Positions 1-64,000 of a stretch of 64,000 nucleotides of DNA are shown piece by piece. The notes under the pieces were generated by a model. It did not search any database. It worked only from the letters and a program-made list of their open reading frames with translations, and was not told where the DNA came from. The translations under genes and the position numbers were made by a program. Source of the DNA: Flavobacteriales bacterium (GTDB taxonomy: Bacteria; Bacteroidota; Bacteroidia; Flavobacteriales_C; GCA-002722245); the NCBI GenBank assembly GCA_023251095.1, contig JAHEZL010000020.1, positions 1-64,000 on the forward strand, given 5' to 3'. Numbering within the stretch: position 1 is the stretch's first letter; every line of letters begins with the position of its first letter.

Positions 1-110
1 AATTAATGTGGCCATTGCCAATAAATTACTTAGACAAGCTTTTGCTATGGGGAAATATGAAAGAGAATATCAAAAAAATTATCAACCAATATTTGCAAAT
101 TAACACAGTT

Positions 111-149
111 CATTGCGAAAATTTTTGTACTCAAAAATTGAAGCAATCC
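111..149. repeat. Dispersed hairpin repeat, copy 1
   Basis: A 39-bp copy of the repeat also seen at 3086, 26761 and 55781. The core is ATTTTTG-TACT-CAAAAAT flanked by ATTGC and GCAAT, so it folds as a two-part stem. This copy has one extra base on each side of the core. The rest of bases 1-156 holds no gene I can support. Confidence 0.8.
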
Positions 150-156
150 CTTTCTT

Positions 157-825
157 TTAAAAAGTATTCTTCTCCTTCGAATCCACTACATACACCCTGA
201 AAAACGGCACAATCTCTTCAGTGCCATCGGGGAATTGTAATTTGATATTGTAAAACCACATCATAGATCCGTCCTGTAAAGTATTGACAAAGCGCCGCAT
301 CGGGTTGGTTAAGGAGCTGGTAGTGGAAACCAACACATCTCCTTCGGAGAGGACTTCAAAAGAAACAATTTGAATTGGTTTTCCCAGTTGAACAGAAATG
401 GCGCTGAGGTTTCCTGTAAGGAGTTTGCTTTTTTTGATCGCGTAGTCTTTTTCAACGCCCATTACCGACAACACAGGCATTGGAATCACTTGGTATTTCA
501 ACACTTTGGCGATGAACTCTTGTCCGCCCGGAGTTTTGGCGTACACATTCACCATGATTTGTTCGGCCTGGCCGGTAGCGATTTTATATAAGCCCCCTTC
601 TTGAGAATTTATTGTTCCGCCGCTTACTTCCACTCTTGACACTGTGTTCGCTCCTGATGCTGTAATGCGGAAGGTTTTGCTTTTACCCAACAAAATGAAA
701 CTTGTGTGTGGCGTCACTTTGACACCCGAATTATTTTTTATTTTAAACACCAGATCCTTTTCGTCCTTTTGTGAAAAGACGGTCACGGAAAACAGGAAAA
801 ATATAACAAAGGTGCTTAGCTTCAT
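157..825 (-). CDS. Secreted protein resembling the GldM C-terminal region
   Basis: 222 aa with a Sec signal peptide (hydrophobic residues about 3-16, likely cut near residue 18). The mature part reads as two beta domains: one around a VSGGTI motif (about residues 65-110), then a segment opening with a KYQVIPMPVLSVMG-like stretch and ending with PDGTEEIVPFFRVYV. That order matches the two C-terminal domains of GldM, the periplasmic shaft of the type IX secretion/gliding motor. The N-terminal helix and membrane anchor of true GldM (about 500 aa) are absent, so this is a stand-alone soluble relative. It lies 5 bp after the one-pass membrane protein of an ECF sigma operon and is probably co-transcribed. 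The family call rests on motif order read by eye; function unknown. Confidence 0.6.
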   Translation of the reverse strand: MKLSTFVIFFLFSVTVFSQKDEKDLVFKIKNNSGVKVTPHTSFILLGKSKTFRITASGANTVSRVEVSGGTINSQEGGLYKIATGQAEQIMVNVYAKTPGGQEFIAKVLKYQVIPMPVLSVMGVEKDYAIKKSKLLTGNLSAISVQLGKPIQIVSFEVLSEGDVLVSTTSSLTNPMRRFVNTLQDGSMMWFYNIKLQFPDGTEEIVPFFRVYVVDSKEKNTF

Positions 826-830
826 AGATT

Positions 831-2411
831 TTAGAATTTAAAAAATTTCTTTACTCCGGCTACGGAGTGATCACTGATGACCACCGGCGCCATGGCAAAA
901 TCATATTGTGTTGCGCTGGTGCCCACAGCGCTAAAATTATCAAAATAACGTATTTGTCCGATAGAATCCACGCTGATGATTAAATTATCATTTTTAGGAT
1001 TGAAAGGAAAAGTTTTAAAAAACGAATCATAGATGGTAAACATCTTTTTGGTGTTTTTTTCCACGAGGTAAACCTGACTCAGTTTAATGTTGTTGTCCTT
1101 GGATTTAAAGTGGGCATCAACAATTTGTTCGGTAGGGAGCACTTTCGGACAATCACAATTATAGGTACCAAACTTACTAACGCTGAAAGCGCGCAAAACC
1201 TCGTGTTCCATGCCGCCTACTTTTTCATCTTCTACAATCAGCGGGCGTTCTTTTACCTGAAGGGCAATGATGTCTTCGGTTTTTTTCTTGGCGATTTCCA
1301 GCAATTTTGTTTTTTCGCTTAGCGCTGTACTTATAGAATCCATGCGTCTTTGGTAAGCCGTGATACCGAAATCAAATTTTCGTTTTTCTTCTTTGTAGTT
1401 TGTGCCGCTATATACCGGCACCCCTTCCACCACATATTGTTTATTGCCTTTGTAAAAAGTGAGAATGTACTTTTCTTTTTCTTTTTTCACCAATACATAT
1501 TCCCAAACGATGTTTGCTTTTCGCGCATCAAATTCAGATGTTGGAAGCACCTCAAACTTCAGGTTTTTGAAGGAAGAAAGTTCCGGCATTTCCTGCTGAT
1601 CTACATCAATACTTACGCGGTAATTGTCTTTGTTTTCTTCTTTGGGGAGAATAGGTTTTTCCTTTTCCACGGCTGTTTGCACTGATTTTAAAGAAGTTAT
1701 TTGTTGGGTAGCGCTGCTTAGTTTTCCGCTAAATTCATCGTGTAGTTTTTTGAGCGTTTTTTCTCTGTCGTTATTTGGAGCAGTATTGTCGCGGGAAATA
1801 AATTCCCAGTTTTTTTTCTCCTTGTTGTATTCATATAAATTGTAATCACGCCCGTTCTTTTTAGAATTTAAAATTACGCGGACAGGTGCATGTGGATTGA
1901 TTTTTACATTGGGGTCAACCGAGTTCAATTCAAACATTCCCGCCGATTCAAAATGGTATTGAACCCCGGCAGAATCGTAGGTCATAGGAATTCCGGAAAT
2001 GATTTGTTCAAGCGGATCATGGTATTCTTTAAACGACAATTCCACGCCCGATTTTATCACATTTCCCTTTTGATCCACAAAGGAATTTTCATCGATTACC
2101 AGCAAACTTCCGTTTTTAGTTTCTATTACAGAGTTGTTGTTCACGGTTAGTTTTTCAGCATCGGGAGTAATCATGGCAATGGTTACCATTTTGTCTTTTC
2201 CCGGAGTTAAAAATCCATCAGAAGAAGAAAAATAAATTAGCGCAGCGCTTGATGCTAAAATCACTCCCGCTATTCCGCCCACCCATTTAAAATTCATGCG
2301 CGACGTGGCTTTTATCACAGATGCTTTTTTTAGCACTGCATCGAAATCTTTGTGTTTCAACGCATCGTTGTCGCTGATTTCTTTTTCTTTTGTTTCAATT
2401 GTATTCTTCAT
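831..2411 (-). CDS. One-pass membrane protein in ECF sigma operon (candidate anti-sigma)
   Basis: 526 aa. About 43 charged N-terminal residues precede one transmembrane helix (about residues 44-62); a large extracytoplasmic part follows. This includes a conserved-looking stretch, SGIPMTYDSAG then FESAGMFEL, near residues 140-165, a coiled, Lys/Glu-rich middle, and a CDCP motif near residue 420. The gene overlaps the sigma factor gene by 4 bp, so the two are translationally coupled. Topology and position fit a sigma regulator or a membrane sensor, but I see no recognised anti-sigma zinc motif in the N-terminal tail. An alternative is an envelope protein that is simply a target of the sigma factor. 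Confidence 0.7.
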   Translation of the reverse strand: MKNTIETKEKEISDNDALKHKDFDAVLKKASVIKATSRMNFKWVGGIAGVILASSAALIYFSSSDGFLTPGKDKMVTIAMITPDAEKLTVNNNSVIETKNGSLLVIDENSFVDQKGNVIKSGVELSFKEYHDPLEQIISGIPMTYDSAGVQYHFESAGMFELNSVDPNVKINPHAPVRVILNSKKNGRDYNLYEYNKEKKNWEFISRDNTAPNNDREKTLKKLHDEFSGKLSSATQQITSLKSVQTAVEKEKPILPKEENKDNYRVSIDVDQQEMPELSSFKNLKFEVLPTSEFDARKANIVWEYVLVKKEKEKYILTFYKGNKQYVVEGVPVYSGTNYKEEKRKFDFGITAYQRRMDSISTALSEKTKLLEIAKKKTEDIIALQVKERPLIVEDEKVGGMEHEVLRAFSVSKFGTYNCDCPKVLPTEQIVDAHFKSKDNNIKLSQVYLVEKNTKKMFTIYDSFFKTFPFNPKNDNLIISVDSIGQIRYFDNFSAVGTSATQYDFAMAPVVISDHSVAGVKKFFKF

Positions 2412-2983
2412 AACTCACCCATTTTATTCACCGTTTCTTTCAGTTTTTTTATCACGCGAAAAGTTTTCACTCTTGCGTTTTCTTCGGATATATCAAGGAT
2501 TCCTGCTATTTCTTTGTGCGACAGTTGCTGGAAAAATTTCATTTCTACCAATTCTAATTCTTCGGGAGCCAGTTGCTCCAAAGCTGTTTTCATTTTTTCA
2601 AAAAGCTCTTCTTTGTTAACGCTGTCAATCTCTTCCGTGAAATGACGCAGTTTATCTTCTTCCACAAAAACTGTGTTTTGTTTTTTCTGTTTGCGGAAAT
2701 GTTGCAGCATTTCATTGCGCGCAATTCCGTATAACCAGCTTACAAAAGGAACCTCTTTGTACTTGTATTTTTTAATGTTCACTAAAGCTTTTGCAAATAC
2801 ATCAGAGGTGATTTCCGCAGTTTCGTGTTCCACCCGGATGCGGTTGAAAATGTACTTGAAAATAGGCAGGAAATATCGCCCGTATAATTTTTCAAAATGG
2901 CGGGGATCCTCTATCGCCAAAGCGACTAAGTCTCTTTCCTCTTCCATTTTTTGCTGAGCAATATGATAGTTGTTTCCCTGCAT
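2408..2983 (-). CDS. ECF-type RNA polymerase sigma factor
   Basis: 191 aa. Region 2 spans about residues 25-95 and carries the aromatic/acidic pattern FVSWLYGIARNEMLQHFRK. Region 4 spans about 125-185, with LAPEELELVEMKFFQQLSHKEIAGIL and a helix-turn-helix ending NARVKTFRVIKKLKE. There is no region 1.1 or region 3, as expected for group 4 sigma factors. An internal Met at residue 13 is a possible alternative start; the longer start is kept because no clear Shine-Dalgarno separates them. It is first in a three-gene operon with a membrane protein and a GldM-like secreted protein, so it probably responds to an envelope signal. Confidence 0.93.
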   Translation of the reverse strand: MQGNNYHIAQQKMEEERDLVALAIEDPRHFEKLYGRYFLPIFKYIFNRIRVEHETAEITSDVFAKALVNIKKYKYKEVPFVSWLYGIARNEMLQHFRKQKKQNTVFVEEDKLRHFTEEIDSVNKEELFEKMKTALEQLAPEELELVEMKFFQQLSHKEIAGILDISEENARVKTFRVIKKLKETVNKMGEL

Positions 2984-3085
2984 AGATTATCGTTTCTAAG
3001 GGTAATATTACAGAAGAATGGATTCGTTACAAGAGAAACAGAAATATTTTTTCAAGGCGCATATATACAGGGCTTCACCTCTCTA

Positions 3086-3127
3086 CGTCATTGCGAAATT
3101 TTTGTACTCAAAAATGAAGCAAACTCA
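3086..3127. repeat. Dispersed hairpin repeat, copy 2
   Basis: Reads CGTCATTGCGAA, then the ATTTTTG-TACT-CAAAAAT hairpin, then GAAGCAAACTC. Nearly identical to the copy at 26761. Outer arms TTGC/GCAA and inner arms ATTTTTG/CAAAAAT are both self-complementary, separated by unpaired GAA on each side. Confidence 0.9.
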
Positions 3128-3160
3128 TTTTTTCTTTTTGTCTTCTTTTAAAAGAAGCAA

Positions 3161-3310
3161 ATCGATACTTTTTGTCTTGAAACAAAAAGTATCCAAAAAA
3201 TTCAAGAGCCAAGACCTGCCTGCCGGCAGGCAGGGATGCTGCTCTCGCACGAAAAACCTTTGGCGCGCCCGCCTCTTGGCTCGGGCCCTCGCACGAAGTT
3301 AGTTGCCCGT
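3161..3310. repeat. Dispersed inverted-repeat element, copy A (with insertion)
   Basis: Shares with 19361-19481 an ACTTTTT...CTTGA...AAAAAG hairpin, then CAAGAGCCAAGA, then CACGAAAAACCT, then CGCCCGCCTCTTGGCTCGGG and CCCTCGCACGAAGTTA. GAGCCAAGA near the left is the inverse of TCTTGGCTC near the right, so the element can fold on itself. This copy contains an extra 20-bp palindrome at 3215-3234. Confidence 0.88.
3215..3234. repeat. 20-bp perfect palindrome nested in element copy A
   Basis: CCTGCCTGCCGGCAGGCAGG is its own reverse complement. Removing it makes the flanks read CAAGAGCCAAGA-GATGCTGC, exactly as in the copy near 19396, so it looks like a clean insertion with no visible target duplication. 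Confidence 0.9.
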
Positions 3311-3349
3311 TTCCTGATGAGGGTTATTTGAGAAGTGCTGATGGGAATG

Positions 3350-3411
3350 GTTTTCTCCCTTTGTTAAAAGGGAGGCGTGATGGAATTCTGTGTGTTAGCA
3401 GAGGGATTTTA
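3350..3411. repeat. Hairpin CTCCCTTT/AAAGGGAG with trailing GCAGAGGGATTTT
   Basis: Perfect 8-bp arms (3355-3362 and 3367-3374) around a GTTA loop, followed about 25 bp later by GCAGAGGGATTTT. From memory this layout recurs as an interspersed repeat in many bacterial genomes; only one copy is present in this window. Confidence 0.5.
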
Positions 3412-3427
3412 TTGCTAAAGCCGAAAA

Positions 3428-3844
3428 CTATTCTTTTTTCATTTGAAATGTTCCTTCGCCTATAGCCTCAATTTCACTATTGACATTTCTGTCGTCGATA
3501 ACTTCCCAATGACCTTCGATTGAATTCGTTTGTGAATTATAAACACCAGTATATGTTATTGGAGGTCCTGGTTTTGTTTTATCAATAATAGTATTGCCTT
3601 TTTCATCAAAGTAAAATTCAAATTCATATCGTTTGATAAAGCTAACAAGGTCGTTATCAATAAAGCCTGTTATTATTGCAATGCCTGTATCCACCTTCTG
3701 ATTTAAATCTTTACTGCTGCCAAAAATATTCCCATCTTCAATTGTGAGGTCTGCAACAAAGAATAATTTTTCATCTTTTTGATTCTCATAATCTGCTCCA
3801 TAGATTATTATGCCGGTCCATTTTCCTGTTAAATGATTATTCAT
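3428..3844 (-). CDS. Hypothetical small beta-rich cytoplasmic protein
   Basis: 138 aa, no signal peptide or membrane segment. The N-terminal LTGKWTG and later EGHWEV resemble the G-x-W strands of lipocalin-like barrels, and the predicted pattern is nearly all beta. It starts 3 bp after the DUF2480 gene stop, so it is probably the last gene of the SUF transcript. I do not recognise the family, and the calycin comparison is only a guess from pattern. Confidence 0.7.
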   Translation of the reverse strand: MNNHLTGKWTGIIIYGADYENQKDEKLFFVADLTIEDGNIFGSSKDLNQKVDTGIAIITGFIDNDLVSFIKRYEFEFYFDEKGNTIIDKTKPGPPITYTGVYNSQTNSIEGHWEVIDDRNVNSEIEAIGEGTFQMKKE

Positions 3845-3847
3845 AAA

Positions 3848-4345
3848 TCACTTCTTTTTGAAAACCGGAACAGTGCTACAAGCTTCCCCAAACATCAGGC
3901 TTTTCACCACTGGTTGCAACTTTAAAGTAATCGACATATAAGCCGATTCAGGAACATGCAATTTGCCGCAGCCTTTTACAATTACTTTTGCATCACGGAA
4001 TTCTTCGGCGTTGATGCTTTCGATGGCGATGCGTAAAAGAGCGCCTTCGAGATGTGATTTATTTCCGCGGATTAAAACCTTTGCATAAGGCTGAAGCGCT
4101 GAAGCCAGCAACATATAAGCCCATAGCGGGATAATCGCATCAGCAGTGTTGGTGAGCGCAACGAATTTATTTTGGTAGGTCGACCAATCCGTAGTCGCAA
4201 TTTTTTCACGAAAATCTTTTTCGCGTAACATGATTCCTTCGTACAAAAAGTCTTTTAAATCAACTACAACACGCTCTCCCTTCGGGATATAATCCTGAAG
4301 ATCCAGTTGAATCAAACCGCTGCTATCGACTTTATTTTCAATCAT
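3848..4345 (-). CDS. DUF2480 family protein
   Basis: 165 aa, full length for the family. Recognised from SSGLIQLDLQDYIPKGERVV at the start, the central WAYMLLASALQPYAK, and the end VIVKGCGKLHVPESAY with LQPVVKSLMFGEACSTVPVFKK. Two cysteines (in KGCGK and EACSTV) sit at positions that appear conserved in the family, which would suit a metal or cluster role. DUF2480 is found mainly in Bacteroidota. The gene overlaps the SufT-like gene by 4 bp, so it is translationally coupled to the SUF operon; a role in Fe-S cluster assembly or delivery is inferred from position only. Confidence 0.88.
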   Translation of the reverse strand: MIENKVDSSGLIQLDLQDYIPKGERVVVDLKDFLYEGIMLREKDFREKIATTDWSTYQNKFVALTNTADAIIPLWAYMLLASALQPYAKVLIRGNKSHLEGALLRIAIESINAEEFRDAKVIVKGCGKLHVPESAYMSITLKLQPVVKSLMFGEACSTVPVFKKK

Positions 4346-4653
4346 ATCATTCCCAATTCTATTTGTGCTTCTTCACTCATCATGCTTTTGTCCCAGGTAG
4401 GTTCAAAAGTAATTTCCAGTGAAAAGCCTTTTACTTCCTCTAATCCTTTTACTTTTTGTTCCACTTCTGCGGGCAAAGATTCTGCTGCCGGACAATTCGG
4501 AGACGTTAAAGTCATGATGATTTTCACTTCAAAGTCATCGTTGATCTGAATTTCGTAAATCAATCCCAACTCGTAAATATCCACCGGAATCTCAGGATCG
4601 TAAACGGTTTTGAGCACCGCTACTATTTTATTTTCAAGCTCTTTCTTTTCCAT
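4342..4653 (-). CDS. SufT-like MIP18/DUF59 iron-sulfur assembly protein
   Basis: 103 aa, a single MIP18 (DUF59) domain. Family hallmarks are visible: VYDPEIPVDIYELGLIYEI near residues 17-35 and the motif TSPNCPAAESLP with its conserved Cys. Bacterial SufT proteins act in Fe-S cluster maturation or transfer, and the gene lies in the usual place, 2 bp after sufE and overlapping the DUF2480 gene. The domain is also found in PaaD, but no phenylacetate genes are nearby. Confidence 0.9.
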   Translation of the reverse strand: MEKKELENKIVAVLKTVYDPEIPVDIYELGLIYEIQINDDFEVKIIMTLTSPNCPAAESLPAEVEQKVKGLEEVKGFSLEITFEPTWDKSMMSEEAQIELGMI

Positions 4654-4655
4654 AA

Positions 4656-5075
4656 CTATTTCGCGCTAAACGCTACAGCGTAGTTTTTCATTTTTTGTAT
4701 CATACTCACCAAACCATTGCTGCGGTTGGGAGAGAGGTGTTCTCTCAGTCCTATGGTATCAATAAAAGCGAGATCGGTTTTGGCTACTTCTTTGGCCGGT
4801 TGATCCGAAAAAACTTTTACCAGTAAAGCAATCAATCCTTTGGTGATGATGGCATCGCTATCGGCGGTGAAAACAATGTTTTCTCCTTTTTTTTCGGCGT
4901 GCAACCATACCCTGGATTGACAACCGCGCACCAAATGATCTTCATTTTTATATTGATCAGAAATCAAAGGCAATTCTTTTCCCAAAGAAATGATGTATTC
5001 GTATTTGTCTTCCCAATCGGAAAACAAAGCGAAGTCTTCAATGATTTCTTTTTCGTTCTCGTTGATTGTTGTCAT
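4656..5075 (-). CDS. sufE: Cysteine desulfuration protein SufE
   Basis: 139 aa, the usual SufE length. SufE accepts persulfide sulfur from SufS and passes it to the SufBCD scaffold. The acceptor cysteine is Cys52 in HLVRGCQSRVW, with the family helix WEDKYEYIISLGKELP upstream and IGLREHLSPNRSNGL near the C-terminus. The gene overlaps the end of sufS by 4 bp, consistent with the two proteins being made together as a desulfurase complex. Confidence 0.96.
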   Translation of the reverse strand: MTTINENEKEIIEDFALFSDWEDKYEYIISLGKELPLISDQYKNEDHLVRGCQSRVWLHAEKKGENIVFTADSDAIITKGLIALLVKVFSDQPAKEVAKTDLAFIDTIGLREHLSPNRSNGLVSMIQKMKNYAVAFSAK

Positions 5076-6268
5076 CTCAGCATTTTTAATGAGCGTTTTA
5101 GCGCATCAATAAATATTTTTACCTCTTCTTTGGTGTTGTAAAAAGCGAAGGAAGCACGCGCCGTTCCAGAAATATCAAAACGATGCATGAGCGGTTCCGT
5201 GCAATGGTGGCCGGTACGGATGGCAATACCCATTTGATCCAGCAAAGTGCCGATGTCGTAATGGTGTGCGCCTTCTACCACGAAAGATAAAACGCCGGCT
5301 TTGTGTTTTGCCTCACCGATGACTTTTACTCCTTCAATTTTTTTAATTTCTTCTGTGGCGTAAGCGAGCAATTCTTCTTCGTGTTTTGCTGCCCAGTCCC
5401 AGTCGATTTTATTTAAATATTCAACAGCAGCGCCTAAAGCAATTCCTTCTGAAATGGCCGGAGTTCCTGCTTCAAACTTGTGTGGTAAATCGTTGTAAGT
5501 TGTTTTTTCGAAAGTGACATGTTTGATCATATCGCCACCACCTTGATAGGGAGGCATGGCATTGAGCAAATCTTTTTTGCCATATAGAATACCGATTCCT
5601 GTGGGGCCGTACATTTTATGCGCTGAAAAAGCATAAAAATCACAATCCAGTTTTTGAACATCTACTTTCATATGAGGCACAGCCTGTGCGCCGTCCAGCA
5701 ATACTTTTACTCCTAATGCATGTGCAAGCGCAATAATTTCGGCTACAGGATTGATTGTGCCCAATGTATTGGAAACATGTGTAATTGCTACGAGTTTGGT
5801 GTTTTTCGACAATTTGGATTTAAAATCCTCCATATCCAGTTCACCATTGTCTTTCACTTTCACCACTTTCAAATTCACTTCGGCGAGTTGCCACGGAACA
5901 ATGTTGGAGTGGTGTTCCATTCCGGAGATAATGACCTCATCGCCTTTTTTTACAAAGGAATGGGCCACTAAATTGATGGATTCTGTAGTGCCGCGGGTGA
6001 TGATTATTTCTTCGGAATGCTCTGCATTGATGTATTTTTTTACGGCTTCGCGGGCATCTTCATAAGCCTGTGTTGCCTGCTGACTCAAAGTATGAACGCC
6101 GCGGTGAATGTTGGCGTGCATGCTGGAATAATACTTTGTAATAGAGTCTATTACCGCTTGCGGTTTTTGTGCAGACGCACCATTGTCGAAGTAAATCAGT
6201 GGCTTTCCATTAACTTGTGTGCTAAGGATAGGAAAGTCTTTTCGTATGTCGGTAACGTTGTTTTTCAT
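5072..6268 (-). CDS. sufS: Cysteine desulfurase SufS
   Basis: 398 aa. A PLP-dependent group II cysteine desulfurase that takes sulfur from L-cysteine for Fe-S clusters. The PLP lysine is Lys218 in FSAHKMYGPTG and the persulfide cysteine is Cys356 in RTGHHCTEPLM; the short loop around it is typical of SufS rather than IscS. The start ATG ends at 6268, only 3 bp from a 67-bp hairpin repeat that separates sufS from sufD, so the ribosome binding region of sufS lies inside or against that stem. This may lower or protect expression of the distal genes. Confidence 0.97.
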   Translation of the reverse strand: MKNNVTDIRKDFPILSTQVNGKPLIYFDNGASAQKPQAVIDSITKYYSSMHANIHRGVHTLSQQATQAYEDAREAVKKYINAEHSEEIIITRGTTESINLVAHSFVKKGDEVIISGMEHHSNIVPWQLAEVNLKVVKVKDNGELDMEDFKSKLSKNTKLVAITHVSNTLGTINPVAEIIALAHALGVKVLLDGAQAVPHMKVDVQKLDCDFYAFSAHKMYGPTGIGILYGKKDLLNAMPPYQGGGDMIKHVTFEKTTYNDLPHKFEAGTPAISEGIALGAAVEYLNKIDWDWAAKHEEELLAYATEEIKKIEGVKVIGEAKHKAGVLSFVVEGAHHYDIGTLLDQMGIAIRTGHHCTEPLMHRFDISGTARASFAFYNTKEEVKIFIDALKRSLKMLR

Positions 6269-6271
6269 CTA

Positions 6272-6338
6272 GTAGGGGCAACCCTTGTGGTTGCCCAGAA
6301 TGTGCTGAGTTTTGGGCAACCACAAGGGTTGCCCCTAC
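6272..6338. repeat. Long perfect inverted repeat between sufD and sufS
   Basis: Two perfect 25-bp arms (6272-6296 and 6314-6338), beginning GTAGGGGCAACCC and ending GGGTTGCCCCTAC, around a 17-bp spacer. In the suf mRNA it would form a very stable stem. It has no coding capacity. From memory the arm resembles a widespread interspersed hairpin repeat of the GTAGGGGC(A/G)ACCCTTGTGG type. Confidence 0.93.
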
Positions 6339-6344
6339 CTGGCA

Positions 6345-7637
6345 TCAATTCAATTTTCTTTCTATTTTCTTCTCAATAAATTCACGTACCACGCCATTTT
6401 CTACTTTGTCCAGAACTTCTCCTGCGAAAGCATTCAGCAATAATTTTCTTGCGGAAGATTCTTTAATTCCTCTTGCGCGAAGGTAGAATACTGCCTCTTC
6501 GTCAAACTGACCGGTAGTACTGCCGTGACTGCATTTCACATCGTCGGCATAAATTTCCAGTTCAGGTTTTGAGTAAGCTTTGGCATCGTCGTGCGTAATA
6601 ATATTTTTATTGGATTGGTAAGCCAAAGTTTTTTGAGCATCTACGTGCACCTTGATTTTCCCATTGAAAACACTCACGCCATTGTCGTTGACAACGCTTT
6701 TGTATAGCTCTGTCGACAAGCAATTCGGTTTGATGTGTTCCACGAAAGTATGATTGTCAAAATGCTCTTTTCCGTTCACGTAATTGAGTCCGAATAATTT
6801 TGCTTCCGCATTTTGTCCGTCCAGTTGAATGTGCAAATTATTGCGGATCATTTTTCCCGATAAAGGGAAAGTATTGATGTGGAAAACACTGTTTTTATGC
6901 TGGTAAACCGAATCCGTTGAAACGTGATAAGTGGAGTCGTTTTCGTATTGCAATTTGTTAACGGTGAGTTGTCCGCCGTCCATCACCACATATTCCGAAA
7001 TCACGTTGGTGAGTGCGTTGTCTGTATCAATGGTATCGAAAGAAATCAACAATTCTGCGCTCGCGTTTTTCCCAATAACGATGAGGTTTCTCGGTTGAAC
7101 GGCAACGTTGGTTCCCTCATTTAAAAACAAGAGGTGAATAGGCTTGTCTACCTTTTTTCCCGGTTGAACGTGGAGGTAAACACCATCTTGTGAATAAGCA
7201 GCATTCAAGGCATTGAAAGCACCAAACTTTGCTTTCGCCAGCACACCAAAATATTGCTCCATGAACTGACCGCGTTTTACTTTTGCTTCGTTGATGTTCA
7301 TCAAAAAGAAATCGCCCAGTTCATCTTCCTGTACATCGGAAAATAAAGGAGCAAAAAATCCATTGATGAAAACCATTTGATAAGCATCGAGTCCGGCAAT
7401 TTTATGCGCATCAATGTGCGGATTGTTGATGGAAGTTTGCGGCTTGAATCCTTCTTTCAACAAAGAATTTACGGAAGTGTATTTCCACAATTCGTCTTTG
7501 GTGGTAGGGAAGTCAGATTCCTTTAAATATTCCAGCGCCAACTCTCTTACCTTGATGAAGTTTTTTCCTTCTTTGGAAAAATCCTGACCTTCAAAGTTGA
7601 TGAGGAAGCGTTCTTTATCTGTTAGTGTGAAACTCAT
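6345..7637 (-). CDS. sufD: Fe-S cluster assembly protein SufD
   Basis: 430 aa. SufD partners SufB in the SufBC2D scaffold, where clusters are built. The C-terminal beta-helix and helical end are recognisable from DDVKCSHGSTTGQFDEEAVFYL and RGIKESSARKLLLNAFAGEVLD, typical of the SufB/SufD family. The N-terminal third is helical and less conserved, as usual for SufD. It follows sufC after 1 bp. Its stop codon is 6 bp before the long hairpin repeat, so the repeat divides the operon into sufABCD and sufSE plus accessory genes. Confidence 0.95.
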   Translation of the reverse strand: MSFTLTDKERFLINFEGQDFSKEGKNFIKVRELALEYLKESDFPTTKDELWKYTSVNSLLKEGFKPQTSINNPHIDAHKIAGLDAYQMVFINGFFAPLFSDVQEDELGDFFLMNINEAKVKRGQFMEQYFGVLAKAKFGAFNALNAAYSQDGVYLHVQPGKKVDKPIHLLFLNEGTNVAVQPRNLIVIGKNASAELLISFDTIDTDNALTNVISEYVVMDGGQLTVNKLQYENDSTYHVSTDSVYQHKNSVFHINTFPLSGKMIRNNLHIQLDGQNAEAKLFGLNYVNGKEHFDNHTFVEHIKPNCLSTELYKSVVNDNGVSVFNGKIKVHVDAQKTLAYQSNKNIITHDDAKAYSKPELEIYADDVKCSHGSTTGQFDEEAVFYLRARGIKESSARKLLLNAFAGEVLDKVENGVVREFIEKKIERKLN

Positions 7638-7638
7638 T

Positions 7639-8388
7639 TTAAACCAATTCTTTAGTGATCCAGTCGTATCCTTTTTTCTCCAATTCCAATGCGAGTTTTT
7701 TGTCGCCTGTTTTTACAATTTTTCCATCATAAAGAACATGAACAAAATCAGGAACGATATAATCCAGTAAACGTTGGTAGTGGGTAATCACTACGAAAGC
7801 GTTGTTTTTGTTTTTCAATTGATTCACGCCGTTGGCAACAATTCTCAAAGCATCGATATCCAAACCGGAATCTGTTTCATCTAAAATTCCCAACACCGGA
7901 TTGAGCATTGCCATTTGGAAAATCTCGTTGCGTTTTTTCTCGCCACCGCTGAAGCCTTCGTTGAGTGAGCGATTGGCCAGTTTGCCATCGAGCTCTACCA
8001 AAGCTTGTTTATCTTTCAAAAGCTTCATGAATTCTTTGGTTTCCAAAGGAGGCATTTTGTTGTATTCACGCACTTCGTTTACTGCCGTTTTAATGAAGTT
8101 GATATTGGATACCCCCGGAATTTCCACCGGATATTGAAAGGCCATGAACAAACCTTCGCCTGCTCTTGCTTCCGGCGAAAGATCCAATAAATCTTTTCCT
8201 CTGAAAGTAACAGATCCTCCAGTTACTTCATATTCTTCTTTCCCTGCTAAAACCGAAGCCAGCGTGCTTTTTCCCGAACCGTTAGGTCCCATGATAGCAT
8301 GTACTTCTCCCGGTTTTACTTCGAGATTTAATCCTTTTAAAATCGCTTTACCATTGATGGAAGCCTTGAGTCCTTTGATCTTTAACAT
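7639..8388 (-). CDS. sufC: Fe-S cluster assembly ATPase SufC
   Basis: 249 aa, a cytosolic ABC-type ATPase that drives the SufBCD scaffold. Walker A is GPNGSGKST at residues 34-42, the signature is GFSGGEKKR, and Walker B ends LGILDETDSGLD, the TDSGLD form typical of SufC. There is no membrane segment or partner permease. It lies between sufB (12 bp upstream) and sufD (1 bp downstream) in the standard order. Confidence 0.97.
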   Translation of the reverse strand: MLKIKGLKASINGKAILKGLNLEVKPGEVHAIMGPNGSGKSTLASVLAGKEEYEVTGGSVTFRGKDLLDLSPEARAGEGLFMAFQYPVEIPGVSNINFIKTAVNEVREYNKMPPLETKEFMKLLKDKQALVELDGKLANRSLNEGFSGGEKKRNEIFQMAMLNPVLGILDETDSGLDIDALRIVANGVNQLKNKNNAFVVITHYQRLLDYIVPDFVHVLYDGKIVKTGDKKLALELEKKGYDWITKELV

Positions 8389-8400
8389 ATCTTCTATTTA

Positions 8401-9846
8401 TTATCCTACTGATCCTTCTAATGAAATTTCAAGCAATTTTTTTGCTTCAACTGCGAATTCCATCGGAAGATTATCCATTACATTTTTACAAAATCCATTC
8501 ACGATCAAGCTGATTGCTTTTTCGGTTTTTATACCGCGCTGATTGCAATAAAACAATTGATCTTCGCCGATTTTAGAGGTAGTGGCCTCGTGTTCAATCT
8601 TCGCCGATTTGTTGTTGCATTCAATGTACGGGTAAGTGTGAGCACCGCATTTATCGCCCAAAAGCAAAGAATCGCATTGAGAGAAATTTCTAGCTTTTTC
8701 CGCGCCTTTATTGATTTTCACCAAACCTCTGTAAGAGTTATTGCTTTTTCCTGCAGAGATTCCTTTAGAGATAATGGTGCTTTTTGTATTCTTTCCAATG
8801 TGGATCATTTTGGTTCCGGTATCGGCTTGCTGGAAATTATTGGTTACCGCTACAGAGTAGAATTCCCCAACACTATTGTCGCCTTTTAAAATGCAAGACG
8901 GATATTTCCAGGTAATTGCAGAACCGGTTTCCACCTGAGTCCAAGATATTTTTGAGTTTACGCCTGCGCAAATTCCGCGTTTGGTAACGAAGTTATAAAT
9001 CCCTCCGCGCCCTTTGGAATCACCTGGATACCAGTTTTGCACGGTAGAATATTTTATCTCGGCATTGTCCAAAGCAATGAGTTCAACTACTGCAGCGTGC
9101 AACTGATTTTCATCGCGCTGCGGAGCAGTACAGCCTTCCAGGTAACTTACGTAAGAGCTGTCTTCAGCAACAATCAATGTTCTTTCGAACTGACCGGTGT
9201 TGGCTTCGTTGATGCGGAAATACGTAGACAATTCCATCGGGCAACGAACGCCTTTCGGAATGTAGCAGAAGGAACCATCGGTAAATACCGCGCTGTTCAA
9301 TGCCGCGTAGTAATTATCGGTCATAGGCACCACTGAGCCTAAATATTTTTTCACCAGTTCAGGGTGGTGTTGTACGGCATCGCTGAAAGAACCGAAGATA
9401 ATTCCCAGTTCCATCAGTTTTTCCTTGTAGGTTGTTTTCACGGAAACCGAATCCATTACAATATCTACAGCTACTCCTGATAATAATTTTTGTTCTTCCA
9501 GTGGAATTCCCAGCTTGTTAAAAGTCTTCAAAACTTCAGGATCTACTTCATCTAAGCTGTTCAAAACCTTTTTAGGTTTTGGTGCGGAATAGTAAACTAT
9601 CTCCTGGAAATTAATTTCAGGATAATGAATGTGGGCCCAGGTTGGCAAGGGCATTTCTTTCCAAAGCTTGAAGGCTTTCAGGCGGAATTCCAACAACCAT
9701 TCAGGCTCATTCTTTTTAGAAGAAATGAGGCGGATGGTGTCTTCGGTCAATCCTTTTGGCGCCTTGTCCGATTCAACATCGGTTACAAATCCGTATTTGT
9801 ATTCGCCGGTGGTGGCGTCTTTTATGGCCTTTTCGCTGTCGCTCAT
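8401..9846 (-). CDS. sufB: Fe-S cluster assembly protein SufB
   Basis: 481 aa, the usual SufB length. SufB is the scaffold subunit that receives sulfur from SufE and holds the nascent cluster. Recognised by [20 protein letters not shown], by SYLEGCTAP, by [19 protein letters not shown] and by the C-terminal [19 protein letters not shown]. The C-terminal His/Cys/Glu residues used for cluster assembly appear intact. It begins 3 bp after sufA and is followed by sufC. Confidence 0.97.
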
Positions 9847-9849
9847 AAT

Positions 9850-10176
9850 TTATACTGCAAAACTTTCTCCGCATCCGCAAGTGCGGGAAGCGTTAGGGTT
9901 GTTAAAATTGAATCCTTTACCGTTGAGTCCACCTTCAAATTCAAGGACAGTTCCTGCGAGGTATAACAAGCTTTTTTTGTCGACTACGATTTTCACGCCG
10001 TTGTCTTCAAACACTTTATCTTCCGGTTTTAGTTCGGTATCGAATTTTAAATCATAAGATAAGCCAGAACAGCCGCCGCTTTTCACACCTACACGAATAA
10101 AACTTCCGGGAGCATTACTGCCGTCTGTGAGCAGTCTGTCCACCTGATTTTTTGCGCTTTCGCTTACGTTTATCAT
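9850..10176 (-). CDS. sufA: A-type iron-sulfur carrier SufA/IscA
   Basis: 108 aa, HesB/IscA family. The three cluster-binding cysteines are Cys36 (GGCSGLSYD), Cys100 and Cys102 (RTCGCGESF). A-type carriers move clusters from the SufBCD scaffold to apo-proteins. It is the first gene of the SUF operon and has its own Bacteroidota-type promoter 34-64 bp upstream. I see no IscR/SufR regulator gene or recognisable operator nearby. Confidence 0.95.
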   Translation of the reverse strand: MINVSESAKNQVDRLLTDGSNAPGSFIRVGVKSGGCSGLSYDLKFDTELKPEDKVFEDNGVKIVVDKKSLLYLAGTVLEFEGGLNGKGFNFNNPNASRTCGCGESFAV

Positions 10177-10209
10177 AACTTTCTTTATTTAGATTAATTC
10201 TAAACAAAG

Positions 10210-10240
10210 CAAAAATACCTAAAAAAGGGTATATGAACAA
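10210..10240 (-). promoter_or_regulatory. Promoter of the SUF operon
   Basis: On the minus strand, TTG (10238-10240) is followed after 20 bp by TATTTTTG (10210-10217), a full match to the Bacteroidota TAnnTTTG -7 box. Transcription should begin some 25-30 bp before the sufA ATG. Confidence 0.7.
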
Positions 10241-10274
10241 TAGAAAAGAAGAATTATATGTCAAGACATATATT

Positions 10275-10306
10275 AAAAAATCCCAACAAATATTTGTTGG
10301 GATTTT
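10275..10306 (-). terminator. Terminator after accC
   Basis: Perfect arms AAAATCCCAACAAA (10277-10290) and TTTGTTGGGATTTT (10293-10306). Read on the minus strand the hairpin ends in a run of six T. It lies 22 bp downstream of the accC stop and ends the yceD-to-accC transcript just before the SUF promoter. Confidence 0.85.
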
Positions 10307-10327
10307 ACTATCTGATTTAGAATTATT

Positions 10328-11662
10328 TTAAAATTCGAAAGTCTCAATGAATTTCGTTGTGATTTCACCGTTGATGAAAGTTTTGTTGTCCATCAATTTA
10401 ATGTGAAAAGGAATGGTTGTTTTGATTCCTTCAATCACGAATTCTTCCAGTGCACGCTTCATTTTAGCGATGGCTTCTTCACGCGTTTGTGCAACAGCGA
10501 TAAGCTTTCCTATCATGGAATCGTAGTTGGGAGGAATGGTATATCCTGCGTAAGCATGTGTATCAATACGGATACCATGGCCACCCGGAGAGTGGAAATT
10601 AGTAATGGTTCCCGGTGACGGACGGAAATCGGCGTAAGGATCTTCAGCGTTGATACGGCATTGGATGGCGTGTAATTGCGGCTCGTAATTTTTACCTGAG
10701 ATTTTTATTCCGGCAGCTACTTTAATTTGCTCGCGGATCAAGTCGAAATTGATTACTTCTTCAGTGATGGTATGCTCCACCTGGATACGGGTGTTCATCT
10801 CCATGAAGTAGAAATCGCGGTGTTTATCAACCAAAAACTCAACAGTACCAACTCCTTCATAATTTACGGCTTTAGCGGCTTTAATAGCAGCTTCTCCCAT
10901 TTTTTTACGCAGGTCTTTCGTCATGAAAGGAGATGGAGTTTCCTCCACTAATTTCTGGTGACGGCGTTGTACTGAGCAATCTCTTTCGGAAAGATGACAT
11001 ACTTTTCCGAACTGATCTCCAACAATTTGAATTTCAATGTGACGAGGATCTTCAATATATTTTTCAAGATAAAGCGCATCGTTACCGAAGGCAGCACCCG
11101 ATTCTCTTTTTGCACTATCAATAGCTTCTTCCAGTTTATCTTCTTCCCAAACTACACGCATCCCTCTTCCGCCACCACCTGCAGAAGCTTTAACGATAAC
11201 CGGATATTTAATTTCTTTTGCAATTTTTTTAGCCTCGGCAACGCTGGTAATAACACCGTCAGATCCCGGAATTACAGGAACTTTGGCTTTTTTCATGGTT
11301 GTTTTTGCCATGGATTTGTTCCCCATTGCATCAATCATTTCAGGAGAAGCGCCAATGAATTTGATTCCGTTTTCCTGGCAGATTCTGGAGAATTGCGCAT
11401 TCTCGGAAAGAAAACCATAACCCGGGTGAATCGCATCAGCATTGGTAATTTCAGCTGCTGCAATGATGCGTGGCATCGACAAATAAGATTCTTTGCTGGC
11501 TGGCGGACCGATACAAACGGCTTCGTCGGCAAAGCGAACATGTAAACTGTCTTTATCGGCAGTGGAATAAACAGCCACTGTTTGAATACCCATTTCTTTG
11601 CAGGTGCGGATAACGCGCAATGCAATTTCTCCGCGATTGGCGATCAATATCTTTTTAAACAT
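10328..11662 (-). CDS. accC: Acetyl-CoA carboxylase, biotin carboxylase subunit
   Basis: 444 aa, standard length. Carboxylates the biotin on AccB using ATP and bicarbonate, the first half of malonyl-CoA synthesis. The N-terminal biotin carboxylase domain starts [14 protein letters not shown]; the ATP-grasp centre has the glycine loop [14 protein letters not shown], and [14 protein letters not shown] carries the metal and catalytic residues. The C-terminal domain ([15 protein letters not shown]) is complete. It follows accB by 24 bp and is the last gene before a strong terminator. Confidence 0.97.
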
Positions 11663-11686
11663 AAAGTCAGTGCTTAGTAAATACTA

Positions 11687-12175
11687 TTAGCTTGGATCAA
11701 TTACGAACAAAGGCTGATCGTATTCCACCGGTGAAGAATCTTTCACCAGTATCTCAACGATTTTCCCTGAAATTTCACTTTCAATTTCATTGAACAATTT
11801 CATGGCCTCAATTACGCAAAGTACGCTTCCGGCTTTAACATCGTCGCCTACTTTAACAAAATCCGGCTTGTCGGGAGATGGTTTTGTATAGTAAGTTCCG
11901 ATCATCGGAGATTTTACGGTAATGTATTTTGAATTTGCTTTTGGTGCAGCGGCTTCAACCGGTGCAGCAGGCGCAGCAGCAACCGGCGCAGCCTGAGGTG
12001 CAGGCGCAGCAATGGTGTGCTGATATACTTGTTGTGTAGGAGCGGCAGTTACATATTGTGTTTCTGCGTTTTTGTTTTTGATGATTAATTTGAAGCCTTT
12101 TGACTCCAACTCGATTTCACTCACATTTGATTTAGCGACAAATTTTATGAGATCCTGTATTTCGTTTAATTCCAT
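11687..12175 (-). CDS. accB: Acetyl-CoA carboxylase biotin carboxyl carrier protein
   Basis: 162 aa. The C-terminal biotinyl domain (about residues 84-162) carries the biotin acceptor Lys126 in VIEAMKLFNEIES, with Leu in place of the usual second Met, a common variant. An Ala/Pro-rich flexible linker (about 44-80) links it to a short N-terminal helix. AccB shuttles carboxyl-biotin from AccC to the carboxyltransferase, whose genes are not in this window. It lies between fabH and accC in the fatty acid operon. Confidence 0.96.
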   Translation of the reverse strand: MELNEIQDLIKFVAKSNVSEIELESKGFKLIIKNKNAETQYVTAAPTQQVYQHTIAAPAPQAAPVAAAPAAPVEAAAPKANSKYITVKSPMIGTYYTKPSPDKPDFVKVGDDVKAGSVLCVIEAMKLFNEIESEISGKIVEILVKDSSPVEYDQPLFVIDPS

Positions 12176-12217
12176 ATTGCGCTTTATTGATTATTGACGA
12201 CTAAAGTAAAAATTATT

Positions 12218-13213
12218 TTATGAATTATATGCCCATTTAACATAAACAGCTCCCCACGTAAATCCTCCTCCAAAGGCAGCAAACACAAGGTTATCGCCTT
12301 TTTTTAGTTTTTTCTCGTAATCCCACAAACACAAAGGAATCGTGCCGGCGGTTGTATTTCCGTATTTTTCAATGTTGATCATTACCTTTTCGTCTGGTAA
12401 TCCCATTCGGTTTGACGTGGCGCTGATGATGCGTAAATTAGCCTGGTGAGGAACCAGCCATGCAATGTCATCGGCTGTTAATTTGTTTCTTTCCATGATC
12501 TCTGCAGATACATCTGCCATGTTGGAAACTGCAAATTTGAAAACTGTTTTTCCTTCCTGATATACATAATGTTTTCCGGCATCAATGGTTTCATGAGAGG
12601 CGGGCATCAATGATCCTCCTGCTTGCTGAAAAAGAAAATTTCTTCCCGATCCGTCGCTTTTCAATACAGAATCAATGATCCCAACATTTTCTTCTGTTGG
12701 TTCTAATAATACAGCGCCTGCTCCGTCACCAAAGATGATGCAGGTTGCGCGGTCTTTATAGTTCATGATGGCCGACATTTTATCGGCACCAATTACTACT
12801 ACTTTTTTGTGTTTTCCCGATTCAATAAAACTTGCACCTGTGGACAAGGCAAATAAAAATCCTGAACAGGCTGCGCTCAAATCAAAACCCCAGGCATTTT
12901 TCGCTCCTACTTTATCGCAGGTAATGTTTGCGGTAGAAGGGAAGGGCATATCGGGAGTAACGGTAGCAACAATTACCAATTCTATTTCTTCGGGAGAGAT
13001 GCCTCTTTTTTTACAAAGATCTTTCACGGCTTCAACGCACATGTCGGAAGTGGCTTTGTCATCTCCTTTTAATATTCTTCTTTCTTTGATTCCGGTACGG
13101 GTGGTGATCCATTCGTCGGTAGTATCTACCATTTTCTCCAATTCCTTGTTGGTAAGAATATATTCCGGAACATATCCACCTACAGCGGTGATGGCAGCGT
13201 GCGTTTTACCCAT
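12218..13213 (-). CDS. fabH: 3-oxoacyl-ACP synthase III (KAS III)
   Basis: 331 aa. Starts fatty acid synthesis by condensing an acyl-CoA with malonyl-ACP. The catalytic triad is Cys116 ([10 protein letters not shown]), His256 (VPHQANLR) and Asn286 (KYGNTTAGT). The N-terminal [16 protein letters not shown] and [14 protein letters not shown] are typical of FabH. The stop codon of plsX and the start of fabH abut, so the two are coupled in one transcript. Confidence 0.97.
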
Positions 13214-14152
13214 TTAATTAAATGCTTCTTTAATTTTATTGCTCAAATTAGCTGCTGCTACACTGTGTGTCAGCAGTATCATATTTTTTACTGCTATTTC
13301 ATTGGAAATTCCGTGACCAACAACTGCTGTTGAATTGATTCCCAAGATCGGACTTCCGCCGTAAATCTCGTAATTGAATCTTTCGAAATAAGGATCCTGA
13401 ATTCCTCTTTTTTTCAGCATGTGGTAAAAGCCTTCTCCTTCTTTGATGACGATATTTCCGGTGAAGCCATCGCAAACGATAACATCACAAGAATCCTCGA
13501 ATACATCGCGCCCTTCAATATTTCCTACGAAATTAAAATCCTTGCTGTCTTTCATTAAACCATAGGCAGCTTGCGTATTCAGGTTTCCCTTTTCTGCTTC
13601 TTCACCAATGTTTAATAAGGCAACGCGCGGATTTTCGTATTTTAAAATCAGTTTTGCGTAGATAGATCCCAGTATTCCGAATTGGTACAATACATCCGGT
13701 TTACAGTCGGCATTAACACCAACATCCAAAATAACATTTGTATTTCCGTTTTCTTTTGGAAGTAAAGAGATGAGAGACGGGCGAATTAATCCCGGAACAG
13801 TTTTAACCGCGTACATTGCGCCAACCATCATGGCTCCGGTGTTTCCGGCACTTGCAAATCCGTCGAGTTCTTTTGTAGCCAGCATTTTAAAGCCTAAACC
13901 GATAGATGACCCCGGTTTTTCTTTAAAAGCTTTAACGGGATGTTCTCCCATTAATATTTGCTCTGTAGTATGTACAATAGTGAAATCGCTTTCTTTTCCG
14001 CCGTAATGAGCCAGTTGCTCGCGGATCAGGGCAGCGTCGCCAATTAAAACAAGTTCAACGTCAGCAGGCAATTCTTTTCTTGCCTGAACTGCTCCGCCTG
14101 TAGTTGTTTTGGGGGCGAAATCGCCTCCCATTATGTCTATACCAATACGCAT
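13214..14152 (-). CDS. plsX: Phosphate acyltransferase PlsX
   Basis: 312 aa. Makes acyl-phosphate from acyl-ACP for phospholipid synthesis. Recognised by the N-terminus RIGIDIMGGDFAPK and by GFASAGNTGAMMVGAMY and CDGFTGNIVIKEGEG. Slightly shorter than the 330-350 aa of many homologues, but both ends are conserved. It sits in the common rpmF-plsX-fabH order, 21 bp after rpmF. Confidence 0.96.
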   Translation of the reverse strand: MRIGIDIMGGDFAPKTTTGGAVQARKELPADVELVLIGDAALIREQLAHYGGKESDFTIVHTTEQILMGEHPVKAFKEKPGSSIGLGFKMLATKELDGFASAGNTGAMMVGAMYAVKTVPGLIRPSLISLLPKENGNTNVILDVGVNADCKPDVLYQFGILGSIYAKLILKYENPRVALLNIGEEAEKGNLNTQAAYGLMKDSKDFNFVGNIEGRDVFEDSCDVIVCDGFTGNIVIKEGEGFYHMLKKRGIQDPYFERFNYEIYGGSPILGINSTAVVGHGISNEIAVKNMILLTHSVAAANLSNKIKEAFN

Positions 14153-14173
14153 TTAAATGCAGGCAAGACTAAA

Positions 14174-14359
14174 TTAAGCCGTTACAGCTTGTTCTACAGC
14201 TTGTTTTCCTTTGTAATATCCGCATGCACCACAAACTCTGTGGTAGATAACCGGCTCGTTGCAGTTTGAACAGGTAGAAAGAGTTGGAGCAACTGCTTTA
14301 TAAGTAGTTCTTCTTTTGTCTCTTCTTGTTGTCGAATGCCTTCTCTTAGGATGTGCCAT
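14174..14359 (-). CDS. rpmF: 50S ribosomal protein L32
   Basis: 61 aa. The N-terminus MAHPKRRHSTTRRDKRR is typical of L32. Four cysteines (30, 33, 43, 46) form two CxxC knuckles, so this is the zinc-binding form. No zinc-free second copy is visible here. It lies between DUF177 and plsX, the order seen across many bacteria. Confidence 0.97.
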   Translation of the reverse strand: MAHPKRRHSTTRRDKRRTTYKAVAPTLSTCSNCNEPVIYHRVCGACGYYKGKQAVEQAVTA

Positions 14360-14371
14360 GGTCTATTTAAT

Positions 14372-14893
14372 TTAATTGCTAAAATTTTTTAATTTGTCCC
14401 ATCGGGGATCTGTGTCATTGTTTGTTGGACCTGATAATTCGTCGAGTTTTTTCAAAACCTCCGGATTACAAGTGCTTTTTCCCGATTTATCATCAGGGTG
14501 TACTATTTTTAAAGGGAGCGCTAGTTTTACCGACTCATATAAAAAATGAGACAAATCCAATTGATGCTCTTGTGGTGCCAGAAAAATAACTTCTTCCGGT
14601 CCGCTTGAATCATCTGCTTTTCCGCCGCTTTTCACAACCAGTTTTTCCTGCTGTTCAATCTGAAAATTAAAATCATCAGCACAGCGATCACAGGTTGCTT
14701 CAACGTAGCCCTTTAATGTAAAATTCAAAATCATCATACCCGGTTTCTTTTCAAGCAAAAGATCAACTTTGATCTCTCCTTTCTGAATCTCCGAGTACTC
14801 AATGCTTTCAAAGAACTTATCAGTTATTTCAAACTGAAAATCATGTTTTCCTTCATTCAGTCCTACAAAGTTTATTACAAAATCATTCATCAC
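14372..14893 (-). CDS. DUF177/YceD family protein
   Basis: 173 aa. The family mark is the CDRCADDF motif near residue 65, after the VEAT strand, and it is encoded just upstream of rpmF as in most bacteria. YceD proteins are linked to 23S rRNA/ribosome biogenesis in other organisms; the exact role here is not known. It is the first gene of a six-gene operon with a good promoter immediately upstream. Confidence 0.9.
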   Translation of the reverse strand: MMNDFVINFVGLNEGKHDFQFEITDKFFESIEYSEIQKGEIKVDLLLEKKPGMMILNFTLKGYVEATCDRCADDFNFQIEQQEKLVVKSGGKADDSSGPEEVIFLAPQEHQLDLSHFLYESVKLALPLKIVHPDDKSGKSTCNPEVLKKLDELSGPTNNDTDPRWDKLKNFSN

Positions 14894-14913
14894 AAACTAT
14901 TAAAGAAAGGTCG

Positions 14914-14942
14914 CAAAGATAATAAAAAAATGAATATTGCAA
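14914..14942 (-). promoter_or_regulatory. Promoter of the yceD-rpmF-plsX-fabH-accBC operon
   Basis: On the minus strand, TTG (14940-14942) is followed after 18 bp by TATCTTTG (14914-14921), an exact TAnnTTTG -7 box. It ends 20 bp before the first ATG. Confidence 0.72.
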
Positions 14943-14954
14943 GAGCTTGGGGCT

Positions 14955-14976
14955 AAACTAGGGTTTTTCCTAGTTT
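14955..14976 (-). terminator. Hairpin overlapping the pdxA stop (possible terminator)
   Basis: Perfect 8-bp arms AAACTAGG and CCTAGTTT around a 6-base loop; the pdxA stop codon lies in the right arm. No strong T run follows, so termination is uncertain. Confidence 0.4.
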
Positions 14977-16073
14977 TCCATGCCTCGCAAATGTCGTTCT
15001 TCCTCGCTGTAAGATCCGCGTCCCATTTTGTCCTTATCCGTTATCACCAAAGGATTTCCGGAGATTTCTTTTTGCAGTTTTCTATTAGCTAAAATATCCA
15101 TGGCCGAATATAGGGCATTGCGGAAAGAACTTTCGTCGGCCTTGTTTTGGCCGGCAATTTCATAAGCGGTACCATGGTCGGGAGAGGTTCTTACGATTGG
15201 TAAACCCGCAGTAAAGTTAACGCCGCTGCCAAAACTTAAGGTTTTAAAAGGAATCAGGCCTTGATCGTGGTACATTCCCAATACGCCGTCAAAGTTTTTA
15301 TACATGCCGTTGCCGAAAAATCCATCGGCAGAGTAGGGTCCGTGAGCAAAAATGCCTTCTGCCTTTGCTTTTGCAATGGCCGGAGAAATGATTTCAATTT
15401 CTTCTTTGCCCAACAAACCATTGTCGCCGGCGTGAGGATTGAGGCCTAAAACCGCAATTTTTGGTTTTCTGATGAGGAAGTCGTTTTTCAAACTTTTGTT
15501 CATCAGAGTTAATTTGGATACTATTTTTTCAATGTTGATTTTTTCGGCAACCTGAGCAACGGGCACATGACCTGTTACCACACCGATTTTTAAATCCGGA
15601 CTCACCAGAAACATTAAACTATCCGCCGCGCCGCATGCTTTTTCAAGATATTCGGTATGTCCGGGAAAGCGGAAATCTTCTGCCTGAATATTGTCTTTAT
15701 TAATAGGAGCAGTCACTAAAGCATCAATTTTGTTTTCCAGCAAATCCTTCGTGGCGCGCTCCAGGGCTTGTAAAGAGCCCGTGCCGGCTTCTTTGGTAAC
15801 CACCCCCGGCTGAACCTCTTCGTTGTCAGTCACACAATTGACCAGGTTCAGTTTTTTAGGTTGAACACTGTTGATGTTTTCCAGCAATTGAAAGTTTACG
15901 CTCTCTAAATTCAACTCCTTGCGATAGTAAGTAAGGTATTTTCGAGAACCGTAAATAACGGGAGTGAACATTTCTGCCAGGCGGGGATCAGCAAATGTTT
16001 TTAAAATAACTTCGTAGCCAATGCCGTTGCAGTCGCCTGCGGTGATGCCTATAATTAATTTTTTATCGTTCAT
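14970..16073 (-). CDS. pdxA: 4-hydroxythreonine-4-phosphate dehydrogenase
   Basis: 367 aa from the ATG ending at 16073. A longer in-frame start adds 48 residues that run into the divergent gene and do not look like PdxA; the MNDKKLIIGITAGDCNGIG start is the family N-terminus. PdxA oxidises 4-phosphohydroxy-threonine in vitamin B6 synthesis. Metal-binding histidines are visible in FPGHTEYLEKA, NPHAGDNGLLG and MYHDQGLIPFK. GDCNGIG replaces the more usual GDPAGIG. Transcribed away from the CHU_C secreted protein. Confidence 0.95.
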   Translation of the reverse strand: MNDKKLIIGITAGDCNGIGYEVILKTFADPRLAEMFTPVIYGSRKYLTYYRKELNLESVNFQLLENINSVQPKKLNLVNCVTDNEEVQPGVVTKEAGTGSLQALERATKDLLENKIDALVTAPINKDNIQAEDFRFPGHTEYLEKACGAADSLMFLVSPDLKIGVVTGHVPVAQVAEKINIEKIVSKLTLMNKSLKNDFLIRKPKIAVLGLNPHAGDNGLLGKEEIEIISPAIAKAKAEGIFAHGPYSADGFFGNGMYKNFDGVLGMYHDQGLIPFKTLSFGSGVNFTAGLPIVRTSPDHGTAYEIAGQNKADESSFRNALYSAMDILANRKLQKEISGNPLVITDKDKMGRGSYSEEERHLRGMEN

Positions 16074-16123
16074 TTTATCTATAAATTGTAATCCTAAAAT
16101 CCTTAAAGAGGGCCTAAGATACG

Positions 16124-16131
16124 TATCTTTG
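16124..16131 (+). promoter_or_regulatory. TAnnTTTG box directly before a start codon
   Basis: TATCTTTG matches the -7 box exactly and ends only 3 bp before ATGATG, which suggests a leaderless or near-leaderless transcript. I see no convincing TTG -33 element. Confidence 0.5.
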
Positions 16132-16134
16132 AAA

Positions 16135-18681
16135 ATGATGCGGATATTCCTAGTCATATTATTTTTGTCGGGCAGCATTTTGTTGCACGCTACCCACAAC
16201 CGCGCTGGGGAAATCACCTATACCCAAACGGGAGCGAATACGGTAAAAATTTCTGTGGTGACTTATACCAAGGCTTCCAGTCCGGCCGACCGCCCCTATA
16301 TTGAGCTTTCATGGGGCGACGGGAAAGCGGATACTTTAAAAAGAGCCGATGGCTATCCCAAACTTTTCGGCCCGGATTTAAATACCAATTTATATGAAGC
16401 AACGCATACTTATCCTTCTTCGGGAGAATACACCATTGCTTTTGAAGACCCTAACAGAGAAGAAGGAGTGGTAAATATTCCTAATTCGGTCAATGTTCCT
16501 TTTTACATTTTCACCAAAATCATTCTTAATCCTTTTTTGGGAAATAACAATTCGCCAAAGTTGTTGTATCCGCCCATCGACAATGCCTGTTTGGGAAAAA
16601 TGTATTTGCACAATCCGGGGGCCTATGATCCCGACGGCGACAGTTTGGTTTATTCTCTCGTGAATTGTAAAGGAACGGGAGGAGTAGATGTTTCGGGATA
16701 TTTTTTCCCCGCAGGAACGTCATTGAATTATCTTACAGGAGATTTTTCGTGGAATGTGCCTACGCAATTGGGCGATTACAATTTTGCAATTCTGATAGAA
16801 GAGTATCGCAACGGCTATAAAATAGGAAGCATCTTGCGCGACATGCAGGTGTCTGTAGTGAACTGTCCGCCTAACGATCCTCCTGTCATTCATGTGAAAG
16901 AGGACATTTGTATTGAAGCAGGCGATACTTTAAATGAAAATGTTTGGGCTTTGGATCCCGATTTGGGTGATTCTATAACGCTTTCTGCGGTGAGCGCTAC
17001 CTTTTCTTTAAGTGCTCCCACGCTCGTTTTTAATCAGCCTGTTTCAGGAATTGATTCTGCAGGAGGAAATTTTTCATGGATGCCCACCTGCGCTCACGTT
17101 CGCAAACAACCGTATACCGTATTGTTTAAAGCACACGACAATGCGGAGCCGGTGAATCTCTTTGATTTAAAAACAGTGAATATTAAAGTAATAGCACCTG
17201 CACCAAAAAATTTATTGGCGCTTCCTTCGGGATCTTCGGTGGCACTTTCATGGAGTCCGGGCTTATGCGGAGGAGTGTCGGGCTATAAAATTTATAGAAA
17301 AGAAGATGCGTCTGCTTACAATCCTGATTCCTGTGAAACAGGATTGCCGGCTGCTGCGGGCTATTCATTGATAAAAACAAGCGGCGACGCCAACACTTTT
17401 TACACCGACAGCAATCTTGTTTTGGGAAAAAGATATTGTTACCGCGTAGTTTCCTATTATGCCGATGGTGCGGAAAGCAAAGCCTCCCAGGAATTTTGTG
17501 TAGAGCTAAAAAAAATAGCGCCTGTGCTTATTAATGTAAGCGTGAATAAAACGGATGCGGTGACCGGTTCAATTTTCCTCAAATGGATGAAGGCTTCTCA
17601 ACTGGATACTGTGCAATATGCAAAACCATACAGCTATAAAATTTATAGAAATTCAACTTTGATAAAAAGTATTTCAGATGTCAATGACACTTCTTATACC
17701 GATACTTTAATTAACACGCAAAACACTTCTTTTACTTATTACATAGAACTTTGGAATACTGCGCTTATTGGAACTTCTCCAACGGCGGAATCAGGATTTC
17801 TTAATATACACGAGGTGAATCAGGCTTTGATTTTGAGCTGGAAATATACCACTCCGTGGGTGAATGACACTTTTTATATTTGGAAAGAAAGTGTGCCCGG
17901 CTCAGGTCTTTTCACAAAAATTGATACCACAACAGCTACCACTTATACTGATTTGGGCTTGGTTAACGGACAAACGTATTGCTACAAAATTCAGTCGTCG
18001 GGAAAATACAGCGGAACAGGATATCCTTCGCCTTTATTGAATTTTTCTGAAATTATGTGTGGCGTGCCGAAAGACACCGTGCCGCCTTGTCCGCCCGGAG
18101 TGAGCGTAAGCGCCGATTGTAACAAAGGAGAAAACACAATCACGTGGACGGCATCACCTGCAAGCTGTTCCTCTGATTTATTTAAATTCAAATTGTATTA
18201 TAAAGAGGAACTCGATAAGCCTTATACTTTGTTGAAAGAGCTTATTCCTTTTGTGGATTCGGTGTATGTTCATTCCAATCTGGAATATGTTGCAGGATGT
18301 TACATCGTCACCGCCACCGACAGCACAGGCAATGAAAGTGCGCTCACGGGCGAAGTTTGTGTCGACAATTGTCCGGAATATTCTTTGCCAAATATCTTCA
18401 CGCCCAATGGAGATGGAACCAATGATTATTTCAAACCTTTTCCTTACAAACACATTCAAAAAATAGACATCAGAATTTACGATCGCTGGGGCCGACTCAT
18501 GTTTCAAAGCGCTCAACCCGATATTTTATGGGACGGGCGTTTCAAAGAAAATATGGAGATGTGCGCATCCGGAACCTATTTTTATATTTGCGATGTGTAT
18601 CAAAAAAAACTGGCGGGAATTAAAATTGTGCAGCTGAAAGGATTTATTGAATTGCTCGGAGAAGGTTCAACTAACAAGTAA
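16135..18681 (+). CDS. Secreted protein with gliding-motility-type (CHU_C) C-terminal domain
   Basis: 848 aa from ATG 16135; a longer frame exists upstream, but this start yields a clean signal peptide (MMRIFLVILFLSGSILLHA). Early part: beta domains with PYIELSWGDGKADTL and ending around residue 370. Middle: fibronectin-III-like modules, each with a KIYRK/KIYRN strand and SYTDT/FYTDS. The last ~95 residues form a CHU_C domain (NIFTPNGDGTNDYF, IYDRWGRLMFQS, SGTYFYICDVYQKK), the type B signal that sends proteins through the type IX secretion system. Probably surface-attached or released; ligand unknown. No enzyme motif seen. Confidence 0.88.
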   Translation: MMRIFLVILFLSGSILLHATHNRAGEITYTQTGANTVKISVVTYTKASSPADRPYIELSWGDGKADTLKRADGYPKLFGPDLNTNLYEATHTYPSSGEYTIAFEDPNREEGVVNIPNSVNVPFYIFTKIILNPFLGNNNSPKLLYPPIDNACLGKMYLHNPGAYDPDGDSLVYSLVNCKGTGGVDVSGYFFPAGTSLNYLTGDFSWNVPTQLGDYNFAILIEEYRNGYKIGSILRDMQVSVVNCPPNDPPVIHVKEDICIEAGDTLNENVWALDPDLGDSITLSAVSATFSLSAPTLVFNQPVSGIDSAGGNFSWMPTCAHVRKQPYTVLFKAHDNAEPVNLFDLKTVNIKVIAPAPKNLLALPSGSSVALSWSPGLCGGVSGYKIYRKEDASAYNPDSCETGLPAAAGYSLIKTSGDANTFYTDSNLVLGKRYCYRVVSYYADGAESKASQEFCVELKKIAPVLINVSVNKTDAVTGSIFLKWMKASQLDTVQYAKPYSYKIYRNSTLIKSISDVNDTSYTDTLINTQNTSFTYYIELWNTALIGTSPTAESGFLNIHEVNQALILSWKYTTPWVNDTFYIWKESVPGSGLFTKIDTTTATTYTDLGLVNGQTYCYKIQSSGKYSGTGYPSPLLNFSEIMCGVPKDTVPPCPPGVSVSADCNKGENTITWTASPASCSSDLFKFKLYYKEELDKPYTLLKELIPFVDSVYVHSNLEYVAGCYIVTATDSTGNESALTGEVCVDNCPEYSLPNIFTPNGDGTNDYFKPFPYKHIQKIDIRIYDRWGRLMFQSAQPDILWDGRFKENMEMCASGTYFYICDVYQKKLAGIKIVQLKGFIELLGEGSTNK

Positions 18682-18691
18682 AGCAGAAAAA

Positions 18692-19282
18692 ATGTTCACA
18701 GGAATTATAGAAGCCACAGCAAAAATTTTGCGCATCGAAAATGAAAAATCCAACAAACATTTTTTCATTGCTGCTCCTTTTTTGAATGAAGTGAAAGTTG
18801 ATCAAAGCATTGCTCACAATGGTGTTTGCTTAACAGTGGTTGAAATTTTAAAAGACTCTTATCGTGTGACAGCGATTGATGAAACACTCAAAAAAACTTC
18901 TTTGTCGACGTGGAAAGAAGGCGACATTGTCAACTTAGAAAGATGTCTCACTTTGGCGAAACCCCTTGATGGGCATATTGTTCAGGGACATGTGGATTGC
19001 GTTGGTGAATGCACTTCGGTTGAATCTATGAACGGCAGCTGGATTTATACTTTTAAATACACTAAGAAACATCCGCACGATATTACGGTGGAGAAAGGTT
19101 CTATATGCGTAAACGGTGTTAGTCTCACCGTTGTTGGTTCAAAAGATGATTCTTTCTCTGTTGCCATTATTCCTTATACTCACGAGCACACGAATTTCCA
19201 TACCATTGAAAAAGGGGGTTTGGTGAATTTGGAGTTTGATGTGATTGGGAAGTATGTGGCGAAGATGATGGGGAAAATCTGA
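18692..19282 (+). CDS. ribE: Riboflavin synthase, alpha chain
   Basis: 196 aa from ATG 18692 (MFTGIIEATAKI), the canonical N-terminus; the 15 extra codons upstream are rejected. Converts two molecules of dimethyl-ribityl-lumazine to riboflavin. The two repeated lumazine-binding domains are visible: MFTGIIEA...NGVCLTVVEI in the first, and HIVQGHVDCVG...ICVNGVSLTVVG in the second. It begins 10 bp after the CHU_C gene and may share its transcript, although the functions are unrelated. Confidence 0.96.
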   Translation: MFTGIIEATAKILRIENEKSNKHFFIAAPFLNEVKVDQSIAHNGVCLTVVEILKDSYRVTAIDETLKKTSLSTWKEGDIVNLERCLTLAKPLDGHIVQGHVDCVGECTSVESMNGSWIYTFKYTKKHPHDITVEKGSICVNGVSLTVVGSKDDSFSVAIIPYTHEHTNFHTIEKGGLVNLEFDVIGKYVAKMMGKI

Positions 19283-19298
19283 TTTTTCGTTCACACGC

Positions 19299-19326
19299 TC
19301 CGCGCTCACGGCTTCGCCGGCGCGGA
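19299..19326. repeat. GC-rich hairpin
   Basis: Arms TCCGCGC (19299-19305) and GCGCGGA (19320-19326) enclose a smaller CGGC-TTC-GCCG hairpin. The GC content stands out from the AT-rich surroundings. It sits in a convergent junction just before repeat copy B, and a second small hairpin (GAGGC-TTT-GCCTC) follows near 19340. Confidence 0.6.
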
Positions 19327-19360
19327 ATTTATTTTTGTAGAGGCTTTGCCTCGTATTCTT

Positions 19361-19481
19361 CTTACTTTTTCCTTGATGAAAAAGCAACAAAAAATCAAGA
19401 GCCAAGAGATGCTGCCATCACACGAAAAACCTCACACACGCCCGCCTCTTGGCTCGGGCCCTCGCACGAAGTTACCTGCCC
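19361..19481. repeat. Dispersed inverted-repeat element, copy B
   Basis: Matches 3161-3310 over the ACTTTTT/AAAAAG hairpin, CAAGAGCCAAGA-GATGCTGC, CACGAAAAACCT and CGCCCGCCTCTTGGCTCGGG to CCCTCGCACGAAGTTA. GAGCCAAGAG and CTCTTGGCTC are exact inverse arms. It lacks the 20-bp palindrome of copy A. Located between convergent ribE and the LD-carboxypeptidase gene. Confidence 0.88.
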
Positions 19482-19498
19482 ACTGTGTGACATTCATA

Positions 19499-20392
19499 TT
19501 ACCCCAACCTCAACCCCTTTTCATCCACCTCCATCTTCACTTCCTTCCCAAAAATTAATGCGCGATTGTCACTCACATGTCCTGCAGGAAAATTAAAGTA
19601 AAGCGGAAATTTGTAATCTTTAACCGCATCAAAAATAATTGCTTCGGTGTTTTTGTCGAAAGGTAAAGCCGCTTCTTGCATGTCGCTGAATTGCCCGATA
19701 ATTAAGCCTTTCAAATCTTTTAATGCGCCGGCTCTTTTCAAAGAATACATCATTCTGTCGAGGTGATAATAGTATTCATTCAAATCTTCCAGAAACAAAA
19801 TTTTCCCTTTCAGATTTGGAAAAGATTTCGATCCCAAAAGAGAATACAGGATAGATAAATTTCCTCCCACAATTTCTCCTTTTCCTTTCCCTTTGCGATT
19901 GAGCTTGTGTTTGCTTTTTAATTCGTATTTCATTTTTCCTTTGAATACCGCTTCTTTCAAAGTACTTAATGCTTCTTTGGAATTCGTTGCAAAGTTGAAC
20001 GGCATCGTTGCGTGAATGCTTGGCGCTTGGAGTTTTTGGTGGGCATGGCAATGAAAAATAGTGATGTCACTAAAACCAATTAACCATTTCGGATTTTTTT
20101 TGAAAGCTTTAAAATCAATATCGTCAATGAGCTGAATGCTGCCATAGCCGCCACGCGCAAAGAAAATTGCTTTTATCTCCGGATCATTTAAAAAGGTTTG
20201 AACTTCATTCAATCTTTTTTCTTTCGGTGCCGAAAATTGAAAATATTCTGAATCAATCGTTTCACCCACTACCACCTGCAAGCCCCAATCTACAAGGACT
20301 TTCACGGCAGCATCAATTTCTTTTCGCGAAATTCTTTTTGCAGGAGCCGTGATGGCTACTTTATCGTTTGGTTTGAGGAAAGGGATTTTCAT
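19499..20392 (-). CDS. S66 family LD-carboxypeptidase
   Basis: 297 aa. Trims tetrapeptide side chains of peptidoglycan between L- and D-residues during cell wall recycling. The nucleophile is Ser108 in LIGFSDITIFH, the Glu lies in LFLEDLNEYYYHLDRM and the His in FPAGHVSDN, giving the Ser-Glu-His triad of family S66 (LdcA). The N-terminal FLKPNDKVAITAPAKRI and ARGGYG loop are typical. No signal peptide, so cytoplasmic. Microcin-immunity MccF proteins share the fold, but no microcin genes are nearby. Confidence 0.92.
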   Translation of the reverse strand: MKIPFLKPNDKVAITAPAKRISRKEIDAAVKVLVDWGLQVVVGETIDSEYFQFSAPKEKRLNEVQTFLNDPEIKAIFFARGGYGSIQLIDDIDFKAFKKNPKWLIGFSDITIFHCHAHQKLQAPSIHATMPFNFATNSKEALSTLKEAVFKGKMKYELKSKHKLNRKGKGKGEIVGGNLSILYSLLGSKSFPNLKGKILFLEDLNEYYYHLDRMMYSLKRAGALKDLKGLIIGQFSDMQEAALPFDKNTEAIIFDAVKDYKFPLYFNFPAGHVSDNRALIFGKEVKMEVDEKGLRLG

Positions 20393-20424
20393 AAATCAAA
20401 TATAACTCAATTTTGAGATTCTGC

Positions 20425-21099
20425 TTAACCTCCTTTACAGCCTAATTTCTCTATTAAATATAAGGGGACAACCTTTAATGTGTCGAACTGAAAATTAAGT
20501 TTTACATATTTCACAGCGCTAATTCTCTCATTTTCATGTTGAAGAAACAGAACATTGTTTTTAGAGGAGTAAATAAGAATAGAATTCTCTTCCCTATTTG
20601 GACTTCCCAGTTTATTGATAATATCATTTTTAGATTGGCCGATGAATGCAAGTTCGGGGAGATCAATGTCGTTTTTGGATGCACAATATTCTACCAGAAT
20701 TTCTCTCGGATTGATAAACAGATTTTCATGTTTTCCCGGAGGTTGGAAAGTTGTAATTCCCATGTTCCATCCATGAGGCAGATACTCTATGCTATCTCCT
20801 CTAAAAGAATATGCTCCTCTCTCGGGCCAGTAAAACGCATAATAAATTCCTTTAGGATTGTTTCGATAATGGTAGGCGCTTTTTGAAAATGCATTGCTAT
20901 TAGCGGCATTTGTCTTTTTCTTGAATTTGTGAATATCAAAAGGACATTCTAAAAAAGAAGGGATGTTATTTTTAAAATTCTGAAGACTGTCAATTTCGTG
21001 ACGAGAGATTTTTTTCGACGGTATCTGTTTTCCTGAAAAGGAGAAAATAAACAATGAAATGAGGAGTAGTGCTCCGGTGAAGAGGATTGACTTAGGCAT
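20425..21099 (-). CDS. Hypothetical exported or membrane-anchored protein
   Basis: 224 aa. One hydrophobic N-terminal segment (about residues 5-23), which may be a signal peptide or an anchor; no lipobox. The rest is soluble, with an aromatic-rich middle (IYYAFYWPERGAYSFRG) and a stretch FIGQSKNDIINKLGSPNREEN that resembles the small lipoprotein-type G-x-P motif of SmpA/BamE-like domains. That comparison is weak. It is transcribed divergently from metG. Function unknown. Confidence 0.65.
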   Translation of the reverse strand: MPKSILFTGALLLISLFIFSFSGKQIPSKKISRHEIDSLQNFKNNIPSFLECPFDIHKFKKKTNAANSNAFSKSAYHYRNNPKGIYYAFYWPERGAYSFRGDSIEYLPHGWNMGITTFQPPGKHENLFINPREILVEYCASKNDIDLPELAFIGQSKNDIINKLGSPNREENSILIYSSKNNVLFLQHENERISAVKYVKLNFQFDTLKVVPLYLIEKLGCKGG

Positions 21100-21178
21100 A
21101 ATTATGTTTTATATCCATTTCGAATATAACTAATTTCGACTTATCTCTTTTCATGCTTTATTCCTTCTCAATTCCTTT

Positions 21179-21186
21179 TATCTTTG
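21179..21186 (+). promoter_or_regulatory. TAnnTTTG box 4 bp before metG
   Basis: TATCTTTG matches the -7 box and ends 4 bp before the metG ATG, so the mRNA would be leaderless or nearly so. No clear -33 TTG. Confidence 0.5.
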
Positions 21187-21190
21187 CCTT

Positions 21191-23251
21191 ATGACACAAC
21201 AACGATATACCATCACTACAGCGCTTCCTTACGCCAATGGCCCTTTACACCTTGGCCACGTAGCAGGCGTATATATTCCAGCAGATATTTATGTGCGCTA
21301 TTTGCGGGCAAAAAACGAAGATGTGATTTTTATTGGTGGTACCGATGAACACGGTGTGCCAATTACTATTAAGGCGAAGAATGAAGGCGTTACACCTCAG
21401 CAGGTGGTGGATAAATACCACAATATCATTGGCGATTCTTTAAAGCAATTGGGAATTACTTTAGATGTTTTTTCTAAAACAACTTCCAAAACACATTTCG
21501 AAACTGCTTCGGAATTATTCAGAAGAGTAGCCGATGAGAAAAGTGATAATTGGGCTTTAACTATTGAAGAAACGCTGCAATATTATGATGAAGCGAATAA
21601 GCAATTTCTTGCCGACAGGTATATTACAGGAACCTGTCCTAACTGCGGAAATGAAAAAGCTTATGGTGATCAGTGTGAAAAATGTGGAACGACATTAAAT
21701 GCCACTGATTTAATTAATCCAAAATCGACCTTGAGTGGAAATGTTCCCGTTTTAAAATTAACTAGGCATTGGTTCTTACCATTGAATCAGTATGAAGACT
21801 GGCTGAAAACTTGGATTCTTGAAGATCATCAGGATTGGAAAACGAATGTATATGGCCAATGTAAAGGTTGGTTGGAGGCTGGATTGCATCCCCGCGCAGT
21901 AACGCGCGACCTAGATTGGGGCATTCCGGTTCCCGTTGAAGGTGGTGAAGGAAAAGTGCTGTATGTATGGTTTGACGCGCCTATCGGATACATTTCATTT
22001 ACCAAAGAATTATTAGAAAACGATAAAACCCGTAAATGGGAAGATTATTGGAAAGAAGAAGGTAAATCGAAACTGATTCACTTCATTGGCAAAGACAATA
22101 TTGTTTTTCATTGTATCATTTTCCCTACAATGTTAAAGGCATTTAATGATGATTATATTTTACCAACGAATGTTCCGGCCAATGAATTTTTGAATTTAGA
22201 AGGAGAAAAATTTTCTACTTCAGGAAACTGGGCGGTATGGCTGCACGAGTTCTTGCTGGATTTCCCTGATAAAACAGATGTGTTGCGTTACGCCTTGTGT
22301 TCCAACATGCCGGAGACTAAAGACGCTGATTTTACCTGGAAAGATTTTCAGGCCAAAAACAATAATGAGCTCGCTGCTAATCTCGGAAACTTTGTGAATC
22401 GCGCTTTTGTGCTCACGCACAAATTTTTTAACGGAGCGGTTCCGGCGTATTCAGTAGTGGAAGAAATAGATGCTAATACTTTAGCGTTGGCCAAAGAATT
22501 TCATGGAAAAGTTTCAGAGAGTTTAGATAAATTCCGCTTCAGAGAAGCATTATCTGAGCTGATGAAATTATCCAATCTTGGGAATAAATATCTGGCGGAT
22601 ACAGAGCCGTGGAAGATCAAAGACAATCCGGAAAGAGTTGGAACTATTTTGCGTGTTGCGCTGGAAATAGCAGCAAAAATAAGCGTTTTAGGAAGTCCGT
22701 TTTTACCTGAAACTTCAAAAAAAATGGCAACATGGTTAGGTGTTGCCAGCACAAAATGGAGCGAAGCCGAGAAGGATGATTTACTCACCGATGGTTTTGT
22801 AATTGCAACTCCGGAGCTCCTCTTCGCTAAAATTGAAGACGATGTAATTGCTGCGCAACTGGAAAAATTAAAAGCCTCCAAAGCAACAGCCCAACAAGCT
22901 AAAAGTACTGTTATGCCTCAAAAAGAGAATGTGTCTTTCGAAGAATTTTCGAAAATGGATATCCGTATCGGAACAATTATTGAAGCTGAAAAAGTTCCTA
23001 AAACAGCAAAATTATTGAAGCTTAAAATTGATACAGGGATTGATCAACGTACGGTTGTTTCTGGCATTGCCGAGTATTATTCTCCTGAAGATATTATTGG
23101 AAAACAAGTAAGTATTTTGGTAAATCTCGCACCGCGAAATATCAAAGGGATTGAATCACAAGGAATGATTTTAATGGCCGAAAACAGCAAAGGGGAATTG
23201 GCATTTGTATCGCCGGTTAAAGAAATAGATAACGGCGGAGGAGTGAGATAA
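21191..23251 (+). CDS. metG: Methionyl-tRNA synthetase
   Basis: 686 aa, the long dimeric form. Class I signature HLGH is at residues 20-23 ([12 protein letters not shown]) and the KMSKS-equivalent is KFSTS near residues 340-344. A zinc knuckle [19 protein letters not shown] lies in the connective domain. The C-terminal ~110 residues (from about [12 protein letters not shown]) form the EMAP/tRNA-binding domain that dimerises the enzyme. It stands alone, with divergent and convergent neighbours. Confidence 0.97.
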
Positions 23252-23254
23252 ATC

Positions 23255-23282
23255 AGAGTGAGTGTGAGAGCGAGTTTTGAGA
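23255..23282. repeat. 28-bp repeat, copy 1
   Basis: AGAGTGAGTGTGAGAG followed by CGAGTTTTGAGA. It recurs with one mismatch at 49211-49238. It almost fills the 32-bp junction between convergent metG and sprE/porW. Confidence 0.85.
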
Positions 23283-23283
23283 T

Positions 23284-25854
23284 TTATTTGTATTCCTTCA
23301 CAAAAAAATCATAGTACTGCGCGATGTTTTTGTTTTTGTAAAACGCGATGTAATTGGTCACGGAAATCGGAAAATAATTTGTTCCAACATTAGGATACTT
23401 AATTAAAACTTTAGTGTTTAAAGCGGTATAATAACCCATTACAGTTTCATTTTTCCTGAAAGTTTTTATGACAAGCGCTTTTTGCGTATCCTCCCAGATG
23501 ATGCTTTGTTGCTGCAAATTTTCCAGTCCGTAATAAGTTGAATTGAAATCGGAAATATCTTTTTCCAATGATTTTATATCGGTGTTTTTTTCATCGGCTA
23601 TGACGATGAAATAGTGTTCTTCGTTTTTGTTGACGGTATATGTTTTTTCCGGACTGGTAATGGCGGTATTTGTTGTTGTCATGCTGCTTAATACATCATT
23701 GGCCGAATTGGCGGCATCTGATCCGGGGAAAGAAGTTTTCACGATTAAAAGTTCTTTCTTGAATTCTTCTTTGCCTTGTGTTTGTCCGATGGCAAAGGCT
23801 TTCAGCAATTCAAACTGAGGTTCCAGTTCATTGTTTTTATAAGTGGCATTTATGTTTTTTACTTCGTTGATAACGCCGGAATAATTTCCTTTTTTGTATT
23901 CATTCAATAGTGTTTCGTATTGTAAATTGATTTGTGCTTTTTGTTGTTCTTCGTCTTGTGTGTTTTCTTTTTTGTTGAGTAATGTTGCGTATTCACTTGT
24001 TGGAAACTCAGTGTTGATAAGCTCTTTGTAGTGATTGGCTTTGTCGAGATGATTGAGTTTTAAATGCGCGCGATACAACAAGTAATAAGATTTCAATGCA
24101 TTTTTATTTTGAGGGAATTTTTTATTCATCTCTTCAAAATCTTTGATGGCAGCGGGTAAATCTTCCAAATTGTCTTTGTACAAAATGCCTAATTTGTAAT
24201 AGGCTTCAATCATTTTATCCTTTGAAGCGTTGACTGCCTCCGGAGTTAATGGAAGCGCGTTGAGATAATATTCCCGCGTTTTTTTCTTGTCGGTGCTTTG
24301 ATCTGCAGCCGCTGAATTATCATCGCTGTTATCATTACCGAAGGCCGCCGCAGTTTTGTTTTTTCTTCTCCAGTTGTCTTCCAGTTTCCGCGCTCCCCAG
24401 ATGCCTGCAAATTTCCCCTGTCCGGTGGCAATTAATTTAGGATTGTAAAAATACCATTTTGCGTTTTCATCACCGCCCGAAGAACCGTTGGCAGCTTGTT
24501 GTGCGGCAGCTTCTTGTTTAAGCATCGCGTGTTCGGCATCGCGGTCTTCTTTTTCCTTAACGGCAGCAATCATCTTATCTATTTTTTTCAATCGTTGTCC
24601 TTCCGACATTGCAGCGATTCTCTGCAAGCTGTCTTCGGTTTGAATGATTTCAATTTGAACTACAATTTCGGAGAGGGAATTTTTTTTGACGAGGGTTTTC
24701 TCATAAGCCGGATGCGTGGTTGGCAGCACGGTCATGGTGCTGTCGTAATAGGCTGAAGCAAAAACATAATCCGGTTTTTCAAAATTCATCTCTGCCAGAG
24801 CGAGGTAAGCCAGCGCCTTTTGTTTGGGATTGTTCACGCTGTTTTGCGCTGCCAGTAAAAAATTTTCGGCTGCTTTGTCTTTTTGTTTTTCTTTTAAATA
24901 CAATTGAGCAATGGCGTAATAAATCTGATCGCGGTATTCTATATTTTTTTCGTCTTTGGCGAGTTTCATTAAATCTTTGATGTAGCCGTCGATGCTTTGT
25001 CCTTCCACATGACAGAGCGCCATGCGGATGCGGGCGTTGAATTCCATTTCGTATTTCACGCTGGCATCGGCTACTTTTTTAAACATTACGATCGCTTCCT
25101 GATTTTGCCCGTTTTCCAAATACAATTGCGCGAGTATAAAAGTCCAGCGCGCTTTATTTTTCCCGCCTTTTTTAGAAAGTAAAACTGCATCTTTTAAAGC
25201 TTTGATGGCTTCTGCATGATCCTTTGTTTTGATGAAGTATTGTCCGCGGGTGGCAAAATATTCCGCTTTTTTCTTTTTAGGCAGCAGCTTATCATTTTCC
25301 AGCATATCCAGTTTCTGACGTGCATCGTCGTATTTTTCCATGGCGATGTATGATTTCACCAGCCATATGAGGGCATCGTATTTTATTTTTTTGTCGTGGT
25401 ATTCTTTCGCGATGTATTCAAAAGTTTCGGCAGCCGACTGGTATTCGCGTTTAAAGAAATAAGCCCTTCCCAGCACAAAATATGAATCATCAATAAAAGG
25501 ATTTACTTCTCGTTCTTCCGCTTTGCTTTCCCCTTTCTTTTTAATTTTAAAGCGCATGCTGTGTTTGTCAATTGCTTTGGAAGCCTTTTTAATGGCGATG
25601 TCTAAATCAGGAATGACTTCTTTAGCATTGTCTTCGGTTCCGTAGGGAAAAACTTCTAAAAGATGGTCGTAATCGTCGAGGTGTTTTTTAAATAAATTGG
25701 CTTCAGCAGCTTTTAATTTTTCGTTGGCATTGAAATAAACGTTGTAGCGCGTGGTAAGGGAATGATAGAATTTATTTGGAAAGGCATTCTTCTCCGTACT
25801 GCAGGCAAAAAGCAGTAACACCATTAAAACGATATAAGTCGAAATCTTTTTCAA
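23284..25854 (-). CDS. sprE: SprE/PorW-type type IX secretion lipoprotein
   Basis: 856 aa. Lipoprotein signal peptide with lipobox LLLFACS (Cys18). The mature N-terminus (NAFPNKFYHSLTTRYNVYFNANEKLKAAE, split: FYHSLTTRYNVYFNANEK) and KHSMRFKIK are typical of SprE/PorW. At least six TPR-like repeats fill residues about 120-420, then a low-complexity linker (about 430-520), more TPRs, and a C-terminal alpha/beta domain. SprE/PorW is needed for T9SS function and gliding in other Bacteroidota, where PorW links the motor to the outer-membrane translocon. It usually stands apart from gldKLMN, as here. Confidence 0.9.
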   Translation of the reverse strand: MKKISTYIVLMVLLLFACSTEKNAFPNKFYHSLTTRYNVYFNANEKLKAAEANLFKKHLDDYDHLLEVFPYGTEDNAKEVIPDLDIAIKKASKAIDKHSMRFKIKKKGESKAEEREVNPFIDDSYFVLGRAYFFKREYQSAAETFEYIAKEYHDKKIKYDALIWLVKSYIAMEKYDDARQKLDMLENDKLLPKKKKAEYFATRGQYFIKTKDHAEAIKALKDAVLLSKKGGKNKARWTFILAQLYLENGQNQEAIVMFKKVADASVKYEMEFNARIRMALCHVEGQSIDGYIKDLMKLAKDEKNIEYRDQIYYAIAQLYLKEKQKDKAAENFLLAAQNSVNNPKQKALAYLALAEMNFEKPDYVFASAYYDSTMTVLPTTHPAYEKTLVKKNSLSEIVVQIEIIQTEDSLQRIAAMSEGQRLKKIDKMIAAVKEKEDRDAEHAMLKQEAAAQQAANGSSGGDENAKWYFYNPKLIATGQGKFAGIWGARKLEDNWRRKNKTAAAFGNDNSDDNSAAADQSTDKKKTREYYLNALPLTPEAVNASKDKMIEAYYKLGILYKDNLEDLPAAIKDFEEMNKKFPQNKNALKSYYLLYRAHLKLNHLDKANHYKELINTEFPTSEYATLLNKKENTQDEEQQKAQINLQYETLLNEYKKGNYSGVINEVKNINATYKNNELEPQFELLKAFAIGQTQGKEEFKKELLIVKTSFPGSDAANSANDVLSSMTTTNTAITSPEKTYTVNKNEEHYFIVIADEKNTDIKSLEKDISDFNSTYYGLENLQQQSIIWEDTQKALVIKTFRKNETVMGYYTALNTKVLIKYPNVGTNYFPISVTNYIAFYKNKNIAQYYDFFVKEYK

Positions 25855-25919
25855 GTACTGTATAAACTGAAATTGAGTAAAAATATTTTAAATTTCTTAT
25901 TTATGTGCCTTCCGCGCAA

Positions 25920-26756
25920 ATGACTAAATTTGTTTTAACACAAAAATGCACTTTGAAAGAAGCAGTTAGCGATAAAAGTAAGAAAATACTGAACAAGCTG
26001 AAAAGACAGCATGTTTTAGTGATAGAAGAAGTGGAGCATGGCACAGGGAAAGTGCTGTTTTTCAAATCGCGACTGATTTCCCTGATTGTCTTTGGTATTC
26101 TTCTGTTTGCGCTTATTTTCGCCCTGGCTTTTTTGGCCATTGCCTATACGCCCATGCAAAAATGGGTTCCCGGTTTTTTAACTTCCGCACAAGAGGATGT
26201 TATTATGCAGGATGCTCATTTGGCCGATCAAATAGAAGATCAGCTGAAAGGAAAAGAAATTTATTATTCTCATTTGGATTCATTGATTGAAGAATGGATT
26301 CCCGAGAAGGATGCCAACAAGCAAAATGATGCCGGTGCTCAGATTCCGGTGTTGCAGCCTGCCGGAGAACAAATGCAGGCCATTAAAAATTTCCACTTTT
26401 TTTCTCCTTTGTCGGGTTATGTTTCCAAGCCTTTCAATTATCAGGAAAAGCATTACGGTATCGACATTGTAACGAACAAAGACGAAGCGGTAAAAGCAAC
26501 ACTGAACGGCAGGGTAGTGTTTTCGTCATGGTCGGCAGAGACGGGCAACACCATTATTTTACAGCATACCAATAATTTAATTTCGGTGTATAAGCACAAT
26601 GCGGTATTGCTTAAAAAAGAAGGGCAATTCACTAAGGCGGGAGAAGTAATAGGAATTATAGGGAATTCGGGCGAAGAAAGCTCGGGCCCGCATTTGCATT
26701 TTGAGTTGTGGTTCAATGGAACACCGCTGAATCCGGCGAGTTATATGAATTTTTAG
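25920..26756 (+). CDS. M23 family metallopeptidase, membrane-anchored
   Basis: 278 aa from ATG 25920; a GTG five codons earlier is less likely. A basic N-terminal cytoplasmic tail (about 50 aa) precedes one membrane helix (about 53-75), then a short linker and a LytM/M23 domain. Zinc ligands are His178 and Asp182 (HYGID) and His260 in GPHLHFELW, with His258 as the catalytic base, so it is likely an active peptidoglycan endopeptidase or an activator of one. The same tail-TM-LytM layout is common in Bacteroidota. Divergent from sprE; convergent with the GT9 gene. Confidence 0.93.
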   Translation: MTKFVLTQKCTLKEAVSDKSKKILNKLKRQHVLVIEEVEHGTGKVLFFKSRLISLIVFGILLFALIFALAFLAIAYTPMQKWVPGFLTSAQEDVIMQDAHLADQIEDQLKGKEIYYSHLDSLIEEWIPEKDANKQNDAGAQIPVLQPAGEQMQAIKNFHFFSPLSGYVSKPFNYQEKHYGIDIVTNKDEAVKATLNGRVVFSSWSAETGNTIILQHTNNLISVYKHNAVLLKKEGQFTKAGEVIGIIGNSGEESSGPHLHFELWFNGTPLNPASYMNF

Positions 26757-26760
26757 CGAG

Positions 26761-26804
26761 TACGTCATTGCGAAATTTTTGTACTCAAAAATGAAGCAAC
26801 CTCA
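26761..26804. repeat. Dispersed hairpin repeat, copy 3
   Basis: TACGTCATTGCGAA, ATTTTTG-TACT-CAAAAAT, GAAGCAACCTCAT. It occupies nearly all of the 51 bp between the convergent stop codons of the M23 peptidase and GT9 genes, so any terminator at this junction must be this repeat. Confidence 0.92.
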
Positions 26805-26807
26805 TCT

Positions 26808-27854
26808 TTATGATAAAAGATCTTTGATCTTTTCTTTCACCTCCTCCACCGAAATCCTATTGATACAAAGGTCGTGCGGCTGTACGCAATGAATCTGATC
26901 GCAGGGATTACAAGCTAATTTATGGTGAATAAAAGTTCCTTTTGCATGGTAAGGACGAAAGGTTTCGGTGATGCCCGGACCGAACAAACCGATCACAGGA
27001 ATATTCACCGCCGCCGCCAGATGCATCGGTCCGCTTTCATTGCCCACAAAAAGTTTTGCGTGAGCGGCAATCGCTGCAAATTGTGTTAACGTACATTTTC
27101 CGGCAAGATTTACAGCAGGAAATTTTAATTTATCGATGATGCTTTCATTCAATTCAGCATCTTCGGGACCGCCGCCAAACACCAACTGAAATCCGTTTTC
27201 ATGCAAATAGTTGGCGAGTGCTTCATAGCGTTCGGCCGCCCATTGTCGCAGCACACGACGCGCTCCGGTATGAAAAATCACGAAAGAATTTAATCTGTTT
27301 TTTTCACACCAGGTTTTCGCAAAAATTTTGTCTTCTTCGCTTAGGAACAAACGCAGCTCAGGTTTTTCGGGAATGTTTTTCAAAACAGGTTCCATGATCT
27401 GGTAATTCACTTCCACTTCATGTTTGTGTCCGCCTGCGTATTTATTTTTCATTCTGACGGAACCGCGTTCCACCCGGTATTTCGGACTGTTAAAAAGCGC
27501 AAACCAAAACATTTGCCAGCTGCCTCGTAAATCAATGATTAAATCGTATTTGCCGCTGAGCTCTTTTTTTTGAGTGACTACTTTATCTAGACAAGGATCG
27601 GCCTGCACAATATTTTTTACCACCCCTTTACACAGCAGTGTGATTTCCGCTTCGAGATGCGATTTTCTTAATGTTTCAAAGGAAGGCAGCGCTGTCATCA
27701 TGTCGCCAATCTCATCAATTTTGATGATCAGGATTCTATTGAATTTTTCGGGAGGAAGTTTTTTGCCATTGATCCATTTGCTCAGCAGAATAGAAAGAAC
27801 GTAATAAATTTTTTCTTTCACACTTGCGGCCGAATAAGAGGTTTTCAATTGCAT
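26808..27854 (-). CDS. Glycosyltransferase family 9 (heptosyltransferase-like)
   Basis: 348 aa. GT9 enzymes add ADP-heptose or similar sugars to the lipopolysaccharide core. The N-terminal RILIIKIDEIGDMMTALPSFETL is the family start, and the C-terminal donor site reads GNESGPMHLAAAVNIPVIGLFGPG. A cluster CNPCDQIHCVQPHDLC near the end is typical of one GT9 subfamily. rfaE2, for ADP-heptose supply, is present at 44.2 kb, which supports a heptose-containing LPS core. Confidence 0.92.
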   Translation of the reverse strand: MQLKTSYSAASVKEKIYYVLSILLSKWINGKKLPPEKFNRILIIKIDEIGDMMTALPSFETLRKSHLEAEITLLCKGVVKNIVQADPCLDKVVTQKKELSGKYDLIIDLRGSWQMFWFALFNSPKYRVERGSVRMKNKYAGGHKHEVEVNYQIMEPVLKNIPEKPELRLFLSEEDKIFAKTWCEKNRLNSFVIFHTGARRVLRQWAAERYEALANYLHENGFQLVFGGGPEDAELNESIIDKLKFPAVNLAGKCTLTQFAAIAAHAKLFVGNESGPMHLAAAVNIPVIGLFGPGITETFRPYHAKGTFIHHKLACNPCDQIHCVQPHDLCINRISVEEVKEKIKDLLS

Positions 27855-27939
27855 AAAAGCAAAAATAGGATAAAGTGTAAATTAAAGAAATGCGCGCAGC
27901 TAAAACTAATTTTTTACTTTAGCTGAACATAAAAATCAC

Positions 27940-29433
27940 ATGGGACTCAAAGCCGCGTTAAGCAAACCGTTTGCAAAATATATTTCCAAAAAAGTTTACA
28001 AGGAAGCCGCCCGCGCGGTGGAATTGCAGGAAGCTACATTAAAAATGCTGTTGGCAAAAGCAAAGGATACCGCCTTCGGAAAAGACCACAAATTTTCTTC
28101 GATAAAAAACTACGATGACTTCAAGAAAGCTGTTCCTGTAAAGGATTACGAAGGCATTAAAAAATATATTGAAAGAATTAAACACGACGAAGAAAACGTT
28201 TTGTGGCCGGGTTTACCAATGTATTTCAGCAAAACATCAGGCACTACTTCGGGAGTGAAATACATTCCAATTTCCAAAGATTCTATGCCTCATCACATTA
28301 AAGCGGCGCGCAACGCTATTTTGCTTTATATCGCTGAAACAGGCAAGGCGGAATTTGTGGACGGGAAAATGATTTTTTTGCAGGGGAGTCCCGAACTGGA
28401 TAATTCTTACAAAACACCAACCGGTCGATTATCAGGGATTACAGCGCACCACGTTCCGAAATATTTACAAAAAAACCGCAAGCCATCTTACGAAACCAAT
28501 TGCATTGCCGATTGGGAAACCAAGCTGGATGCAGTTATTGAAGAAACGGTAAACGAAGACATGCGGGTGATTTCTGGAATTCCACCTTGGGTGCAAATGT
28601 ATTTTGAGCGCATTCAGGCCAAAACCGGAAAACAAATCAAAGACGTGTTTCCCAACTTTTCCTTGTTTGTGCAAGGCGGCGTGAATTATCGTCCGTACCA
28701 GCCCATCATGGAAAAAATCATTGGAAAATCCATTCCTACTGTTGAGGTTTATCCGGCATCGGAAGGATTTATTGCTTTCCAGGATTCGCAAAAACACGAA
28801 GGATTATTGCTCAACACCAACGCCGGAATATTTTTTGAATTTATTCCTGCCGATGAATTTTTCAATGAAAATCCCACAAGGATTTCTTTGAAGGACGTGA
28901 AGTTAAATGTAAACTATGCGTTGATTCTCAGCACCAATGCAGGCTTGTTCGGATACAATATTGGCGATACCGTAAAATTCGTTTCGTTAAAGCCATATAG
29001 AATTGTTGTTTCAGGAAGAATCAAGCATTTTATTTCTGCTTTCGGAGAACACGTAATTGGCGAAGAAGTAGATCGCGCGATGATTGCTACTTGCGAAAAA
29101 TTTGGAGTGGAAGTAACTGAGTTTACCGTTGCTCCGCAAGTAGCTCCACAAGACGGCTTGCCTTACCACGAGTGGTTTGTAGAGTTTAGGAAAAGTCCGG
29201 CTGATTTGCCTGCCTTTGTAAAATTCCTCGATGAACAAATGGTAAAACAAAACGTGTATTACAAAGATTTGATCACCGGAAGTATTTTGCGAACACTTGT
29301 TCTTACTGAAATTGCCAAGGACGGATTTATCGGCTATATGAAATCGGAAGGCAAGCTGGGCGGACAAAATAAAGTTCCGCGTTTGGGGAATGATCGTAAA
29401 ATAGCGGATGCTTTGGGAGCGTTTAAAGCGTAA
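27940..29433 (+). CDS. GH3-family acyl-acid amido synthetase-like protein
   Basis: 497 aa. GH3 enzymes are ANL-fold adenylating enzymes; in plants they couple auxin or jasmonate to amino acids. Adenylation motifs are intact: SKTSGTTSGVKYIPIS (phosphate loop, near residue 98), YPASEGFIAF (near 268) and YNIGDTVKFVS (near 345), followed by the hinge VVSGRIKHFISAFGEH. The plant-type hormone substrate is not expected here; Bacteroidota commonly carry one such gene of unknown substrate. It precedes dxr by 44 bp. Confidence 0.92.
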   Translation: MGLKAALSKPFAKYISKKVYKEAARAVELQEATLKMLLAKAKDTAFGKDHKFSSIKNYDDFKKAVPVKDYEGIKKYIERIKHDEENVLWPGLPMYFSKTSGTTSGVKYIPISKDSMPHHIKAARNAILLYIAETGKAEFVDGKMIFLQGSPELDNSYKTPTGRLSGITAHHVPKYLQKNRKPSYETNCIADWETKLDAVIEETVNEDMRVISGIPPWVQMYFERIQAKTGKQIKDVFPNFSLFVQGGVNYRPYQPIMEKIIGKSIPTVEVYPASEGFIAFQDSQKHEGLLLNTNAGIFFEFIPADEFFNENPTRISLKDVKLNVNYALILSTNAGLFGYNIGDTVKFVSLKPYRIVVSGRIKHFISAFGEHVIGEEVDRAMIATCEKFGVEVTEFTVAPQVAPQDGLPYHEWFVEFRKSPADLPAFVKFLDEQMVKQNVYYKDLITGSILRTLVLTEIAKDGFIGYMKSEGKLGGQNKVPRLGNDRKIADALGAFKA

Positions 29434-29477
29434 TAGTCAGAGAAGGCATAAATCATTATCTTCGCCTTTCTTCAAAA

Positions 29478-30641
29478 ATGCAAAAGAAAAAAATCGCCAT
29501 ATTAGGTTCATCAGGTTCTATCGGAACGCAGGCTCTGGAAGTGATTCAGGAGCATCCTGATCAATTTGAAGTAGAAGTGTTAACGGTGAACAGCAATGCC
29601 GATTTACTGATTGAACAAACAAAAAAATTCAAACCGAATACCGTTGTCATCGCTGATGAAACGAAGTATCTCTATGTTAAAGAGGCTTTGGACAAAGAGG
29701 ATGTACACGTGTTTGCCGGAGAAGCTGCATTATCAGAAGTGATGGAAATGCAAAGCATCGATATGGTGTTAACGGCCGTAGTAGGTTTTGCCGGATTGAA
29801 ACCCACCATGACGGCTATCAACGCCGGAAAACAAATTGCACTAGCCAATAAGGAAACTTTGGTAGTTGCCGGCGAATTGGTGACCAAATTAGCGAAAGAA
29901 AAAAACGTAAATATTTTTCCTGTCGACTCCGAACACTCGGCAATTTTCCAATGTCTCGCAGGAGAATACGGCAACCCGATTGAAAAAATATATCTCACTG
30001 CTTCAGGCGGCCCTTTTCGCGGATGGTCATCAGAAAAATTAGCTTCGGTTACCAAGGAGCAAGCCTTGAAACACCCCAACTGGGAGATGGGTGCAAAAAT
30101 CACCATTGACTCTGCATCCATGATGAATAAAGGTCTGGAGGTGATTGAAGCCAAATGGTTGTTCGGTTTAAAAGCGGAACAGATTGATGTGATCGTTCAT
30201 CCGCAATCCATCGTTCATTCCATTGTTCAGTTTGAAGACGGATCGATGAAAGCCCAAATGGGATTGCCCGATATGAAGCTGCCGATTCAATACGCAATGG
30301 CTTATCCGCAGCGATTGAAATCGTCTTTTAAAAGATTTAACTTTTTGAACTATCCGGCTCTCACTTTTGAAGCGCCCGATACAAAAACTTTTCGTAATCT
30401 TGCTTTGGCTTTTGAGGCGATGAAAAGAGGAGGAAATGCAGCTTGTATACTCAATGCTGCCAACGAAATTGCGGTGGATGCTTTTTTGAAAAACAAAGTA
30501 AGGTTTTTGGAGATGAGCGATATCATTGAAAAATGTTTGAGCGACATAAAATTTATTGCAACACCATCGTTAGAAGATTACATAGAGACGGATAAAGTGA
30601 GCAGGGAAATGGCAAGGGAAATTATTTTAAAAACAGTTTAG
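29478..30641 (+). CDS. dxr: 1-deoxy-D-xylulose 5-phosphate reductoisomerase
   Basis: 387 aa. Second step of the MEP isoprenoid pathway, NADPH-dependent. The NADPH loop is AILGSSGSIGTQALEVI near residue 6; active-site residues lie in PVDSEHSAIFQ, TASGGPFRG, TIDSASMMNKGLEVIEA and VHPQSIVHS. Complete and canonical. It is followed by rseP after 9 bp, the order often seen in bacteria. Confidence 0.97.
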   Translation: MQKKKIAILGSSGSIGTQALEVIQEHPDQFEVEVLTVNSNADLLIEQTKKFKPNTVVIADETKYLYVKEALDKEDVHVFAGEAALSEVMEMQSIDMVLTAVVGFAGLKPTMTAINAGKQIALANKETLVVAGELVTKLAKEKNVNIFPVDSEHSAIFQCLAGEYGNPIEKIYLTASGGPFRGWSSEKLASVTKEQALKHPNWEMGAKITIDSASMMNKGLEVIEAKWLFGLKAEQIDVIVHPQSIVHSIVQFEDGSMKAQMGLPDMKLPIQYAMAYPQRLKSSFKRFNFLNYPALTFEAPDTKTFRNLALAFEAMKRGGNAACILNAANEIAVDAFLKNKVRFLEMSDIIEKCLSDIKFIATPSLEDYIETDKVSREMAREIILKTV

Positions 30642-30650
30642 ATTTAATCC

Positions 30651-31982
30651 ATGGAAATATTTGTAAAGGCAGTCAGTTTGATCATGAGCTTGTCGATTTT
30701 GGTGTTATTGCACGAGATGGGGCATTTCATTCCTGCGCGATTATTCAAAACGAAAGTGGAGAAATTCTATTTGTTTTTTGATCCTTGGTTTTCCCTTTTC
30801 AAATACAAAAAAGGAGATACTGAATACGGTATCGGTTGGTTGCCCTTCGGAGGTTATGTGAAAATTGCGGGAATGATAGATGAATCCATGGACAAAGAAG
30901 CCATGAAAGAAGAACCAAAACCGTGGGAATTTCGCAGCAAACCGGCGTGGCAACGTTTGATCATTATGTTGGGCGGTGTTACCGTGAATGCTTTGTTGGC
31001 GTGGGCGATTTACAGCATGTCGCTATTCACCTGGGGCGAAGAATTTTTGCCTTTGGAGAATGCAAAATACGGATTGGCTTGCGATTCCATGATGTATGAA
31101 TACGGCTTCAAAGACGGCGATAAAATCATTGCTGTTGATTCTGTTCATCCGAAGGAATTGAGAGATGTTACCAAAACAATAATACTGGATGGCGGCAGAA
31201 ATGTAAGCATTGAGCGCAACGGAAAAGACTCGGTAATTGTATTGCCTGAAGATTTTCACAAACGAATTTTATCCGAGCACAAAGCAATGTTGTTCATGCC
31301 TCGCGTGCCTTTCGTAATTGATTCTATCATTCAGATAGATACCATGCCGGCTTACAATTCCAAGTTGCAAAAAAATGATCAGATCATTGGAATCAACAAA
31401 ATCCCAACTCCTTTCTTTCAGGATTTTGCTCCTAACATCAAAAAATTTGCAGGCAAAAAGGTAGACATTGTTGTGTTGCGAAATGGCGACACAGTGGCTG
31501 TTTCCTGCGGAGTAACTGCTGCCGGAACAATAGGCGTTGGCAACAAAGGATTGGATAAATATTTCGCTTTAGAAAAGCACGAATACACTTTTTTACAATC
31601 TATTCCTGCAGGCTTGAATTCGGCAACGGATCAGCTGGTGGGTTATGTAAAACAATTTAAATTGTTGTTTTCCAAGGAAGGCGCAAGTAATCTGGGCAGC
31701 TTCGGAACTTTGGGTAGCTTGTTCCCGGCTTCCTTCAGTGATGCTGATTATTGGTTCAAGTTCTGGAACATCACTGCATTATTGTCGGTGATTTTAGCTT
31801 TCATGAACTTATTGCCAATTCCGGCTTTGGATGGCGGACATGTGATGTTCCTCTTGTACGAAATGATCATGAAGAAAAAACCAAGCGAAAAGTTCATGGA
31901 ATATGCTCAAATGACGGGTATGATTCTCTTGTTCGGACTTATGGCGCTGGCGCTCTTCAATGATATTGTGCGCTTTTGGTAG
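30651..31982 (+). CDS. rseP: Site-2 intramembrane metalloprotease RseP
   Basis: 443 aa, M50 family. The zinc motif HEMGH is at residues 21-25 in the first membrane helix, and the third ligand is in NLLPIPALDGGH near the C-terminus. Two PDZ-like domains lie in the extracytoplasmic middle (around YGFKDGDKIIAVDS and KNDQIIGINKIP). RseP cuts anti-sigma factors and leftover signal peptides in the membrane. A link to the ECF sigma operon at 2.4 kb is possible but unproven. Confidence 0.95.
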   Translation: MEIFVKAVSLIMSLSILVLLHEMGHFIPARLFKTKVEKFYLFFDPWFSLFKYKKGDTEYGIGWLPFGGYVKIAGMIDESMDKEAMKEEPKPWEFRSKPAWQRLIIMLGGVTVNALLAWAIYSMSLFTWGEEFLPLENAKYGLACDSMMYEYGFKDGDKIIAVDSVHPKELRDVTKTIILDGGRNVSIERNGKDSVIVLPEDFHKRILSEHKAMLFMPRVPFVIDSIIQIDTMPAYNSKLQKNDQIIGINKIPTPFFQDFAPNIKKFAGKKVDIVVLRNGDTVAVSCGVTAAGTIGVGNKGLDKYFALEKHEYTFLQSIPAGLNSATDQLVGYVKQFKLLFSKEGASNLGSFGTLGSLFPASFSDADYWFKFWNITALLSVILAFMNLLPIPALDGGHVMFLLYEMIMKKKPSEKFMEYAQMTGMILLFGLMALALFNDIVRFW

Positions 31983-32059
31983 AAGAACAAACACCAATCT
32001 GTTAGTAATATTTTACTTTGTTGCATGACTTCGGCGGCATTAATAAGTATAATTGTTAC

Positions 32060-32917
32060 ATGCTGAAGTCGAGAATTATTGTTTTATTACTTGTTGTGTT
32101 TTGTGCTCTGCAATCGGCCATGGCGCAAGATACCGCAGCTCTGGATACCTCCTATAAGTACAAAAAAGTGATGATCATTCCTTTTGAGGAACAGATGTAC
32201 CTCTGTCAGATTCAAAATTTACTGGCGAATGAATCGCAAATGAACACAGCGCAAATCATTAGATCTTTCAGATACAGCATTGCTTCTTCCATGCAAAATG
32301 AATTTTTGTATTTGTACAGCACTACTTCTTTGATTCACCTAGTGGAAGATTCGTTGAAAGATCTTCGTCGCGTTTACGGCTCCATCAGTAGAACCTATGA
32401 TGCCGTGCCTGAAGAACCCAAAGAAGAAAACAAAAAAGGTCTGCCTCTCCTCAAAAATTTTGAGCGCAAGAAAAAAGAGGACAATGAAAAAACACATATT
32501 CAAAACGGACAAATAGTATCGCATTACGACAATACCCCGCGCTTCATGAATGCGGTGATTAAGGACAAAAAACTGTTGCCTTATCTCTACAAAAAATACG
32601 GCACTGATCTTTTTGTTTTCATCAATGAAATGGACATTGAAAATGATTTGTCGGATCCTTACAAAGTGGCCGAAAACAACTACATGCGTATTTTAAAATT
32701 CCATTATACCATTTACAATTTCAAAGGAAAAATGGTGGGTATGGGCGTGGTGTCTACCACTTTTCCTTCTACCGAAAATAATGTGGGCAACATCGTTAAA
32801 AATTATTTTCCGCTCATCACCAAACAGTTGGCTACCAAGCTTCCGCAACCTAAAGTGCCAAAGGTGAATACCGCTACTCCCATTGAAAGTAAAACGGGCG
32901 GAGTGCTGGGGAAATAA
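32060..32917 (+). CDS. Hypothetical secreted protein
   Basis: 285 aa from ATG 32060, which gives a good signal peptide (KSRIIVLLLVVFCALQSAMAQ); a start 14 codons upstream is rejected. The mature protein begins with KVMIIPFEEQMYL, a strand-rich segment, then a helical region and a Lys/Glu-rich linker around residue 140. The C-terminal half has ADP-like pattern FVFINEMDIEND and YNFKGKMVGMGVVSTTFP. I do not recognise the family. It is periplasmic or outer-membrane associated by its signal. Confidence 0.7.
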   Translation: MLKSRIIVLLLVVFCALQSAMAQDTAALDTSYKYKKVMIIPFEEQMYLCQIQNLLANESQMNTAQIIRSFRYSIASSMQNEFLYLYSTTSLIHLVEDSLKDLRRVYGSISRTYDAVPEEPKEENKKGLPLLKNFERKKKEDNEKTHIQNGQIVSHYDNTPRFMNAVIKDKKLLPYLYKKYGTDLFVFINEMDIENDLSDPYKVAENNYMRILKFHYTIYNFKGKMVGMGVVSTTFPSTENNVGNIVKNYFPLITKQLATKLPQPKVPKVNTATPIESKTGGVLGK

Positions 32918-32981
32918 AAATCAGATTTAAAGTTTAGCGTTTAAGTCCTTATGCCGTATATTCGTAGTAAACTCTCATGCT

Positions 32982-34523
32982 ATGCCGGTATTCAAAATAG
33001 ATTCTGTTCTTAAAAAATTAAATATTAAGCCCTTGAATTCCGGTGTTTCTACCGGACAAACCTGGCTCAAAAATTCCGAAAAAAGTATTTCTTCCTTTTC
33101 TCCTACCGATGGAAAACTGATCGCCAAAGTTTCTGTGGCGAATAAAAAAGATTATGAAAAAGTAATCACCGCTGCCGAGCAGGCTTTTCAAAGCTGGCGC
33201 ATGGTGCCCGCTCCAAAGCGTGGTGAAGTGGTAAGGCAAATCGGCGAAGCTTTGCGCGAACAAAAGCAAGCTTTAGGAGAATTGGTTTCCTACGAAACCG
33301 GAAAATCTTTAGAGGAAGGATTGGGAGAGGTTCAGGAGATGATTGACATTGCTGATTTTGCAGTGGGTTTGTCGCGTCAGTTGCACGGACTCACCATGCA
33401 CTCTGAGCGCTTCAAACATCGTATGTATGAGCAATACCACCCTTTAGGTGTGGTTGGAATAATTTCGGCTTTTAATTTTCCGGTGGCGGTTTGGTCGTGG
33501 AACTCTTTTTTAGCCTGGATTTGCGGGGATGTGTGTGTGTGGAAACCATCGGAAAAAACACCGCTGTGTTCGGTGGCTTGTCAGCAAATTGTATCTGTGG
33601 TTTTCAAAAAAAATGCAGTACCTGAAGGTGTTTCCTGTTTGATCAACGGAGATTATACTATTGGTGAATTTTTATCAGAAGATACACGTGTACCGCTTGT
33701 TTCCGCAACGGGTTCAACACGCATGGGGAAAAAAGTGGGTGAAGCAGTGGGCGCCAGATTAGGAAGATCTTTATTGGAGTTGGGTGGAAACAATGCCATC
33801 ATCATTACACCTTCTGCCGATTTAAATATTGTCACTACAGGTGCTGTGTTTGGCGCGGTGGGTACAGCCGGACAGCGTTGTACTTCCACCAGAAGACTCA
33901 TTATTCATGAATCGGTTTACGATGATGTGAAAATGAAATTATTGAAAGCTTACGCGCAATTGAACATTGGAAATCCTCTCGACAGAAAAAATCATGTAGG
34001 ACCATTGATTGATAAAGACGCAGTGAAAAATTATGAAGCGGCACTGGAGCAAATCGTCCGTCAGGGTGGAAAAGCAATAGTTCCGGGCGGAGTGCTGAAA
34101 GGAAAAGGATATGAATCGGGCTGCTATGTGAAACCTGCTATTTACGAAGCAAAAAATCATTCGGCCATTGTGCAGCACGAAACGTTCGCGCCGATTTTAT
34201 ACATCATGAAATACAAAAAACTGGAAGAGGCAATTGCTCTGCAAAATGCTGTTCCGCAAGGATTGTCGTCTTCTATCATGACGAATAATTTACGAGAAGC
34301 AGAAATGTTTTTGTCGCATGAAGGATCGGATTGCGGCATTGCCAACGTGAACATTGGAACATCGGGAGCTGAGATTGGTGGCGCTTTTGGCGGTGAAAAA
34401 GAAACCGGAGGAGGAAGGGAATCGGGTTCTGATGCGTGGAAAGTGTATATGCGCCGACAAACCAATACCATCAATTACAGCGCGCATTTGCCGTTGGCGC
34501 AGGGAATTAAATTTGATTTGTAA
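32982..34523 (+). CDS. Aldehyde dehydrogenase, ALDH7 (antiquitin) type
   Basis: 513 aa. NAD-dependent oxidation of an aldehyde to the acid; the ALDH7 group oxidises alpha-aminoadipic semialdehyde in lysine breakdown. The catalytic Cys300 is in GTAGQRCTSTRRL and the general-base Glu in LLELGGNNAIII, with FNFPVAVWSWN for the oxyanion region. The C-terminal GGAFGGEKETGGGRESGSDAWK is characteristic of ALDH7. No other lysine-catabolism gene is visible next to it, so the substrate is inferred from family only. Confidence 0.93.
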   Translation: MPVFKIDSVLKKLNIKPLNSGVSTGQTWLKNSEKSISSFSPTDGKLIAKVSVANKKDYEKVITAAEQAFQSWRMVPAPKRGEVVRQIGEALREQKQALGELVSYETGKSLEEGLGEVQEMIDIADFAVGLSRQLHGLTMHSERFKHRMYEQYHPLGVVGIISAFNFPVAVWSWNSFLAWICGDVCVWKPSEKTPLCSVACQQIVSVVFKKNAVPEGVSCLINGDYTIGEFLSEDTRVPLVSATGSTRMGKKVGEAVGARLGRSLLELGGNNAIIITPSADLNIVTTGAVFGAVGTAGQRCTSTRRLIIHESVYDDVKMKLLKAYAQLNIGNPLDRKNHVGPLIDKDAVKNYEAALEQIVRQGGKAIVPGGVLKGKGYESGCYVKPAIYEAKNHSAIVQHETFAPILYIMKYKKLEEAIALQNAVPQGLSSSIMTNNLREAEMFLSHEGSDCGIANVNIGTSGAEIGGAFGGEKETGGGRESGSDAWKVYMRRQTNTINYSAHLPLAQGIKFDL

Positions 34524-34526
34524 TAG

Positions 34527-35123
34527 ATGAGAAATCTATTGATTGCTATAATTTTATCGACTTGTTTTTCTTGTTCAGAAAAGAAAAGTAATAGCAATTC
34601 TATTGTATCAGAATATATAAAAAGTGAAATCAAAAGATTGAATCAGGCAAAGCCAATGGTGACAAAGTTTTCTATGATTAATGGAAAGACAGACACATTG
34701 CATACGGATAGTATTGACTGGACCAGGGAATTGAACGTTTTTTTAGCAAATGATATTTCTGAAAATCGTTTGGGTGAGTACACGATAGATTCATTAAAAT
34801 ATATGTACGCACTTACTCCTCAACCTTTTTATGCTGACTGGGCTGATCCAGTGGAGATGATGAAAATTACTTATACAGCCAATGATTCGAATGAAAAAAT
34901 AAAATCACTAAAGATCGTTTTTCCCGTAAAACAACCCGATGAAAAATATGTTGAAATTATTGTCCAGAAGCAGCACGAATTGTATAATTACTACAAAAAT
35001 CTTTCCTATAGTCGAAAACGTGGATACAGAATAACAGGGAGTCAGGACATGAGATTTATTGATAAAATGGATTACGAAGTAGATGTGAGATTCGATAAGA
35101 AATTCTATAACGCTATTTTTTAA
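34527..35123 (+). CDS. Hypothetical lipoprotein
   Basis: 198 aa. Short signal peptide with lipobox CFSCSEK (Cys16). The mature protein is mixed alpha/beta, with a motif KSLKIVFPVKQPDEKYVEIIVQK and a C-terminal GYRITGSQDMRFIDKMDYEVDVRF that reads like a sensor or envelope domain. It starts 3 bp after the ALDH stop and its stop directly precedes the histidine kinase ATG. The tight spacing suggests a signal-related partner of the kinase, but I have no family match. Confidence 0.75.
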   Translation: MRNLLIAIILSTCFSCSEKKSNSNSIVSEYIKSEIKRLNQAKPMVTKFSMINGKTDTLHTDSIDWTRELNVFLANDISENRLGEYTIDSLKYMYALTPQPFYADWADPVEMMKITYTANDSNEKIKSLKIVFPVKQPDEKYVEIIVQKQHELYNYYKNLSYSRKRGYRITGSQDMRFIDKMDYEVDVRFDKKFYNAIF

Positions 35124-36380
35124 ATGAAACAGCGCCTCATCCAAATACTAATAGTCACCGGAGCCATCTCGGTTTTAGTGCTTTTCATCACCCAGTATTT
35201 CTGGGCGAAGGAGTTGCAGCGTTTGGAAAACAACCAATTCAATCAAAAGGTGCACATCGCGCTCACCAATGTGGGCAATCGTTTGGAGCTCATCAACAAA
35301 TTTTCTATTTCCAGAATTCATCCTATTGAACAAGTGGAGTACAATAAATTTGTGGTGAAAATCAACGACGTTGTTCAACCCAAACTTTTAAATACTTTAT
35401 TGAAAAGAGAGTTTGATCGCTACCGCATTCGCGAAGCGTATTACATCGCTATTTACGATTGCTTTACTGATTCAGTAGTGTACACCACCGAAACCGACAG
35501 TATCCGCATTGTTCCGTCGAAAGATTATTCCATTAAATGGGACATCGACAGTCATAATTTCGGAGTGATTTTCCCCAATCGATCGGAAACCATCAATCAG
35601 CTCAACATCTGGTTAATCGCGTCCATCGTGCCTATTGTGATGTTGTTGTTTTTCTCTTTTGCCATTTACGTGATCATCCGTCAGAAAAAACTGGATGAAA
35701 TAAAAACTGATTTTATCAATAACATGACGCATGAGCTGAAGACGCCGATATCCACCATATCGCTGTCGAGTGAAGTGCTCATGACGCCCGGAATCGGCGA
35801 GAATCCGGATAGATTATCGCGTTACGCCAAAATAATTTACGATGAAAATCAGCGATTGAAAGACCTGGTGGAAAAAGTATTGCAAATGGCTTTCTTCGAG
35901 AAAAAAGATTTTGAGTTGAAAAAAGAAAATGCCAATATTCATCACATTATTTTACAGGCTGCCAATCGTTTTGAATTGCCGATCAAACAACAATCCGGAA
36001 AAATTGCCTTGGATCTGAAAGCCGCAACGATAGAGCGAAAATTTGATGTGGGGCACATGACCAACGTGATTTCTAACCTCATTGACAATGCAATAAAATA
36101 TTGTAAAAATGCCCCGGAAATTTTTATTGAAACAACTTCCGACAAGCATTTCATTTACATTTCTGTAAAGGATAACGGCATTGGAATGAGTAAGGAAGAA
36201 CTCAAAAACATCTTCACTAAATTTTACAGAATTCCTACCGGAAATATTCATACAACCAAAGGATTCGGTATCGGACTCAATTACGTGAAACTCATTGTTG
36301 AAGCGCACAAAGGAACCATTTCTGTCGACAGTAAACTCAATGAAGGAAGTTCTTTTGTGATTAAATTACCCCTGGAATGA
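35124..36380 (+). CDS. Sensor histidine kinase
   Basis: 418 aa. Two membrane helices (about 5-27 and 162-186) frame a ~135-residue extracytoplasmic sensor domain. The H-box His203 lies in NNMTHELKTPIS. ATP-binding motifs follow: NLIDNAIKY (N box), DNGIGMSKEEL (G1) and GFGIGLNYVK (G2). There is no separate HAMP domain. It overlaps its response regulator gene by 4 bp and begins at the stop codon of the upstream lipoprotein gene. Confidence 0.95.
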   Translation: MKQRLIQILIVTGAISVLVLFITQYFWAKELQRLENNQFNQKVHIALTNVGNRLELINKFSISRIHPIEQVEYNKFVVKINDVVQPKLLNTLLKREFDRYRIREAYYIAIYDCFTDSVVYTTETDSIRIVPSKDYSIKWDIDSHNFGVIFPNRSETINQLNIWLIASIVPIVMLLFFSFAIYVIIRQKKLDEIKTDFINNMTHELKTPISTISLSSEVLMTPGIGENPDRLSRYAKIIYDENQRLKDLVEKVLQMAFFEKKDFELKKENANIHHIILQAANRFELPIKQQSGKIALDLKAATIERKFDVGHMTNVISNLIDNAIKYCKNAPEIFIETTSDKHFIYISVKDNGIGMSKEELKNIFTKFYRIPTGNIHTTKGFGIGLNYVKLIVEAHKGTISVDSKLNEGSSFVIKLPLE

Positions 36381-37075
36381 AAGATGTGATCGGTAACATA
36401 TTATTGGTGGAAGACGACGAAAATTTAGGCTTTGTCATCAAAGATAGTTTAGAAGACGAAGGTTATCTGGTTAATCTCGCAAAGGATGGAGAAGAGGGCT
36501 TCCGTTTGTTTCATAGCGCAACTTATGACATCTGTTTACTGGATGTTATGCTTCCGCTAAAAGATGGATTTTCTTTGGCTCAGGACATTCGCAAAGCGAA
36601 CCAGGAAGTGCCCATTATTTTTTTAACTGCCCGCTCTCTCGATGAAGATAAAATCAAGGGATTCCAATCGGGCGCCGATGATTATATCACCAAACCATTT
36701 AGCGTAAGTGAACTCAGCTACAGGATTAAAGCGGTTTTAAAAAGAACAAAAAATTCAGAAACAAAAGATACTCAGAAAGATGTTTTTTTAATCGGTGCCT
36801 TCTCCTTTGATTTCCACAATCAAACACTTTCTTTAAAAGGAGCAGAACAAACCCTCACCAAAAAAGAAGCTGATATTTTAAAGTTGTTGTGCCTCCATAA
36901 AAACCAATTGGTTTCCCGGGAAATGGCGCTAAAAGTGATTTGGGGCGACAATGATTATTTCAAGGGAAGGAGCATGGATGTGTTTATTACCAAGCTTAGG
37001 AAATATTTGAAAGACGATCCGAAAGTGGAGATCATCAACATTCACGGAACAGGATTTAAATTGACGGAGAAATAA
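36377..37075 (+). CDS. OmpR/PhoB-family response regulator
   Basis: 232 aa. Receiver domain with phospho-acceptor Asp56 (LLDVMLP), acidic pocket Asp13/Asp14, the Thr in FLTARS and the Lys in ITKPFS. The C-terminal winged helix carries LTKKEADILKLLC and the recognition segment YFKGRSMDVFITKLRKYLK. Cognate of the kinase just upstream. Its stop codon abuts the stop of the convergent holB gene at 37076 with no spacer. Confidence 0.96.
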   Translation: MKDVIGNILLVEDDENLGFVIKDSLEDEGYLVNLAKDGEEGFRLFHSATYDICLLDVMLPLKDGFSLAQDIRKANQEVPIIFLTARSLDEDKIKGFQSGADDYITKPFSVSELSYRIKAVLKRTKNSETKDTQKDVFLIGAFSFDFHNQTLSLKGAEQTLTKKEADILKLLCLHKNQLVSREMALKVIWGDNDYFKGRSMDVFITKLRKYLKDDPKVEIINIHGTGFKLTEK

Positions 37076-38209
37076 TTAAAACTCCGCTTTCAGGCGCAGC
37101 ATCTTACTCACATTCAAAGAAAGATTCATGAAAGTTATTTTCGGGTTAGCGTTGCGTGTGATTTGATTGTGCAGGTCTTCAAAGGCTTCGGTGAGCAAAA
37201 TAATATTTCCACCGTGAATGAAAGGAGAAAATTTATCTAAAAAGGCCACTTCTTTTTCGTGCAGCATGTTGAGTCCGCTGCCGTAATTTTTCACTAAACA
37301 TTCTCTGAAAAAACGCAGTCCGTATTCAGCAATGTTTTTTTGTCGCTCTCTACCTATTGTCGCCACGGCATCCACCCAGTTGGAAATATCAAGCACATTG
37401 GCAGTGTAGCAATAGCGCATCCAATTTTGAAAATTGGTGATGTAAAAGTCTTCGTCTTCATTTCCATTGGCGATTTCAAGCGCCCGGTTGATGTTTCCTT
37501 CGCACAACAAACTGGCTGCTTTCGCTGCTTCAGGGTTGAAATGATAGCTGTCAACTAGTCCGGAACTGATTTCCGCGTCATTAGGCTTCGCTACTTTTAT
37601 AATCTGAACTCTCGAAAGAATAGTAGGTAACAGTGCATCAATATCTTGTGTGATGAGCAGTAAAACAGTATTTGCATCAGGCTCTTCTAGCGTTTTTAAA
37701 AGTTTGTTGGAGCTTTCAATATTCATTTTTTCCGGCAGCCAGATCAAAATGATTTTGCGCAGGGCTTCGTAAGATTTTAAACTGAGCTTTTGAATGATGT
37801 CCTGACTGTCGCGGGTGTTGATGATGACTTGTTTGTTGTCTACTCCCAAAGCTTCCACCCAGCAATTCAAACCCAGGTAAGGATTCGTTTTAAGCAGATC
37901 TGTCCATTGCTGAAAAAATTGAGAGCTGCTGGCATTTTTTGTGATTTCCTTGTTGGTGGCCGTAGGAAAAATAAAATGTAAATCGGGATGTTGCAGTTTT
38001 TCAAATTTGATGCAGGAAGTACAGTTTCCGCAACTGTCGTCACCTCTTTGCAAGCAATTGATGTATTGCGCATAGGCCAGTGCCAAAGCCAAAGCGCCGC
38101 TTCCTTCACGCTCCTCAAAAAGCTGGGCATGACTGATGCGGTTTTCATTTACTTGGGCTATCAGCCTTTGTTTGAGTCCGCTGTTTCCTATGACTTTTTT
38201 AAATTGCAT
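37076..38209 (-). CDS. holB: DNA polymerase III subunit delta-prime
   Basis: 377 aa. Clamp-loader subunit. The N-terminal AAA+ part has RISHAQLFEEREGSG in place of a true Walker A, which is expected for delta-prime, and a zinc motif with CLQRGDDSCGNCTSCIKF. The segment IESSNKLLKTLEEPDANTVLLLI and ILSRVQIIKV are typical. DnaX-family genes would have an intact Walker A. Divergently oriented from pgk. Confidence 0.93.
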   Translation of the reverse strand: MQFKKVIGNSGLKQRLIAQVNENRISHAQLFEEREGSGALALALAYAQYINCLQRGDDSCGNCTSCIKFEKLQHPDLHFIFPTATNKEITKNASSSQFFQQWTDLLKTNPYLGLNCWVEALGVDNKQVIINTRDSQDIIQKLSLKSYEALRKIILIWLPEKMNIESSNKLLKTLEEPDANTVLLLITQDIDALLPTILSRVQIIKVAKPNDAEISSGLVDSYHFNPEAAKAASLLCEGNINRALEIANGNEDEDFYITNFQNWMRYCYTANVLDISNWVDAVATIGRERQKNIAEYGLRFFRECLVKNYGSGLNMLHEKEVAFLDKFSPFIHGGNIILLTEAFEDLHNQITRNANPKITFMNLSLNVSKMLRLKAEF

Positions 38210-38251
38210 AACTCTCCTTTCAAAAGTATTAAAAAATAACGCGCTTTTCTT

Positions 38252-38259
38252 TACATTTG
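38252..38259 (+). promoter_or_regulatory. TAnnTTTG promoter box of pgk
   Basis: TACATTTG matches the -7 box and lies 30 bp before the pgk ATG, leaving room for a short leader. The -33 element is not clear. Confidence 0.55.
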
Positions 38260-38289
38260 GAGATACTTAAATAGAAAAAGATATACCCG

Positions 38290-39480
38290 ATGAAAACAGT
38301 CAGAGATTATGATTTTACAGGCAAGAAAGCCTTGGTTAGAGTTGATTTTAATGTTCCTTTCGATGAGCACTTTAATGTAACCGATGATACACGCATCAGA
38401 TTGTCGATGCCAACGATAGAATTAATTTTGAAAAAAGGAGGATCTGTAATTCTGATGTCGCATTTGGGCCGTCCGAAAAAAGGTCCTGAAGCTGCATTTT
38501 CTTTGAAACACATTGTTCCGACTTTGGAAAAAGCTTTGGGCAAAAAAGTAAAATTCGCTGATGACTGTATCGGCGATCAGGCAAAAGAATTGGCTGCGTC
38601 TTTAAAAGCAGGTGAAGTTTTGGTTTTGGAAAACCTTCGTTTTTATAAAGAAGAAGAAGCGGGTGATGAAGCCTTTGCAGGGAAATTAGCGGCTTTGGGT
38701 GATTGTTATGTAAATGACGCTTTTGGTACCGCACATCGTGCACACGCCTCTACTACTATAGTAGCTAAATTTTTTCCTAAAGATAAAATGTTCGGATTGT
38801 TGTTGGCCGGAGAACTGGAAAGCATTGATAAAGCTTTAAAAACGGGTAAAGCGCCCTTGACTGCCATTATGGGCGGATCAAAAGTTTCTTCCAAAATTTC
38901 CATCATCATGCAGTTACTCGATAAAGTAGATGTATTGATCATTGGCGGCGGAATGGGTTATACTTTTGCAAAGGCGCAAGGCGGAAAAGTAGGAACTTCA
39001 AAAGTGGAAGAGGATTATTTGCAAACGGCTTTGGATGTTATCAAGAAAGCGAAGGAAAAAGGAGTTAAATTATTTCTTCCGGTAGATTGTATCACAGCCG
39101 ATGATTTTTCAAACGATGCTAAAACAGGAATTTCCCCAAACAATAATATTCCCGAGGGATTGATGGGCTTGGATGTTGGTCCGGAAACCAATAAAATATT
39201 TGCTGATGCTATTGAAAACGCCGGAACCATTTTATGGAACGGTCCGGTTGGCGTATTTGAAATGGAAAAATTTGAAAAAGGAACCGTATCTGTTGCCGAT
39301 GCAATAGTGAAAGCTACGGCAAAAGGAGCTTTCTCTTTGATTGGCGGCGGAGATTCAGTAGCAGCGATCAATAAGTATCATTTGGCTGATAAAGTAAGTT
39401 ATATCAGTACAGGTGGTGGCGCAATGCTGGAATATTTGGAAGGGCAAGTATTGCCGGGAGTAGAAGCTATATTGAATTAG
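38290..39480 (+). CDS. pgk: Phosphoglycerate kinase
   Basis: 396 aa, full length. Catalyses ATP formation from 1,3-bisphosphoglycerate in glycolysis. Substrate-binding motifs [20 protein letters not shown] and the nucleotide-binding [10 protein letters not shown] near the C-terminus are present, as is [17 protein letters not shown]. It has its own promoter box and is followed by a strong terminator. Confidence 0.98.
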
Positions 39481-39500
39481 TTATAAAACAACTCTTAAAT

Positions 39501-39545
39501 AAGAAAACCCGTTCCGTAATTTTACGGAACGGGTTTTCTTATTTT
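39501..39545 (+). terminator. Terminator after pgk
   Basis: Perfect 19-bp arms (39501-39519 and 39522-39540) with GTTCCGTAA/TTACGGAAC at the tip and a run of T in the descending arm. It begins 21 bp after the pgk stop. Confidence 0.9.
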
Positions 39546-39566
39546 CCCTTCTTAAGGAAAGGTCAT

Positions 39567-39600
39567 AAAAAAGAAAATCCCGACTAGGTCGGGATTAACT
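39567..39600 (-). terminator. Terminator of the Ala-rich lipoprotein gene
   Basis: Arms AATCCCGAC (39576-39584) and GTCGGGATT (39588-39596) around TAG. Read on the minus strand the hairpin ends in a T-rich run. It lies 35 bp beyond the lipoprotein stop. Confidence 0.8.
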
Positions 39601-39630
39601 TTTTGCTTTTTTCTCTTTCGAGAGCGGCTA

Positions 39631-39822
39631 CTAGTGAGCAGCAGCAGTGTCAGCAACAACTGCAGCAGTGTCAGCAGCAGGAGCTTCAGCAGCAGGAGCT
39701 TCAACAGCAGCAGCTGTAGTATCAGCTCCAGAAGCGTTAGCGTCAGCAGCTTCGCCACCACAAGATGCAAGAACTACAACAGCAGCTCCCAATAAAAATT
39801 TAGTTACATTTTTCATGTTCAA
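39631..39822 (-). CDS. Small Ala/Glu/Pro/Thr-rich lipoprotein
   Basis: 63 aa. Signal peptide with lipobox VVLASCGG, cut before Cys21 (from the first Met). The mature 43 residues are almost all Ala, Glu, Pro, Thr, Asp and Val, in near-repeats such as AEAPAAEAPAAD and ADTAAVVADTAA. The DNA holds a perfect tandem 15-bp duplication (39674-39703) and a second 15-bp repeat pair (39641-39655, 39662-39676). It has its own terminator, so it is a real transcript. Probably an unstructured, surface or periplasmic lipoprotein; the second Met at codon 3 is an alternative start. Confidence 0.75.
   Translation of the reverse strand: MNMKNVTKFLLGAAVVVLASCGGEAADANASGADTTAAAVEAPAAEAPAADTAAVVADTAAAH
39674..39703. 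repeat. 15-bp perfect tandem duplication in the lipoprotein gene
   Basis: GCAGCAGGAGCTTCA occurs twice in direct succession, adding five residues in frame. It is a likely slippage site that changes length without breaking the frame. Confidence 0.9.
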
Positions 39823-39919
39823 CGTTTTAAGATTAAATTCACTTACGCTGCAAAATTATTAAATAATTTTAATTTCCATCAAATATTTTACAAATAATCT
39901 TCTTTTAATCTTCTTTTGT

Positions 39920-39927
39920 TACATTTG
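39920..39927 (+). promoter_or_regulatory. TAnnTTTG promoter box of sodA
   Basis: TACATTTG ends 22 bp before the sod ATG. The region upstream is T-rich with no clear TTG at the usual distance. Confidence 0.55.
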
Positions 39928-39949
39928 AGAGATTCTAAAAACAATCATT

Positions 39950-40558
39950 ATGGCTTTTAAACTACCCGAATTACCTTACGCCTACGACGCGTTGGAACCA
40001 CATGTTGATGCAAAAACAATGGAAATTCACCATAGTAAACATCACAATGCATATACAACCAATTTGAACAATGCTATTGCCGGAACTCCTTTGGAGTCGA
40101 AATCTATTGAAGAAATACTAAAATCAATTTCTACTGCTGCGCCTGTTGTGCGAAATAACGGAGGTGGATTTTTCAACCACTGCCTTTTCTGGGAAGTAAT
40201 GTCGCCAAATGGCGGAGGAACTCCAACAGGTGAGTTGGCTGAAGCCATTAACGCTTCTTTTGGTTCATTTGATGCTTTTAAAACAGAGTTTTCAAATGCT
40301 GCTGCTACCCGTTTTGGTTCAGGATGGGCTTGGTTAAGCGTTAAATCTGATGGTAAACTAGTGGTTTCGTCTACTCCTAACCAAGACAATCCGTTAATGG
40401 ATGTGGCGGATGTTAAAGGCACTCCTATCTTAGGATTGGATGTTTGGGAACATGCTTATTATCTGAAGTATCAAAACAGAAGACCTGATTATGTTGGAGC
40501 GTTCTTCAATGTAATCAACTGGAAAAAAGTAGCTGAGCTTTACGCAAAGGCGAAATAA
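39950..40558 (+). CDS. sodA: Superoxide dismutase [Fe/Mn]
   Basis: 202 aa. Converts superoxide to hydrogen peroxide and oxygen in the cytoplasm. Metal ligands are visible: His in [12 protein letters not shown], His in [11 protein letters not shown], and Asp and His in [19 protein letters not shown]. No signal peptide. Whether iron or manganese is preferred cannot be told with confidence from sequence. Monocistronic, with its own promoter box and terminator. Confidence 0.96.
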
Positions 40559-40579
40559 ACCGGACACGATATAAAAATG

Positions 40580-40613
40580 AAATCCCATTGGTTTTGGCCA
40601 ATGGGATTTTTTT
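40580..40613 (+). terminator. Terminator after sodA
   Basis: Arms AAATCCCATTGG and CCAATGGGATTT with a 6-base loop, followed by a T run. It begins 22 bp after the stop codon. Confidence 0.9.
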
Positions 40614-40630
40614 ATGCCTGATGGTATGAA

Positions 40631-41968
40631 TTATTTTTTGGTGGAGTAATACAGAAGCAGCTTTGTTCTGCTGACGTTATTTTGATCAGTGCCGTCCAGA
40701 ATGACTCTTTTGGGAGAAACTCCATTAGCAGTAGAATAAAGAATCAATTTGGTGGTGTTCTCCTGCGCGAGGATTTTTTTATAAATATAATTTGTAATCA
40801 CAAAGCGATATTGCCCCTTGCTTGTTTCAAAACCTCCGCCATAAGTTCCTATGCCGGGATTTGACATGCCGGAATAGTTAGGGTCGTTGAAATCCGGGAA
40901 ACCTTTTGAATTAATAGTACCATCATTTCCTATAGTAGGAGAGGAATAACCAAGGGAGTCTTTAAATAAAATTGTTCCCTGAGGAAGTGAATAAACATTG
41001 TCGGATCCTGTTTTTCTTGGCAAAATTAACTCAGCGCGATGAATCAAAAATTGTTTGTCTTTTGCCCATTCAGCGATATGAGGAAATTTAATAATGACTC
41101 TGGTCCCGCCTAAAGACTGAAGGAAAAGCTGCGATTTCCCAAGAGTATGATCATTGAGTTGCGCCTTCAAATCTGTAGTGCCTGAATAATCATGGCTGTA
41201 TTTTCCGAAATATCTTGCTGCTGCCGGAATAGTGAGGTTAAAAGTAAGGCCGCTGTTACCGTCGTTATGATAATACAAAGTAATTTTAGTGTTTGAATGA
41301 GATGGGTTAATCATATATAAAGCACCTTCATCTGCATTTAATGAAACTTGTTGTGCCTTAATGGTAATTCCTTTAAAAAACTTTACAAAATGAACGTTGC
41401 TGTCTAAGTCGGTAGATAAAGCACTGAGGATATTTTGCCCTACAGCATCTTGCAATTTAATTCTTACTATGCCGGTGTCTGCTAAAAATAAAGTGCTGCC
41501 AATTTCAGTGGAATAAGCCAGAGCATCAGTGGAAAAATAAGCAGGAACAGAAGAAGAGAAGGCTTCATCAAGGGTGTAAGCCTTAAAAGTAGTGCTTTGT
41601 TGTGCCAACGGTTTGTAAATGGTATCCACCTGAAAGGAGAGAACAATGGAATCAATCAATGGATTTGTTCCGAAAGAAGGAACTTTCGACAATAAAAACT
41701 GAGTAAAAAACTGAGCGTGGGTGATCCCGAAATCGGGATCGTTAAATTCTCCCAGCGCAATTCGGGAAATATTTTCAGTATAGATGGAGTCGGTTTGTTC
41801 GGTATAAGCCTCAACGGTAAAAGTGTCTACCTTAATGGCATTCAATATGTCTTCATCGGGAATCAAAGAAGAACCTACATTGGTTTCCTTTTTGCAGCCC
41901 TGCAATACAATGATGAAAATACTAAAAAATGCTATAAGCCTTGAAAGGCGAAAATTTCTGCTGATCAT
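40631..41968 (-). CDS. DUF4270 family lipoprotein
   Basis: 445 aa. Signal peptide with lipobox VLQGCKK (Cys25). The family mark follows at once: NVGSSLIPDEDILNAIKVDTFTVEAYTEQTDSI and LGEFNDPDFGITHAQFFTQF (read as consecutive short motifs GSSLIPDED, DTFTVEAYT, GEFNDPDFG). The body is beta-rich. DUF4270 lipoproteins are typical of Bacteroidota; the function is not established. It starts 3 bp after the glycogen-synthase-like gene, so the two form a two-gene operon, as often seen in the phylum. Confidence 0.88.
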   Translation of the reverse strand: MISRNFRLSRLIAFFSIFIIVLQGCKKETNVGSSLIPDEDILNAIKVDTFTVEAYTEQTDSIYTENISRIALGEFNDPDFGITHAQFFTQFLLSKVPSFGTNPLIDSIVLSFQVDTIYKPLAQQSTTFKAYTLDEAFSSSVPAYFSTDALAYSTEIGSTLFLADTGIVRIKLQDAVGQNILSALSTDLDSNVHFVKFFKGITIKAQQVSLNADEGALYMINPSHSNTKITLYYHNDGNSGLTFNLTIPAAARYFGKYSHDYSGTTDLKAQLNDHTLGKSQLFLQSLGGTRVIIKFPHIAEWAKDKQFLIHRAELILPRKTGSDNVYSLPQGTILFKDSLGYSSPTIGNDGTINSKGFPDFNDPNYSGMSNPGIGTYGGGFETSKGQYRFVITNYIYKKILAQENTTKLILYSTANGVSPKRVILDGTDQNNVSRTKLLLYYSTKK

Positions 41969-41971
41969 TTA

Positions 41972-42799
41972 CTAATTCGTTTCTACTGCTGCTTCTTCCA
42001 AAACAGCATCATAAAATTTATTGTATTGATCAACGTACTCTTCTTTGCTGTAGTATTCAAGTGTAGGTTTTTTCAGGGAATTAATGAACTTGTTCATTTT
42101 AGTGTCCAAAACTTCACTTCCCTTTACAACCGCATCGGCCCATTCTATCCCCAGCTTGTTAATGCTTTCAAAATCGGGTGTGGCTGCGGCTTTCAGATTT
42201 TTAATGTTCACCCCGTCAATCACTGCTTTTTCAGCATAACGCTTGTCGAGAGTTTTATCAAACCCTTCATTATAAACAGAGTAAACCACTTTTGAGTTTT
42301 CAAAAATAGGATCTTCGTTAAATACTTTTTTAATGTATAAAGGAACCAAAGCGGTCATCCATCCGTGACAGTGAATGATATCGGGCGACCAGCCTAATTT
42401 TTTTACGGTTTCTAAAACGCCTCTGCAGAAAAAGATAGAGCGTTCGTCATTGTCGGCATATAATTTTCCGGCCTTATCTCTTAAACCATATTTTCTTTCA
42501 AAATATTCATCGTTGTCAATGAAATATACCTGCATTCTTGCGGGCTGAATAGAAGCTACTTTAATTAAAAGAGGGTGATCGGAATCATCAATGATGAGGT
42601 TCATTCCCGAAAGTCGGATGACTTCATGCAATTGATTTCTGCGCTCATTGATACAACCAAAACGAGGCATGAAAACTCGAATTTCTTTACCTTTTCCTTG
42701 AATACCGTGAGGAAGATATCTGGCTACAGATGCAATTTCCGACTCTTCGTGGTAAGGTATCATCTCTTGTGATACAAATAAAACTCTTGGTTTCTTCAT
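41972..42799 (-). CDS. Glycogen/starch synthase N-terminal (GT5) domain protein
   Basis: 275 aa. Resembles the N-terminal half of GT5 glycogen synthases: RVLFVSQEMIPYHEESEIASVARYLP has the place of the KTGGL donor motif, followed by IRVFMPRFG and PDIIHCHGWMTALVPLYI. Canonical enzymes are about 480 aa and carry a second nucleotide-binding half, which is missing here; there is no broken remnant downstream. The lysine of the K-x-G-G motif is replaced. Such half-length proteins are known in Bacteroidota next to DUF4270 genes, so it is probably a family of its own and not a pseudogene. Divergent from panC. Confidence 0.82.
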   Translation of the reverse strand: MKKPRVLFVSQEMIPYHEESEIASVARYLPHGIQGKGKEIRVFMPRFGCINERRNQLHEVIRLSGMNLIIDDSDHPLLIKVASIQPARMQVYFIDNDEYFERKYGLRDKAGKLYADNDERSIFFCRGVLETVKKLGWSPDIIHCHGWMTALVPLYIKKVFNEDPIFENSKVVYSVYNEGFDKTLDKRYAEKAVIDGVNIKNLKAAATPDFESINKLGIEWADAVVKGSEVLDTKMNKFINSLKKPTLEYYSKEEYVDQYNKFYDAVLEEAAVETN

Positions 42800-42991
42800 T
42801 ACAACTGCTTTAGACCACTCGCGATAACCGAAAAATAAGAGACTTTAGCGGAAATGAACTTAAAGGTGACTGCTCTTATGTTTTGACGAGTAAAATTCTC
42901 TGCGAAAATAGTAAAAATCTTGCTAAGATTCAAGCGTAAAGGGAAATAGCATCATATTTATTTTACCTTTAAGCCCTTTTATTTTAAAAAA

Positions 42992-43837
42992 ATGCTGATT
43001 GTAAGGAAACGAAAAGAAATGGAAGCCTTGGTGCGCGGGTATAAGGCCGAAAACAATAAAATCGGCTTTGTTCCAACGATGGGTTATTTGCATGAGGGGC
43101 ACGCATCATTGATTCGCCAATCTGTAGCAAACAATTCAATTACTATTTGCAGCATCTTCGTTAATCCAACACAGTTCAACAATCCCGAAGATTTCCGACT
43201 CTATCCGAAGAATGAAAAGGGAGATGTTGAGTTGTTGCAACAAAACAAATGTGATGTGTTGTTTATCCCCGGAGATGAGTTTGTGAATGACATCCTAGAC
43301 GTGATGATTGATATGAAAGGGGCCGATAAAATTCTGGAAGGGGAATTCCGACCTGGCCATTTTAAAGGAATGGTGAATATTGTTGCCCTGCTTTTTCAGG
43401 TTGTACAGCCACACAAAGCTTATTTCGGACAAAAAGATTTTCAGCAATTGTGCATTGTGCAAATGCTAAGGGCACAAAAATTTCCGAAAATCGAAATCAT
43501 TCCTTCACCAACAATAAGAGAAGAAAGCGGTTTGGCCATGAGTTCACGAAATGCCCGTTTATCAAAAGAAGAAAAACAAAATGCCCTCAAAATATCACAG
43601 GCACTTTTTTCCATCAGGGAGCACTCCAAACAAATTTGGAGTGCCAAAACATTAAAGGATCAAGCAATAAAAGATTTTTTTTCTTCTGAAGAATTAAAAC
43701 TAGAATATCTGGAAATAGTTGATGCACAAACACTTGTGCCTGTTTCCGACTTAGCCTCCGGTCTTCCGATCGTGGTTTGTATCGCTGCTTTTGCAGGAAA
43801 AGTGAGGTTAATCGACAATATTATTATTAATTCTTAA
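42992..43837 (+). CDS. panC: Pantothenate synthetase
   Basis: 281 aa. Joins pantoate and beta-alanine with ATP to make pantothenate. The nucleotidyltransferase site is FVPTMGYLHEGHASLI; IFVNPTQFN, FGQKDFQQL and SGLAMSSRNARLS are also intact. It precedes panD by 9 bp, so substrate supply and use are co-expressed. panB is not in this window. Confidence 0.97.
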   Translation: MLIVRKRKEMEALVRGYKAENNKIGFVPTMGYLHEGHASLIRQSVANNSITICSIFVNPTQFNNPEDFRLYPKNEKGDVELLQQNKCDVLFIPGDEFVNDILDVMIDMKGADKILEGEFRPGHFKGMVNIVALLFQVVQPHKAYFGQKDFQQLCIVQMLRAQKFPKIEIIPSPTIREESGLAMSSRNARLSKEEKQNALKISQALFSIREHSKQIWSAKTLKDQAIKDFFSSEELKLEYLEIVDAQTLVPVSDLASGLPIVVCIAAFAGKVRLIDNIIINS

Positions 43838-43846
43838 TTTCGCTGA

Positions 43847-44197
43847 ATGTTAACTGAGTTTCTCAAATCAAAAATACATCAGGTAAAAATTACCCAGGCC
43901 GATGTTAATTATATTGGAAGCATCACCATTGATGAAACATTGATGATTGCAGCAAATATTCTGGAAGGTCAAAAAGTTCAGGTGGTTAATCTTAACAACG
44001 GTGAGCGCCTGGAGACCTATGTTATCAAAGGCAAAAAAGACAGCGGGGAGATTTGTTTGAATGGTCCCGCCGCTCGCAAAGCCATAGTAGGCGACATTGT
44101 TATAATTATCGCCTATACCTTTTTAAGTGATGAAGAAGCCAGAACCTTCAAGCCCACCATTATTTTCCCAGATACCGCGACCAATAAATTAAAATAA
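43847..44197 (+). CDS. panD: Aspartate 1-decarboxylase
   Basis: 116 aa. Makes beta-alanine from aspartate for pantothenate. The proenzyme is cleaved at Gly24-Ser25 ([10 protein letters not shown]) to give the pyruvoyl group; [18 protein letters not shown] near the end is typical. The usual substrate-binding residues are present by eye. Confidence 0.97.
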
Positions 44198-44224
44198 AAG
44201 CTTTTGAGTTCTTCGCTTCAAAAA

Positions 44225-44701
44225 ATGGAAAACAAGATTGTTTCTTTTTCAGAAGCAAGCCACCTTATTAAATCCTGGCAACAAGAAGGACAAAAGGTTG
44301 TTTTCACCAATGGTTGTTTTGATTTGTTGCATCAGGGCCACATTCACTATTTATGCGAAGCGGCTGCTTTGGGAAATAAACTGGTGCTGGGCTTAAATTC
44401 AGATGCTTCAGTAAAGACATTAAAAGGACCTCTGCGTCCAATCAACAATGAAAAAAGCAGAGCAGAAATGCTGGCATGTTTTTTTTTCATTGATCTTGTG
44501 GTTTTGTTTGAAGAGGAAACCCCTGAAAAGCTTATTACTGTTATTACTCCCGATATCTTAGTAAAGGGGGGAGATTATGCAGTTAAAGACATTGTTGGTG
44601 CTGAACATGTCCTTAAAAACGGAGGTAAAGTTTTGCCTTTAAGTTTCATGGACGGATTTTCTTCTACCGACATCATTAACAAAATCAAGAAAACGACATA
44701 G
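44225..44701 (+). CDS. rfaE2: D-glycero-beta-D-manno-heptose 1-phosphate adenylyltransferase
   Basis: 158 aa from ATG 44225; a TTG seven codons earlier is less likely. Makes ADP-heptose for LPS, using the nucleotidyltransferase site FTNGCFDLLHQGHIHYL; the ending DGFSSTDIINKIK is typical. It corresponds to the C-terminal half of fused HldE; the kinase half is not in this window. Near-identical folds occur in FAD synthase and glycerol-3-phosphate cytidylyltransferase, but the local motifs favour RfaE2. It matches the GT9 heptosyltransferase-like gene at 26.8 kb. Confidence 0.9.
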   Translation: MENKIVSFSEASHLIKSWQQEGQKVVFTNGCFDLLHQGHIHYLCEAAALGNKLVLGLNSDASVKTLKGPLRPINNEKSRAEMLACFFFIDLVVLFEEETPEKLITVITPDILVKGGDYAVKDIVGAEHVLKNGGKVLPLSFMDGFSSTDIINKIKKTT

Positions 44702-44747
44702 GGACATTGTCCAAATAATTTTTATTTTTACTCAAATTCTATTTCTT

Positions 44748-45131
44748 ATGAAAACGTCAATTTTATCCTGTTTCTTGCTTTTAATGGTTGGCCTTGTCTT
44801 TTTTTCCTGTGAGCAGGATACAAAAAAGAAACTGGAGGGAACATGGACGATGATTGAGATTCCTAGTAAGGGTTATGAAGAGAATTGGGAATTTACAGAT
44901 TCAAAGATAATCATAACACATACGAATCCCGGTGATACCGCAGTGCCTTTTAAAAGCGGAACATATTCTATTAAAAACAGCACCGTAACTACTGATGGTG
45001 ATGGAATGGGATCATCAGGAGTGGAGTATTACAGAGGAAATTTTGAAATCCGCAGTTTAGATGGTACGGAGTTAATTTTGTTAAGAAAAGACATAGGCTT
45101 GCAATATTACGAGTTTGAGAAAAAACAGTAA
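44748..45131 (+). CDS. Small lipocalin-like lipoprotein
   Basis: 127 aa. Signal peptide with lipobox VFFSCEQ (Cys21). The mature domain has the first-strand motif KLEGTWTMIEIP, then alternating strands with SGTYSIKNSTVTTDGDG and a terminal YYEFEKK, a pattern typical of small lipocalin-like barrels. Its stop overlaps the radA start by 1 bp, so the two may be co-transcribed. Ligand unknown. Confidence 0.75.
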   Translation: MKTSILSCFLLLMVGLVFFSCEQDTKKKLEGTWTMIEIPSKGYEENWEFTDSKIIITHTNPGDTAVPFKSGTYSIKNSTVTTDGDGMGSSGVEYYRGNFEIRSLDGTELILLRKDIGLQYYEFEKKQ

Positions 45132-46483
45132 TGGCGAAATTAAAAACCGCTTATGTTTGCTCTTCTTGCGGCAACCAATCGGCTAAATGGCTTGGGAAAT
45201 GCCCTCAATGCGGTGAGTGGAATACCTTTAATGAAGAAGTAACAGGCAATAGTCAACAGTCTCATATCCCCGGCATTGCTTCCGTAGCACCAACCCTTTT
45301 ACATGAAATAGCACCTCTTGATAAAGAAAGAATAGTTCTTAAGGATAGTGAATTGAATCGTGTTTTGGGTGACGGACTCGTTCCGGGATCAGTGATTTTG
45401 TTTACAGGAGAACCAGGAATAGGGAAATCTACTTTAATGCTCCAAATCGCTCTTCAGTTTCCCGGAAAAAAAGTGTTGTACGTATCGGGAGAAGAGAGTC
45501 CGCAACAAATCAAATCGAGAGCCGACCGGCTCAAAAAAGCCAATGAAAATATTTATATCCTCCCGGAAACCAATGTGGAGGCCATTATTGAGCATATTCA
45601 AAAAACCGATCCCGACTTATTAATCATCGATTCCATACAAACGCTTCAATCTTCAAAACTGGATTCGGCGCCCGGAACAATTTCTCAAATCCGGGAATGT
45701 GCCAATGACATTACACTGGTAGCAAAAAGAAAATCTATCCCTACATTTTTAATTGGCCACATTACCAAAGACGGACAGATTGCCGGCCCCAAAGTATTGG
45801 AACACATGGTAGATGTTGTTTTAGCATTTGAAGGCGACAGAAACCATATTTACCGCATCATCCGCAGTTCAAAAAACCGTTTTGGCCCCTCCAATGAAAT
45901 GGGGATTTATCAGATGGAAGAGAACGGATTGAAAGTAGTGGAAAATCCATCTTCCATTTTACTTTCTCACAACGAAGAAAATTTAAGCGGAATAGCAATT
46001 TCCGCATCTATGGAAGGCATCCGTCCTTTGTTGATTGAAACGCAGGCCCTCGTAAGCACCGCTGCTTATGGAACGCCACAAAGATCAGCTACAGGCTTTG
46101 ATACAAAAAGATTGAATATGTTGTTGGCAGTTTTGGAAAAACGCTGCGGATTTAAAATTCAGTTGAAAGATGTTTTTTTAAACATCACCGGAGGAATTAA
46201 GCCCGAAGACACAGGGATTGATTTATCCATTGTTGCCGCTATTCTCTCGTCGGGAATTGACATTGCCATTCCTTCCACTTATTGTTTTGCCGGAGAGATA
46301 GGTTTATCGGGTGAAATACGAGCAGTGAGAAGCGTTGCCGCACGAATTAAGGAAGCTGAAAAAATGGGCTTCACCACCATTTTTCTTTCGAAGTATAACG
46401 ATGAAGATTCCCTGAAAGGAAAGAAAATTAAAATTGTGCGTTTGGCGAAAGCTCAGGATTTAGTGACTCATCTTTTCAGATAA
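45131..46483 (+). CDS. radA: DNA repair protein RadA
   Basis: 450 aa. Helps branch migration in recombinational repair. An N-terminal zinc finger has Cys10, 13, 24 and 27 (CSSCGNQSAKWLGKCPQCG). Walker A is GEPGIGKST at residues 93-101, the RadA-specific KNRFG motif is in SSKNRFGPSNE, and a C-terminal Lon-like domain begins near NITGGIKPEDTGIDLSIV. Convergent with the SPFH gene with 7 bp between stops. Confidence 0.96.
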   Translation: MAKLKTAYVCSSCGNQSAKWLGKCPQCGEWNTFNEEVTGNSQQSHIPGIASVAPTLLHEIAPLDKERIVLKDSELNRVLGDGLVPGSVILFTGEPGIGKSTLMLQIALQFPGKKVLYVSGEESPQQIKSRADRLKKANENIYILPETNVEAIIEHIQKTDPDLLIIDSIQTLQSSKLDSAPGTISQIRECANDITLVAKRKSIPTFLIGHITKDGQIAGPKVLEHMVDVVLAFEGDRNHIYRIIRSSKNRFGPSNEMGIYQMEENGLKVVENPSSILLSHNEENLSGIAISASMEGIRPLLIETQALVSTAAYGTPQRSATGFDTKRLNMLLAVLEKRCGFKIQLKDVFLNITGGIKPEDTGIDLSIVAAILSSGIDIAIPSTYCFAGEIGLSGEIRAVRSVAARIKEAEKMGFTTIFLSKYNDEDSLKGKKIKIVRLAKAQDLVTHLFR

Positions 46484-46490
46484 ATTACTT

Positions 46491-47423
46491 TTACTTTTTA
46501 TGCTCCATCAAATTATTCATTGCCATCATCTGTTGCATTGTCTTCTGCATATTATCAGCAGAGCCATCCAGGAAAATAACATTTCCTTGCCCATTTTCTG
46601 AAAACTGCTTAATCGCCTCTGTCCACATGGAGAAAAGAATTACTGAAGTGTCCAGGTTGGCTTGTTGCATTTCACGTGCAGCTTCAGTCATCCCTTTTGC
46701 TACTTCCTGACGGAAGAGAGCAACCCCTTGTCCGCGCAATTGAGCCGCTAATTTCTCCGCTTCAGCAGAAATTTTGATGGCATTTCCTTCTGCTTCCGCA
46801 GCTTTGGTTTTAGTGATTAATAAGGCCTGACCTTCATTTTCGGCTGCGGCTTTTAAATTGTTGGAAGCCACTACCTGAGCCATTGATTTCATAATGGCAT
46901 CATCAAAAGTAATATCGTTTAATTGCAAGTCGATGAGGTGATATCCCCATCCTTCCAGGGTTTGGTCGATTTGTTCTTTTACATCACCCACAATTTCATT
47001 TCTCAAAGACAAAACCTCGGCTTGTTTTTTAGTAGCTACAAATCCGCGGATGGAACCTTCGATTGTACGAATCAGGGCTTGCATTAAATTTCTGTCGTCA
47101 ACGAATTTAAAGGCTACATTTTTTATAGTTGCCTCATCGGGATTTACAACAGCATACAACAACATTGCTTTAAAAAAAACATTGGCTTGGTCAATAGTGG
47201 TTGCTTGAAACTCTAATTCTACCGAACGGTTCTGAACAGAAACTCTTTTATAAATGGTTTCTATAAAAGGGATTTTAAAATTCAATCCCGGCGTCATCAG
47301 TCGGCGGTATTTTCCAAAAACAGTTACCACCGCTATTGTTCCCTGTTGCACGGTAACAAAAGAAAGAAAAAGTGTGACTGCCAATAAAACTACCGGAATG
47401 ACAACGAAAAGATTTGGAAGCAT
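46491..47423 (-). CDS. SPFH/band 7 family membrane protein
   Basis: 310 aa. One N-terminal membrane helix (about residues 3-24) followed by an SPFH domain (VVTVFGKYRRLMTPGLNFKIPF) and a long Ala/Glu-rich coiled coil (about 200-275). Resembles the stomatin/QmcA group, which forms large membrane assemblies that affect protease or lipid-domain organisation. No NfeD partner lies beside it. The C-terminal tail is Met/Gln-rich (MQKTMQQMMAMNN). Confidence 0.92.
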   Translation of the reverse strand: MLPNLFVVIPVVLLAVTLFLSFVTVQQGTIAVVTVFGKYRRLMTPGLNFKIPFIETIYKRVSVQNRSVELEFQATTIDQANVFFKAMLLYAVVNPDEATIKNVAFKFVDDRNLMQALIRTIEGSIRGFVATKKQAEVLSLRNEIVGDVKEQIDQTLEGWGYHLIDLQLNDITFDDAIMKSMAQVVASNNLKAAAENEGQALLITKTKAAEAEGNAIKISAEAEKLAAQLRGQGVALFRQEVAKGMTEAAREMQQANLDTSVILFSMWTEAIKQFSENGQGNVIFLDGSADNMQKTMQQMMAMNNLMEHKK

Positions 47424-47460
47424 AATACAAAGATTTATTTTGCGATAAATATACTTAAGT

Positions 47461-49176
47461 TCAGCGAAAAGTCAAGCCTTTTGGAATGGCATCAATCAAT
47501 GATCGGGTATATTCTGTTTGCGGATCATTGTAAATGGCATCTGCCTCATCCATCCTTTCAATTTTCCCGTGTTTGTTCATCACTATCATGCGGTCGCACA
47601 TGAATTTCACAACAGATAAATCGTGGGAAATGAAAATATAAGTGAGGGCGAATTCTCTTTTTAAATCGTTCAGCAAATTCAATACCTGCGCTTGAACCGA
47701 TACATCTAAAGAAGAAACCGATTCATCGCAAATCAAAAATTCGGGTTGTAGCGCAAGTGCTCGCGCAATGCAAATGCGCTGCCGTTGTCCGCCTGAGAAT
47801 TCATGGGGATAACGGTAAAAATGTTCTGCTTTCAAACTTACTTTTTCCAGAAGATTGATCACATATTCTTCGCGTTGTTTTTTGCTGTCGAGAATTCCGT
47901 GAACATTCATCGGTTCCATGATGGCTTTGCCGATAGGGATTCTCGGATTTAAAGAGGAATAAGGATCCTGAAAAATGATCTGCATTTTTTTCCGGAAGGG
48001 ATTCAATTCCTTGTTGTTGAGGGAAAGGAGGTTGGTGCCTTTGTAAATAATTTCTCCTTCGGTGGCATCGGCCAATCTTAAAATACTTCTTCCCAAAGTA
48101 GTTTTTCCGCAGCCCGATTCTCCAACGAGTCCGAGCGTTTCCCCTTTATAAACCTCAAAACTCACATCATCCACCGCCTTAACAAAAGAAGTGGTTTTTC
48201 CGAGCCAGTTTTTTTTGAGCGGGAAATAAGTTTTGAGGTGATTTACTTTTAAAACAGCTTCGTTTTCGTAAAGTTTTTGGTGATTTATTTTTCTTTCTTC
48301 GGCAGTGATTTCAACTGCCTGAAAAGCAGATTCATTGAGGAAATCGGCAACAACAGGTAGTTTTTGATAGCGTTTGTCCAATGGTGGTTTACACGCTAAT
48401 AAACCTTTGGTATAGGGATGTTGAGGATTTTGAAAAAGATTTTCCACCGTATTTTCCTCCACAATTTTCCCCTGATGCATTACAATAGCTCTATCCGCAA
48501 TTTCAGCAACCACGCCCAAATCATGAGTGATGAAAATGATCCCCATGTTTCTTTTTTTCTGAATGGAAGAAATCAATTCGAGGATGGTTTTCTGAACAGT
48601 AACGTCTAATGCTGTGGTAGGTTCATCGGCAATGAGTACAGAGGGCTCGCACGACAGCGCCATGGCGATCATCACGCGCTGTTTTTGTCCGCCTGAGAGT
48701 TGATGGGGATAAGCCTCAAAAATATCATCAGGCCTTGGCAATTGCACTTCTTTAAAAAGCTGAATGGTTTTTTCCTTTGCTTCTTTTTTGCTGCATTTCT
48801 GATGTAACAGTATGGCTTCTACCACCTGATCTCCGCAGGTAAACACAGGATTCAGGGAAGTCATGGGTTCCTGAAAAATCATGGCAATGTCCTTGCCGCG
48901 GTATTCCCGCATTTGTTTTTCGTTGAGGGCAAGCAGATTTATTTTTTCGCCTCTTCCGTAGTAATTTATTTCACCTCCGCTGATTTTCCCCGGAGGAGAG
49001 GGAATGAGTTGCATGATGGACAATGAAGTCACTGATTTTCCGGATCCCGATTCTCCTACAACACCAATAGTTTCGCCTTTGTGCAGAGAGAAGCTGATAT
49101 TGTTTACGGCAGTAAACTCATCCTTTCCCGAGGAAAATTTAATTTCAAGATTCTTTATTTCGAGTAAGAGCTCCAA
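47461..49176 (-). CDS. ABC transporter ATPase with two nucleotide-binding domains (oligopeptide type)
   Basis: 571 aa. Two complete ABC domains in tandem. First: Walker A VGESGSGKS near residue 40 and signature QLSGGQKQR. Second: GLVGESGCGKT near residue 350 and EFSGGQRQR. Each is followed by the oligopeptide-type C-terminal extension (HPYTKGLLACKPP; TEYTRSLIDAIP). This is the fused form of DppD/DppF or OppD/OppF, as in GsiA and YejF. No permease or binding-protein gene is nearby, so the cargo is unknown; peptide import is the usual role. Confidence 0.93.
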   Translation of the reverse strand: MELLLEIKNLEIKFSSGKDEFTAVNNISFSLHKGETIGVVGESGSGKSVTSLSIMQLIPSPPGKISGGEINYYGRGEKINLLALNEKQMREYRGKDIAMIFQEPMTSLNPVFTCGDQVVEAILLHQKCSKKEAKEKTIQLFKEVQLPRPDDIFEAYPHQLSGGQKQRVMIAMALSCEPSVLIADEPTTALDVTVQKTILELISSIQKKRNMGIIFITHDLGVVAEIADRAIVMHQGKIVEENTVENLFQNPQHPYTKGLLACKPPLDKRYQKLPVVADFLNESAFQAVEITAEERKINHQKLYENEAVLKVNHLKTYFPLKKNWLGKTTSFVKAVDDVSFEVYKGETLGLVGESGCGKTTLGRSILRLADATEGEIIYKGTNLLSLNNKELNPFRKKMQIIFQDPYSSLNPRIPIGKAIMEPMNVHGILDSKKQREEYVINLLEKVSLKAEHFYRYPHEFSGGQRQRICIARALALQPEFLICDESVSSLDVSVQAQVLNLLNDLKREFALTYIFISHDLSVVKFMCDRMIVMNKHGKIERMDEADAIYNDPQTEYTRSLIDAIPKGLTFR

Positions 49177-49210
49177 GACTTTAAAGTTAAATGAATATTA
49201 TTAAAAAGGA

Positions 49211-49238
49211 AGAGTGAGTGTGAGAGTGAGTTTTGAGA
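49211..49238. repeat. 28-bp repeat, copy 2
   Basis: AGAGTGAGTGTGAGAG followed by TGAGTTTTGAGA, one mismatch from 23255-23282. It lies 34 bp upstream of the double-ATPase gene start, before a terminator hairpin. Confidence 0.85.
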
Positions 49239-49253
49239 AATGGATAACAAAAA

Positions 49254-49280
49254 AAATGTTCCGCGGGGGGCGGAACATTT
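49254..49280 (-). terminator. Terminator hairpin beyond the 49381 lipoprotein gene
   Basis: Perfect 11-bp arms AAATGTTCCGC and GCGGAACATTT around a GGGGG loop. On the minus strand a run of eight T follows. It ends transcription about 100 bp after the lipoprotein stop. Confidence 0.8.
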
Positions 49281-49300
49281 AATTACCTAAAACCTAAACT

Positions 49301-49375
49301 ATGAAAAAACTATTTTTTTTACTACTACTGTGTTGTGATACGCAGGTGAAAAAAAATAGGTTTCATTTTTTATAA
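49301..49375 (+). CDS. Micro-ORF resembling a signal peptide (possible remnant)
   Basis: 24 codons plus stop: starts MKKLFFLLLLCC, then a short polar tail to the stop. It follows ACCTAAAACCTAAACT, an upstream context typical of secreted-protein genes in this phylum. There is no downstream open frame. It may be the 5' end of a deleted secreted-protein gene, a small peptide, or chance. Confidence 0.25.
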   Translation: MKKLFFLLLLCCDTQVKKNRFHFL

Positions 49376-49380
49376 AAAAA

Positions 49381-49995
49381 TTAATAATCAGTTTCTTCCA
49401 GATTGATTAAAACCTGACTGTACGCCATTTTCACGCTGTCGCTTCCGGGATAAACGCCTTTGATAAATTTCATTCCCAAAGCAAAAGGAAAACTATCTAC
49501 GGTGAGGGCATTCCATGTTTCGTACTTATCTAAGCCATGAAAAGACTTTCCGTATTTCTGATCAAAGAAATTGCTCAGCTTAATAAATAAATCTTTTGCT
49601 GTGCTGTCGGAAATAAGATTCACCATAATATGGATGTCTGTCACGAAATTCTGGTCATTTATAAAATAGTAAGAAGACACATAGTCGGAGCTGTTAAGGT
49701 CCTGAATAAAGGCTTTCATTCCTTTTTCATCAGCGCCGGCCAGGCCTTTTTCTTTAGCGAGAATGGTGTCAACACGATCATAAATATTTACTCCTCTGAG
49801 GGTTTTGTCGGCACCAAGATTATTTTTATCGCCCAATACCTGTAAAAACAAATCGCCTGAATTATTGAACGCAATGTTTAGGTCTTCTTTGCTGTTGGTG
49901 AGTGCTTCCAATGCGGGCTCAGCGGGCTGGTCGGGTTTACAACCTGAAGCCATTAAAAAACCAAGAGCGACAAAAGCAATGAGATGTTTGTTCAT
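49381..49995 (-). CDS. Hypothetical lipoprotein
   Basis: 204 aa. Signal peptide with lipobox LMASGCKP (Cys19). The mature protein is mostly alpha with a KYGKSFHGLDKYETWNALTVDSFPFALGMKFIKG segment (shown in parts: GKSFHGLDKY, FPFALGMKF) that I do not recognise. It precedes the serine hydrolase gene on the minus strand direction of transcription by 18 bp (hydrolase upstream, this gene downstream) and is followed by a terminator. Function unknown. Confidence 0.75.
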   Translation of the reverse strand: MNKHLIAFVALGFLMASGCKPDQPAEPALEALTNSKEDLNIAFNNSGDLFLQVLGDKNNLGADKTLRGVNIYDRVDTILAKEKGLAGADEKGMKAFIQDLNSSDYVSSYYFINDQNFVTDIHIMVNLISDSTAKDLFIKLSNFFDQKYGKSFHGLDKYETWNALTVDSFPFALGMKFIKGVYPGSDSVKMAYSQVLINLEETDY

Positions 49996-50013
49996 AATTA
50001 TAATTTTAATAAT

Positions 50014-51183
50014 CTATTTCAGTTTAAGCATGTCAAAAGTTGCGTCGAGGTATTTAAAAAAGTCGCGTGGAAGTTTATCTTCCGGCTCCTGTTCGCGCAC
50101 TCTTCCCAATCGCACAATGATTAAATCGTAGTCGGGAACACAAATAACATACTGACCATTTAATCCAATCGGACTGAATACTTTGTGTCCTTTGTAAGTC
50201 ATCAGCCACCATCCATAGCCGTAACGCTCCAAGGGTTTATTGTCGAATTCATCCGTTAAGTTGGCCGGTTGAATGGACGCCATAACATAATCTTCGGGCA
50301 CAATTTGTTTTCCGTCAACACGGCCGCTGTCCATGTACAATTTGCCAATTCTTGCAAAATCGCGTGCAGTAGCATAGTAAGAACTAAAAGATTTTTCATC
50401 TCCGTTTTCATGGTCGAGGTTCCATAGCGCTTCGTGTTCGGCGTGCAGTTCTCCCCATAATTTTTGTTCATCGTATTCGGAAATGCTTTCTCCTAAAGCT
50501 TTTTTCAGTACTGCTGAAAGAACCAAAGTAGTTCCGCTGCGGTATTCAAAAATTTCCCCCGGTTCTTTCACCACGTCATAATGTGTAATCAGATCTTCCA
50601 GATCATCGCCATAATAAGCTTTTGCGGGACAGCCGAAAGGATTTACGTAAGGTTCATCAAAATCGAAACCACTGCTCATGGTAACCAAAGTTTTGATGGT
50701 CATTTTTCCTGCCAGACCATCTTTGTATTGCGGCAGAAAATCGCTTACAGGCTGATCGATCGATTTTATTTTTCCTTCTTTGATGGCGATCCCCAGTAAA
50801 ATACTTACTACGGTTTTCCCCATGGAGAAAGAGTTGGATATGGTGTCTTTGGTGTATTTCTCCCAGTATTTTTCAAAAATCAGAGAGTCATTTTGAATGA
50901 CTAAAAACGCACAGGACTGAAGACTGTCGGCATATTTTGAATATTCAGGTGCTAAAGAAAAAGTATTGTATTTTTTTGAAATGGCCCAGGGACGCGGATC
51001 AGAAGCTTTGATGTGGCGGTTGTAAAAGATCTGGTATTCGTCAATGGTTGGTCCCGCTTTCCCTGTGAAATAAGTATTTGCCAATCCTTTGTATAAATGG
51101 GTGTTGTTGGTGGCTACCAGAACAATGTGGATCACCAGAAACACGGAGGCGATAATTAAAATAATTTTGAGAAAGCGGCGCAT
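50014..51183 (-). CDS. Serine hydrolase, class C beta-lactamase/esterase family
   Basis: 389 aa. An N-terminal membrane segment (about residues 5-25) anchors a beta-lactamase-fold domain. The nucleophile motif is SMGK in ISNSFSMGKTVVSI, with a second motif YRSGTTLVLSAV in place of YxN, and NGQYVICVPDYDLIIVR near the end. Members include penicillin-binding-protein-like DD-peptidases and esterases; the EstB/AmpC-related type fits best. No resistance role can be inferred. It is the upstream gene of a pair with the 49381 lipoprotein. Confidence 0.88.
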   Translation of the reverse strand: MRRFLKIILIIASVFLVIHIVLVATNNTHLYKGLANTYFTGKAGPTIDEYQIFYNRHIKASDPRPWAISKKYNTFSLAPEYSKYADSLQSCAFLVIQNDSLIFEKYWEKYTKDTISNSFSMGKTVVSILLGIAIKEGKIKSIDQPVSDFLPQYKDGLAGKMTIKTLVTMSSGFDFDEPYVNPFGCPAKAYYGDDLEDLITHYDVVKEPGEIFEYRSGTTLVLSAVLKKALGESISEYDEQKLWGELHAEHEALWNLDHENGDEKSFSSYYATARDFARIGKLYMDSGRVDGKQIVPEDYVMASIQPANLTDEFDNKPLERYGYGWWLMTYKGHKVFSPIGLNGQYVICVPDYDLIIVRLGRVREQEPEDKLPRDFFKYLDATFDMLKLK

Positions 51184-51203
51184 ATAATCTTGTTTTTACG
51201 TCT

Positions 51204-51926
51204 TTACGATGTAGTTAGTGATAAGTTGCTTAATTCAATTCCGAATAAGGAGCAGAGGTGTTTTTTAAGCACTTCTTCCACTTCATTCAGCGGAACATCT
51301 TTTCCAAGTTCCAAGGCGATCGAAGTTACTTTTTTATCTGAAATCCCGCAAGGGACAATGTTTTCAAAGTAGTTGAGGTTGGTATTTACGTTGAGGGCGA
51401 AACCGTGCATGGTGATCCATCTGCTGCAACGCACGCCCATCGCACAAATTTTTCGCGCTTTGAGTGGATCGGCGCGGTCAATCCAAACACCTGTTAATCC
51501 ATCAATTCTTCCTCCTTCAATGCCATATTCTTTCAAAGTGAGAATAATGGCTTCTTCCAGATAACGGAGGTATTTATGGATATCGGTGAAAAATTGATCG
51601 AGGTCTAAAATGGGATAACCCACCAATTGCCCCGGACCGTGATAAGTGATATCTCCGCCACGGTTGATTTTGTAAAAAGTAGCTTTATTTTCATCCAGTT
51701 CATCATCATTGATCAGTAAATGGCTGCTGTCACCACTTTTCCCGAGGGTGTACACGTGAGGGTGCTCACAAAACAAAAGATAATTGTTGATGTTAATCTG
51801 ATCCTCGGGATTTTTGCGATTGTGCATTTTCGCTTCGGCCGATTGATTGAACAGTTTTTCCTGGAAGTCCCAGGCTTCTTTGTAATCAATCATTCCAAGA
51901 TTTTGAAAATGTACAATTTTTGTCAT
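51204..51926 (-). CDS. lipB: Octanoyltransferase LipB
   Basis: 240 aa. Moves octanoyl from ACP to lipoyl domains of dehydrogenase complexes. The catalytic pair is Cys193 (IVPCGISDKK) and Lys159 (KARKICAMGVR). RGGDITYHGPGQLVGYPI and ITMHGFALNVN are also intact. lipA is not in this window. It overlaps the PGI/PMI gene upstream by 4 bp. Confidence 0.96.
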   Translation of the reverse strand: MTKIVHFQNLGMIDYKEAWDFQEKLFNQSAEAKMHNRKNPEDQININNYLLFCEHPHVYTLGKSGDSSHLLINDDELDENKATFYKINRGGDITYHGPGQLVGYPILDLDQFFTDIHKYLRYLEEAIILTLKEYGIEGGRIDGLTGVWIDRADPLKARKICAMGVRCSRWITMHGFALNVNTNLNYFENIVPCGISDKKVTSIALELGKDVPLNEVEEVLKKHLCSLFGIELSNLSLTTS

Positions 51927-52909
51927 TTCAATGTTGCGAGCGCTTCTTTCAATTCGTCAATAACTGCAATTTCAACAGGATCAATATTTCTTTTTTCTGC
52001 GATGAGTACCGAAACCCAGTCGCCGAAATGCACAAAGTAAAAAGCTTTTTCAAGCATGGAAGCTCCTTTGGAATACACTTCCGTTACTGAGCTTACCAGA
52101 GGTTTTACTTTGCTGATGGTGAAGTCGGTTCTTTTTGCTGTTCTGTAAAAATCGTCGTCGTTTCGGAAAACCACTAACGCAATGTCTTTATGAGCTTCAG
52201 TCCAACCTACAATTTCGTTGTGACACAATTCAGGTAATTTATGATGCCACGACAGCATTTTAGAATTTTCGTTGATTTGCTGACGGAAGCGAATGGCAAT
52301 GCCTTCGAAGTTATCGGCGCTGTAAATCACCGGAATTTTGTTCAGTAATTTAGCCGCTAATTCATCGGCTCCTTTGATAATATTTTCTTTTTCTTTCAAC
52401 AGCAAATTGGCTGCTAAAGCCATTTGATCGGTGTACAGAGAAGAAATCAATCCGTATTTTTCTAAAACAAAAAGTTGTTGGGTCACCGAGTAACCCATAG
52501 TAGATCGCGGAGGCATTCCGCCCGGATTCAAAATATAGTTGAAGCCATGTTCTTTGCAAATCTCTAATACTTTGCCTCCTGTAGTGACAGCTGCGATTTC
52601 AGCTTTTGCTTGAATGGCTTGTTCAATGGTGAGTAAAGTTTCCTCGGTATTTCCTGAATAAGAAGAAGCAATGACCAGCGTATTTTCATTGACAAAAGCC
52701 GGAATATGATAATCGTTGCAGGTTAAAACCGGAACTTTGATGGCGTCTTTGATGATCTGGCTTACAATGGTGCCGCCAATTCCAGAGCCACCCAATCCGC
52801 AAATCAATACATTTTTGATTTCGTTTTTAGCAGGCTTGAATGTTGTTGCCTTGCCTATTTCTATTGCTTTTTTTAACTGAGCGGGAAATTTTTCTACTAA
52901 GGATTTCAT
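51923..52909 (-). CDS. Bifunctional phosphoglucose/phosphomannose isomerase
   Basis: 328 aa. An N-terminal SIS domain holds GLGGSGIGGTIVSQ and ASSYSGNTEETL, and a C-terminal PGI/PMI domain follows, with NENSKMLSWHHKLPELCHNEIVGW. It is the small SIS-type family known in archaea and in Bacteroidota, not classical PGI (about 550 aa). Interconverts fructose-6-phosphate with glucose- or mannose-6-phosphate. Coupled to lipB by a 4-bp overlap. The second activity is inferred from the family. Confidence 0.9.
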   Translation of the reverse strand: MKSLVEKFPAQLKKAIEIGKATTFKPAKNEIKNVLICGLGGSGIGGTIVSQIIKDAIKVPVLTCNDYHIPAFVNENTLVIASSYSGNTEETLLTIEQAIQAKAEIAAVTTGGKVLEICKEHGFNYILNPGGMPPRSTMGYSVTQQLFVLEKYGLISSLYTDQMALAANLLLKEKENIIKGADELAAKLLNKIPVIYSADNFEGIAIRFRQQINENSKMLSWHHKLPELCHNEIVGWTEAHKDIALVVFRNDDDFYRTAKRTDFTISKVKPLVSSVTEVYSKGASMLEKAFYFVHFGDWVSVLIAEKRNIDPVEIAVIDELKEALATLK

Positions 52910-52931
52910 TTTATTTATTTTTTATGCATTT

Positions 52932-52947
52932 ATCCTAATGTTAGGAT
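52932..52947. repeat. Small hairpin in the lysS/PGI divergent region
   Basis: ATCCTAA-TG-TTAGGAT, perfect 7-bp arms. It lies between two divergent genes, where it may be an operator-like site or chance. Confidence 0.4.
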
Positions 52948-53005
52948 GTTCACGAAAATACTAAAATTGTGGATATTTACTCTATGTAAATAGTCAAAAA
53001 TCACG

Positions 53006-53013
53006 TACGTTTG
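53006..53013 (+). promoter_or_regulatory. TAnnTTTG promoter box of lysS
   Basis: TACGTTTG ends 29 bp before the lysS ATG. No clear TTG lies at the expected upstream spacing. Confidence 0.5.
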
Positions 53014-53042
53014 CCAAGTTAAATCAACAAAGCGATTTTTAT

Positions 53043-54767
53043 ATGTCAATTGAACTTTCCGAGCAAGAATTAGTTAGACGGGACAACTTGAAAAAAGCCA
53101 TAGACGCGGGAATAAACCCTTATCCTGCTGAACTTTTCGAAGTAAATTGTTCCGCAAAAGAAATACACGACAATTACCTCAACGATAAGATAGGCTACAA
53201 AAACATTAGCATTGCCGGCAGATTGATGCGTCAGCGCATCATGGGAAAAGCTTCTTTTGCAGAGTTGCAGGATTCCACAGGAAAGATCCAGTTGTACATC
53301 AGTCGCGATGATATTTGTCCGGGAGAAGACAAGTTTTTATACAACGATTTTTTCAAGAAAATTTTAGACATCGGGGATATCATTGGTGTGAAAGGATATG
53401 TTTTCACCACTCAGGTGGGTGAAATTTCTATTCATGTTACCGAAATAAAATTATTGGCTAAAACCTTGCGCAATCTGCCAATGCCGGTAGAAGATGCTGA
53501 AGGAAAAGTACACGATGCCTTCACTGATACCGAGCAAAGATACCGTCAGCGTTATGTGGATTTGATTGTCAATCCGCATGTGAAAAAAGCATTTATTCAG
53601 CGCACGCAGCTCACGAATTCCATGCGTCATTTCCTAAACAACAAAGGCTACCTGGAAGTGGAAACTCCTATTCTTCAGTCTTTGTATGGAGGCGCTGCAG
53701 CAAGACCGTTTAAAACACATCACAATACTTTAGATCAGACTTTATATTTGAGAATCGCCAATGAACTTTATTTGAAAAGATTGATTGTTGGCGGTTTTGA
53801 CGGGGTTTATGAATTCGCGAAAGATTTCCGCAACGAGGGAATGAGTCGTTTTCACAATCCTGAGTTCACGCAAATGGAACTCTACGTTGCTTATAAAGAT
53901 TACAACTGGATGATGGACATGGTGGAAGAAATGGTGGAGAAAATCGCCACGGATTTACACGATGCAACAGAAGTAAAAGTGGGTGAGCACGTGATCAATT
54001 TCGAAAGACCATGGAAGCGCTACACCATGTTTGAAGCAATAAAAAAATTCACAAATATCGATATCACTGCTTTGGATGAAAACGGCTTGCGTGAAGCAGC
54101 TAAAAGCATTGGTGTTCCTGTAGATGAAACGATGGGCAAAGCAAAAATCATTGATGAGATTTTCGGTGAAAAATGTGAGCCTAATTTAATTCAGCCGACT
54201 TTCATCACCGATTATCCTGTAGAAATGTCGCCGCTGGCCAAAAAACACCGTTCGAAAGAAGGATTGGTAGAGCGTTTTGAGTGCATCTGCAACGGAAAAG
54301 AGATTTGTAATGCTTACTCTGAGTTGAACGATCCGATTGATCAGCGCAAACGTTTTGAAGAGCAACTGGAATTAGGAAAACGCGGAGATGAAGAAGCAAT
54401 GATGCTGGATGAAGATTTCCTGCGTGCTATTGAATACGGCATGCCGCCAACAGCAGGATTAGGAATCGGTATCGACCGTTTGGCGATGATCATGACCAAT
54501 TCCAATTCCATTCAGGATGTTTTATTTTTCCCGCAAATGCGTCCGGAGAAAAAAGAAAAAGTAGCCTCTACTGAAGAATACACAGCCTTGGGTGTTCCTG
54601 AAATATGGATAGCCGCATTGATTAAATCAGGATATAAATCCATTGAATTATTGAAAGCGGCCAACCCGAATAAATTGCATCAGGAGATAGCGGGTTTCAG
54701 AAAGAAAAATAAAATTGAAACCGCTCTTCCCTCTTTGGATGAAGTAAAAGCCTGGATGGTAGTTTAA
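53043..54767 (+). CDS. lysS: Lysyl-tRNA synthetase (class II)
   Basis: 574 aa. Anticodon-binding OB domain in the N-terminal part (ISIAGRLMRQRIMGKASFAEL), then class II motif 2 (FRNEGMSRFHNPEFTQME) and motif 3 (GLGIGIDRLAMIMTN). The canonical bacterial enzyme is about 500 aa; the C-terminal ~65 residues after FFPQMRPEK form an added helical domain with a helix-hairpin-helix look (GVPEIWIAALIKSGYKSIELL). It overlaps gpsA by 1 bp. Confidence 0.97.
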   Translation: MSIELSEQELVRRDNLKKAIDAGINPYPAELFEVNCSAKEIHDNYLNDKIGYKNISIAGRLMRQRIMGKASFAELQDSTGKIQLYISRDDICPGEDKFLYNDFFKKILDIGDIIGVKGYVFTTQVGEISIHVTEIKLLAKTLRNLPMPVEDAEGKVHDAFTDTEQRYRQRYVDLIVNPHVKKAFIQRTQLTNSMRHFLNNKGYLEVETPILQSLYGGAAARPFKTHHNTLDQTLYLRIANELYLKRLIVGGFDGVYEFAKDFRNEGMSRFHNPEFTQMELYVAYKDYNWMMDMVEEMVEKIATDLHDATEVKVGEHVINFERPWKRYTMFEAIKKFTNIDITALDENGLREAAKSIGVPVDETMGKAKIIDEIFGEKCEPNLIQPTFITDYPVEMSPLAKKHRSKEGLVERFECICNGKEICNAYSELNDPIDQRKRFEEQLELGKRGDEEAMMLDEDFLRAIEYGMPPTAGLGIGIDRLAMIMTNSNSIQDVLFFPQMRPEKKEKVASTEEYTALGVPEIWIAALIKSGYKSIELLKAANPNKLHQEIAGFRKKNKIETALPSLDEVKAWMVV

Positions 54768-55762
54768 TGAAAACAAGATCCATCGGCATATTAGGAGGAG
54801 GAAGCTGGGCCACGGCCCTTGCCAAAATATTGCTCAATAATACGGAGCAATTGAATTGGTGGATGAGAGATGCGTCGTCTATTGAGCACATTCAAACCTA
54901 TCACCACAATCCGAAATATTTAAGAGATGTTGAATTCAATGTTTCTAAGCTCGTATTAAATGACAATATTCGTGAAGTTATTGCTCAGTGCGATATTTTA
55001 GTAGTTGCTATTCCTTCGGCTTTCTTACATGAATCATTGAAAGATTGCACGAAAGACGATTTCAAAGACAAAATAATTGTCTCCGCCATCAAAGGAATTA
55101 TTCCGCAATACAATTTAATTCCGGCCGATTATTTCAGTCAGGTTTGGGATGCGGATATCAATAACATAGGCATCATCGCCGGACCTTGTCACGCTGAGGA
55201 AGTGGCGTTGGAGCGCTTATCATACCTCACTGTTGCTTTTCATGAAGAAGCCAAAGCGATAGAGTTCACCAGTTTTTTAAAAGCGCGTTACATCAATGCT
55301 TCTTACAACGACGATTTGCTCGGCACAGAATATTGTGCAGTGATGAAAAACGTGTATGCCATTGCCAGCGGGATTTGCCATGGTTTGGGTTACGGAGATA
55401 ATTTTCAGGCAGTACTCATTTCCAATTCTATTCGCGAAGCCGAATTCTTTTTGGATAAGGTAAGTCCGGTGCACCGCGACGTGAAAAGTTCGGCTTATCT
55501 CGGCGATCTTTTGGTGACCTGCTATTCTCAATTCAGCCGTAACCGCACCTTTGGAAACATGGTGGGGAAAGGCTATTCGGTAAAGCACACAATGCTGGAA
55601 ATGAACATGGTTGCTGAAGGATATTATGCCACCAAATGTATTCACGAGATCAAACAAACACTCAACGTAGAGATGCCAATTTTTCAAGCGGTTTACGATA
55701 TCATTTATCAGAATAAAAGCGCTAAGAAAACAATGGTGGCCCTGCAGGATAAGTTGATTTAG
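54767..55762 (+). CDS. gpsA: NAD(P)H-dependent glycerol-3-phosphate dehydrogenase
   Basis: 331 aa. Makes glycerol-3-phosphate for phospholipids. The NAD-binding loop is GILGGGSWATALAKIL near residue 8. Catalytic Lys lies in AIKGI and the second Lys in CAVMKNVYAIASG; a FGRNRT-type motif is seen as RNRTFGNMVG. Translationally coupled to lysS by a TAATGA overlap. Confidence 0.95.
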   Translation: MKTRSIGILGGGSWATALAKILLNNTEQLNWWMRDASSIEHIQTYHHNPKYLRDVEFNVSKLVLNDNIREVIAQCDILVVAIPSAFLHESLKDCTKDDFKDKIIVSAIKGIIPQYNLIPADYFSQVWDADINNIGIIAGPCHAEEVALERLSYLTVAFHEEAKAIEFTSFLKARYINASYNDDLLGTEYCAVMKNVYAIASGICHGLGYGDNFQAVLISNSIREAEFFLDKVSPVHRDVKSSAYLGDLLVTCYSQFSRNRTFGNMVGKGYSVKHTMLEMNMVAEGYYATKCIHEIKQTLNVEMPIFQAVYDIIYQNKSAKKTMVALQDKLI

Positions 55763-55780
55763 TTCTTCTTTCACTCCGCC

Positions 55781-55823
55781 CGTCCTTGCGAGATTTTTGT
55801 ACTCAAAAATGAAGCAATCTCAT
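55781..55823. repeat. Dispersed hairpin repeat, copy 4
   Basis: CGTCCTTGCGAG, ATTTTTG-TACT-CAAAAAT, GAAGCAATCTCATT. One arm base differs from copies 2 and 3. It takes up most of the 68 bp between the convergent gpsA and transporter genes. Confidence 0.9.
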
Positions 55824-55830
55824 TCAAAAT

Positions 55831-56541
55831 TTACTCCTCCACCTTATGATGTAAATTCTCCTCTGCAGTATGTTTAATCATATCTTCAGAAGCATGCTCT
55901 CCCAGATATTTATCGATTAAATAATGCACTAAATAAATCACGGGAATAATAGCCACGGCTACAAGCAATTTGAACACATAACCATAAGATGCATTTTTTA
56001 AAAACACATCCATCGTCCACACGCCTGGAATTACAAAAGCAATAAACTGAACGATAAACGTATCCACCAGCTGACTCACAATGGTAGAGCCTGTTGCGCG
56101 CAGCCAGATCATTTTTTTGCCCGTTTTATTGCGCAGCATCCAAAACACAGAACTGTCCACCAATTGCGAAACAACAAAGGCGCAAATACTTCCTATGATG
56201 ATGTTTTGAGATTGGCCAAATACTTTTTGAAAATTTTCATCGGATACGGGAGAGAAGCCAACGGCAGGAATATGCAGGCAAATATATAAGATCAGAAAAG
56301 TAAAGCCAATCAAGCCAACCGTGATGTAGGATAATTTTCTTACTGCGCTTTGTCCGTAGTATTCATTCACCAAATCAGTGATGATAAACACAACGGGCCA
56401 CATTACAATTCCTATGCTTTGAGTAAACACGCCAAAAAATTCAATCAGCTTTCCACCAATGAGTTCGGCAACAATAGCGTTGGTGATAAAGAAACCTGCG
56501 AGAATTAAAAAAACGAGATCTTTTTTATTGCTGAAGTTCAT
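55831..56541 (-). CDS. Queuosine precursor transporter (YhhQ/QueT-like)
   Basis: 236 aa. About six membrane helices. Family motifs VFIITDLVNEYYGQSAVRK and RATGSTIVSQLVDTFIVQF are clear. YhhQ proteins import queuosine precursors (preQ0/preQ1) for tRNA modification. No queuosine synthesis gene is visible in the window. It overlaps the DUF502 gene by 1 bp; a His/Glu-rich C-terminal tail is unusual but short. Confidence 0.9.
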   Translation of the reverse strand: MNFSNKKDLVFLILAGFFITNAIVAELIGGKLIEFFGVFTQSIGIVMWPVVFIITDLVNEYYGQSAVRKLSYITVGLIGFTFLILYICLHIPAVGFSPVSDENFQKVFGQSQNIIIGSICAFVVSQLVDSSVFWMLRNKTGKKMIWLRATGSTIVSQLVDTFIVQFIAFVIPGVWTMDVFLKNASYGYVFKLLVAVAIIPVIYLVHYLIDKYLGEHASEDMIKHTAEENLHHKVEE

Positions 56542-57155
56542 CAGATGATTTTTTCGTCTTCTTTGCCTAAGGTAGTAACGCCGCCCGAAACAATGAATTT
56601 CATCACGTCGGCAGATTTTCCTTTTAAAGGAATAATATTCTTGTTTTCAATGATGAATAAATTCCCTGAAAACGCATAAGAGTGCGGAAAATAAACGGCA
56701 GTAAAGTTGGCGTCTAATCCCAGTCCCGAAAGATTTTCCTGAGTGATGAAACCCAGTTTATGCAAATTATTGTCGCCTATTTTCACCATCACAGGATGAT
56801 TGAATTTTTTTTCTTTTCCAACGAAAGCCCCCAGCAAATCTTTGATAGAAGTATAAATAACTTTAATCAAAGGAGCCTTGGTTAATATCCTTTGAAAATA
56901 CTTAATGAAAGGTCGGGCGATGAAAGTACTTCCCAGGTATCCCAGTAAAGTCAAGCTTCCCAGAAGAATTAAAATCCCGAATCCAGGAATATTACCAATG
57001 CTGAATTTTCCTACAACAGGAAGGTCGAGAGGAATAAAATTATCAGGAATAATATTATCGATCCAGCGCAGTACTTTGAAAATAACAGTGATGGTTATTG
57101 CCAGCGGAACTATTAATAAAATGCCTTGTAATAGAAATTTTAAAAATTTATTCAT
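56541..57155 (-). CDS. DUF502 family membrane protein
   Basis: 204 aa. Two N-terminal membrane helices (about 5-27 and 55-80) followed by a soluble beta-rich domain. Recognised by PGFGILILLGSLTLLGYLG and the segment APLIKVIYTSIKDLLGAFVG. The function of the family is not established. Placed between the PorE-like gene and the transporter gene with tight spacing, so probably co-transcribed. Confidence 0.88.
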   Translation of the reverse strand: MNKFLKFLLQGILLIVPLAITITVIFKVLRWIDNIIPDNFIPLDLPVVGKFSIGNIPGFGILILLGSLTLLGYLGSTFIARPFIKYFQRILTKAPLIKVIYTSIKDLLGAFVGKEKKFNHPVMVKIGDNNLHKLGFITQENLSGLGLDANFTAVYFPHSYAFSGNLFIIENKNIIPLKGKSADVMKFIVSGGVTTLGKEDEKII

Positions 57156-57170
57156 GCTGCAAGGTAGTAC

Positions 57171-59297
57171 TTATTCGGTATAAATAATCTCGCTGTATTT
57201 GCTCACTTCTCCAACGATGCGGAATTCTGTACGTCGGTTTTTTTGTCGGCCGTCAGGGTTATCCGATCCGTCGGCATTTTCGTTTTTAGCGATGTGGCGT
57301 GTTTCACCATAACCTTTGGCGCGTAATCGTCGTGGATCAATTTTGCGGGCTACTAAATAATTCACCACCGACTCTGCTCTTTTTTGCGACAATCTAATGT
57401 TGTATTCGTCGCTACCTCTGCTATCGGTATGCGAACCGATTTCCACAATGATATTCGGATTTTCCATCAATAATTTATAGATGGTGGTATCCAGCGTGTA
57501 CTTGCTGTCTTTGGTTAAATCGGCTTTATCGAATTCATAATAGATGTTAGGAATAACAATTGGATCTTTAGATAATTCGTGCAAGCCGATGGGTTGAAAA
57601 ATAGTATCGGAAACCGTCATGCCATTGGTGGTAAACTCAAAGCCGTTGGTGAAAAATCCCGGACGGGAAGCGATGATTCTGTAGCTTTGATTTTGCTCCA
57701 GTTTAAGAAAAGACAGGTCGTTTTTTGCAGGGTTGAATTTGCATAATAATATATCTTCGCTTTCCAGACTATCATTCACCAAAAACACTTTTATTTCAAC
57801 AGAATCCAGTCGCGGTTTGTCTTTGTATTCCGACATTTTATGATCTTCCAGCAGTTTAATCACCTGTTTGTTTTCTGCTTTGTAGGCCATTAAGTTTAAG
57901 CCCAAACGCATTTTATTTACGTATTGATAAATATCAAAACAGCAGTATTCGTTTTTCAATGCAATACTTCCTTCACGATTTGAAACAAAAAATCCTTCTT
58001 CATTTTTAGGAAGTACAGCGTAGTAAATATCATCTACCGATGAATTGGCCGGTGCGCGAAGGTTTGCAGGAGGAGTCCATTTATTTAATTCGCCAAAAGA
58101 TTTAAAAATATCCAATCCGCCCATTCCCGGCCAGCCCGTGGAACTAAAATATAAAACCTTGGAATCAATGTCGTAAAACGGAGTAAGTTCATCTCCTACA
58201 GTATTGATTTTTGATCCTGCATTTTTTGCAGGAGTATATATTTTTTTACCCGGATCGTAAACTGAAAACCAAATGTCTTTTCCTCCTTTGGCGCCCATTT
58301 CCACACGGTCTGATACGAAGTACAATACTTCATATTCTTTTCCTGTTTCATAGCCTATGGCAGGTTGAGTGGAATTGCAGTTAGGAAGGTTAATGGGTTC
58401 GGGCAGTTCCGTTGGTTCCTGCCATTCGCCGTTTGATTTCACCGATACAAAAATGTGACAGAAGGTTTCATCCTTCCAGTTTTTTTCGCAGCGGGTAAAG
58501 AAAAATCTGTCGCCTTCGGTAGAAAGAACACCGTTGGTTACGCCAACATTTTCAATGTTGAACGGACCTTTAAAATCCGATTTATTATGCCACTCATTGC
58601 CTTTTTTTCCTGCTACATAAAATTGACTCACGGGAGGAACACGAGTAGAATCTGCTCTGTTGAAATACATTAAAGTATCCGATCTCAGGGAAGCATAAAC
58701 AAAAGTGGAATCATTGATGGGGAAAGGAGAAACATCCATGTAAGCCTTATTGATAGAAGTATCCAGATGGGTAACTTCGAGGCTCAGGCCTTTGTTTTTA
58801 AAAACGTTGATACTGTCGCAACCGGCAACATCATTTTTCAAAAGTTTTTTCAGAATCGCCCCTTCTTTGGTCTTGTCTGCTTTCGATTCCTTTTTAAATT
58901 TTGCAAAAGTTTCTTTCGCTTTCCCGCAGTCGCCCAGCATTTTTTGCATTAAGGCCTGGTAATACAAAGCGCTCACATATTTTTCGGGATTGATTGCGTA
59001 AGCTTTTGCGTAGGTCTCTTCCGCACGTTTATAATCTCTTGCCAGGCGGTAATTAGTGGCCAGTTCAAAAGTCATTTTCCCTTTTTTGAAATAAAATTCA
59101 GGAAAGCTGGGTTTGTCGGCAATGTAATGGTTGTAAAAATAAATGGAAGAATAATAATCCCCCGCTGCTGCTGCTTTTCGTGCTGCTTTTTTAAGTTGTG
59201 TAGAGTTGAGGGTGAAGATGGTAGAGTCAACGAGTTGCCCGAAAACAGAAGTCGCCGAAACTAAAAGTGCTATTATGAAAAGTCTAATAGATATCAC
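57171..59297 (-). CDS. PorE-like OmpA-family protein with TPR and beta-propeller repeats
   Basis: 708 aa from GTG 59297, the start that gives a compact signal peptide (IRLFIIALLVSATSVFG); a TTG 13 codons upstream is also open. Order: TPR-like helices (about 20-135), a PD40/WD40-type propeller (about 180-440, repeats such as FFTRCEKNW, VLYFVSDRVEM, VLYFSSTGWPGMGGLDIF), a short beta domain, and a C-terminal OmpA domain (ISVEIGSHTDSRG-like NIIVEIGSHTDSRGSDEY, RLSQKRAESVVNYL, RAKGYGE) that binds peptidoglycan. This order matches PorE of the type IX system. Encoded 14 bp overlapping the PorP/SprF gene, its usual partner. Confidence 0.88.
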   Translation of the reverse strand: MISIRLFIIALLVSATSVFGQLVDSTIFTLNSTQLKKAARKAAAAGDYYSSIYFYNHYIADKPSFPEFYFKKGKMTFELATNYRLARDYKRAEETYAKAYAINPEKYVSALYYQALMQKMLGDCGKAKETFAKFKKESKADKTKEGAILKKLLKNDVAGCDSINVFKNKGLSLEVTHLDTSINKAYMDVSPFPINDSTFVYASLRSDTLMYFNRADSTRVPPVSQFYVAGKKGNEWHNKSDFKGPFNIENVGVTNGVLSTEGDRFFFTRCEKNWKDETFCHIFVSVKSNGEWQEPTELPEPINLPNCNSTQPAIGYETGKEYEVLYFVSDRVEMGAKGGKDIWFSVYDPGKKIYTPAKNAGSKINTVGDELTPFYDIDSKVLYFSSTGWPGMGGLDIFKSFGELNKWTPPANLRAPANSSVDDIYYAVLPKNEEGFFVSNREGSIALKNEYCCFDIYQYVNKMRLGLNLMAYKAENKQVIKLLEDHKMSEYKDKPRLDSVEIKVFLVNDSLESEDILLCKFNPAKNDLSFLKLEQNQSYRIIASRPGFFTNGFEFTTNGMTVSDTIFQPIGLHELSKDPIVIPNIYYEFDKADLTKDSKYTLDTTIYKLLMENPNIIVEIGSHTDSRGSDEYNIRLSQKRAESVVNYLVARKIDPRRLRAKGYGETRHIAKNENADGSDNPDGRQKNRRTEFRIVGEVSKYSEIIYTE

Positions 59298-60324
59298 AAG
59301 GCACGGTATATATTTTTGGTAATGAGCTGCGGGCAATATAAGTGATGGCTACTTCAAAAGCTCCTCTGTAATTGGTAGCGGTGGAAAGCTGCGACATGTT
59401 GACATCAAAAGCAACACCTACACGAAAATCTCTCACCTCACCTCCTATAATTATTGAAGTAGCATCAAAGGTTCTGAAGAAACCGTCTCTTATCACAAGG
59501 CCTGCAAAAACGGTAGTCAGCTTTGCTTTGTTTGGCAACATTTTATAATTGTAGTTTGCACCCAATACCAAATCAGAAGCCTGTTTGTCGTACATGTACA
59601 AAAGATTCGGCGTAAGAAAAGAGCGGGTGTTTAAATCATATTTGGCTGAGGCGTTAAGCACATGTCTCATCTCCAGTTTTGTTTTTTGTTGCATGAAAGT
59701 TTCTGTGGGGGAGTTGAGGTGAAAAACAGAATAACCTGCATCCAGCGACAATTTCTCACTGATTTTTTTGCTCCAGCCTAAACCAATATTCAAATCAAAA
59801 TAATTGATTTTATCGTTGGGAAGATTTTCTCCTACAGGAACAGATCCGCCTGCGTTGTTGAAAGAGCCTGTATTGTTGTCCCATTGATTTGGAAAAGAAA
59901 GAGAACTGTAATTGATGTTTTTATTTACGAAGCCGCCTTGCAAACCAAAGCTTAATAAATGTCCCGAAAAACTTTTGTGGTAAGCCAGCGACAACATGAT
60001 TTTATTCATGGTTAATCTTCCGTCACCCGATCGGTCAAAAACATAATATCCACCCACGCCAAAATTCTGATCCAGAATATTCAGCGGTTGATCGTAAGCC
60101 AGAGCCGCAGTGCGAAAAGGGGTTACGATAGAACCCCATTGTGAACGGTAAATACCGTTGAAACGCCAGTCGCCATTGAATTTTCCGGCGTTAGAAGGAT
60201 TTAAAGTAAGTGTGGGTTCGTAAAACTGAGTGAAATGAATGTCTTGAGAATAAACGGAAAATGATACAAAAAAAAGAAGAACAAATAATGCTCTTTGAAA
60301 ATATGGCTGCAGGGCTTTTACCAC
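59284..60324 (-). CDS. PorP/SprF-family outer membrane protein
   Basis: 346 aa, GTG start; signal peptide ends near SFSVYSQ. Recognised by the mature start DIHFTQFYEPTLTLNPSNAGKFNGDWRFNGIYRSQWGS (seen in parts: HFTQFYEPTLTLNP, GIYRSQWGS) and LAYDQPL. Strands alternate to a C-terminal aromatic end, as in a beta-barrel. In other Bacteroidota, PorP/SprF proteins attach type B-signal substrates to the outer membrane after type IX secretion. It pairs with the PorE-like gene downstream and overlaps the M43 protease gene by 7 bp. Confidence 0.92.
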   Translation of the reverse strand: MVKALQPYFQRALFVLLFFVSFSVYSQDIHFTQFYEPTLTLNPSNAGKFNGDWRFNGIYRSQWGSIVTPFRTAALAYDQPLNILDQNFGVGGYYVFDRSGDGRLTMNKIMLSLAYHKSFSGHLLSFGLQGGFVNKNINYSSLSFPNQWDNNTGSFNNAGGSVPVGENLPNDKINYFDLNIGLGWSKKISEKLSLDAGYSVFHLNSPTETFMQQKTKLEMRHVLNASAKYDLNTRSFLTPNLLYMYDKQASDLVLGANYNYKMLPNKAKLTTVFAGLVIRDGFFRTFDATSIIIGGEVRDFRVGVAFDVNMSQLSTATNYRGAFEVAITYIARSSLPKIYTVPCDIY

Positions 60325-61118
60325 AAGTAATTTCTTTTGGTGTAAAATACGTTGAGCATTCTGTTGTACTGTTCAGGAGTAAAATACTTTACACAACCTG
60401 CAGGGTAAAAAGACATCAGGTTACAAACCGGCGGAGTGTAATATTCGCCGTTGGCGTCTTTCGTAGGGCTGGTCAAATGACAGTTAACCATTGTTGCTCC
60501 GAAAGTTGCGGGATCTGCTTCTGTATCACAAATAGAGTCACCTGCAGATTTGCAGTTTGTTCCATTGGCCAGTTCCGCAATTCCGCTTGGTTTATCAAAG
60601 GTGTCATACAATCCGAAAAAATGTCCCATTTCGTGAGTGATAGTAGTTAAGTCAGAATAATTAATGATCATGAAATCTCTGAACAAAAGATTTTGCATGC
60701 GGATTTTGTCATTGGCAGAAGCAGTTAATCCTGCAGAACCGTCGAGACTGCCCCATAAAGAAGAAACACTGCTGGAATAATAAATATTAATGGTGTTGGG
60801 AATGTTGTATTTGGTGGTCATTTCTGTTAAATATTTCTCTGCAGTTTTTTGATTGTAAAGAGATTCCCAAATGGTGTCGTAGTTACAAATTTTAAACTGA
60901 ACACACATCGGACTGAATTTCTGATTGAGTGTTGTCACGGTAGTTTGAATCTGTGCAGGATTTGCCAGCGCTAAACCTGCAGTGTCTAAAACAACATGAA
61001 TGGAAAGGGAAATGGTTTTGTTCGGACAGGCATTAATATCTACAATATTTGTAGCCATTTGCGCTTTAGCAGAAACGCAAATAAATAAAATAGTAATCAG
61101 AAAAAATTGCCGAGCCAT
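60318..61118 (-). CDS. M43-type (pappalysin-like) zinc metallopeptidase
   Basis: 266 aa. Signal peptide (FFLITILFICVSAKAQ). The active site is HEMGHFFGLYDTF near residue 160; M43 enzymes normally have His as the third ligand (HExxHxxGxxH), while here it is Asp. The C-terminal NLMSFYPAGCVKYFTPEQYNRM is the family Met-turn region (Met in NLMSF). There is no type IX C-terminal domain, so it stays in the periplasm or is exported by Sec. First gene of the PorP/PorE cluster. Confidence 0.85.
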   Translation of the reverse strand: MARQFFLITILFICVSAKAQMATNIVDINACPNKTISLSIHVVLDTAGLALANPAQIQTTVTTLNQKFSPMCVQFKICNYDTIWESLYNQKTAEKYLTEMTTKYNIPNTINIYYSSSVSSLWGSLDGSAGLTASANDKIRMQNLLFRDFMIINYSDLTTITHEMGHFFGLYDTFDKPSGIAELANGTNCKSAGDSICDTEADPATFGATMVNCHLTSPTKDANGEYYTPPVCNLMSFYPAGCVKYFTPEQYNRMLNVFYTKRNYLW

Positions 61119-61122
61119 AGAA

Positions 61123-61154
61123 CGAAAATAACTAAAAAAATAATAGACCTACAA
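61123..61154 (-). promoter_or_regulatory. Candidate promoter of the M43-PorP-PorE operon
   Basis: On the minus strand, TTG (61152-61154) is followed after 21 bp by TATTTTCG (61123-61130), one base from TAnnTTTG. It ends 4 bp before the M43 ATG. Confidence 0.4.
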
Positions 61155-61307
61155 TTTAAAGTTAAAACATAAGTATTTTCCGGTGCGTATACTTCATTGT
61201 TCTGCTTTGCTTATTTGGTCGTGCTTGAAGGGCCATCCTGTTAAATTTTTTCTTTTTTTTGAATATTGGATATTTCATTATCTTCACCTTATAAAAACGG
61301 TTTCTTA

Positions 61308-64000
61308 GTGCGCAAAATCTACAGAATAATTAACAATAATAAATCAGCCTTTTTGGCTGTTTTGTGTTTGTTGTGCAGCCTTGTTTCTGTTGCGCAAATT
61401 ACAGTAGATAAAGCAGTTGGTTGCGCGCCGCACACAGCAATCTTTGGCGCACCGGGGGGATCCTCCAATCATCTTTGGGATTTTGGTGACGGCGCTTTTG
61501 CCAACACTGCCGCGCCATCACATATTTTTACAAATCCCGGAATTTATACCGTAAAATATACAGGTACTGCAGGGGCCTTTCAAAAGGTAATTACTGTTCA
61601 ACCAAAACCTACTGCTGTTTTCGGTGCAGTACCTACCAGCGGATGTATTCCTCTGGCGGTTCAGTTTACCGATCAGTCGGTTGGCGCAGGAGGAACAGCT
61701 ATTACAGGATGGCAATGGACTTTTGGTGATGGAGGTTCAGCAGGAACAAAAAACCCATTGTACACTTATACATTGATAGGAAGCTTTAGCGCTTCTTTAA
61801 TTGCAACCGATGCCAACGGTTGTAAAGATGATACCACCTGGGTGGTACCTATTGTTACTTCAAACACTCCGCCGATAGCTAATTTCACTCCTTCGGTTAC
61901 TCAATCCTGTACAGCGCCATTAACCGTAAGTTTTATAAACAATTCTTCTGCCGGAAAGGGAGGGGCTTTGAGTTATCTCTGGGATTTCGGAAATGGAACT
62001 ACATCTGTATTAACTACTCCGAATCCTGTTACTTACAATGCCACAGGGGTGTATACTGTGAAATTAACTGTTACCGAATTAAACGGTTGTATCAGTTCTA
62101 AATCAACTGCAATTGTAGTCAGTAAACCCATTGCTTCTTTTACTTTATTAAACGATACGGTTTGTCCGGGGATCGCCACAACTTTTACAAATACGAGTTT
62201 GGGGGCGGTATCTTATTCCTGGGATTTTGGTGATGCAGGAACTTCCAACCAAACCAATCCGTCGCACACTTATAATGCTCCCGGAACCTACAATGTAAAA
62301 TTAACGGCATCGGCCGGAGGTTGCAGTGACGACACTACTTTTGCCTTAGTAGTGGAAAATGTGGTGGCCAACTTCACCAGAGTCCCAAGTTACTATTGTG
62401 ATTTCCCGATGCAGGTAAAATATACCAATACCTCTATTCCTGCGGGAGTATCCTGGTTGTGGGAATTTGGTGATCAGAAAACAGCAGTCACACAAAATCC
62501 GACGCATAATTTTTTAAAACCCGATGACAGCGAATATACCGTTTACGACCCTCTGTTTTTTGCAAACAAATTGACCGTTACTTCTGCTGTGGGATGTAAA
62601 GCGAATGTGACCAAAACAGATACCATTAATCCGATCATTGCCCGCTTACAGCCTGATACTGCTGAAGGATGTGTTCCGTTAAAAGTTCAGTTTTCCGATT
62701 CTTCCCGATCGAAAGAGCTTATTAATTTTTACCATTGGGATTTCGGCGACGGACAAAGTTCGGCAGTAAAAAACCCTTCACATACATATAATACTACCGG
62801 TGATTATACAGTTTTTCTGGACATTAAAAACGTTGCCGGTTGCGCCGACACCAGTTATCCGATTATCATCAGAGTAGGAGATGTTACCGCGCCTGATTTT
62901 TCTGTATCGTCGGCAACGGTTTGTCCCAACCAAAGTGTAATACTCACCGATTTAACTCCCGGCGCTAATGTAGATTCATGGCATTACACTGCTGACGGAG
63001 CTAACGCATCCGATTGTCCGAGCGATTCCAACTGGACCTGGAAATTTAATTCCAAAGCGGGGGCACAAGACATTACTTTAACTACCGGATTTAACGGCTG
63101 TTATTCCAGTAAAACAATATCGAATGCCATTACCGTGAAAGGGCCGATAGCCCGCTTAAACTATACGGCTTTGTGCGATTCACCTTACAAATACATTTTC
63201 AAAGGAGAGATTTCAGGGGCTGATTCATGGACTTGGGATTTCGGTGACGGACAAACAATAGCCGCCTCTATAGATACTACGGTAACACATTATTATGTTG
63301 CATCAGGAAATTATAAGGTAAAAATTATCGGAACCAATGCTACTTCGGGCTGTGCAGATTATACTGATAGCGTAACAGTGAAAGTCAGAAATGTAAAAGC
63401 AGTGATTACTACGGTTCCTGTAATATGTAAACAGATTTCGCATACTTTCAGCGCCGCCTCTTCTGTTGATGTTTATTCGGCATGCAGCAATGGATACAGA
63501 TGGGATTGGGGTGACGGTTCTCCTCCTTCTTTGAACAATGTACCAAGTGATGCCCACACTTATGCCAGCATCGGGATAGACACCATTCGTTTAATAGTAA
63601 GTGCCGAAAACGGATGTAAAGACACCGCAACTTTTAGTCTTAAAGTTTTTGGAATCAAAGCCGGATTTACGTTGGATAATACTTCCCGTTGTATTCCTTT
63701 TCCGGTGAATTTTAATGATACTACTCATTCGGATACTACAGTGGTTGGCTGGGCCTGGACTTTTGGAAATGGATTAACAGGAAACACAAAAAGCCCCTCT
63801 ACTGTTTATGGTTCTAAACTTGGGAATCCATGGACAGTAAAAATGGTGGTGACCGATAAATTAGGTTGTCAAGACAGTACCACAAAAACAATTACTCCTT
63901 TCTTGCCTAATCCAAGCTTTGGCGCAAAAAACACCTTGTGTACTAAAGAGGTAGATAATTTTACAGGAGCAGGAACGAATATTAGTCAGTATACATGGGA
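61308..64000 (+). CDS. Large multi-PKD secreted protein, 3' end beyond the window
   Basis: Open from GTG 61308 through the right edge (897 codons read, no stop). The N-terminus is a signal peptide (SAFLAVLCLLCSLVSVAQ). About ten PKD domains follow, recognised by their W-D-F-G-D-G cores (HLWDFGDG, QWTFGDGG, LWDFGNGT, SWDFGDAG, LWEFGDQ, HWDFGDGQ, TWDFGDGQ, RWDWGDGS, AWTFGNGL), with paired cysteines (GCAPHTA, GCIPLAV, SCTAPLT) in most units. Such proteins are typical type IX substrates; the C-terminal sorting domain, if present, is outside. A shorter TTG start at 61267 is possible but not preferred. Confidence 0.85.
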   Translation, partial: MRKIYRIINNNKSAFLAVLCLLCSLVSVAQITVDKAVGCAPHTAIFGAPGGSSNHLWDFGDGAFANTAAPSHIFTNPGIYTVKYTGTAGAFQKVITVQPKPTAVFGAVPTSGCIPLAVQFTDQSVGAGGTAITGWQWTFGDGGSAGTKNPLYTYTLIGSFSASLIATDANGCKDDTTWVVPIVTSNTPPIANFTPSVTQSCTAPLTVSFINNSSAGKGGALSYLWDFGNGTTSVLTTPNPVTYNATGVYTVKLTVTELNGCISSKSTAIVVSKPIASFTLLNDTVCPGIATTFTNTSLGAVSYSWDFGDAGTSNQTNPSHTYNAPGTYNVKLTASAGGCSDDTTFALVVENVVANFTRVPSYYCDFPMQVKYTNTSIPAGVSWLWEFGDQKTAVTQNPTHNFLKPDDSEYTVYDPLFFANKLTVTSAVGCKANVTKTDTINPIIARLQPDTAEGCVPLKVQFSDSSRSKELINFYHWDFGDGQSSAVKNPSHTYNTTGDYTVFLDIKNVAGCADTSYPIIIRVGDVTAPDFSVSSATVCPNQSVILTDLTPGANVDSWHYTADGANASDCPSDSNWTWKFNSKAGAQDITLTTGFNGCYSSKTISNAITVKGPIARLNYTALCDSPYKYIFKGEISGADSWTWDFGDGQTIAASIDTTVTHYYVASGNYKVKIIGTNATSGCADYTDSVTVKVRNVKAVITTVPVICKQISHTFSAASSVDVYSACSNGYRWDWGDGSPPSLNNVPSDAHTYASIGIDTIRLIVSAENGCKDTATFSLKVFGIKAGFTLDNTSRCIPFPVNFNDTTHSDTTVVGWAWTFGNGLTGNTKSPSTVYGSKLGNPWTVKMVVTDKLGCQDSTTKTITPFLPNPSFGAKNTLCTKEVDNFTGAGTNISQYTW

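Follow-up and report, generated by a model that had tools for sequence, protein, structure and literature searches.

A 20-bp palindrome in a dispersed repeat of a Flavobacteriales genome is probably a mobile hairpin shared by distant bacterial phyla and phages

The 20-bp palindrome CCTGCCTGCCGGCAGGCAGG, found within a dispersed repeat of a Flavobacteriales bacterium, is probably a non-autonomous REP-like mobile hairpin, which is horizontally shared by about ten bacterial phyla and phages and moved in trans. This reading is based on precise pairs of filled and empty sites, an orthologous empty site, a common flank preference, and phylum-wide identity. It is further based on an intergenic bias, an enrichment in tRNA copies, and in-frame copies in real genes.

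The analysed window comprises 64,000 nucleotides, and the genome that contains it (G000) was searched over its full 3.59 Mb in 43 contigs. The palindrome occupies positions 3215-3234 of the window, where the sequence is exactly that given above. It is a perfect 20-letter palindrome without strand, has one copy in the window, and is flanked by CAAGAGCCAAGA and GATGCTGC; it was defined as an element by its sequence, its five exact copies in the genome, and its folding. Computed as DNA, it folds into an 8-bp stem with a CCGG loop (-8 kcal/mol). The preliminary description of this DNA reported an exact palindrome inserted into a dispersed repeat, here called copy A. The sequence confirmed this report, and the host is a hairpin repeat of about 100 bp. 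Copy B (19361-19481, + strand) belongs to the same repeat family by sequence comparison. It has a type 1 leader and an empty site at the 19407/19408 junction; positions 19396-19415 are CAAGAGCCAAGAGATGCTGC, the junction without the palindrome. Removal of the 20 bp was said to restore copy B exactly, which is correct for the junction but not for the whole element, as the two copies share ~86% identity over 77 bp past the junction. The string LPAGRQG can be read in one frame of the palindrome, as had been noticed, and this LPAGRQ(G) frame falls in an ORF at 3018-3302, which is not convincing as a gene. By chance, ~2e-7 exact copies of the 20-mer would be expected in this genome (inferred from composition; the window has 40% GC), and five were found. 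The palindrome read backwards served as the control, which is likewise a perfect palindrome of equal composition; it was absent from all the genomes searched and from the viral collection.

The five exact copies in G000 are located in contigs C9 (the window), C20, C27, C31, and C34. A sixth filled copy, in C28, is shortened to 16 bp by the absence of one CAGG unit, and a two-mismatch match lies outside the host repeat in C2. No exact 20-mer was found elsewhere in G000 outside the host repeat. The host repeat was detected as 45 BLAST pieces, representing ~30 copies. It comprises a 5' leader of one of two types, a stem of 9 bp (GAGCYAAGA/TCTTRGCTC), and a tail that is conserved (GGGCC..CGCACGAAGTTA). 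The stem pairing is kept by a C-G to T-A double change, with 14 copies in the C-G form and 7 copies in the T-A form. All five exact copies and the 16-bp derivative occupy one site of the host repeat, at the loop-side end of the left arm, where the palindrome folds into its own hairpin. About 20 sister copies are empty; the situation in which every host copy is filled, named beforehand as a sign of deletion from copy B, thus did not occur. In copy A, the filled repeat spans 3203-3302 (+ strand) with the 9-bp stem GAGCCAAGA/TCTTGGCTC, as defined by a 24-copy alignment, the double changes in the stem, and folding. The 5' part of copy A (3142-3202, + strand) contains the palindrome CTTCTTTTAAAAGAAG and the hairpin GATACTTTTTGTCTTGAAACAAAAAGTATC, and was assigned as the type 2 leader of the family by sequence comparison and folding.

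Several other hairpins were observed around these repeats. A neighbouring dispersed hairpin repeat, CGTCATTGCGA...GAAGCAA, was recognised by sequence comparison at 3086-3122 (+ strand), with others at 26763-26799, 55781-55817, and 110-146. Other phyla also have its outer stem, GTCATTGCGA/GAAGCAATC, but there the inner hairpin varies and can be the 20-mer (L075). Three host repeat copies of G000 (L037, L038, and L040) have a different long inner hairpin in the loop, e.g. GAAATTTTTTATCCGTCGG..., and the host repeat loop therefore accepts several inserts. A 30-bp perfect palindrome, AAAATCCCAACAAATATTTGTTGGGATTTT, is located between genes at 10277-10306 of the window.

The precision of insertion was analysed by a gap scan of 241 distinct sites, in which other copies of the two 12-base flanks were sought at spacings from -11 to +40. 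An unfilled copy at a spacing of exactly 0 was found for 23 sites, a count that includes one site to be discounted (L070) and perhaps a few chance matches of low complexity; every other spacing gave at most 4. These gap-0 sites indicate that there is no target-site duplication, as in IS200/IS605-type insertion. Among the 241 sites, target duplication was limited to a single gap -1 case, a tRNA copy of genome G016 with an extra G. The junction bases are biased: A occupies position -1 at 44% of the sites and T at 8%, with the mirror image at +1 (p=4e-12). This preference for a junction between A and T recurs in the viral, genome-contig, and whole-genome sets, and a second preference lies three bases out. 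Beyond the A/T bias at +-1 and +-3, the flanks contain no conserved guide tetranucleotide, no fixed target tetra- or pentanucleotide, and no GTAG/CGTC tag. Nested insertions into the palindrome itself or a variant were found at L070 and in a tRNA-Arg copy of G016. Hairpin loops with a stem of 5 or more were targets in 22% versus 15% (p=0.004), and longer stems were not significant, so hairpin-loop targeting is at most weak. General hairpin-loop targeting was rejected, because local folding at the sites is no different from that at random positions and the loop enrichment is weak.

Insertion without target duplication and precise loss had both been proposed for the difference between copies A and B. 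In the congener G003, the orthologous repeat is CAAGAGCCAAGAGATGCTGCC, which is empty, and its adjoining upstream gene is 92% identical to the gene beside copy A; this indicates a gain of the palindrome in the window genome. The exact 20-mer is absent from all four congeners searched. Together with the 23 gap-0 sites, these results support insertion. It is very improbable that the host repeat originally contained the palindrome, with precise loss from copy B and the other empty copies. Partial loss does happen, as the C28 copy retains a 16-bp remnant minus one CAGG unit. However, the empty ortholog, the congeners without the 20-mer, and the ~20 empty copies argue against ancestral presence, and gap-0 pairs occur in many unrelated hosts, including tRNA genes, for which there is no doubt about the ancestral form.

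The spread of the inserted palindrome within G000 was also considered. The filled state requires 6 changes on the host tree, compared with a mean of 5.6 for shuffled labels, and hence does not track the tree. There are 0 substitutions within the 20 bp of the five exact copies, where ~7.4 would be expected from the terminal branches of their hosts (P about 6e-4). Given the shortness and weak support of the host tree, this tree-based result is an indication and not a proof. Filled copies occur with both 5' leaders. Because all six filled sites share one position, there were probably one or a few insertions into the host repeat, after which recombination or gene conversion would have carried the palindrome from copy to copy. 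We are evenly divided on whether one insertion into one host repeat was followed by multiplication of the filled repeat or conversion of its sisters, with the palindrome itself hardly moving in G000. The single position in one repeat family, with no exact copy elsewhere in the genome, agrees with this explanation, and the copies at 1.20-1.23 Mb in genome G043 are likewise mostly at one position of another repeat. The filled copies are scattered on the host tree and have both leaders, which simple duplication does not explain, although conversion could. Nor can one insertion account for the variety of sites occupied in G016, in G074, and across phyla.

The sites of this putative mobile hairpin are mostly intergenic: only 8% lie in an open frame over at least 600 of 800 bases, versus 62% of control positions. 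Sequences resembling tRNA are frequent hosts. They account for 13 sites versus 8 of 2,400 control positions, a 15-fold enrichment by BLAST against detected tRNAs; in one of the 13 (L070), the palindrome merely matches itself, and without this site 12 are left. Most of these hosts are partial copies, and several adjoin an intact tRNA of the same kind at the same locus. In a tRNA-Arg(CCT) copy of G016, the palindrome is located in the D-loop and a nested variant pair in the T-loop. The tRNA-Arg(CCT) copies at L235 and L236 (about 985-1110) likewise have the palindrome in the D-loop and a nested palindrome in the T-loop, with an intact gene nearby in L236. Phage tRNA-Met genes carry the palindrome in the variable loop in two viral contigs (L193, 2239-2330; L172, about 8570-8650), and Rfam and ARAGORN both still classify that of L193 as a tRNA. 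When the flanks were joined, ARAGORN detected the phage tRNA-Met only, because most of the tRNA hosts are partial copies. In another viral contig (L200, 1182-1416), a group I intron lies ~0.3 kb downstream of a tRNA that adjoins a palindrome-bearing tRNA copy.

The palindrome is also found in protein-coding genes. Conserved genes for chorismate synthase, RecG helicase, phosphomannomutase, RNA pseudouridylate synthase, and peptidase M48 encode LPAGRQ in frame, with the insertion inside the Pfam domain in each case. This was seen in several genomes, most of them Patescibacteria. The spread into genes hinted at in the preliminary description was thus found in other genomes, but not at the window locus. 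In chorismate synthase, the carrier has 7 residues (LPAGRQV) where its relatives have 3. The net change of +12 nt indicates that this is not a plain insertion, and that loss as well as gain was involved. The intergenic bias, the palindromic form, and the lack of mutations in the G000 copies would also agree with a conserved functional site, such as a transcription terminator or a protein-binding site that is selected or arises repeatedly. This explanation is improbable, as no T-run follows the palindrome, the sequence is absent from most genomes even within a genus, and it occurs in tRNA copies and inside coding sequences. Moreover, many decayed variants were found in the high-copy genomes when three mismatches were allowed, with the reversed control still at 0.

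The distribution of the 20-mer is wide. Of 60 relatives, 9 carry it; G016 has 43 copies, the highest exact count per genome, and G043 has 12. Eight of these 12 copies lie within 33 kb of contig C2 (1,200,428-1,232,722), mostly between GCGAGG and AATC of another repeat. The 20-mer was also detected in 27 of 395 Bacteroidota genomes (reversed control 0) and in 86 of 380 Patescibacteria genomes, with up to 25 copies each (reversed control 0). Absence of the 20-mer from related genomes, which had been named as evidence against mobility, therefore did not occur. A scan of 84,980 species genomes identified at least 116 stretches with the 20-mer. Among the matches listed, counted by hand from the record titles, there are at least 44 from Patescibacteria, 32 from Bacteroidota including Ignavibacteria, 12 from Omnitrophota, and 7 from Nitrospirota. 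The same matches include a few each from Elusimicrobiota, Planctomycetes, Verrucomicrobia/PVC, Chloroflexota, Desulfobacterota-type, WOR-1, and Lindowbacteria, and at least 8 without a phylum. In viral contigs, 33 stretches carry the 20-mer, versus 0 for the reversed control. The exact 20-mer thus spans about ten bacterial phyla plus phages, a breadth that the preliminary description did not anticipate. Among the papers searched, none mentioned the 20-mer or LPAGRQG, none dealt with REP in the candidate phyla radiation, and the remainder of the literature search yielded analogues only.

The self-complementary 20-mer resembles a linker, and the majority of all records come from metagenome assemblies; outside Bacteroidota, nearly all do, with a few curated or complete exceptions. 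A sequencing, library, or assembly artefact, such as a self-complementary linker or k-mer fold-back, is nevertheless extremely improbable. The flanks are contiguous in empty relatives, which argues against a chimera. The 20-mer is carried by isolates, including Winogradskyella echinorum, Longitalea luteola (29 copies in 7.3 Mb), Salegentibacter (12 copies), and Maribacter halichondriae (complete chromosome). It also decays by point mutation, has a target preference, and keeps the reading frame in conserved genes.

The congeners G001 and G002 carry 35 and 8 copies, respectively, of a second perfect palindrome, TCCGTCAGCTGACGGA, which is absent from G000 (control 0) and was not anticipated in the preliminary description. 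It has multiplied in these two congeners, neither of which has the 20-mer. In viral contigs, it was found in 25 stretches versus 6 for its control, 4 of those 6 being from one contig. It also occurs inside the same host repeat in G001 (L316, 1485-1500); a near-copy is present in the right arm of the filled copy in C27, and in one repeat it replaces another inner hairpin. No precise empty sites were found for this second palindrome.

The machinery that might move the 20-mer was sought among the Y1 transposases (PF01797). Of 16 genomes searched, 15 have such genes, among them congeners that do not carry the 20-mer, and only 1 of 30 fetched Y1_Tnp loci has a copy of the 20-mer within ~1.5 kb. No Y1_Tnp match was found in G061, which has 12 copies. 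A linked RAYT (TnpA-REP) is not supported by these results. By eye, no recurrent transposase was found among the genes between neighbouring copies. A Y1 enzyme acting in trans from a distant source would be compatible with this lack of linkage, and the clean junctions and the hairpin form suggest an enzyme acting in trans. The element would enter between two adjacent bases, preferably A and T, usually without target duplication or loss. It might move as a folded single strand, and the enzyme supplied in trans would join the hairpin into the target by a chemistry most like that of Y1/HUH enzymes (IS200-TnpA or TnpA-REP).

Among the known systems, the REP elements are the nearest kind. REP/BIME sequences are 20-40 bp extragenic palindromes, which are dispersed, non-autonomous, located inside other repeats, and sometimes found within genes (PMC3733652). 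The 20-mer resembles REP/BIME with TnpA-REP (RAYT) in its size of 20 bp, its extragenic and dispersed occurrence, and its presence inside other repeats and sometimes in genes. It differs in lacking the two features that define REP elements, a GTAG or CGTC tag at one end and, at the loci seen, a linked Y1 transposase. The TnpA-REP genes have been described as coevolving with their cognate REPs (PMC6006769), whereas one identical 20-mer spans about ten phyla. The lead of greatest interest is the Bacteroidetes TnpA subclass 2.6, which has atypical structures on its flanks (PMC6006769). Compared with a MITE, the 20-mer has no target-site duplication at gap-0 sites and is wholly palindrome instead of having terminal inverted repeats.

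Insertion without target duplication is typical of IS200/IS605 and Y1/HUH chemistry. Hairpins of about 20 nt are a recognised feature of IS200/IS605 elements (PMC6006769). The 20-mer shares both properties; however, it is a bare hairpin with no guide or target tetranucleotide and only a loose preference for A and T. The Rickettsia palindromic elements (RPE) are about 100-150 bp in length. They are palindromes inserted in frame in working genes (PMC3733652). Compared by description, in-frame insertion in conserved genes is common to both, but RPE are known from Rickettsia, whereas the 20-mer has 20 bp and crosses phyla. The mitochondrial repetitive and double hairpin elements are short mobile hairpins with unknown machinery and a patchy distribution (PMC2800124, PMC7218506). 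These are organellar, lineage-specific sequences, whereas the 20-mer is one sequence common to distant bacteria.

Known REP-type palindromes travel with the transposase of their own lineage. An identical 20-mer in about ten phyla, with clean insertion at defined sites, would imply either that a bare hairpin has been transferred very widely together with an unknown enzyme, or that hosts have a general activity for capturing hairpins. A bolder proposal, which we regard as tentative and somewhat doubtful, is that few horizontally transmitted mobile DNAs are smaller than this palindrome. It would be moved between phyla by an unrecognised, widely shared, and possibly phage-borne integration activity that joins the hairpin between A and T without duplication. 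Several palindromes of this kind would then exist, TCCGTCAGCTGACGGA being the counterpart in the neighbouring species. As filled and empty sites are easily scored, the mechanism of small palindrome mobility is testable. The recurring LPAGRQ string in predicted proteins is explained as an insertion footprint, which matters for the annotation of Patescibacteria.
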